Shown one piece after another: positions 1 to 32,494 of a stretch of 32,494 nucleotides of DNA. Position 1 is the first letter of the stretch. Every line of letters starts with the position of its first letter. This stretch comes from a bacterium (GTDB taxonomy: Bacteria; Patescibacteriota; Microgenomatia; Levybacterales; UBA12049): the NCBI GenBank assembly GCA_021824155.1, contig JAKALN010000008.1:1-32494 (forward strand), written 5' to 3'. The notes beneath the pieces were generated by a model. The model had not been told where the DNA came from. It was given only the letters and a program-made list of their open reading frames with translations, and made no database searches. The position numbers were made by a program, and so were the translations under genes.

Positions 1-2
1 AT

Positions 3-257
3 ATGGCTTTTGTGGGACCAAGACCCCTGCCGGTTATAGAAGCATTAAAAGTGCCAAAGAAATATCAAAAAAGATTCGAGGTTTTACCGGGTGTTACTTC
101 TCCTTGGGTTTTAAAGGGGCAGCATGCACTTAATTTCAGCAAATGGATGGAACTTGATTTAAAATATATTAAGAACAGGTCAAGAGTTTACGATATAAGA
201 ATTTCGTTGAGCACTGCCTTTTTAATACTAAAACTTATATGGAAAAAATTTACTTAA
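3..257 (+). CDS. Bacterial sugar transferase (undecaprenyl-phosphate sugar phosphotransferase type), C-terminal part; 5' end outside window
   Basis: FVGPRPLP...LPGVTSPWVLKGQ...LDLKYI resembles the C-terminus of the PF02397 sugar transferase family. Confidence 0.8.
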   Translation: MAFVGPRPLPVIEALKVPKKYQKRFEVLPGVTSPWVLKGQHALNFSKWMELDLKYIKNRSRVYDIRISLSTAFLILKLIWKKFT

Positions 258-1054
258 GAATAGGGGGATTTAATTTGCTTTTTAAAATTCATTACACGGA
301 GCAGCTTTTTCATATGGAAAAGTTCGTAAATATGCTAAAAAATGATTATGGCGGATTTATAGACAATGGTAAATTAAGAGCTGATTTCATTTTCCATATT
401 CACACGATGGGAAGATATATTCTAAAAAAAAACAAAGACAAAGATACGGATGGCAAAAATTTTGATATCAGAGCCTTTCACATAAATGAAAAAAAACGAA
501 CGTTAACCATGCATAATCCTCCCGGCAGTTCTGATTTTGAATTTATGGTAAGTACTGTTCTTGATAATTTTTTAATACCCCAAAAAAAATCTTTTATTAT
601 TCACGGTTCAGGAGTAAGTTATAAAGGCAAGGCTTATATGTTTGAAGGGAAAAGCGGCGCGGGAAAATCGACTACGGCACAGATGCTTAGGGGTCTATGC
701 GATATTTTGGCGGATGATTCTATGATAATTAGAAAAATTAATAATAAATTTCATTTTTTTCAGAACGTGCTTTATGAGAAAAACTTTAATTTTAAAAAAG
801 GAAAGGAGTCTTATTTAATTGATAAAGTTTTTTTTATAAGAAAAGCAGATAAATGTGCGCTTGTGGAAATTAAGAATAAGAATTTCATTTTGGATAAAAT
901 GTTAAAACAGGTATTTACATATCCTGGTAAAATAAAAATGCAATTTCCGGTGATTGCGGAATTTGTTAATAAAACTGATTTTTATTATTTATATGTAAGA
1001 AAGGATGGAAAAGTTTTCAAGAATTTTTTTAAGAAGGAAATTTTAAAAGCATGA
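239..1054 (+). CDS. HPr kinase-like (HprK-related) protein
   Basis: Walker A GKSGAGKST preceded by HGSGVSYKGKAYMFEG, followed by ILADDS; overlaps the neighbouring genes. Confidence 0.7.
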   Translation: MEKIYLRIGGFNLLFKIHYTEQLFHMEKFVNMLKNDYGGFIDNGKLRADFIFHIHTMGRYILKKNKDKDTDGKNFDIRAFHINEKKRTLTMHNPPGSSDFEFMVSTVLDNFLIPQKKSFIIHGSGVSYKGKAYMFEGKSGAGKSTTAQMLRGLCDILADDSMIIRKINNKFHFFQNVLYEKNFNFKKGKESYLIDKVFFIRKADKCALVEIKNKNFILDKMLKQVFTYPGKIKMQFPVIAEFVNKTDFYYLYVRKDGKVFKNFFKKEILKA

Positions 1055-1311
1055 AATTTAGAATAAACAAAGGTTTTATTGTTCAAAAAGTAGGGAATAA
1101 ATCAACAATTTTTGATGGAGAGGAATCCGCGCTTTATACTTTTAACAAGACAGGTTCCCTTATTTTTGAAAAAATAAAGCTTGGATGGGATAAAGAGAAA
1201 ATAGTTGTATTTATATCAAAGACGTATTTAATTAAAAGGGAAACGGCAGAAAAAGATCTTGACGAATTTACCAATGGGCTTATTAAATCAAAAATAATTA
1301 AAAAGGTTTAG
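1051..1311 (+). CDS. PqqD-like / RRE-type small protein
   Basis: 86 aa, FDGEESALYTFNKTGSLIFEKIKLGWDKEKIVVFI resembles PqqD-family chaperones; 4-nt overlap with upstream HprK-like gene. Confidence 0.65.
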   Translation: MKFRINKGFIVQKVGNKSTIFDGEESALYTFNKTGSLIFEKIKLGWDKEKIVVFISKTYLIKRETAEKDLDEFTNGLIKSKIIKKV

Positions 1312-2524
1312 AGAGTTTAAGTTTCCTATAAAAAACCAAGAAGATGGAATACAAAACCTCTTTATTAAAAAAAATTAAAATTTTTCTGTAGATAGGGTAG
1401 GGAGATAAGAAAAAAATCATCTTAAACCTTCTTTTCCCGCCATCTACTCTTTCTTCCTCGTCAAAAACATCGATATCAAGAATGTTATTTTTGATGTAAT
1501 AAAGCAATCTTTTGTTTGGTTTAATTTCTTTAAGCATATTTTTGTTTATGGGAGTTTTATAATATTTTTTCAGAATAATAAAGCATGGATAAACAAAATT
1601 CTGTAAATGATATTTTTTTATAACTTCGGTTATTCTTTTATAATCGGGTGTACTTGTTTTTATTATTTTGTCTATAAAATCGTAGCGGTATGCGCCTTTA
1701 AAATTATGATGAAAAAGATGCAGGCAAAGATAAATTATGAGATCGCTTTCGGAAAGTATTTGGAAATTTTCTCCAAAAACTTTTATAATTCTTTTCCCAG
1801 TCATAAATTCCTTTGTAAGTAAATTAACTTGCTTTTGCGGATATAAAAAATTTAGTTCGCCAACTTTCGTCATTAAAAATACAATTTCAAAATGGATGTC
1901 AAAAACCACGTATAAACCATTTAGGTTTTTTGCAAAGGACATTTCAGACTCTTTATTTTTTATTTTTTTGTGTTTATTAGGTAAGCTGTCTTTGATTTTT
2001 AAATATCCAGATTTTTTTAGAAATTTCTTAATTTTTGGGAAATCTTTTGGATTAATCAGAATATCGCAGTCCGCATAAAATCTTTTGGGGTGGGTTTTTT
2101 CAAAATACAAATGCAAAGGAAGCCCCTTAAGAAATACATGTTCAATTTTATTATCTTCAAGTGTATTTTTTATTTTTACGATTTCCCCAAAATACATGCT
2201 GGATTGTAAAAGATATAGTTGGTTAGGATTAAAAATGTTTCCCTCCCTTTTGACATTTTGAACATTTCCCACAATATTTTTTGGGTAAACCTTACTATCT
2301 GTAGCTGCATTATTATCTCCTTTCGTAATCAAATATCGGTTTCCTTTATAAATAACTCTGTGGGTAAAATAACTTGAAGAATTTTTAGCGGTTATTATGT
2401 CATTTACTTTTATATTTTGAAAATTAATTTTTTTAAGATATAAAATGTCTCCATCAAGAAGCAGGGGATGCATACTATTTCCGAAGGTTTTTATGACCAT
2501 CGGTATTTTTATAATTTTTCCCAT
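1298..2524 (-). CDS. Fusion of S26/SipW-like signal peptidase-fold domain with PF14907-type nucleotidyltransferase
   Basis: N-term GNSMHPLLLDGD...THRV...TKGDNNAATD (S26 boxes with Ser and His); C-term FLKGLPLHLYFEKTHPKRFYADCDILI (NTase motif). Confidence 0.7.
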   Translation of the reverse strand: MGKIIKIPMVIKTFGNSMHPLLLDGDILYLKKINFQNIKVNDIITAKNSSSYFTHRVIYKGNRYLITKGDNNAATDSKVYPKNIVGNVQNVKREGNIFNPNQLYLLQSSMYFGEIVKIKNTLEDNKIEHVFLKGLPLHLYFEKTHPKRFYADCDILINPKDFPKIKKFLKKSGYLKIKDSLPNKHKKIKNKESEMSFAKNLNGLYVVFDIHFEIVFLMTKVGELNFLYPQKQVNLLTKEFMTGKRIIKVFGENFQILSESDLIIYLCLHLFHHNFKGAYRYDFIDKIIKTSTPDYKRITEVIKKYHLQNFVYPCFIILKKYYKTPINKNMLKEIKPNKRLLYYIKNNILDIDVFDEEERVDGGKRRFKMIFFLSPYPIYRKILIFFNKEVLYSIFLVFYRKLKLSKPF

Positions 2525-2580
2525 ATTTGTCCTTATATTCTAGCATAAGAATATTATGTGTAGTAAAATAGGGTTTATTA

Positions 2581-4401
2581 ATGGCAGGATTTATTAAAAA
2601 AGGGAAGATAAGTAAAGTTCTTGATGTTGCCAAAACTTCAAAAAGGCTCCTAATTTTTTTGTGGCAAATAGATAAACCTCTATTTCTTTCAAGTTTTACT
2701 GTTGCGGTAATTCCGGCATTTATACCCTTTGCAAACGCTTATATTTATAAGCTTCTTATAGATATGATTGTCGGTTCCCTGAACCGCTCGCATTTTAATT
2801 TCCAATTGCTTTATTTTTTAATGGGTTTAAGGCTTATTACATTTATAGTCCAGGAGATTTTCTTTTCACTTCAAAGCTATATAGACCTTTTAATATGGAC
2901 AAAACTTCCCGTAGCGCTTTACAGGGTAGTTCTTTTAAAGCTTTCCCAGTTGGATTTGCAGTATTTTGAAGACAGTAATTTTAAGGACACTTTGCAAAGA
3001 GTTAAAGAAAGCTATACATGGAGGCCGCTTAACATGGTTTCCGCCATTTTTTACACGTTCCAAAGTCTTACGGGACTTTTACTTGCAGTTATTATTATTT
3101 CGACTTTAAACATATATCTTGGATTTTTTATTGTTTTAATAGCAGTTCCTGTTTTTCTTAATCAGACTAAATATGCAAAAACGATTTGGGGGCTCTGGGA
3201 AGAGAATTCTCCCTACAGAAAGAAATTTTGGTATATCTCGGACTTAATTCAAAACGGACAGAGCGCAAAGGAAATGAAAATTTTTCAGACGGCAAAAAAT
3301 TTTATTACCGAACTTGACAGAATACAGAAAAAATTCGTTTCCGAAAACACAAGAGTAGGAAGAAAAAGATTTTTGACTACCCTTATTTTTGATATCGGTG
3401 GAATTGTAATATATTTTGCAATTGAATTATTTATAATCCTTTCTACAATCGCCGGAAGGATTACGGTAGGAAGTCTTACTTATTTCACTTTTGTAGTCGG
3501 TAATTTCCAGCAAGCTGTAAACGGTTTATTCCGTAATATGTCGCAAACATATAATCAAACTCTTTATGTTGAAGATATATTTAAAGTCCTTGACGCAAAA
3601 CCGGTTATTGTTTCCCCAAAATCGGCAGTCAGGGTGAATATACATAAAGCTCCAAGTATAGAATTTAAAAATGTGACTTTTGTATATCCAGGCTCAAAAA
3701 AACCGGTTCTGGAGAATTTTTCTTTAAAGATGAGCCCCGGAGAAAAAATTGCTTTTGTAGGCGAAAACGGGGCAGGAAAAACTACACTTGTAAAACTTTT
3801 ATCCCGTTTTTATGATGTAACGTCGGGAGAGATACTAATAAACGGGACAAATATTAATAAACTTGATCTAACAAGCTGGTATAAAACTTTAGGAGTGATT
3901 TTTCAGGATTTCATAAAATACGAATATACATTACGGGAAAATATATATTTTGGAAAAACGTTTGAAAAAGAAGATTTTAAAGAAATAGTAAAAGCTGCAG
4001 GAAAATCGGGAGCTGATAAAGTTGCAAAATCTTTAGAAAAGGGCTACGAACAGGTTTTAGGTAAAACATTTGAAGGGGGGACGGACATTTCGGTGGGCGA
4101 GTGGCAGAAAGTTGCACTGGCAAGGGCATTTTTTAGAAATGCCCCCGTTTTAATATTGGATGAGCCCACGGCATCGATAGACGCAAAATCGGAAAATGAA
4201 ATCTTTGAGAAAGTGGAGGCCTTAGGTAAGGATAAAACAGTTATTATTATTTCCCATAGGTTTTCAACGGTAAGAAATGCCGACAGAATTTATGTAATCG
4301 GTAAAGGTAAAATTGTCGAAGAAGGTACCCACGATAGATTAATGAAGAAAAAAGGTATATACGAGAAGCTTTTCAGTATTCAGGCTAAAAGGTACAGGTA
4401 G
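2581..4401 (+). CDS. ABC transporter, fused permease and ATP-binding protein
   Basis: TM region, Walker A GENGAGKTT, Walker B VLILDEPTASID, H-loop IIISHR. Confidence 0.9.
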   Translation: MAGFIKKGKISKVLDVAKTSKRLLIFLWQIDKPLFLSSFTVAVIPAFIPFANAYIYKLLIDMIVGSLNRSHFNFQLLYFLMGLRLITFIVQEIFFSLQSYIDLLIWTKLPVALYRVVLLKLSQLDLQYFEDSNFKDTLQRVKESYTWRPLNMVSAIFYTFQSLTGLLLAVIIISTLNIYLGFFIVLIAVPVFLNQTKYAKTIWGLWEENSPYRKKFWYISDLIQNGQSAKEMKIFQTAKNFITELDRIQKKFVSENTRVGRKRFLTTLIFDIGGIVIYFAIELFIILSTIAGRITVGSLTYFTFVVGNFQQAVNGLFRNMSQTYNQTLYVEDIFKVLDAKPVIVSPKSAVRVNIHKAPSIEFKNVTFVYPGSKKPVLENFSLKMSPGEKIAFVGENGAGKTTLVKLLSRFYDVTSGEILINGTNINKLDLTSWYKTLGVIFQDFIKYEYTLRENIYFGKTFEKEDFKEIVKAAGKSGADKVAKSLEKGYEQVLGKTFEGGTDISVGEWQKVALARAFFRNAPVLILDEPTASIDAKSENEIFEKVEALGKDKTVIIISHRFSTVRNADRIYVIGKGKIVEEGTHDRLMKKKGIYEKLFSIQAKRYR

Positions 4402-4402
4402 T

Positions 4403-5122
4403 TTATTTTCTTCGTCTCTGTAATTTCTTGTTGTTGTTCCAAAGAAGAAACATTAACAAGAGTGCGGTAAAAATCAAAAACACTAGCGCTATTGTTTTTT
4501 GCGTAGAAACCGATGGCGCGGCAGCGGGCTGAGATACTGTTGTATTGGGAGAAGGCGGATTAAGTGAAGGATCGCTTTTTTGCAGCAATTTATTGGCGGA
4601 AACAATGAATGCGGAATCTTGAATAGGAAGCGGTGTATTTACAAAAATATGGCCCGGCCATTTTTTTGCGTTTGCTACATCAATATTGCCGATGGCCCCA
4701 ATTGGATAAAAGAAAGTGTCTGTGCCTGTAAAATTGTTGTATGACTGAATAGTTATCGGATTGGAAGGAAGAACCATTTTGCTTTTACTGTTAATAAAAA
4801 CAATATAATAAGACGAAATAGGCGATTCGTCTTTCGGCAGAACTGCTTTTATTTTATCCCAGTTTCCTTGGTAGATATTAACCGTAACGTTGTCTTTAAA
4901 GCTGTTTGGGGGAACTATAACAGTTGTGAAAGGGAATATGTCAATCCTTTTTGCCTGAGGCTCTCCGTACTGTATGAAGCTTGTCGCAGCGGTTTTAGAC
5001 ATGTCAAAAAGAGGGTTATATGTAACCACATCCGGGGCGGCAGTTTGAGCAAAGGAAACTTTTGCCAAAAGCAGAAAGGCAAGTATGAGTGGTAAGCCCA
5101 GAAGCAGTTTTATTTTTTTCAT
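4403..5122 (-). CDS. Secreted/membrane-anchored hypothetical protein
   Basis: N-terminal signal peptide, Pro/Ser/Thr linker, C-terminal TM helix followed by KKLQRRRK. Confidence 0.7.
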   Translation of the reverse strand: MKKIKLLLGLPLILAFLLLAKVSFAQTAAPDVVTYNPLFDMSKTAATSFIQYGEPQAKRIDIFPFTTVIVPPNSFKDNVTVNIYQGNWDKIKAVLPKDESPISSYYIVFINSKSKMVLPSNPITIQSYNNFTGTDTFFYPIGAIGNIDVANAKKWPGHIFVNTPLPIQDSAFIVSANKLLQKSDPSLNPPSPNTTVSQPAAAPSVSTQKTIALVFLIFTALLLMFLLWNNNKKLQRRRK

Positions 5123-5167
5123 GCTCTGATTTAATTAAACCCTGTCCTAAACTATTTGTCAAGGTAC

Positions 5168-5196
5168 TTGTCTTTAAGCTTTGTTTCCATTATAAT
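5168..5196 (+). promoter_or_regulatory. Candidate sigma70 promoter of rpsB
   Basis: TTGTCT (5168-5173), 17-nt spacer, TATAAT (5191-5196). Confidence 0.65.
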
Positions 5197-5210
5197 ATCT
5201 CTCATCACTC

Positions 5211-5268
5211 ACATTCGGAGAATGTCCTTGAAGCAATTCTTCGGCTCCGGATGGCGGTATAAAGGACA
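5211..5268 (+). promoter_or_regulatory. Candidate structured rpsB 5' leader that sequesters the Shine-Dalgarno
   Basis: Hairpin ACATTC-GGA-GAATGT (5211-5225); alternative stem TGTCCTT (5223-5229) with AAGGACA (5262-5268), which contains the SD. Confidence 0.5.
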
Positions 5269-5271
5269 ATT

Positions 5272-6192
5272 ATGAGAGAAGTTTCATTAGAAGAACTTTT
5301 AGAGGCCGGATGTCATTTCGGCCATCAGGTAACAAGGTCAAATCCAAAAGCAAGAGATTTTGTTTTTGAATCCCGTGATAATATCCAAATTATTGACTTG
5401 GCAAAAACCAAGGAGGGTTTGGAAACGGCAGCTTTTTACGTAAAAGAATTAGGCAAAAAGGGAGGAAGGCTTCTAGTTGTTGCCACAAAAAGACAGGCCC
5501 AGGGAATTGTCTACGAAGAAATAGCCAGAGCAAAAGATTTACTCAAAGAAGGTCACTCGTCTCAAGGAGACGGCCTATATTATGTTACAAATAGATGGAT
5601 AGGCGGCATATTAACCAATCTTTCCGAGGTTTCGAAGAATTTTAAAAAACTTAACGACTTAAAAGCAAATATTGCATCTGCGGAAGAAAGGGCAAAATAT
5701 ACAAAAAGAGAAGTCGGACTTTGGGAAAAAGAAAAACAAAGACTGGAAGCCCTATACGGCGGTGTATCCGAACTTAAAGAGAAACCGGACGCAATGTTTA
5801 TTGTTGATTCCCATCTTGAAGATTTGGCTATAAGGGAAGCCAAAAATATGGGGGTTACAACAGTTGCGGTTGTAGATACGAATGCAGACCCCAGCGTTAT
5901 TGATTATCCAATTCCCGCAAACGATGATGCGGTCGGTTCTATAAAACTTATAACGTCATATATAATGGATGCATGGGTTGAAGGAAGAAAAGAATTTGAT
6001 AAAAAAGCCCAAGCGGAAGCGGAAAAGGCGGCAAAGGATGCGGAACCAAAAGCTCAAAAGACAGAGGCAAAATCTGAACCCAAAAAGGAAGCAGAGCCCA
6101 AAAAAGAAAAAGCAAAAAAAGTCACAAAAGCTTCAAAGCCTAAAACTGAAAAAGTAAAATCTAAAGCAAAGGGTAAAACTAAAAAGGAATAA
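5272..6192 (+). CDS. rpsB: 30S ribosomal protein S2 with Lys/Ala/Glu-rich C-terminal extension
   Basis: LLEAGCHFGHQVTRSNPKARDFVFESRDNIQIIDLAKT; TNRWIGGILTN; DSHLEDLAIREAKNMGV. Confidence 0.97.
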   Translation: MREVSLEELLEAGCHFGHQVTRSNPKARDFVFESRDNIQIIDLAKTKEGLETAAFYVKELGKKGGRLLVVATKRQAQGIVYEEIARAKDLLKEGHSSQGDGLYYVTNRWIGGILTNLSEVSKNFKKLNDLKANIASAEERAKYTKREVGLWEKEKQRLEALYGGVSELKEKPDAMFIVDSHLEDLAIREAKNMGVTTVAVVDTNADPSVIDYPIPANDDAVGSIKLITSYIMDAWVEGRKEFDKKAQAEAEKAAKDAEPKAQKTEAKSEPKKEAEPKKEKAKKVTKASKPKTEKVKSKAKGKTKKE

Positions 6193-6228
6193 TTTGCTGA
6201 GTAATATTCCCCGTAAATTATATAAATT

Positions 6229-6681
6229 ATGAAAATAGACGTAAAGTTAATAAAACAATTAAGGCAAGATTCACAGGCTTCTATTGCAGACTGCAGGAAA
6301 GCTTTGGAGGAAACAAACGGCGATTATAAAAAAGCCAATGAGTGGCTGGTTAAGCATGGAATTGAAAAAGCAGAGAAAAAATCCGACAGAGAAACAAAGC
6401 AGGGTCTGATTGAAAGCTACATTCATCAAAATGGAAAAGTTGGCGCAATGGTAGAAATTTTGTGTGAAACAGATTTTGTTGCAAGAACAGAAGAATTTAA
6501 AAACTTAGCGCACGAAGTGGCAATGCAAATTGCGGCAATGAACCCGAAAGATGTTGAAACACTTTTAAAACAGGAGTATATTAGAGACAGTTCATTGACC
6601 ATTGAACAACTTGTAAAAAGCGTAATAGGGAAATTAGGCGAGAACATAGTTATAAAGGGTTTTACAAGACTCGAAATTTAA
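6229..6681 (+). CDS. tsf: Translation elongation factor Ts (short form)
   Basis: IKQLRQDSQASIADCRKALEETNGDYKKANEWL; ETDFVARTEEFKNLAHEVAMQIAAMNP. Confidence 0.96.
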   Translation: MKIDVKLIKQLRQDSQASIADCRKALEETNGDYKKANEWLVKHGIEKAEKKSDRETKQGLIESYIHQNGKVGAMVEILCETDFVARTEEFKNLAHEVAMQIAAMNPKDVETLLKQEYIRDSSLTIEQLVKSVIGKLGENIVIKGFTRLEI

Positions 6682-6682
6682 A

Positions 6683-7243
6683 ATGGAACAATCCGTTCAA
6701 ACCGCAAGTGCCCAAATGCAAAAAGTTATCGAGGTTATTAAAACAGACCTCTCCACCGTACGTACAGGAAGAGCAACCCCTTCGCTTGTAGAAAACATAG
6801 TTATAAACGCTTATCAGGGAACTGCAAAAATGAGGGTAGTAGAGCTTGCCCATGTAAGTGTTTCCGACCCGCAGACGCTTTTGATAACACCATTCGATCC
6901 TTCAATAATAGGGGAAATAAATAAAGGAATCCAGGAATCAAATATAGGTTTTACCCCGGTTATTGACGGACAATTAATAAGAATATCCATTCCATTGCTT
7001 TCCCAGGAGCGAAGACAGGAATTGGTTCATTTGGTCAACCAAAAGCTTGAAGGAGGAAAAATTCAGGTTAGGCAGGTAAGGCACGAGGCAATGACGGAAG
7101 TCAAAAAAATGCTGGATGATAAGACAATTTCGGAAGACGACCAACAAAGACTTGAGAAAGAAATACAAAAACTTACGGACGATACGATTGCGGAATTAGA
7201 TTCTTTGGGCAAGAAAAAGGAAGAAGAACTTCTCGCGATTTAA
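6683..7243 (+). CDS. frr: Ribosome recycling factor
   Basis: TDLSTVRTGRATPSLVENI; LLITPFDPSIIGEINKGIQ; full-length RRF. Confidence 0.97.
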   Translation: MEQSVQTASAQMQKVIEVIKTDLSTVRTGRATPSLVENIVINAYQGTAKMRVVELAHVSVSDPQTLLITPFDPSIIGEINKGIQESNIGFTPVIDGQLIRISIPLLSQERRQELVHLVNQKLEGGKIQVRQVRHEAMTEVKKMLDDKTISEDDQQRLEKEIQKLTDDTIAELDSLGKKKEEELLAI

Positions 7244-7249
7244 ATCGCT

Positions 7250-7349
7250 CCAAATCCTAATTTCTAATATCTAAATCCTAATATTTTGAATTTTGTTTTT
7301 GAAGAATTGGAAATTATTTGGAATTTAGTGTTTAGGGTTTAGAATTTTA
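7250..7349. repeat. Heptad-periodic inverted array pair
   Basis: Left TAATTTC TAATATC TAAATCC TAATATT; right GGAATTT AGTGTTT AGGGTTT AGAATTT. Confidence 0.75.
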
Positions 7350-7367
7350 TGGTATACTCTTTAGGTT

Positions 7368-8480
7368 ATGATTTTGACAGTTATTATATTTCTTGTAATC
7401 CTCTCTGTTTTGGTTTTAATTCACGAAGCGGGACATTTTTTTGTTGCCAAATTTTTCGGAATAAAAGTTGAAGAGTTCGGTTTTGGTCTGCCCCCCAGAG
7501 CTTTCGGAATGAAAAGGGGAGAAACAGTATATTCCATTAACTGGCTTCCGATAGGAGGATTTGTAAAGCTTTACGGAGAAGACGAAGCGGGAACAGGGGC
7601 TGTAAAAGTTAAAGCCCAAAAGGTAAAAGAAAAAGATAAGGAAAGGGCATTTTTTTCAAAGCCTGTTTGGCAAAGGGCATTAGTTGTATTTGCCGGAGTG
7701 GCAATGAATTTTCTACTTGCGGTTTTAATTATTTCCGTTTTATTTTCCGTAGTCGGAGTGCAAACAGGGGGGGATAAGGTGATAGTTACCCAGGTTATTT
7801 CCGGTTCTCCCGCGCAAAAAGCAGGCCTTAGGACGGGGGATACCATACAATATATAAATAGCATAAAGGTTACAGACCCAAATCAGCTGGTTGCAATAAC
7901 AAAAGAGCATTTGGGTGAAAAGCTTACTCTTAAAGTACAGACACAAAACAATAAAGAGGAAACAATAAGTATTACTCCAAGAAAGGAATATCCGCCCGAC
8001 CAGGGGCCTATGGGAGTTGCAATTTCACAAAATATTATTACTCAAAAATACCCTTGGTATAAAGCCCCGTTTATAGGAACTTATCAGGCCTTGCAGGAAT
8101 CGGGACTTATTGTGCAGGGACTTGGAATGGTTGTTTTTCAAATTTTTACAAAAGCAACTGTACCTCAGGGTGTTGCCGGGCCGGTGGGAATAGCCGAACT
8201 TACCGGGCAGTTTGTGCAGCTTGGTCCCTCCGCTCTTTTGTCTTTTGTTTCGCTTTTGTCCCTTAATTTGGCAATACTTAATATTTTACCCATTCCGGCA
8301 CTTGACGGGGGAAGGTTGTTTTTTATAATTATAGAAGGAGTTACAAGGAGAAAGGTTAACCAGAAAGTTGAATCCTACACCCATGCGATCGGAATGGCCA
8401 TACTTCTTCTTCTAATAGTACTAATAACTCTTCATGATATTATAAGGTTAATTACCGGCCAACCAATACTTCCCAAGTAA
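7368..8480 (+). CDS. rseP: RIP metalloprotease / site-2 protease RseP
   Basis: HEAGHFFVAKFFGIKVEEFGFG, PDZ domain, LNILPIPALDGGRL. Confidence 0.95.
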   Translation: MILTVIIFLVILSVLVLIHEAGHFFVAKFFGIKVEEFGFGLPPRAFGMKRGETVYSINWLPIGGFVKLYGEDEAGTGAVKVKAQKVKEKDKERAFFSKPVWQRALVVFAGVAMNFLLAVLIISVLFSVVGVQTGGDKVIVTQVISGSPAQKAGLRTGDTIQYINSIKVTDPNQLVAITKEHLGEKLTLKVQTQNNKEETISITPRKEYPPDQGPMGVAISQNIITQKYPWYKAPFIGTYQALQESGLIVQGLGMVVFQIFTKATVPQGVAGPVGIAELTGQFVQLGPSALLSFVSLLSLNLAILNILPIPALDGGRLFFIIIEGVTRRKVNQKVESYTHAIGMAILLLLIVLITLHDIIRLITGQPILPK

Positions 8481-8481
8481 A

Positions 8482-8599
8482 AATCCTAAATTCAAAGTTC
8501 TAAATTCTAAATAAACCCAAATGCTCAAAATTCAAAGTTTAATATTTTGGTAATTTTAATTTTGAGATTGTTTAGTATTTGGATATTAGTGTTTAGGGT
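8482..8599. repeat. Heptad-periodic inverted array pair
   Basis: Left AATCCTA AATTCAA AGTTCTA AATTCTA; right GTTTAGT ATTTGGA TATTAGT GTTTAGG GTTTATT. Confidence 0.8.
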
Positions 8600-9889
8600 T
8601 TATTGGTTGAGGATTTTATTAATTGCCACAAGGTATGACGCTTCTTTTAAATCCGTTTTATTCTTTTTTGACTGGTCCCATACATTTTCGAATGCGTCCT
8701 GCATCATTTTTTCAAGGCGTTTTAAAACGTCTTCTTTTTTGTATTTTTTATCCTCAACATTTTGTTCCCATTCTATATAGCTTCCCGCGACCCCTCCGGA
8801 GTTGGCTAAAATATCGGGAACTATAATAACCCCTTTTTGAGTCAAATAATGATAAGCCGCGGGGGAAACCGGTCCGTTGGCCATTTCAATTATTATTTTC
8901 GCTTTTATATTTTGCATATTGTTTTCGTTAATAACGTCTTCCAAAGCTGCAGGAATTAGAATATCAACGGGGAGATTGAGCAATTCTTCGTTGGTTATCA
9001 TTTGTCCGCCCCTTGTATCACAAACCCCACCCGCGCAATAGCATCCTGCCAGGCTTCCCTTTTCCTGTTTGCAGTCAAAAACCAGGGGAATATCCAAAGG
9101 AATAAATTCATCCCCTGATTTTTTAACTATTCCTCCTTTTGAATCGGAAACTGCAACTATTTGGAATCCGGCTTTACTTGCAAGTTCGGCAAAATAATAG
9201 CCTACATTTCCAAAGCCCATAACTGCAACGGTTTGTTTTTTTGGTTCAAGTTTCAATTTTCTCGCAAGCTCTTTAAGCACTGTTACACCGCCGAATCCGG
9301 TAGCTTCCGTTCTTCCGCTCAAGCCGTTTTTAGATTTTCCGGTAAATGTTGCAAAAAGTTTATTTAAGGGCGTAGAGCCTTTGCCGTTCATCATAGAGAG
9401 TTTTATATATTCATCTACCATCCAGTCTATTATTTTTGGATTTGTATTTACGTCCGGAGCAGGTACGTCTTTGTCATAACCCAAAACATCGTAAGTTTTA
9501 CGGACATATTCCCTGGATAATTCTTCAAGCTGTTTTTCGCTTAATGCTTTAGGGTCAACGGCAATTCCCCCTTTCCCCCCTCCAAAAGGAATTCCAACGA
9601 CTGCTGTTTTTAAGCTCATCCACAAAGACAAAGCCATAACCTCGTCTTTAGTAACTCCGGGGTGGAATCTTAACCCGCCTTTATATGGGCCCAGATTATT
9701 GTTATGCTGGCTTCTGTAGCCTTTAAAGCTTACCGTTTCGCTGCCGAGCTTAACCGGAACTTTAATTTCGACTATTCTGTCCGGCTGGAGAAATTCTTCC
9801 AATTTATTCTGGGGAATATTATATTTTTTACCTACAGTGAGGATTTCTTCTCTCGACTTATTGTAAACACCCGAATTATCCATAACCAA
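8600..9889 (-). CDS. gdhA: Glu/Leu/Phe/Val dehydrogenase (glutamate dehydrogenase)
   Basis: GPYKGGLRFHPGVTKDEVMALSLWMSLKTAVVGIPFGGGKGGI; VMGFGNVGYYFAE. Confidence 0.93.
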   Translation of the reverse strand: MVMDNSGVYNKSREEILTVGKKYNIPQNKLEEFLQPDRIVEIKVPVKLGSETVSFKGYRSQHNNNLGPYKGGLRFHPGVTKDEVMALSLWMSLKTAVVGIPFGGGKGGIAVDPKALSEKQLEELSREYVRKTYDVLGYDKDVPAPDVNTNPKIIDWMVDEYIKLSMMNGKGSTPLNKLFATFTGKSKNGLSGRTEATGFGGVTVLKELARKLKLEPKKQTVAVMGFGNVGYYFAELASKAGFQIVAVSDSKGGIVKKSGDEFIPLDIPLVFDCKQEKGSLAGCYCAGGVCDTRGGQMITNEELLNLPVDILIPAALEDVINENNMQNIKAKIIIEMANGPVSPAAYHYLTQKGVIIVPDILANSGGVAGSYIEWEQNVEDKKYKKEDVLKRLEKMMQDAFENVWDQSKKNKTDLKEASYLVAINKILNQ

Positions 9890-9994
9890 AAAACAGTATA
9901 CAACTAATTTTGTAAATTTTCTATGGGATTTTGGCGTAAGCTTTCTAAAAAGTAACTACTTTATATTTAATCTTCTTAGTCATATAATTCATCC

Positions 9995-11464
9995 ATGGAA
10001 AAACCCAAAAACAAACAGGAGACATGCGCTTATGTTATGGTGATTTTCGGCGCAACAGGGGATTTAGCCTTAAATAAATTAATTCCTTCGCTTTTTTCCC
10101 TTTTTAATCAGAAAAAACTTCCTGTTAATTTTTCCGTAATAGGTTTTTCAAGAAGGGAAATGACGGATAGCCAGTTTCGTAACCACTTCGAAAACCTAAA
10201 AAATAAAAAAGGGTGGGATAAGTTTTCGAAAATACTTTCCTACCAAAAAGGCGATTTTCAGGATAAGAATGCTTACCTCGAATTAATAGATAAACTTGAG
10301 CTTTTAGACAAAAAATACGGGGACTGCATAACAAGGCTTTTTTATCTTGCCACGCCTCCCCAAAACTATGATGTGATACTGGATTTTATGGAAGATACAA
10401 AGCTTTCAAAAGGAGTGGGCCAGAATACATACAACCAAACTAAAATAATTATTGAAAAACCGTTCGGAAAAGATTTGGATACGGCAAAAGCACTCGACCA
10501 AAAGTTATACAAAACATTTAAAGAGGAACAAATTTTCCGGGTTGACCATTATCTTGGTAAAGAAACTATTCAGAATATGCTTGCATTCAGGTTTGCTAAC
10601 GGCATATTCGAACCGGTTTGGAATAATAAATTTATAGACCATGTGCAAATAACTTTCGCCGAAAGTAAAGGAATAGACGGAAGAGGAAAATTTTTTGACG
10701 GTGTAGGAATTCTAAGGGATGTTGCACAAAACCATTTAATGCAGATTCTTGCAGCTGTTGCAATGGAACAGCCGATAAGTTTTGAAAGGGAAGCGATAAG
10801 GGATGCAAGGGCAAAAGTCATAGAGGCGATAAGGCCTGTTGAGCCAAAGGAAGTAGGAGAATATACAGTCAGAGGACAATACGAGGGTTACACCGGGGAA
10901 AAAGATGTGGAACCCGATTCAAAAACAGGAACATATACAGCGGTTAAGCTTTTCGTAGATACGGAAAGATTTAGAGGCATTCCCTTTTATTTGCGGGCAG
11001 GAAAAATGATGCCCAAGAATTCTGTTTATGTTTCGATAGTTTTTATACAGACATGCCATATACTTTTTAAAGAATACGGTTGTCCCGAAATAGGGAATGT
11101 TTTAACTATTAAAATTCAGCCGGACGAGGGAATAACATTAAGGGTTATAGCCAAAAAGCCCCAGGAAAAACTTGCCCTGGATACGGTAAATATGAAATTT
11201 ACATATAAAGGTGAATTCGGAGGGGAAATAAAGGATGCTTACGAAAAAATACTTTTAGATATTTTTGAAGGGGACCAGATGCTTTTTAACAGGAGCGATG
11301 AATTGCAAAGTTCCTGGAAATTTATAACTAAAATATTAGAAGGCTGGGAAATGCAATTAAAATCCTCTAAATGGAAAATGCCTAAATACAAAAAGGGTAC
11401 TTGGGGGCCCAAAGAATCGCTTGACTTGATAGAGAAAGATGGGAGAAAATGGATAGAAGTATAG
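9995..11464 (+). CDS. zwf: Glucose-6-phosphate 1-dehydrogenase
   Basis: IFGATGDLALNKLIPSLF; RVDHYLGKETIQN; IIEKPFGKD. Confidence 0.95.
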   Translation: MEKPKNKQETCAYVMVIFGATGDLALNKLIPSLFSLFNQKKLPVNFSVIGFSRREMTDSQFRNHFENLKNKKGWDKFSKILSYQKGDFQDKNAYLELIDKLELLDKKYGDCITRLFYLATPPQNYDVILDFMEDTKLSKGVGQNTYNQTKIIIEKPFGKDLDTAKALDQKLYKTFKEEQIFRVDHYLGKETIQNMLAFRFANGIFEPVWNNKFIDHVQITFAESKGIDGRGKFFDGVGILRDVAQNHLMQILAAVAMEQPISFEREAIRDARAKVIEAIRPVEPKEVGEYTVRGQYEGYTGEKDVEPDSKTGTYTAVKLFVDTERFRGIPFYLRAGKMMPKNSVYVSIVFIQTCHILFKEYGCPEIGNVLTIKIQPDEGITLRVIAKKPQEKLALDTVNMKFTYKGEFGGEIKDAYEKILLDIFEGDQMLFNRSDELQSSWKFITKILEGWEMQLKSSKWKMPKYKKGTWGPKESLDLIEKDGRKWIEV

Positions 11465-11467
11465 ACT

Positions 11468-11503
11468 GAATTCAGAATTTAGATTTCAGAATTAAGAATT
11501 ATG
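11468..11503. repeat. Short heptad array ending at a start codon
   Basis: AATTCAG AATTTAG ATTTCAG AATTAAG AATTATG. Confidence 0.7.
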
Positions 11504-11827
11504 GATACGATTACATTTGAGGAATTCAAAAAAGTTGAAATAAAAATAGGGAAGATACTTTCCGCGGAAAAGGTGGAAAATGCGGATAAACTCTTAAAAC
11601 TTCAGGTCGATTTTGGAGATTTCCAAAGGCAAATAATTTCGGGAATTGCGGAAAGTTTTTCAACAGAAGAACTTGTAGGAAAAAAGCTTCCTTTTATCAT
11701 TAATTTGGAATATAGAAAGTTCAGGGGAGAAGAATCTCAGGGAATGCTTATGGCAATAGATGTTCCTGAAAAAACAGTTCTTCTTATTCCGGAAACGGAT
11801 GTCCCCGAAGGCACGGAAGTAGTCTAA
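11501..11827 (+). CDS. Stand-alone tRNA-binding (EMAP-II/MetRS C-terminal-like) protein
   Basis: FEEFKKVEIKIGKILSAEKVENADKLLKLQVDFG...ISGIAESF...GMLMA. Confidence 0.88.
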   Translation: MDTITFEEFKKVEIKIGKILSAEKVENADKLLKLQVDFGDFQRQIISGIAESFSTEELVGKKLPFIINLEYRKFRGEESQGMLMAIDVPEKTVLLIPETDVPEGTEVV

Positions 11828-12336
11828 AAAGTCTTTTTGTATATAATTTTCCAACCGTTTACGTTTGGATAATCATTCGGATCATTGCGGTTTATATAAA
11901 CATTTCCGATTGTAAATTCGTTTTTAATATCAAGGCTATTAATAATATTAATTCTTTCTTTTTCCGGTAATGTTTTATAGATTAAGCTTAAGTGGGGTTT
12001 GAATGTAGAAAAATCTCTTTGTTCTATTTTTTCCGACAGTGCGTTAAAAAGATCTTTAAAATAATCGTTATTTTCAAATTCTATAAATGCCGTTTTATAA
12101 AAATTTTCACTTTGATTTAGGCCTTTTTTCTTAATTTTAAAGGGTTTAACGTTTGCAAAAATTTCGTCAACAGTTGACTTTAAATTCTCTTCGCCTGCTT
12201 TAACATCAACAAAAAGTGTCAAGTGAGGAATAAAGATAGGGGAATCGTATTTGTTTGCCAAATCTTTAATAATTTTATCAAGATATTCCTTGTCTTTTTT
12301 TCCGGGGACAAACCAAACCGAAAAGCAGTTATCCAT
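11824..12336 (-). CDS. 2H phosphoesterase / 2'-5' RNA ligase family protein
   Basis: Two HxT/S motifs, HLTL and HLSL, in a ~170 aa protein. Confidence 0.8.
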   Translation of the reverse strand: MDNCFSVWFVPGKKDKEYLDKIIKDLANKYDSPIFIPHLTLFVDVKAGEENLKSTVDEIFANVKPFKIKKKGLNQSENFYKTAFIEFENNDYFKDLFNALSEKIEQRDFSTFKPHLSLIYKTLPEKERINIINSLDIKNEFTIGNVYINRNDPNDYPNVNGWKIIYKKTF

Positions 12337-12686
12337 TATTCTATGTATTTTTCTACCATTATAGCAGCTTGAGAGCCTTTTATTCTCATAGCTTCTATGT
12401 CAACTTGAGATAGTCTTTCTTCTCTTGGCCAAGTTTGGAGTTGGTAAAGGTCTTCTGCCGTTACTATTTCTGCTTCTCCGGTTTCAGAATCCCGGGGGAT
12501 AAATGCAATACCTTTACCGGGGTTAAAACCCCAAACCATTTGCGATAGCATTTCCTTTATAGCACCCGAGGAAAAACCGTCTAAAGCCAGGGCTTTGTAT
12601 CTTGTTCTATCGCCCGGTTCGGTTGAACGGAAATGTCTGATTTCGAAAGGAGGTCTTTCGGGCTGTCCCCGCCTGTCTTTTTCCAT
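12336..12686 (-). CDS. Hypothetical protein
   Basis: 116 aa ORF abutting the downstream gene; no recognised family. Confidence 0.6.
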   Translation of the reverse strand: MEKDRRGQPERPPFEIRHFRSTEPGDRTRYKALALDGFSSGAIKEMLSQMVWGFNPGKGIAFIPRDSETGEAEIVTAEDLYQLQTWPREERLSQVDIEAMRIKGSQAAIMVEKYIE

Positions 12687-12747
12687 AAGCTGAGAGTATA
12701 CAATATAGGTTTTAAAAATGCTACAATAATTTTAAGTAAAGCTTAAA

Positions 12748-12807
12748 ATCAAGCTCTAAATATTAATTTCTAAATTCTAAACAATGACAAAAATTCAAAA
12801 TTCAAAG
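12748..12807. repeat. Left heptad arm of the four-helix-bundle element; contains the ORF start codon
   Basis: ATCAAGC TCTAAAT ATTAATT TCTAAAT TCTAAAC AATGACA AAAATTC AAAATTC AAAG. Confidence 0.75.
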
Positions 12808-13140
12808 AAATATGATTTGGAGGAAAGAACTTTAAAATTCGCTAAAGATATTAGAAAATTTCTTCAAGAAATACCCAAATCGGTTATTAATGTAGAAGAT
12901 ATTAAACAATTATTAAGGTCATCTGGCTCGGTAGGCGCAAATTATATTGAGGCAAATGAGTCATTAAGCAAGAAGGATTTCGTAATGAGGGTTAAAATTT
13001 GCAGAAAAGAGGCAAAGGAAACTGAATTTTGGTTAAATTTGATGGATGTTCCAAGATTTGATTCGGAAAGAAGACAGTTATTGGAGGAAGCAATAGAGCT
13101 AAGAAAAATTTTTGGTGCTATAATTGAAAAGTCTAAATGA
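12784..13140 (+). CDS. Four-helix-bundle protein (23S rRNA intervening-sequence protein / Avd-like)
   Basis: 118 aa; LKFAKDIRKFLQEIPKSVINVEDIKQLLRSSGSVGANYIEANESLSKKDFVMRVKICRKEAKETEFWL is typical of the family. Confidence 0.93.
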   Translation: MTKIQNSKKYDLEERTLKFAKDIRKFLQEIPKSVINVEDIKQLLRSSGSVGANYIEANESLSKKDFVMRVKICRKEAKETEFWLNLMDVPRFDSERRQLLEEAIELRKIFGAIIEKSK

Positions 13141-13192
13141 TTAAAAAATTTGAATTTATTTAGGATTTAGATATTAGAAATTAGAATTTTAT
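13141..13192. repeat. Right heptad arm of the four-helix-bundle element
   Basis: TTTATTT AGGATTT AGATATT AGAAATT AGAATTT. Confidence 0.75.
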
Positions 13193-13194
13193 TT

Positions 13195-14424
13195 ATGAGA
13201 TACTCGAAATTATTCGGCAAAACAACAAGGGATTTTCCAAAAGACGAAGTTTCAACCAACGCAAAACTTTTATTAAAAGCCGGGTTTATAGATAAGTTAA
13301 TGGCCGGCTCTTTTACACTTTTACCTTTAGGTTTTAGGGTTGTTGAAAATATTAAACAAATTGTCAGGGAAGAGATAGACGCGACCGGAGCAAACGAGCT
13401 TTTAATGCCTCTTTTACACCCGAAAGAAATTTGGAATGAAACAGGCCGCTGGGACAGCGCTAAAGAAATAATGTACCAGTTGGAAAAAGATAAAAAGGAA
13501 TTCGGGCTTTCATTTACCCACGAAGAAATAGTAATGGACTTAATAAGGAAAAGGGCGCAGTCTTTTAAAGATTTTCCGATTAAAGTTTATCATTTTTCAA
13601 CCAAATTCAGGTATGAAGCAAGGCCGAAATCAGGTATTTTAAGGGGCAGGGAGTTTTTAATGAAAGATTTATACAGTGCCCATGTTTCTTTTGAAGATAT
13701 GGACAAATATTATTGGGAGGTAGTAGATGCCTATCTTCGGATTTTCAAAAGAATCGGTCTGGAAGTTAAGGTGGTCGAGGCATCGGGCGGCGTTTTTACA
13801 AAAGCCCACAGCCATGAATTTCAGGTTCTTTCCCCCGTTGGAGAGGATACTATTTATTATTGCGATAGCTGCGATTTTGCCCAAAACGATGAAATTGCAA
13901 AAGTAAAAGAAGGCGATGTTTGTCCAAAGTGCAAAAAAGGAAAAATTGATACTTCAAAATCCATTGAAGTGGGGAATATTTTTCCGCTTGGAACAATGTA
14001 TTCGGAAAAAATGGGATTTTATTTTACAGATCAAGGCGGCAGCAAAAAACCCGTTGTTTTGGCAAGCTACGGAATCGGTCCGACCAGGGTTTTGGGGACT
14101 TTAGCAGAAGTTTATAACGATGAAAAGGGTATTATCTGGCCCGAAAGTGTCGCTCCTTATAAAGTCCATTTGGTTTCGATTGGGGAAAACGGAAAAGCGG
14201 ACAAAATTTACGAAAGGCTTTTAACTGAGGATATTGAAGCATTGTATGACGACAGGGAAGTGGGGGCAGGAGAAAAACTCAACGACGCAGATTTAATCGG
14301 AATTCCCATAAGGCTTGTTATAAGTGCAAAAACCGGTGATAAAATAGAGTGGAAATTAAGAAAAGAAAAAAATACGGAGCTGTTGGATATAGAAGAGGTT
14401 ATTAAGAGGATCAAAAAAGTTTAA
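13195..14424 (+). CDS. proS: Prolyl-tRNA synthetase, short form
   Basis: GSFTLLPLGFRVVENIKQIVREEID; FTHEEIVMDLIRK; FRYEARPKSGILRGREFLMKDLYS; 409 aa, too short for the usual inserted editing domain. Confidence 0.93.
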   Translation: MRYSKLFGKTTRDFPKDEVSTNAKLLLKAGFIDKLMAGSFTLLPLGFRVVENIKQIVREEIDATGANELLMPLLHPKEIWNETGRWDSAKEIMYQLEKDKKEFGLSFTHEEIVMDLIRKRAQSFKDFPIKVYHFSTKFRYEARPKSGILRGREFLMKDLYSAHVSFEDMDKYYWEVVDAYLRIFKRIGLEVKVVEASGGVFTKAHSHEFQVLSPVGEDTIYYCDSCDFAQNDEIAKVKEGDVCPKCKKGKIDTSKSIEVGNIFPLGTMYSEKMGFYFTDQGGSKKPVVLASYGIGPTRVLGTLAEVYNDEKGIIWPESVAPYKVHLVSIGENGKADKIYERLLTEDIEALYDDREVGAGEKLNDADLIGIPIRLVISAKTGDKIEWKLRKEKNTELLDIEEVIKRIKKV

Positions 14425-14734
14425 ATACTTTTGCCCATACAACCGCGTAAATCACAAAGAAAAGTATTCCTACTACAAGAAAAATCACAGGGCTGATTTT
14501 GCTTTTCTTTTTCGTAGATGCAATCTTTTCTCCGGCGGGAGTTGTTATTGGAGTTACGTTAATTGGAGGTAATCCCTGTGGCATTTGAGCCATAGAAGGA
14601 GCCATTGGCTGTACCGGCTGCGGAGTTTGCGGTTTTGGTGGAATTACGTTTCCCGGGTTTATATTACTTCCCATAACTCTGTCGTATGCTTCTTTGAGCT
14701 TTGGGTCCAAATCTTGAGGAGTTTTTGGATTCAT
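14411..14734 (-). CDS. Pro-rich membrane-anchored hypothetical protein
   Basis: Pro/Gln/Met-rich N-terminus, C-terminal TM helix ISPVIFLVVGILFFVIYAVVW. Confidence 0.7.
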   Translation of the reverse strand: MNPKTPQDLDPKLKEAYDRVMGSNINPGNVIPPKPQTPQPVQPMAPSMAQMPQGLPPINVTPITTPAGEKIASTKKKSKISPVIFLVVGILFFVIYAVVWAKVFKLF

Positions 14735-14759
14735 AGGCAGTTAATATTATAGTGCTAGA

Positions 14760-14896
14760 TTAGACACTTTTTGTCAAGGGGTGAACCACGTTGGGTTCAT
14801 CCCGCAGACCCGTCAATAATCGCTCTTTGAGGCATGAACGAATAGTTCCAAAAAGCTGAAAAGCAAGATATGTGAGGTCAAGTGGGGCTTTTTTTT
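14760..14896 (+). ncRNA. Candidate small non-coding RNA
   Basis: TTGGAT-N17-TATAGT promoter (14725-14753), hairpin GGG-TGAACC-ACGTTG-GGTTCA-T-CCC, ends in T8 tract (14889-14896); no ORF. Confidence 0.4.
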
Positions 14897-14925
14897 AAGC
14901 AGTAAAAACTGTATACTTACTAATC

Positions 14926-14986
14926 AAACTTAAAATATAAAATATAAAACGTAAAATTTAAGTTTTAAGTTATAAGTTTTTAATTT
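14926..14986. repeat. Heptad-periodic array with inverted symmetry, abutting a start codon
   Basis: ACTTAAA ATATAAA ATATAAA ACGTAAA ATTTAAG TTTTAAG TTATAAG TTTTTAA; AACTTAAAA/TTTTAAGTT inverted. Confidence 0.75.
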
Positions 14987-15889
14987 ATGAGAATTATTGT
15001 TGCACATACATCGCCCGATATGGATGCAATTACATCCATCTGGCTTATAAAAAAATTTTTACCGGGTTGGGAAGACGCGGATGTACAGTTTGTTCCCGCG
15101 GGTGAGTCAATGGGAAGGATCCCGCAGTCCGGTTTAAAACTTACCGATCCCGTGGAAAAAATGGGCAGAAATTTGGTTATTCACGTTGATACCGGATTAG
15201 GTCCCTTAGACCACCATCAGACCTCAAGTGACAAAGTCTGCGCCGCAAGCCTGACTTTTGATTATGTGATTAAGGTTATGAACGAAAATATTCCCGCAAT
15301 GAACGATGACAAATTTGAAGCCCTAAAAAGAATTGTTGATGTAGTTGTACAGGTGGACCATTTTAAGGAAGTTTTCTGGAGCGAACCGACGGCAGATTAC
15401 CATGAATTTTCAATAGTAGGAATTTTGGAAGGATTAAAGCTTGAAAAGCCGGATAACGATAAATATTATGTAGATTTTGTAATAACAGCGTTGGACGCGC
15501 TTTTACACCAATTCGAAAATAGGATTTGGGCGGAAAAAGAAATAAAAGAAAATGGGGTCGAATTTGCAACCCGTCTGGGAAAAGCTATTGCTTTTGAAAC
15601 AATTAACGACTCGGTTATTAAACTCGCCCAAAAAATGGGTTATTACCTTGTTATAAGGAAAGACCCCAGAAAAGGTTATGTCAGAATAAAGGCAAGGCCG
15701 ACAAAACAAGGGGAAAAGGCCGCAGATTTAACATTGATTTACGAAAAACTAAGAAAGATTGACCCGGAAGCTACCTGGTTTTTGCATATATCCAAAAAAA
15801 TGCTTTTAAACGGGACTGTAAAGAATCCAAAAATGAGACCGACAAAACTGAGTTTGAGTGATATAATAGAAGTACTAAAGTCAATTTAG
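14987..15889 (+). CDS. DHH-superfamily/MYG1-like phosphohydrolase
   Basis: AHTSPDMDAITSIWLIKKF; HVDTGLGPLDHHQTSSDKVCAASL metal-binding motifs. Confidence 0.65.
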   Translation: MRIIVAHTSPDMDAITSIWLIKKFLPGWEDADVQFVPAGESMGRIPQSGLKLTDPVEKMGRNLVIHVDTGLGPLDHHQTSSDKVCAASLTFDYVIKVMNENIPAMNDDKFEALKRIVDVVVQVDHFKEVFWSEPTADYHEFSIVGILEGLKLEKPDNDKYYVDFVITALDALLHQFENRIWAEKEIKENGVEFATRLGKAIAFETINDSVIKLAQKMGYYLVIRKDPRKGYVRIKARPTKQGEKAADLTLIYEKLRKIDPEATWFLHISKKMLLNGTVKNPKMRPTKLSLSDIIEVLKSI

Positions 15890-15941
15890 AATTCATAATT
15901 TATAATTCAGAATTATTCTGAACTCTAGATTCTAAATTATT
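15890..15941. repeat. Heptad array abutting the HIT gene start
   Basis: AATTCAT AATTTAT AATTCAG AATTATT then CTAGATTCTAAATTATT. Confidence 0.7.
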
Positions 15942-16265
15942 ATGGATTGTATTTTTTGTAAGATAAGAGATAGGGAAATACCCAAAGAATTTACCTACGA
16001 AGACAAAGATTTGATGGTTTTCCCCGATATACATCCCATAAAACCAATCCATTTATTGGTAGTACCAAAAGAGCATATAGAAGATTTTCTGGAGCTTAAC
16101 GACGCAAAGCTCCTTTCAGGAATAAAAAATATGATCGATAAAATGGTTAAAGACAACAAACTGGATAAAAAAGGGTATAGAATATCGGTGAATGGCGGAG
16201 GAGCGCAAGTTATAAATCATTTGCATTTCCACGTTATGGGACCGATAAAAAGTACTGAAATGTAA
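15942..16265 (+). CDS. HIT family protein
   Basis: CIFCKIRDREIPKEFTYED; HLHFHVMG histidine triad. Confidence 0.95.
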   Translation: MDCIFCKIRDREIPKEFTYEDKDLMVFPDIHPIKPIHLLVVPKEHIEDFLELNDAKLLSGIKNMIDKMVKDNKLDKKGYRISVNGGGAQVINHLHFHVMGPIKSTEM

Positions 16266-16286
16266 TTTAAAGGAGGTGTTTTATTT

Positions 16287-16472
16287 ATGGTAGTAGTTAA
16301 AAAAATGCCCGGAGACAGCGATGACGCACTCATCAGGAAATTCTCAAGAAAAGTAATGTCCGAAGGGATTCTACAGGAAGCGAAAAGGAGAGAATTTTAT
16401 CTTAAACCGTCTTTGGCAAGAAAACAAAAAGCAGAAGATGCAAGAAAGGCAAAAAAAATCTGGACAGCTTAA
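16287..16472 (+). CDS. rpsU: 30S ribosomal protein S21
   Basis: [37 protein letters not shown]; strong SD AAAGGAGGTG. Confidence 0.93.
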
Positions 16473-16474
16473 AT

Positions 16475-16864
16475 ATGAATAAGGTTAACGTTCTGATTTT
16501 TGTTGAGAGCAGATATAAAATCAACAGAAAGAGAATCAAAGGAGTGATTGAACAAACCGTAAACAAAAACGAAATTGATTCTCCTGTTGAAGTTTCCGTG
16601 GCTATTGTAGGCGACAGAAAAATGAGGAGCCTCTCAAAAAAATATAAAGGCGAAGATAAAACAAGAAATATTTTATCTTTCTCCCAAACCGAAGGTCAAC
16701 CCGTCCAATCTCCAAACGATATTTTAAGGCTTGGGGATATTGTCCTTTCTTTCCCCCAGGTAATCAGAGATGCATCAAGGGACGAGATGCTCGTTGACGA
16801 TAAAGTCGATGAGCTGGTAGAACACGGTTTAATGCACCTGCTCGGGTTACATCACGAAGAATGA
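16475..16864 (+). CDS. ybeY: Endoribonuclease YbeY
   Basis: TRNILSFSQ...LGDIVLSFP...VEHGLMHLLGLHHEE. Confidence 0.92.
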   Translation: MNKVNVLIFVESRYKINRKRIKGVIEQTVNKNEIDSPVEVSVAIVGDRKMRSLSKKYKGEDKTRNILSFSQTEGQPVQSPNDILRLGDIVLSFPQVIRDASRDEMLVDDKVDELVEHGLMHLLGLHHEE

Positions 16865-16994
16865 AAATGCTAAATCCTAAGCACCAAATCCTAAATAAGC
16901 TTTAATGCTCAAAATCCTAAGGAGATGGCTTTAGTATTTGAGAAATTGAGATTTGTTTAGAGTTTAGATATTAGAAATTAGAGTTTATATAAAA
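16865..16994. repeat. Heptad-periodic inverted array pair
   Basis: Left TGCTAAA TCCTAAG CACCAAA TCCTAAA; right GTTTAGA GTTTAGA TATTAGA AATTAGA GTTTATA. Confidence 0.8.
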
Positions 16995-16995
16995 T

Positions 16996-18513
16996 ATGGT
17001 TTTTTACAGAAAATACAGGCCCCAAAAAATAGAAGAATTAGACAGCGATGCCGTTAGGGAAAGCATTTATTCAGCTTTTTCAGGCAACTCTTTTACACAC
17101 GCTTTTCTTTTTACCGGACCAAAAGGTCTTGGAAAAACCTCAACAGCAAGAATTGTTGCTAAAGTAATTAATTGCGAAAAACATAATATTGAAAAAAAAC
17201 ACAAAACCAGGGAAGAAATAGAACCATGTAACAAATGCGAAGAATGTGTTTCCATTACAAACGGAAACAACATGGACGTTTTGGAAATTGACGGAGCATC
17301 AAACAGAGGAATTGACGAGATAAGGGATTTAAGGGATAAAGTAAAACTCGCCCCTTTTAAAGCAAAAAGAAAAGTTTACATAATTGACGAAGTGCACATG
17401 TTAACAACGGAAGCTTTTAACGCTTTATTAAAAACTCTTGAAGAGCCTCCGGCTCACGTTGTTTTTATTTTTTGCACAACAGAACCTCATAAAATTCCGG
17501 CAACCATTCTTTCCCGCTGTTTTCAGGTAATGTTTAAAAAGGCAACGGAAGAAGAGCTTACAAGGTCTTTCCAAAGAATTGTAAAGGCGGAAAAAGTCGA
17601 AGCCAATAAAGAAGGTTTGGCTGCAATAGCCCATTTGTCGGAAGGAAGTTTTAGAGACGGTGCAAAAATTCTTGAAGAAATGGTCCTTCTGTCAAACGGG
17701 AAACCTATAACAAAAGAATTGGTAGAGAAAAAATACAAACTTACAAATGTAGATTCCCAGGTGAATCAAATGCTTTCTTTTCTTAAGGAGAAAAATCAGG
17801 AAAAAGCTTTTAAACTTGTTTCCAATTTAGTGGAAAGCGGAGTAGACATTAAATATTTTCTGGAAAAATTGATAAATGGTTTACATATGCATTTACTCAA
17901 AAAAGTCGGTATTTTAGAAAATGAAGAACAGACAGAAGAGTTTGAAATACACGAAATAAAAAAACTTATGGATTTATTTTCAAAAGCATATTTAGATACA
18001 AAATTTGCAGTTTTGGAACAGATGCCGTTGGAGTTGGCAATAGTGGAATGGACAAGCGAAGATGATGTTTTCGGTCAAAAACCACACATTTTAGGTGACG
18101 CTCGCCAGAGTAACACCGATGAAAAAACAGATACCCGCTCGCTAAACGAAAGCCTTTCTAAAAGCTCGGATAATAAAACAACCTTACAGGCGACGGCTTT
18201 CGATTCTTCCCTTGTCAAGCAAGCGGGCTCCTTCGTCCGCCCTAAAAGTGGACTTTCTCCCTCAAACATTACAAAATTGGATAAATTATTTGGGGAGTTA
18301 ATAGAAAAAGTTAATTTGCATAACCGTTCCGTTGCCGGAGTTTTAAGAGGCTGCTCGATAGAAAGTTTCAACGGAAAGAAGCTGACAATAGAAACAAGCT
18401 ATAAATTCCATAAAGAAAAACTGGAAGAAAGTAAAACGAAAAAAATAATAGAAGATGTAATGCTGGAAATTACCGGAGATAGAGCTATAATATCAGTAAT
18501 ACTAAAATCTTAA
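16996..18513 (+). CDS. dnaX: DNA polymerase III subunit gamma/tau
   Basis: FYRKYRPQKIEEL; GPKGLGKTSTARIVAK; Cys cluster; YIIDEVHMLTTEAFNALLKTLEEPPAHVVFIF. Confidence 0.96.
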   Translation: MVFYRKYRPQKIEELDSDAVRESIYSAFSGNSFTHAFLFTGPKGLGKTSTARIVAKVINCEKHNIEKKHKTREEIEPCNKCEECVSITNGNNMDVLEIDGASNRGIDEIRDLRDKVKLAPFKAKRKVYIIDEVHMLTTEAFNALLKTLEEPPAHVVFIFCTTEPHKIPATILSRCFQVMFKKATEEELTRSFQRIVKAEKVEANKEGLAAIAHLSEGSFRDGAKILEEMVLLSNGKPITKELVEKKYKLTNVDSQVNQMLSFLKEKNQEKAFKLVSNLVESGVDIKYFLEKLINGLHMHLLKKVGILENEEQTEEFEIHEIKKLMDLFSKAYLDTKFAVLEQMPLELAIVEWTSEDDVFGQKPHILGDARQSNTDEKTDTRSLNESLSKSSDNKTTLQATAFDSSLVKQAGSFVRPKSGLSPSNITKLDKLFGELIEKVNLHNRSVAGVLRGCSIESFNGKKLTIETSYKFHKEKLEESKTKKIIEDVMLEITGDRAIISVILKS

Positions 18514-18599
18514 GCACTAATTTCTAAATTCTAAATAATATCAAATGTTCAAAATTCAAAATGTTTAGGATTTAGTTATTAGGATTTAGAGTTTAATTT
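18513..18599. repeat. Heptad-periodic array
   Basis: CACTAAT TTCTAAA TTCTAAA ... TTTAGGA TTTAGTT ATTAGGA TTTAGAG. Confidence 0.8.
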
Positions 18600-18617
18600 T
18601 AAGGAGGTGATATTTCT

Positions 18618-18896
18618 ATGAATAATCCTTTTTCACAGTTAGGTGATTTAAAAAAGATGAGGGACCAGGCTATGCAAATCCAAAAAGAACTTCAGTCAGA
18701 GGAAGTTAGAATTGAAAAAAACGGAGTGGAAATATTAATTTCCGGAGACCAAAAAATAAAAGAAATAAAAGTCAACGGAAAAAACGATAACGACGTAAAA
18801 GAAGCAATTAACGAAGCAATTAAAAAATCACAGGAAATTGCAGCCAAAAAACTTGCAACAATGCAGGGAGGATTGGGAGGTCTTTTAGGTCAGTAG
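18618..18896 (+). CDS. ybaB: YbaB/EbfC nucleoid-associated protein
   Basis: 92 aa, NPFSQLGDLKKMRDQAMQIQKELQSEEV; located after dnaX; strong SD AAGGAGGTG. Confidence 0.92.
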   Translation: MNNPFSQLGDLKKMRDQAMQIQKELQSEEVRIEKNGVEILISGDQKIKEIKVNGKNDNDVKEAINEAIKKSQEIAAKKLATMQGGLGGLLGQ

Positions 18897-18920
18897 TGGA
18901 TTTATCCTGTTAAATAATTT

Positions 18921-19817
18921 ATGAAAATTTTTAGCGGAAGCTCCAATAAACCTTTGGCAGAGAAAGTCGCGAAAGATCTAAATGCCGATTATTCTTTGCT
19001 TGATATTTTTGTTTTTCCCGACGGGGAAAGAAGGGTAAGGGTTGTCGATAGAGTAGTTGGTGAAAATGCCGTAGTATTCCAGTCAACAAGTACTCCTCCG
19101 GACCAGAATTATATGGAGCTTTTCTTTATTTTAGATGCCTTAAAAAGAAGCGGTGCGTCAAATGTTACTGCAGTTGTCCCATATTTAGGCTACGAAAGAC
19201 AGGACCACGTATTCAGAGACGGGGAAGCGGTTTCCTTAGAAGTTATTATAGAAACACTTGAAAGAGTGGGTGCGGACAAATTTGTAGCGTTTGATTTACA
19301 TTCCATAAAAGTACCCGAGCTTTTTTCTATTCCGGTTTTACATCTGTCTGCGCTTTCCTTATTTGCGCAAAAAATCAAAAATATAGAAGGGGATATAGTT
19401 TTGGTTTCACCCGACATGGGCGGCATAAGAAGAATTAAAGAGCTTTCGGAGAGCTTAGGGAATATCCCATATGCAACAATAGTAAAAAACAGGGATTTGG
19501 AAACAGGAAAAATAGAGGACAGCCAATTAAACGGTGAAGTAAAAGGAAAGGTTGCGGTAATAGTTGACGATATGATTGCAACGGGGGATACAACTGTTGA
19601 CGCCGCAAGACTTCTTCTGGAAAAAGGGGCAGAAAAAGTTTTTGCTTTCGCAACACACGCTGTATTTACAAAGAAAGCTCATGAAGTCTTACAAAATTCC
19701 CAAATAGAAAAAATATGGGTAACGGATACAATTTTGGTTCCGGAAGAAAAAAGATTTCCAAAGCTTAATATTATTTCGGTAAGTGAGGTTATTGCAAAAG
19801 GCCTCAAAAATTTTTAA
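18921..19817 (+). CDS. prs: Ribose-phosphate pyrophosphokinase
   Basis: FSGSSNKPLAEKVAKDL; FPDGERRVRV; VIVDDMIATGDTT PRPP loop. Confidence 0.93.
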   Translation: MKIFSGSSNKPLAEKVAKDLNADYSLLDIFVFPDGERRVRVVDRVVGENAVVFQSTSTPPDQNYMELFFILDALKRSGASNVTAVVPYLGYERQDHVFRDGEAVSLEVIIETLERVGADKFVAFDLHSIKVPELFSIPVLHLSALSLFAQKIKNIEGDIVLVSPDMGGIRRIKELSESLGNIPYATIVKNRDLETGKIEDSQLNGEVKGKVAVIVDDMIATGDTTVDAARLLLEKGAEKVFAFATHAVFTKKAHEVLQNSQIEKIWVTDTILVPEEKRFPKLNIISVSEVIAKGLKNF

Positions 19818-19902
19818 TTCTTAATTTTTAATTTCTAAACAAATTCCAAAAATCAAATTTAATTTTTTTAACATTCATTAGAAATTAGGATTTTAGATTA
19901 TT
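19818..19902. repeat. Degenerate heptad-like array, abutting the recR start
   Basis: TTCTTAA TTTTTAA TTTCTAA ... CATTAGA AATTAGG ATTTTAG ATTATT. Confidence 0.6.
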
Positions 19903-20511
19903 ATGATTATTCCTAAAGCAATTCAAAATTTAATAGAGTCTTTCGAAAGGCTTCCCGGTGTCGGGCCCAAGACTGCTCAAAGATTAACCTTTTATCTTCT
20001 TCATGTACCTCAAGGTGAATTAGATAAGTTTGCTAATTCATTACAGAATTTAAAAAAAGATACAATTTTATGTTCAAATTGTTTTATGATTGGGGAGACA
20101 GATCCGTGCAGTATTTGCAGCGATTCTAACCGCGACCATTCTACTGTTTGTGTAGTAGAACAGCCTTTGGACGTTTTGGCTTTGGAAAAAGGGGGAAAGT
20201 ATAAAGGGATTTACCATGTTTTACACGGGAAAATAGATCCCTTAAATAGCATAGGCCCGGACGAGATTTATATAAGTCAGCTTCTTTTAAGAATTAAGAA
20301 TCACGATTTGGGAATTAAGGAGTTAATTCTGGCTACTAATCCGACAATGGAAGGAGAAGGAACGGCAATGTACATAACAAAACAGCTTAAATCCCAAAGC
20401 TCAAACGTTAAGATTACAAGGATAGGAAGAGGACTTCCAATAGGAGCGGATTTAGAGTATGCTGACGAAGTAACTTTGCAAAGGGCTATTGAAGGAAGGA
20501 GCGAATATTAA
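19903..20511 (+). CDS. recR: Recombination protein RecR
   Basis: SFERLPGVGPKTAQRLTFYLL; CSNCFMIGETDPCSIC zinc finger; TOPRIM region. Confidence 0.96.
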   Translation: MIIPKAIQNLIESFERLPGVGPKTAQRLTFYLLHVPQGELDKFANSLQNLKKDTILCSNCFMIGETDPCSICSDSNRDHSTVCVVEQPLDVLALEKGGKYKGIYHVLHGKIDPLNSIGPDEIYISQLLLRIKNHDLGIKELILATNPTMEGEGTAMYITKQLKSQSSNVKITRIGRGLPIGADLEYADEVTLQRAIEGRSEY

Positions 20512-20541
20512 TTTAGAATTCAGAGTACGGAATTAAGAATT
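20512..20541. repeat. Short heptad array ending at a start codon
   Basis: AATTTAG AATTCAG AGTACGG AATTAAG AATTATG. Confidence 0.65.
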
Positions 20542-21063
20542 ATGGATACGAATGATGGAATAGGAGAATTATTGGAAAAGGGACAAAGTACCGTTCAAAA
20601 AACAGGTAAGGCCGTTACCGGTGCGGCTGTTAATGCTGTAAAAGCAGTAACGGGGCAAGTTACCGGTTCGGATGTTTCGGGACAACAAATGGAAGCTAAC
20701 GTTTCGCCCCAAGACCAAGCCTCGCAGGCAGATGCACAAGCTCAGGTAAACGATATGGTAAAAGACTTTTATGCGCCTTCAAATCTCCAAAGCGGAGAGC
20801 CCGCCTTGTCTAAAGAACAGATTGAAGAAGCAGATAAGGTAAAGCTTGAACAGGTAAAACAGCAATTACATAATGAGGTCTATTACCAACCCCTTATTAA
20901 CAAAGCCCAAAGTCAGAAAGAGGAAGAAAGGCCGGCGGAAAAAGTTGAAAGGGAAGAAATCCAAGAGTTGCAGGAAGAACAAAATAAAGAGAAAAAAAAG
21001 CCCGATTATGCGCTGCAGAGAGAACAGCGAAGAGCTGAAGTAAAAGGAGGAATAGCCGGTTGA
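20542..21063 (+). CDS. Hypothetical charged, probably disordered protein
   Basis: 173 aa, Gln/Glu/Lys-rich; stop overlaps cysS start. Confidence 0.7.
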   Translation: MDTNDGIGELLEKGQSTVQKTGKAVTGAAVNAVKAVTGQVTGSDVSGQQMEANVSPQDQASQADAQAQVNDMVKDFYAPSNLQSGEPALSKEQIEEADKVKLEQVKQQLHNEVYYQPLINKAQSQKEEERPAEKVEREEIQELQEEQNKEKKKPDYALQREQRRAEVKGGIAG

Positions 21064-22406
21064 AGATATACAATACTTTATCAAAACAAATAGAAGAAAT
21101 TATTCCCCAAAATCCGCCTCAAGTTACAATGTATACCTGCGGACCTACTGTTTATGACCATATGCATATAGGAAATTTAAGAACCTTCCTGTTTTCCGAT
21201 ATTATGCAAAGGACCTTAAAATACAACGGATTTGAAGTAAAAAATGCGGAAAATATAACAGACATAGATGACAAAATTATTAAAAGGGCAAAAGAAAAAG
21301 GAACAACAATAGGGCAAATTTCGCAAGAGTATACAAGGTATTTTTTTGAAGATATCCAAAAACTGAATGTAGAAAATCCTTTGTTTCAGCCCAAAGCCAC
21401 CGAATACGTGAAAAAAATGATTGAGTACGTCCAGGATTTAGTCAGAAAAGGTTATGCGTATGCGGAAGAAGACGGTTCTGTTTATTTTGATATTTCAAAA
21501 TTTTCCGGTTACGGAAAGCTTTCGGGGGTTGAAAAAAGGGAATTAAAAACGGGAACAAGAGTACTTTCCGATGAATATTCCAAGGAGGACGTCCAGGATT
21601 TTGCTTTATGGAAAGCGGTCGGAGAAGATGAGGTGGGTTTTGATTCCCCCTGGGGCAAAGGCAGGCCGGGATGGCATATAGAATGTTCGGTTATGTCCCA
21701 GTCAATTTTAGGGAATAAAATAGATTTGCATTTGGGCGGAATAGATCTGGTTTTTCCTCATCATGAAAACGAGATTGCCCAAAGCGAAGCAAAAACAGGG
21801 GAGAAACCCTTTGTAAAATATTGGGTACACGGCGCTCATATTTTAGTTAATGGAAAGAAAATGAGTAAATCACTTCATAATTTTTTTACCCTTTCGGAGC
21901 TAAGAAAACAGGAATACGAACCGTTAGCCCTTAGATACCTTTATCTGCAAACTCATTACAGGCAGGAAATGAATTTTACATTCGACAGTTTGGAAGGAGC
22001 ACAAAATGCACTTAATAATCTTAGGGAGGAAGTATCTACTTGGGATAAGCCCGAAATAGGATGTGCGGAATTTGAAGAGAAGTTTCTTCAGGCTGTAAAT
22101 GACGATTTAAATACCCCTAAGGCTTTGGCTGTTATGTGGGAATTGGTAAAATCAGATTATCCAACTTCGGCAAAGGCCCAAAGCCTTTTTAAATTCGATA
22201 AAATTTTAGGATTAAATTTGGCGGACGTAAAAAAGAAGGCAAAGATTGGCGCGGTGCCCGAAGAAGTCCTAAGGCTTGTTAAAGAAAGGGAAGCCTTAAG
22301 AAAAGAAAAACGTTATCATATGGCAGACGAATTAAGGCATAAAATTAAAAAATTGGGGTATGATTTGGAAGATAAAGACGGAAAAACCGAAATTACTCCT
22401 CTTTAA
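21060..22406 (+). CDS. cysS: Cysteinyl-tRNA synthetase (TTG start)
   Basis: YTCGPTVYDHMHIGNLRTFLFSDI; GWHIECSVMS; GKKMSKSLHNF. Confidence 0.96.
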   Translation: MKIYNTLSKQIEEIIPQNPPQVTMYTCGPTVYDHMHIGNLRTFLFSDIMQRTLKYNGFEVKNAENITDIDDKIIKRAKEKGTTIGQISQEYTRYFFEDIQKLNVENPLFQPKATEYVKKMIEYVQDLVRKGYAYAEEDGSVYFDISKFSGYGKLSGVEKRELKTGTRVLSDEYSKEDVQDFALWKAVGEDEVGFDSPWGKGRPGWHIECSVMSQSILGNKIDLHLGGIDLVFPHHENEIAQSEAKTGEKPFVKYWVHGAHILVNGKKMSKSLHNFFTLSELRKQEYEPLALRYLYLQTHYRQEMNFTFDSLEGAQNALNNLREEVSTWDKPEIGCAEFEEKFLQAVNDDLNTPKALAVMWELVKSDYPTSAKAQSLFKFDKILGLNLADVKKKAKIGAVPEEVLRLVKEREALRKEKRYHMADELRHKIKKLGYDLEDKDGKTEITPL

Positions 22407-22588
22407 ACCCTTTTTGGAGGTTCGGAAGTAAGCTGGGGTGTAAAATGAGCCAAGTGTCTTCTTCTTGTAATAGCTTGAAGTCTTATCCAGGATTGGCTGT
22501 GGTCAATTTGGGGTGAAGAAAGGACACCTGCAGGATGCTCGGCAGTTTGCTTGCCATGGGTAATGTTTTCGATAAACTCCGCAATCAT
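22403..22588 (-). CDS. Possible small hypothetical protein
   Basis: 61 aa ORF filling the gap after cysS; no clear SD, no family. Confidence 0.3.
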   Translation of the reverse strand: MIAEFIENITHGKQTAEHPAGVLSSPQIDHSQSWIRLQAITRRRHLAHFTPQLTSEPPKRV

Positions 22589-22649
22589 AAACCAGCTATG
22601 TCCACTAATTAGCGTAAAACTTTATTATAGACCTTGTCAAGAGGGGGAA

Positions 22650-23027
22650 TTATCTGGTGTTTGGGTTTCCCTTGCCTCTGTCGAAATGATCGTAAAGTAT
22701 GTATTGGGTATCAATAAGGGCTTGTCCGACGGCGTCTATTTGTTTTCCGGGAAAAACTACATCTCCTGTTTCAGGGTTTAAAGAAAGGCTTACGCCGAAA
22801 GTGGACCATATGGCCTGAATTTGTTTAAAATGTTCATCGCCCTGCCTAACGGAGTAACCCAGGTTTGATAAAGCAACAAGAGTGTCGCCCTGTTCCTTAA
22901 TTTGCTGAACCTTTTCCTGGGGAATTACAGGTGCGTCAAATTGACCCGCTTCTAAGGGCGGTTTAAACATACCGTGCCCGGTTGGATTTACTTCCTGCCT
23001 GTCTCTTTCAAAATAGCTAGCTGCCAT
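22650..23027 (-). CDS. Hypothetical protein
   Basis: 125 aa ORF in an otherwise empty interval; no recognised family. Confidence 0.6.
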   Translation of the reverse strand: MAASYFERDRQEVNPTGHGMFKPPLEAGQFDAPVIPQEKVQQIKEQGDTLVALSNLGYSVRQGDEHFKQIQAIWSTFGVSLSLNPETGDVVFPGKQIDAVGQALIDTQYILYDHFDRGKGNPNTR

Positions 23028-23093
23028 ATATTTTGCTTTTCGTGAAAACCAGGAGAGTTTATACCACTATCAGTCTTAAAAGTCAAACGAATT

Positions 23094-23146
23094 AGTTAAT
23101 GGTTCATGGTTCATAGTTGATAGTTAATAGTTTGTAGCTAAGAGTT
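23094..23146. repeat. Heptad array, left arm upstream of beta-helix gene
   Basis: AGTTAAT GGTTCAT GGTTCAT AGTTGAT AGTTAAT AGTTTGT AGCTAAG. Confidence 0.8.
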
Positions 23147-23149
23147 TTC

Positions 23150-23206
23150 TTGACAAATTGGCCGAAACGGCGTAAAAGTAATTTAATGAAAAAGGCAGGT
23201 TTTTCA
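23150..23206 (+). promoter_or_regulatory. Promoter plus 5' hairpin leader module, copy 1
   Basis: TTGACA-N17-TAAAAG, then TGAAAAA-GGCAGG-TTTTTCA hairpin (23187-23206). Confidence 0.6.
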
Positions 23207-23239
23207 TATTTCCTCTTTTTTTCTACAAAAAACTTCTTC

Positions 23240-23278
23240 AACCATGATTCACAATTCATAATTCGTAATTCTAATAAA
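23240..23278. repeat. Heptad array, right arm upstream of beta-helix gene
   Basis: GATTCAC AATTCAT AATTCGT AATTCTA, opposite orientation to 23094-23146. Confidence 0.7.
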
Positions 23279-23295
23279 GAAGGGAGGTGAATAAA

Positions 23296-24336
23296 ATGAA
23301 TTTAAAAAAACTTTTAATAGGAGGAGCAGCAGGAGCATTAATGCTCGGCGCAATGATTGCTCCCGCATTTGCCACTAAAACACAGGGAGATTTCGGTCCA
23401 ATTACTTGTTCTCCCACAGGATTTTATAGAGACGGCATTAATATGACGGCAGCTTTAATAAATCCGGGAGATATTACAGGAACAGTTAATGCAGCTGGCT
23501 GCAATATCGGAGTATATTACGATAATGGTTCTGGTTCTGTAAATAAAGCAGATATTTATGGAGCAAACTATTTTGGGGTGTTGGTTAACGGGGATGTAAA
23601 TAATGTTTCCGTTGATGTCCAAAACAGCAGTATCCACGATATCGGAGAATCTCCATTGAATGGAGATCAGCACGGAGTTGCAATTTACTACCGTGGTTTT
23701 GGTACAGGTAGTGCCTCGGGTAAAATCTGGGGAAATACTCTTACCAATTACCAAAAAGGTGGAATAGTTGCAAACGGACTTGGAACAACAGCAGATATTA
23801 GAAATAATGTTGTAACCGGTCAGGGACACGTCAACTATATAGCCCAAAACGGTATCCAAATTGGATATGGAGCGAGCGCCCAAGTAAGGGGAAATACTGT
23901 AACAGGTAATTCCTATACCGGTAGTTCGACCGTTTCCGGTGGAATAATAGTAGTTGGAGGACCTCTTTATTGCACATATTTTGGACCGCCATGTGACTAT
24001 ACAACAGGAACAATAATTGATGGAAATACCGTTAGAAATAACGATATCGGTATTTGGTTAACAAATCTTGATGAGAATGGAAATTCTCCAACATCTCAAA
24101 CTAACGTAAAAGTTGTAAACAATACTATTAGTAATGATGGTTTGTACAATAATTACGGAGGATTTGGTTATCAAGCCGGTATTGCGGATCAGGGAGACAA
24201 CGACAAAATGATCCACAATAATATTTCCGGAGCTGGATATACTCCAGCAACGAGTGCAACTGCTTATTTAGTTGCTATAGATGCTGATGCATCTTTCACT
24301 AACAACGCCAAAATTCACGCAAATGTAACACCGTAA
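23296..24336 (+). CDS. Secreted right-handed parallel beta-helix protein
   Basis: Signal peptide ending PAFA; repeated GNTVTGN/NNTISN-type beta-helix rungs; strong SD GGGAGGTGA upstream of ATG 23296. Confidence 0.8.
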   Translation: MNLKKLLIGGAAGALMLGAMIAPAFATKTQGDFGPITCSPTGFYRDGINMTAALINPGDITGTVNAAGCNIGVYYDNGSGSVNKADIYGANYFGVLVNGDVNNVSVDVQNSSIHDIGESPLNGDQHGVAIYYRGFGTGSASGKIWGNTLTNYQKGGIVANGLGTTADIRNNVVTGQGHVNYIAQNGIQIGYGASAQVRGNTVTGNSYTGSSTVSGGIIVVGGPLYCTYFGPPCDYTTGTIIDGNTVRNNDIGIWLTNLDENGNSPTSQTNVKVVNNTISNDGLYNNYGGFGYQAGIADQGDNDKMIHNNISGAGYTPATSATAYLVAIDADASFTNNAKIHANVTP

Positions 24337-24353
24337 TTTGTGTGTATTTTTTT

Positions 24354-24392
24354 AAACAACCCATTTGCTTTAAAGCGGTGGGTTGTTTTTTT
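24354..24392 (+). terminator. Intrinsic terminator 1
   Basis: AAACAACCCA/TGGGTTGTTT stem with inner GCTTTAAAGC, followed by T tract. Confidence 0.85.
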
Positions 24393-24433
24393 GTGACAAA
24401 TAGCACAGACATATTAAAAAACAAGGTATAAGG

Positions 24434-24447
24434 TGAAAGCGCTTTCC
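24434..24447. promoter_or_regulatory. cre/LacI-family-like operator
   Basis: TGAAAGCGCTTTCC, containing perfect palindrome GAAAGCGCTTTC, just after TATAAG (24427-24432). Confidence 0.35.
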
Positions 24448-24511
24448 GCGTATCCGCCAAAACTGAATTTATTTTAAATTCCACAACGCTTAAAAGAAGG
24501 GAGGTGAAAAT

Positions 24512-25198
24512 ATGAGAAAGATAATATTAGGCCTTTCGTCTGCTGTAATAGGTTTGGCTCTTTTTGTAGTCCCGGCATTTGCCAGCGGACCGACTTTGTT
24601 TGGTTCGGCAGTCATACAAAATGGAGCAGTAAACCTTACCTCTTCGGGAGCATCTTATTCCGGAATTGATTTTCCGGTTCCTTCGGGATTAACTGTTAAT
24701 GGTTTAAGTAACTTACAGGTAAATTACGAAGCTACTGTAGGAGGCTGCGGAGGAGGATCGCCGAGGTATCAAGTTGGAGTAACAACTCCCTCGGGGCCGG
24801 CAAACATATTCGTTTATATTGGAACGCCGCCAAATTATACATGTGTACTTAACGCATGGTTAGACAGCGGAAACCTTTTTGACGAGAGCAACTCCGCCAA
24901 CAAGGTGGATACCAGTCAATTGGGAGGAACGTTCTATGATACGCTGTCACATATGTATTCTACATACGGCAGCTATCCTGTAACGGATATCTCATTGGTT
25001 GTTGATTCCGGTTGGATGTTTGGAACGGAAACAATATTGGTTAAGAGCGCGGGTATTAACAGCGCCACCTTTAGTGTTCTACCAACATCCAAAGATCAAT
25101 GTAAGAATGGAGGGTGGATGAATTTTATTACTCCATTCAAAAACCAGGGTGATTGCGTTAGTTATGTTGCGACAGGAGGGAAAAATCTCCCTAACTAA
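24512..25198 (+). CDS. Secreted hypothetical protein with C-terminal KDQCKNGGW motif
   Basis: Signal peptide (VPAFAS); C-term SKDQCKNGGWMNFITPFKNQGDCVSYVATGGKN; strong SD GGGAGGTGA. Confidence 0.8.
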   Translation: MRKIILGLSSAVIGLALFVVPAFASGPTLFGSAVIQNGAVNLTSSGASYSGIDFPVPSGLTVNGLSNLQVNYEATVGGCGGGSPRYQVGVTTPSGPANIFVYIGTPPNYTCVLNAWLDSGNLFDESNSANKVDTSQLGGTFYDTLSHMYSTYGSYPVTDISLVVDSGWMFGTETILVKSAGINSATFSVLPTSKDQCKNGGWMNFITPFKNQGDCVSYVATGGKNLPN

Positions 25199-25218
25199 AG
25201 TTGCAATGACGCAATTTT

Positions 25219-25255
25219 AAACAACTCACTTGCTATAAACAGTGGGTTGTTTTTT
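25219..25255 (+). terminator. Intrinsic terminator 2
   Basis: AAACAACTCACT/AGTGGGTTGTTT stem plus T tract. Confidence 0.85.
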
Positions 25256-25266
25256 AGAAAAGGGAA

Positions 25267-25323
25267 TTGACAAAATGATTTAAACGGCGTAAAAATAATT
25301 TAATGAAAAGGGCAGGTTTTTCA
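25267..25323 (+). promoter_or_regulatory. Promoter plus 5' hairpin leader module, copy 2
   Basis: TTGACA-N17-TAAAAA, then TGAAAAG-GGCAGG-TTTTTCA hairpin (25304-25323). Confidence 0.6.
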
Positions 25324-25418
25324 TGTCTTTGTATTTCTTCAAATTTTATCCTCAATTGCGACTACCAAACAAAACGCTTTTTAGATTTTAACTTTGAAAA
25401 GAGGGGAGGTGAAATATA

Positions 25419-26132
25419 ATGAGAAAAATAATTTTAGGTATTTCGGTATTTTCTTTACTTTTATTGGCAGTTGTCGCATATTCTTCTAACGTTTTTGCTC
25501 AAGAAGGCCATGAAAATTTTAATTTGCACAGGGATGAGCATGGTGATAACAATTTTAATCCCAATAAAGAATTGTCTAAATCCGCGTGCGGAAGCAAATT
25601 AGGCGAACCGCTTGTAAATGTTACGGAAAAAGTCCGAAACGATGTTGATTCGGGATTTGGATCCACTGTCTGGTGGGCTTTTGATTATTACAATAGGCAT
25701 ATTCAGGTTTGGCAGACAGGCAGCAACGAGAACAGTAATACCTATTGTGCGATCGTCACATACGATGGTCAATTTTATGCTGTTCCCGGACAAGTAGGTC
25801 CAGGAAATAATCCTTCGGGAGCATTGATTGACTCTCCTGTAGTCGGTGATATGTCCGGAGGATACAGAGCGACATTTAACGGAACTTTTGCTCCGATAAC
25901 GGGAACAGGAGCTTGGCCGACACACGGAAATGTTGGAACCGTAGATTATAAATGCAATATAACAGGTTCTAATAGTTGTACTTTTGTTGATTGGGTAGCA
26001 AAATATTTCCCCGGGTACGACCAAAACAGTTTTGCACAGCCTTGGTGGGGTTGGATATATAGAGCAGGAGATCACGGAACGTGGGTTAATGCTATAAATG
26101 TAACCCAGCCAAATTCTGGAAACATTTTATAA
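25419..26132 (+). CDS. Secreted hypothetical protein
   Basis: Signal peptide MRKIILGISVFSLLLLAVVAYSSNVFAQ; strong SD GGGGAGGTGA. Confidence 0.8.
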   Translation: MRKIILGISVFSLLLLAVVAYSSNVFAQEGHENFNLHRDEHGDNNFNPNKELSKSACGSKLGEPLVNVTEKVRNDVDSGFGSTVWWAFDYYNRHIQVWQTGSNENSNTYCAIVTYDGQFYAVPGQVGPGNNPSGALIDSPVVGDMSGGYRATFNGTFAPITGTGAWPTHGNVGTVDYKCNITGSNSCTFVDWVAKYFPGYDQNSFAQPWWGWIYRAGDHGTWVNAINVTQPNSGNIL

Positions 26133-26147
26133 AACTAAATTAGTTTT

Positions 26148-26186
26148 AAACAACCCATTTTGCCTTTAGGCGGTGGGTTGTTTTTT
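26148..26186 (+). terminator. Intrinsic terminator 3
   Basis: AAACAACCCA/TGGGTTGTTT stem with inner GCC-TTTA-GGC, T tract. Confidence 0.85.
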
Positions 26187-26239
26187 GTGACAAATTCCTA
26201 CTTTACAAAGTTTAGAGTTAGCCCTAAAATAAATCTTTT

Positions 26240-26872
26240 ATGGGAACTCCGGAGAACCCTGCCTTTATTAGATTTAAAGAAAGGTTTCAGGCGTATCCTG
26301 TATATGACGACCCCGCAAGAGCTCCGAAAACCGTGGTTTCCCAAACAGAAAGTATTATCGGACTTATGGCTAACGGCGGTCTGTCCGGAGATTTTATCCA
26401 TAATTACATTACAAACTATACGTTTCCATTTCTAAAAACAGCGGCGGTCGGGGTGAGAAGGGTATTCGATAAGACCTTATCGGCAGCGGACTCGCAGCCG
26501 GTTGAGGCAAACGAAGCGGCCGATTTTACAAATGTAGTTTTTGCATGGATGCATCATTTTGCAACGTCGCCGTATTTGCCTAACGGTTTTGCGAGAAGGG
26601 GAATGCTAAGGGCTCCGCAAAGCGAGGAGGAATTTATAAGAAGGCTTAGGGAAATAAAATTTCAACTTAATGGGATGGCAAGCGGAGTAATAAGTACAGA
26701 CATGACTTTAGATACAAGTGTTGCAGCATTTAGAACTTACCAATTTTTTAGGGTAGGTGCGGTAATGCCTTTAAAATTTCCCGAAAGCGAAAAGGAAAAA
26801 GAGGAGCACTCAAGGCAAATAATGGCAAAAATCCTTGAAGGCATAGATACGGATTTTTTTAAAGAATCATAG
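26240..26872 (+). CDS. Hypothetical protein
   Basis: 210 aa ORF, no recognised family. Confidence 0.7.
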   Translation: MGTPENPAFIRFKERFQAYPVYDDPARAPKTVVSQTESIIGLMANGGLSGDFIHNYITNYTFPFLKTAAVGVRRVFDKTLSAADSQPVEANEAADFTNVVFAWMHHFATSPYLPNGFARRGMLRAPQSEEEFIRRLREIKFQLNGMASGVISTDMTLDTSVAAFRTYQFFRVGAVMPLKFPESEKEKEEHSRQIMAKILEGIDTDFFKES

Positions 26873-26913
26873 AGGTTGACAAATCCGCAAAACCACGAGA
26901 AACTAGATAATAG

Positions 26914-27825
26914 ATGGATAATTTAGGATATACAAAGCCCCTTTATATTCTTCCCTTTGATCATAGAGCGACTTTTGCGCAAAAATTGTTCAATAAAAAA
27001 ACTTTGGAAGAATTATCGGAAGAAGAGCGCACTTCTATAAAAGAGTACAAACAAATAATATATCAAGGTTTTAAAAAAGCAGTTGAAAACGGAATTTCCA
27101 AAGAATATGCAGCTATTTTAGTTGACGAAGAATTCGGAGACCAAGTTTTAAAAGATGCTAAAGAAAACGGATACACAATACTTTTGACTACCGAAAAAAC
27201 AGGGCAGGAGGAGTTTGATTTTCAGTATGGGTCCGATTTCGCTTCTCACATAGAAAAATATAATCCGCAGTTTGTAAAAGTTTTAATAAGGTATAATCCC
27301 GAAGACCAAGAGGAATTAAGACATAGGCAACTGGAAAAACTTAAAATAATAAGTGATTTTTGTAAAGATAAGGGTTTTAAATTTCTATTGGAAGTTTTGG
27401 TTATCCCAACAGATAAACAAAAAGAAGAAACAAATAATTCCAAGGAAGAATTCGATAGGCTTCTAAGGCCCGCTCTTACCGTTGCGGTAATTAAAGAACT
27501 TCAGGATTTCGGAGTTGAGCCGGATATATGGAAGCTCGAAGGATTCGATACTAAAGAAGAATATAAAGAAATTGTGGAAGCGGCAAAAGAACACGGAAGG
27601 GAAAACGTAAGCTTGGTAGTCTTGGGAAGGGGAGAAGGGGAAGAAAAAGTTGATGAATGGCTTAAGGTTGGGAGCCAAGTGCAAGGAGTCGTAGGGTTTG
27701 CCGTCGGGAGAACCGTATTTTGGCAGAGCATAGTAGATTTTAAAAACGGATCTAAAACAAGGGAGGATGCAATAGACACAATAAATAAAAACTTTACTAA
27801 TTTCTACAAAATTTTTACCCCGTAA
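26914..27825 (+). CDS. DUF2090 (IolC C-terminal-like) aldolase-type protein
   Basis: LYILPFDHRATFAQKLF; AAILVDEEFGDQVL; WKLEGFDTKEEYKEIVEAAKEHGRENVSLVVLGRGE. Confidence 0.8.
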   Translation: MDNLGYTKPLYILPFDHRATFAQKLFNKKTLEELSEEERTSIKEYKQIIYQGFKKAVENGISKEYAAILVDEEFGDQVLKDAKENGYTILLTTEKTGQEEFDFQYGSDFASHIEKYNPQFVKVLIRYNPEDQEELRHRQLEKLKIISDFCKDKGFKFLLEVLVIPTDKQKEETNNSKEEFDRLLRPALTVAVIKELQDFGVEPDIWKLEGFDTKEEYKEIVEAAKEHGRENVSLVVLGRGEGEEKVDEWLKVGSQVQGVVGFAVGRTVFWQSIVDFKNGSKTREDAIDTINKNFTNFYKIFTP

Positions 27826-27909
27826 AAACTCATACACACTTTTTATAGGTATAGGAAAAAATAGCTTTGTTTGAACAAATCCGGAAAGTAAGCTATAATT
27901 GTGCCCATT

Positions 27910-28626
27910 ATGGGAGGAGCTCAGGAAAGAATAGATAGACGTCCGCACGTAAAACGTCCCAAAATGGACGGAACAGAAGCTGGAGCCGCAGCTAATACGT
28001 CTAAAGACAGATTTCCATTAAAACCCACTCATCTGCAGGGTGTTTCTTTGCGTACGGAGCCCGGTTCCAATCCCGAAGTGCCCGAAAGCGTTGTAGAAGC
28101 ATTTCTGGCGGATGCGGTAGCTTTCAAAGAAGCCGACGCAAGGGAAAAAGCGGCTGCGAAAGAAAGGGACAGCCGGAGAGATAGAATTCTCCCCCTGATA
28201 AAAGATTATCCCGGATTAAGGGGAATAATTTCGGAACCCGACGACGCAATAGTAACTGCTATTCCAAGTGAAAAAAAAGTAGAATGGGATATCGATTTAA
28301 TAAGAGGTTCGTTGCCTACCGCAGGGGATTACCACGAGGTTGTTACGGAAACTGTCGTTGTTGAATTCCCAAAACCTGCAGGCGTAAAACCCGAGGTAAT
28401 AAAAAGCGTAATGGCAGAGGCAATCTACGATTTAGGAAAAGGTATCCTTAGAACCCGTAAAGCAACTTTTACTGTTTTATTTGATGTCAACGAAAGAAGG
28501 CTGGCCTCAAGACTCAAGGCTTTGGGAAGAAGTTTATTGCCCGGAGCAAGGACTTCAACAACAGAATTTTCTCTTACAGCCGGGCCGCTTATTAAAAATC
28601 CTCCAAAAGATGAAACAGCCAAATAA
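27910..28626 (+). CDS. Hypothetical protein
   Basis: Long ORF; ATG at 27910 preferred over GTG at 27901. Confidence 0.65.
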   Translation: MGGAQERIDRRPHVKRPKMDGTEAGAAANTSKDRFPLKPTHLQGVSLRTEPGSNPEVPESVVEAFLADAVAFKEADAREKAAAKERDSRRDRILPLIKDYPGLRGIISEPDDAIVTAIPSEKKVEWDIDLIRGSLPTAGDYHEVVTETVVVEFPKPAGVKPEVIKSVMAEAIYDLGKGILRTRKATFTVLFDVNERRLASRLKALGRSLLPGARTSTTEFSLTAGPLIKNPPKDETAK

Positions 28627-28627
28627 A

Positions 28628-28656
28628 AAAGGAGCAACGTTTCGCGTTGCCCCTTT
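28628..28656. terminator. Intrinsic, possibly bidirectional terminator
   Basis: AAAGGAGCAACG-TTTCG-CGTTGCCCCTTT hairpin between convergent genes. Confidence 0.65.
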
Positions 28657-28681
28657 AATTGTTGGATCATAGCTTAGGAGT

Positions 28682-29113
28682 TTATCTGTCGAGTAAATCT
28701 CCTAAATTTCCATTTAGATTGGTTTGAGATTGGACTTGTACGGATGCTTGTGTTTGCACTCTTTCCCTGTTTTCTTCTCCGTTTTCGCTTTCGTCTTCCT
28801 GTCCTTCTCCCGCACCTTTTATAGAAAATCTATGGTTATTATTAACCCCTAAACTTAGATTAACCTGAGAACTCGGGCTTGCCGCCGGTGTCGGCGTAGG
28901 TTCTTCGGTTGGTTGGGTCGAAGGTTCGGCTGTTGCTTCAGGTGTTTTGTTTATGTTTGCCTGTATCCTATTTTGAGCGTGAACATCTGCTACTTCAACT
29001 GCTTTTAATAATCCGTTTGCGTGAAGCGGATTCTTGGGCAGATTTGCTCCCAAGTTAAAAAAAGCTGCTCCTCCGAATATTGCTGTTGCTGCTAATGCTA
29101 TTAAAAGTTGCAT
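28682..29113 (-). CDS. Secreted Thr/Pro-rich hypothetical protein, candidate ECF target
   Basis: N-terminal signal/TM segment, low-complexity EATAEPSTQPTEEPTPTP; upstream motif shared with the sigma gene. Confidence 0.65.
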   Translation of the reverse strand: MQLLIALAATAIFGGAAFFNLGANLPKNPLHANGLLKAVEVADVHAQNRIQANINKTPEATAEPSTQPTEEPTPTPAASPSSQVNLSLGVNNNHRFSIKGAGEGQEDESENGEENRERVQTQASVQVQSQTNLNGNLGDLLDR

Positions 29114-29149
29114 ATATTTTTCACCCCCATTTCTTTGTATATAAATAAA

Positions 29150-29176
29150 AACGTAAAAGGATAAAAAACGTAACAG
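29150..29176 (-). promoter_or_regulatory. Candidate ECF promoter, copy 2
   Basis: Minus strand CTGTTACG-N15-CGTT. Confidence 0.55.
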
Positions 29177-29968
29177 TTAGCGGTCTTGGGATTCGGGGGA
29201 GGGTGTGGCAGTCAGGTCATGTATGGTATTTTCAATTCCTTTTTGGACATTTTCTACGGGGTTAAATGTCGGCGAAGCTTCCGGCTGTTTTGAGGCCTGG
29301 GGTTTAGGAGTTATATTTTCGGTATTGCCGTTATCCGGGCTTTTTTCGGTGGCGGAGGGTTTAACCTCGTCAAAATTTGTCTGTTTTTGTTCGTTTTGGT
29401 TTACCCGATTTTGGTTTTCTTTTTCTTTATTATTGCCGTACTGTTCCAGCAGGCCGTTAAGGTTTTTTTCTTCGTTAGAAAGTTCTTTGTTAATATCGCT
29501 TTGGTTTGAAGGAGTAATTGTTTTTGCTTCGTTTATGCTGTTTTTATACCTTATAATTCCTTGCTGCAATTGGCCATTTTGTTCGGACGAAATTTCTCCG
29601 GCTCTTCTTTTTACTATTTCAAGAGCAATCTTAGGCTTTAATGAAGAAGGGGAAAGCGTTAAGGCAGCGTTTTCACTTGCAATTTTAATGGGATAAAGTC
29701 CGCTACCGGGTCCTGCCGATTGGGCAGCAAGAATAGTTCCTGTTGAAACCATTAGAAGAATTAAAACAAGGGCTAAGGCAAAGCGGAAAGAAAAAAATCT
29801 GTTTCTTTTCAAAGAGAAATTTTTATTTAAGGATGGCCCTTTGGATATTTGGTTTAGGATTCTTATCCTGGTATTTTGCCTGAAAATTTCCGAAGGAATT
29901 GCATCCTCTTTTGTTTTAAAGGTTTTTAATATTTCTTCCAAGTTATTTAAATCAGTTTCGTTTTTCAT
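29177..29968 (-). CDS. DUF5667 domain membrane protein, putative anti-sigma factor
   Basis: TM segment then GSGLYPIKIASENAALTLSPSSLKPKIALEIVKRRAGEI; overlaps sigma gene by 17 nt. Confidence 0.8.
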   Translation of the reverse strand: MKNETDLNNLEEILKTFKTKEDAIPSEIFRQNTRIRILNQISKGPSLNKNFSLKRNRFFSFRFALALVLILLMVSTGTILAAQSAGPGSGLYPIKIASENAALTLSPSSLKPKIALEIVKRRAGEISSEQNGQLQQGIIRYKNSINEAKTITPSNQSDINKELSNEEKNLNGLLEQYGNNKEKENQNRVNQNEQKQTNFDEVKPSATEKSPDNGNTENITPKPQASKQPEASPTFNPVENVQKGIENTIHDLTATPSPESQDR

Positions 29969-30509
29969 ATATTATTTTTTTTAAAGCTGTTAGTGCCCTT
30001 GATTGTAAAACCCTTATATGGTCAATGGGTTTTTCCAGTATTTGGCTAATTTCTTTATTATCTTTTTCCTCTATAAACTTTAAAATAATTATTTCCCGGT
30101 AATTATCGGGAAGAAGTTTCATTTTCTCAAATATAACTTCCTTCAACATTTTACTGTGCAGTAAATCTTCAGGCAGTTCTTTATCATCGGGAAGTGTATC
30201 CTTTAGTTCTTCGTTTAGGCTTATTTTCTGTTTTCTTGTCCTGTAATGGTCTATCACAATATTTCTGGCAATTCTAAAAACCCATGCTTCAAAAGGTACT
30301 CCGGTATTTTTATACGACGCAATGCTTTTCCAGATTTTTATAAACGTACTTTCGGTTAAGTCTTCCGCATCTTCTTTGTTTCCGGTTTTAAAATAAATAA
30401 AGCGGTAAACTTTTTCCAAGAGCAGGTCATAAATTTCCCCAAAAGCATTCACATCTCCTTTTTGCACTTTTTCTACCAGTGCCTGCATCTTTTTAGAATT
30501 TCCATTCAT
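29952..30509 (-). CDS. RNA polymerase sigma-70 factor, ECF subfamily
   Basis: EDAEDLTESTFIKIWKSIASYKN (region 2), FEAWVFRIARNIVIDHYRTRK, LPDNYREIIILKFIEEKDNKEISQILEKPIDHIRVLQSRALTALKK (region 4). Confidence 0.93.
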   Translation of the reverse strand: MNGNSKKMQALVEKVQKGDVNAFGEIYDLLLEKVYRFIYFKTGNKEDAEDLTESTFIKIWKSIASYKNTGVPFEAWVFRIARNIVIDHYRTRKQKISLNEELKDTLPDDKELPEDLLHSKMLKEVIFEKMKLLPDNYREIIILKFIEEKDNKEISQILEKPIDHIRVLQSRALTALKKIIYEKRN

Positions 30510-30516
30510 AATTATT

Positions 30517-30543
30517 AACGAAGAATATATAAAAACGAAACAG
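30517..30543 (-). promoter_or_regulatory. Candidate autoregulated ECF promoter, copy 1
   Basis: Minus strand CTGTTTCG-N15-CGTT. Confidence 0.55.
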
Positions 30544-30545
30544 TA

Positions 30546-30944
30546 CTATATTCGGGCCGCGGATTTTTCTCTTCTTATGTGTCTTGCCCAACCCCTTGAA
30601 GAAGGTAATGGCATTTCAGGAATGTGGGTAATTGATTCTCTTACCATTCTCATAGGAGTTTTTAAGCGGCTTCTCTCTTCTGGGGTAACATAATATATAC
30701 TGGTTTCGTCAAGCATTGCTTCTCTAAATCTATCCACGTTTTTTGTCCCGTTTTTTAGGGCGTAGTCTTTGGAAACTGCTTCATGGTAACCTCGCAAAAG
30801 TCCCCAGTGTCTTTTTACCGTTTTTTGTATTGCCGGGTGATGTTGTAGTTTTGCTTCCCAGCTTCTTGCGGTTTCGTCCCATGAGGTAGCATTCATTCTT
30901 CTAATTTGGGTTTCAGTTTGCGAAATTGGTCTTTCTACTGACAT
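30546..30944 (-). CDS. Hypothetical protein
   Basis: ORF to 30983; internal MSVERPIS start (30944) more plausible. Confidence 0.6.
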   Translation of the reverse strand: MSVERPISQTETQIRRMNATSWDETARSWEAKLQHHPAIQKTVKRHWGLLRGYHEAVSKDYALKNGTKNVDRFREAMLDETSIYYVTPEERSRLKTPMRMVRESITHIPEMPLPSSRGWARHIRREKSAARI

Positions 30945-31038
30945 ATTGAGGCAGATTGGCAGATAGTAGCACAAAAAAAACACTAATTCAATGATTATTT
31001 TGACAAGAGATTTATTCTTTTGTTAGTATTTGGTAATA

Positions 31039-31629
31039 ATGGAAAGCGGTGAAAGTTCTGCAAATCTTGTAAGTATTCAAAGGGAAGTTGAACTTGTCAG
31101 AAAAAGGAAACTGATAAGAGACGGTTATTTGGATATTTTTAAAAAAAAGGAAAATCCGCCGGTTACAAGAAAAGCTCTGGATAACGAAGAATACCTTTTG
31201 CTTCTTGACGAAAAATTGGAGGAAGAAGCAAAGGAATGGATGATAAGTAAAAACCCCGAAGAACTTGCAGATGTTATGGAGGTTATAGAAGCGCAGTGCA
31301 CAGCCAGAACGAGAAAATATACACTCACTTCTTTAACAAGGGTTCAGCAATCCGACCTTGAATTAATTAAAGCAATAAGAAAAGTTATAAATAACGGAAA
31401 TACGGATATGGATATTTTTAACGGGATGTTTTTGTCGCAAATTGAAAAATGGTCTAATACACATGATTTTAAAGATTTGGCAAGAGTTTTAGGAATTACA
31501 TATGCGGCAGGGCAGATTTCCAGACCCTTTACGGAAATCCCGGGATTGGAAGATAAACGAAGGGAAAAATACCGAAAGCTCGGAGGATTTGCCCAAAGAG
31601 TGGTGCTGGAGCCCTTGTTACCTGTATAA
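31039..31629 (+). CDS. Hypothetical protein, possibly MazG/phosphoribosyl-ATP pyrophosphohydrolase-like at its N-terminus
   Basis: KLIRDGYLDIFKKKENPPVTRKALDNEEYLLLLDEKLEEEAKEWMISKNPEELADVMEVIEA resembles the EExxE...D helical pattern. Confidence 0.55.
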   Translation: MESGESSANLVSIQREVELVRKRKLIRDGYLDIFKKKENPPVTRKALDNEEYLLLLDEKLEEEAKEWMISKNPEELADVMEVIEAQCTARTRKYTLTSLTRVQQSDLELIKAIRKVINNGNTDMDIFNGMFLSQIEKWSNTHDFKDLARVLGITYAAGQISRPFTEIPGLEDKRREKYRKLGGFAQRVVLEPLLPV

Positions 31630-31638
31630 TATAAAGTA

Positions 31639-31974
31639 ATGAATAATCATCCGGAAGGGCAAAGCGGAAAAATAATACGGGTTAAGCAATTTGACGGGTT
31701 TACGAAATATGAAAAGGATTTTACAGACCCGGAACTCGAAAGACAAATAGATGCATCTGAGTCGGAACCCGGATTTGCCCAAAGAATAGCGGACGGGGTA
31801 ATGGGTGCATTAAAACCGGAAGATGATCCCGCGGATATGCAACATAATGTAATTGGCAGAAGAAGGATGCACCGGAGATTGCGTGAAGTTACATTGGCAA
31901 ATCATGGCGGGGAAACAGCAGAAGCACCCGGCGGCAAAGTAGTTGAGTTTAGGCCGCGGATAAAAAAAACCTAG
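31639..31974 (+). CDS. Hypothetical protein
   Basis: 111 aa ORF between two same-strand genes. Confidence 0.55.
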   Translation: MNNHPEGQSGKIIRVKQFDGFTKYEKDFTDPELERQIDASESEPGFAQRIADGVMGALKPEDDPADMQHNVIGRRRMHRRLREVTLANHGGETAEAPGGKVVEFRPRIKKT

Positions 31975-31977
31975 TTT

Positions 31978-32494
31978 ATGTCTAAATATTATAATCCTCA
32001 TAGAAAAAGCAATTTATTTGATAAAAACTCAAAAGAATCTTTTAGGTTAAGCCGTTCAAAAATAGATTTATTCCTTAATTGTCCGCGGTGTTTTTATCTG
32101 GACAGAAAATTAGGAATTGCACAGCCCCCGGGATTTCCTTTTTCTTTAAACTCTGCCGTAGATAAATTATTAAAAAAGGAGTTTGATATTTTAAGGGAGA
32201 AGGGCCAGCCGCATCCTTTGATGAAAAAATTCGGTATTGATGCGGTTCCTTTAAAACATGAAAAACTTAACCAGTGGCGTGATGCATTAGCGGGGGGAAT
32301 AACATACCTGGATAAAGACACAAACCTATTTATAACAGGAGGAGTTGACGATATTTGGGTAAATCCTAAAGGGGAATTTATAATAGTTGATTACAAAGCC
32401 ACGTCTAAAGATGAAGAAGTCAGCCTTGATGCCGATTGGCAGATAGGGTACAAAAGGCAAATGGAAATATACCAATGGCTTTTTAAGAAAAACG
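31978..32494 (+). CDS. PD-(D/E)XK nuclease superfamily protein (truncated by window end)
   Basis: Open frame from ATG 31978 to window end: LSRSKIDLFLNCPRCFYLDRKLGI...GGVDDIWVNPKGEFIIVDYKAT...QMEIYQW. Confidence 0.8.
   Translation, partial: MSKYYNPHRKSNLFDKNSKESFRLSRSKIDLFLNCPRCFYLDRKLGIAQPPGFPFSLNSAVDKLLKKEFDILREKGQPHPLMKKFGIDAVPLKHEKLNQWRDALAGGITYLDKDTNLFITGGVDDIWVNPKGEFIIVDYKATSKDEEVSLDADWQIGYKRQMEIYQWLFKKN

Follow-up and report, generated by a model that had tools for sequence, protein, structure and literature searches.

Proteins of the family PF05635 (23S_rRNA_IVP; four-helix bundles, hereafter fhb) have reportedly been known since work on the intervening sequences (IVSs) of 23S rRNA in 1993, without a function. 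For the heptamer repeats of many bacteria there has, to our knowledge, been no explanation so far. Closest to the locus analysed here are the 23S rRNA IVSs, with which it has in common the protein family and the arrangement of an ORF between complementary ends. The IVS of Coxiella has tandem heptamers (GACAGAT) before its ORF (PMC4990558), IVP ORFs are known inside the 16S and 23S genes of CPR bacteria (PMC11270868), and genes of the family have been counted among those of cas loci (PMC3936711). Heptamer repeats, intergenic, in tandem and some of them in inverted pairs, have been described in Xanthomonas and Nostoc, in Beggiatoaceae (TAACTGA) and, as paired sites, in Geobacter metallireducens (PMC4692102, PMC4679880, PMC2700814). 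We found no link to fhb in these three papers, nor, in the open-access literature searched, any previous report that connects fhb genes with heptad arrays. Here, in contrast, the arrays bound fhb genes, including one in Nostoc (L273). This gives both the protein and the repeats a testable role, with the binding site of each protein predicted from its own flanks, and points to a hitherto unrecognised kind of mobile DNA that spans many bacterial phyla.

Three other systems resemble the locus in part. As in REP/RAYT, one gene lies between inverted repeats and the repeats are dispersed gene-free (here the hairpin families HP1 and HP2, whose ends match those of fhb elements). However, the RAYT protein is a Y1 transposase, whereas we found no match to PF01797 in our genome (G000) or in its congener (G001), and here tandem heptads form the ends. 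MITEs are likewise short, multicopy, gene-less intergenic units with terminal inverted repeats, derived from a larger element (compare the 20 copies of HP1), but here the ends match those of fhb elements, the apparent parent carrying fhb in place of a transposase, and there is no target-site duplication (no excess at 2–9 nt over cross-pairs). The Avd protein of diversity-generating retroelements (DGRs) is a structural relative of PF05635 (PMC10053308), but no reverse transcriptase (PF00078) was found in G000, which is 99.5% complete. The search for enzymes covered only PF00078 (in G000) and PF01797 (in both genomes), and on these results no known enzyme can be named. The DGR-like mechanism with a reverse transcriptase in cis, to which the initial annotation alluded, thus found no support and was rejected, as was a RAYT/Y1 mechanism.

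The window, i.e., the whole stretch of 32,494 nucleotides that was analysed, belongs to the ca. 814 kb genome G000. Its fhb gene (12784..13140, plus strand, 118 aa) matches PF05635 with an E-value of 2.9e-13, the type of S23/IVP ORF found in 23S rRNA IVSs, and PDB 2RLD is a homologue of the protein (E 1.4e-11). The left arm, made of CTAAnnn units (12755..12806, plus strand), extends across the start codon and forms an inverted repeat with 13166-13189, within the right arm (13140..13189, minus strand). These complementary ends, also an IVS feature, comprise 24 nt at 12758-12781 and 13166-13189 that are 83% complementary, inside a longer 46-nt pair at 74%. A profile of the gene-less HP2 copies described below matches both arms, the left at 12755-12843 (E 1.4e-9, a value somewhat flattered by the inclusion of this arm in the last profile round) and the right, which was not included, at 13140-13189 on the minus strand (E 8.5e-5). 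That the gene is nested in a pair of heptad arrays and that the left arm runs into the ORF had both been proposed in the initial annotation, and both stand, the HP2 match continuing past the start codon and into the beginning of the ORF. Low complexity, an objection raised there, is not the explanation of the arm matches, since order-1 Markov random sequence gave an E-value of 0.83 at best. The element differs from 23S IVSs in its location, upstream of proS in a window with no rRNA match; most of the loci that we have seen also lie between protein genes. By dN/dS, fhb proteins appear to be under purifying selection, with dS near or past saturation (dN 0.27 and dS 2.34, near saturation, between the window protein and its relative in genome G072). 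The reading that we prefer, and consider probable, is that of a small mobile element with inverted 7-nt arrays as ends, fhb as sole gene and gene-less MITE-like derivatives, in which an fhb oligomer would read the heptads and join the ends.

All six PF05635 genes of G000 appear, on inspection of their flanks, to be enclosed by inverted heptad arrays, each with a different heptad. The sixth (L006, C28:15876-16175) has an internal TAA, and the G001 site is without fhb. We scored 114 fhb loci in two sets, 35 in the GTDB family and 79 further ones from named genomes; 52 were non-CPR (Bacteroidota, Nitrospirota, Planctomycetota, Pseudomonadota, Bacillota, Chloroflexota, and others). For the 35, the local score of cognate inverted arms was 20.5, against 10.5 for non-cognate arms, 11.1 for direct ones and 8.7 for the outer control, and the inverted cognate score was much the same in the 79 further loci (20.0 vs. 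9.6) and in the non-CPR ones (20.1 vs. 9.4). Seven was the best period in 80% of upstream and 71% of downstream flanks in the family (6 and 9% in controls) and in 69% of both flanks of the non-CPR loci (11 and 8%). Across the two sets, period 7 was seen in 69–89% of flanks against 0–12% in controls; some 20 to 33% of flanks are without a clear period 7. Both arrays were clear at 72 loci, 65 of them inverted and 7 direct, with a median arm of 4.7 heptads. Inverted heptad arrays are therefore present at fhb genes both in relatives of G000 and in other phyla.

Several bacteria have an excess of heptameric repeats, for which polymerase slippage has been proposed (PMC4692102), and some of our arrays consist of perfect repeats (L267, L274). 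One might then see in the heptads simple repeats made by slippage, among which fhb lies by chance or because of AT-rich low complexity. The cognate inverted arms, like the exact ends that the hairpins have in common (see below), already contradict this; besides, period 7 stands out against all other periods, the profile E-values are far beyond those of randomised sequence, and the same is seen at GC-rich loci. We consider slippage very improbable indeed, and a low-complexity artefact was rejected by the randomised sequence and other-period controls. In cyanobacterial plasmids, fhb was seen between ribonucleotide reductase genes (L273, Nostoc) and, with direct arms, between cas6 and cas4 (L274). 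A tblastn search for fhb in phages gave no match.

The gene-less units had been taken at first for single heptad arrays. The heptads are there, and the blocks quoted after rseP and after dnaX are both present, but the units are near-palindromic hairpins of ca. 90–120 nt. Copies without the ORF but bounded by the same ends, sought as a check, turned up as multicopy families; the analysis covered ca. 691 kb of the 814 kb of G000 and 752 kb of G001. In the 691 kb of G000, HP1 comprises 20 gene-less near-palindromic copies of 111–188 nt, mostly about 119 nt, whose ends read TTGA...TCAA; a further copy, 493 nt long (L038:12585-13077), holds an fhb gene between the same ends. The HP1 copies are ca. 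72% alike (median), which argues against recent activity. The second family, HP2, has ca. 11 gene-less copies, and its parent is the window fhb, both of whose arms its profile matches. Four of these copies are in the window: between frr and rseP (7252..7347, profile E 8.8e-13), after rseP (8481..8600, E 3.4e-24), before dnaX (16865..16986, E 9e-23) and, with 90 nt, between dnaX and the next gene (18505..18594, E 6.4e-14). The right arm of the fhb element matches the block before dnaX at 23 of 24 positions, as had been pointed out from the start. Among long hairpins, 28 of 36 in G000 are built of heptads against 1 of 4 in G001 (29 of 37 vs. 2 of 5 with a slightly wider cut). A third type of gene-less hairpin, with AATTCAG-like heptads, was seen at 15879-15930 in the window and elsewhere (L042:13375-13455, L055:1290-1378).

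The position of these copies could suggest something other than movement. No HP1 copy lies inside a called ORF and most are no more than ca. 10 nt away from a start or stop codon; at the rplJ-rplL junction, an HP1 hairpin (L055:14847-14959) even gives rplJ its stop codon (TGA, in the first heptad of the element). Hairpins and arms might be RNA control or processing elements, such as intergenic RNase III-type sites, that fhb binds and that arise locally. Along these lines, the copies lie in operons a few nt from start and stop codons, HP1 and HP2 RNAs fold well (z from −2 to −7; in the window −3.1 at 7252..7347, −5.6 at 8481..8600 and −4.3 at 18505..18594), and RNase III cuts the terminal stem of the 23S IVS (PMC4990558). 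Against this, HP1 copies at unrelated sites have exact ends in common across 119 nt, and the folding of the fhb element as a whole is unremarkable (z −0.97). Moreover, in the alignment of 16 HP1 copies, TNGA recurs every 7 nt through the arm and is mirrored as TCNA, while the variable positions form only 99 Watson-Crick pairs between the arms, compared with 140 when shuffled (500 of 500 shuffles were higher), the opposite of what selection for a stem would give. The HP2 copies lean weakly the same way (p 0.067). A stem kept by compensatory change was accordingly rejected, and we regard the RNA-element explanation as quite improbable. The HP1 pattern may instead reflect sequence-specific recognition of the heptads combined with avoidance of a perfect palindrome.

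If the hairpins have moved, sites without them should exist in relatives, and such empty sites were sought as a check and found both in the congener G001 and in the fhb-free genome G067. G001 is syntenic with G000, ca. 76% of the nucleotides being identical. It lacks several of the G000 hairpins, and the clearest case lies between two genes for ribosomal proteins (L055:12604-12701), which in G001 are separated by no more than stop-ATAT-ATG; in the window, the junction after dnaX is without insert and no heptad hairpin was seen after rseP. Other G001 sites hold a different heptad hairpin or array (e.g., rplJ-rplL), and before dnaX there is a different inverted-repeat sequence. In G067, five of these junctions are without insert, among them frr-rseP, and rplJ and rplL adjoin each other tightly; this speaks for gain in the lineage that bears fhb. 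An intact fhb is absent from G001, but an internally deleted element of the HP1 type (L068:7471-7609) has retained its arms and the initial codons of an fhb gene like that of locus L002. Dispersal is well supported; mobility as such we infer from presence and absence and from the copy families. The earlier idea of a stem-plus-ORF mobile unit with MITE-like ORF-less copies is supported by the fhb flanks, the empty sites and the multicopy ORF-less families taken together.

The window locus is less informative when compared with G001 alone, as a whole segment (11826..13182) comprising two minus-strand genes and the fhb element is absent there: G001 (L114) aligns to window position 11826 and resumes at 13182, with ca. 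26 nt between. Insertion of the element and loss of three genes cannot be told apart at this site. The two minus-strand genes adjoining the element occupy 11824-12686, and this larger segment may itself have moved or been lost.

If fhb acts on the arrays, the heptads should follow the protein. Per 100 kb, heptad arrays numbered 26.8, 15.2, 12.2, 7.0, 0 and 0 in genomes with 11, 8, 6, 0 plus a relic (G001), 0 and 0 fhb genes, an association over six sampled genomes that is confounded by kinship; G001 keeps heptad arrays without an intact fhb. In G000, G005 and G072, the heptad core matches the resident fhb of the L005 type (CTAA, CAAA and CGAA, respectively); CAAA and CGAA are the heptads of the window protein's relatives in G005 and G072 and also the cores enriched in these two genomes. 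Between genomes, protein identity and heptad similarity are correlated (Mantel r 0.45, 0 of 2000 permutations higher), whereas the heptads of genes within one genome are no more alike than those of different genomes. Three loci were left out of this test: L145@3995 (a partial second copy), L137@14131 (a weak hit that adjoins another kind of repeat) and L161@12348 (a duplicate of L015). In three non-CPR genomes with GTGA-type fhb arms, we counted 14, 62 and 152 GTGAnnn matches against 0, 0 and 3 for period 8, these being overlapping pattern matches and not array numbers. An extreme heptad load was seen in a Flavobacterium MAG (G077, the genome of L265), with 1232 overlapping matches to GTGAnnn x4 against 118.

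This co-variation bears on a further possibility, that the units are moved by a trans-acting enzyme encoded elsewhere, a transposase or a reverse transcriptase, with fhb as a passenger or accessory. In its favour, fhb has no catalytic domain and is known to be related to Avd, the partner of a reverse transcriptase (PMC10053308). However, PF00078 and PF01797 are both absent from this nearly complete genome, heptads track the fhb family and not the genome, and it is fhb that recurs as the gene between the arms. We find the trans-acting enzyme unlikely, although the most serious of these rivals. The fhb-heptad link suggests a dispersal of DNA for which no recognised transposase has so far been found in the genome.

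Under the preferred mobile-element reading, an fhb oligomer would recognise its own heptad on each arm (TNGA in HP1, CTAA in HP2) and bring both ends together, after which the unit would be copied or inserted into intergenic sites, the catalyst being a host enzyme or a novel activity of fhb. Gene-less hairpins would keep both ends, lose the gene and spread as MITE-like derivatives, and copies would persist because they are located between genes, beside start and stop codons. We infer in this scheme the binding of heptads by fhb, its driving of the dispersal and the catalytic step. The oligomer may be five-fold, as the solved relatives 2GSC and 2RLD have five chains each and 2GSC is described as five four-helix bundles in a title cited in PMC3936711. 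An arm of the window element is only ca. 4–5 heptads long, and this length prompted the hypothesis of one heptad per fhb subunit. More tentatively, and with chances that we would put somewhat below even, there could be a bacteria-wide class of elements moved or copied by a five-fold, non-enzymatic-looking fhb with one heptad per subunit, of which the rRNA IVSs would be a special case and which would be the source of many unexplained heptamer repeats. The 23S_rRNA_IVP genes of cas loci (PMC3936711) may be such insertions.

We found no description in the literature of gene-less derivatives or heptad-coded ends for IVSs. In G005, a heptad-armed fhb element (L147:10890-11532) lies inside a 16S rRNA gene, in its 5' part. 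The Rfam match of this stretch reaches 38.5 bits, under the gathering score of 50, since the gene is both truncated at the contig end and interrupted; conserved 16S sequence can be read by eye on both sides. Together with the IVP ORFs of CPR rRNA genes (PMC11270868) and the Coxiella heptamers (PMC4990558), this suggests that IVSs are this same element at a special location. Further along the same 16S gene, a second, gene-less HP2-like array is found at the contig end.
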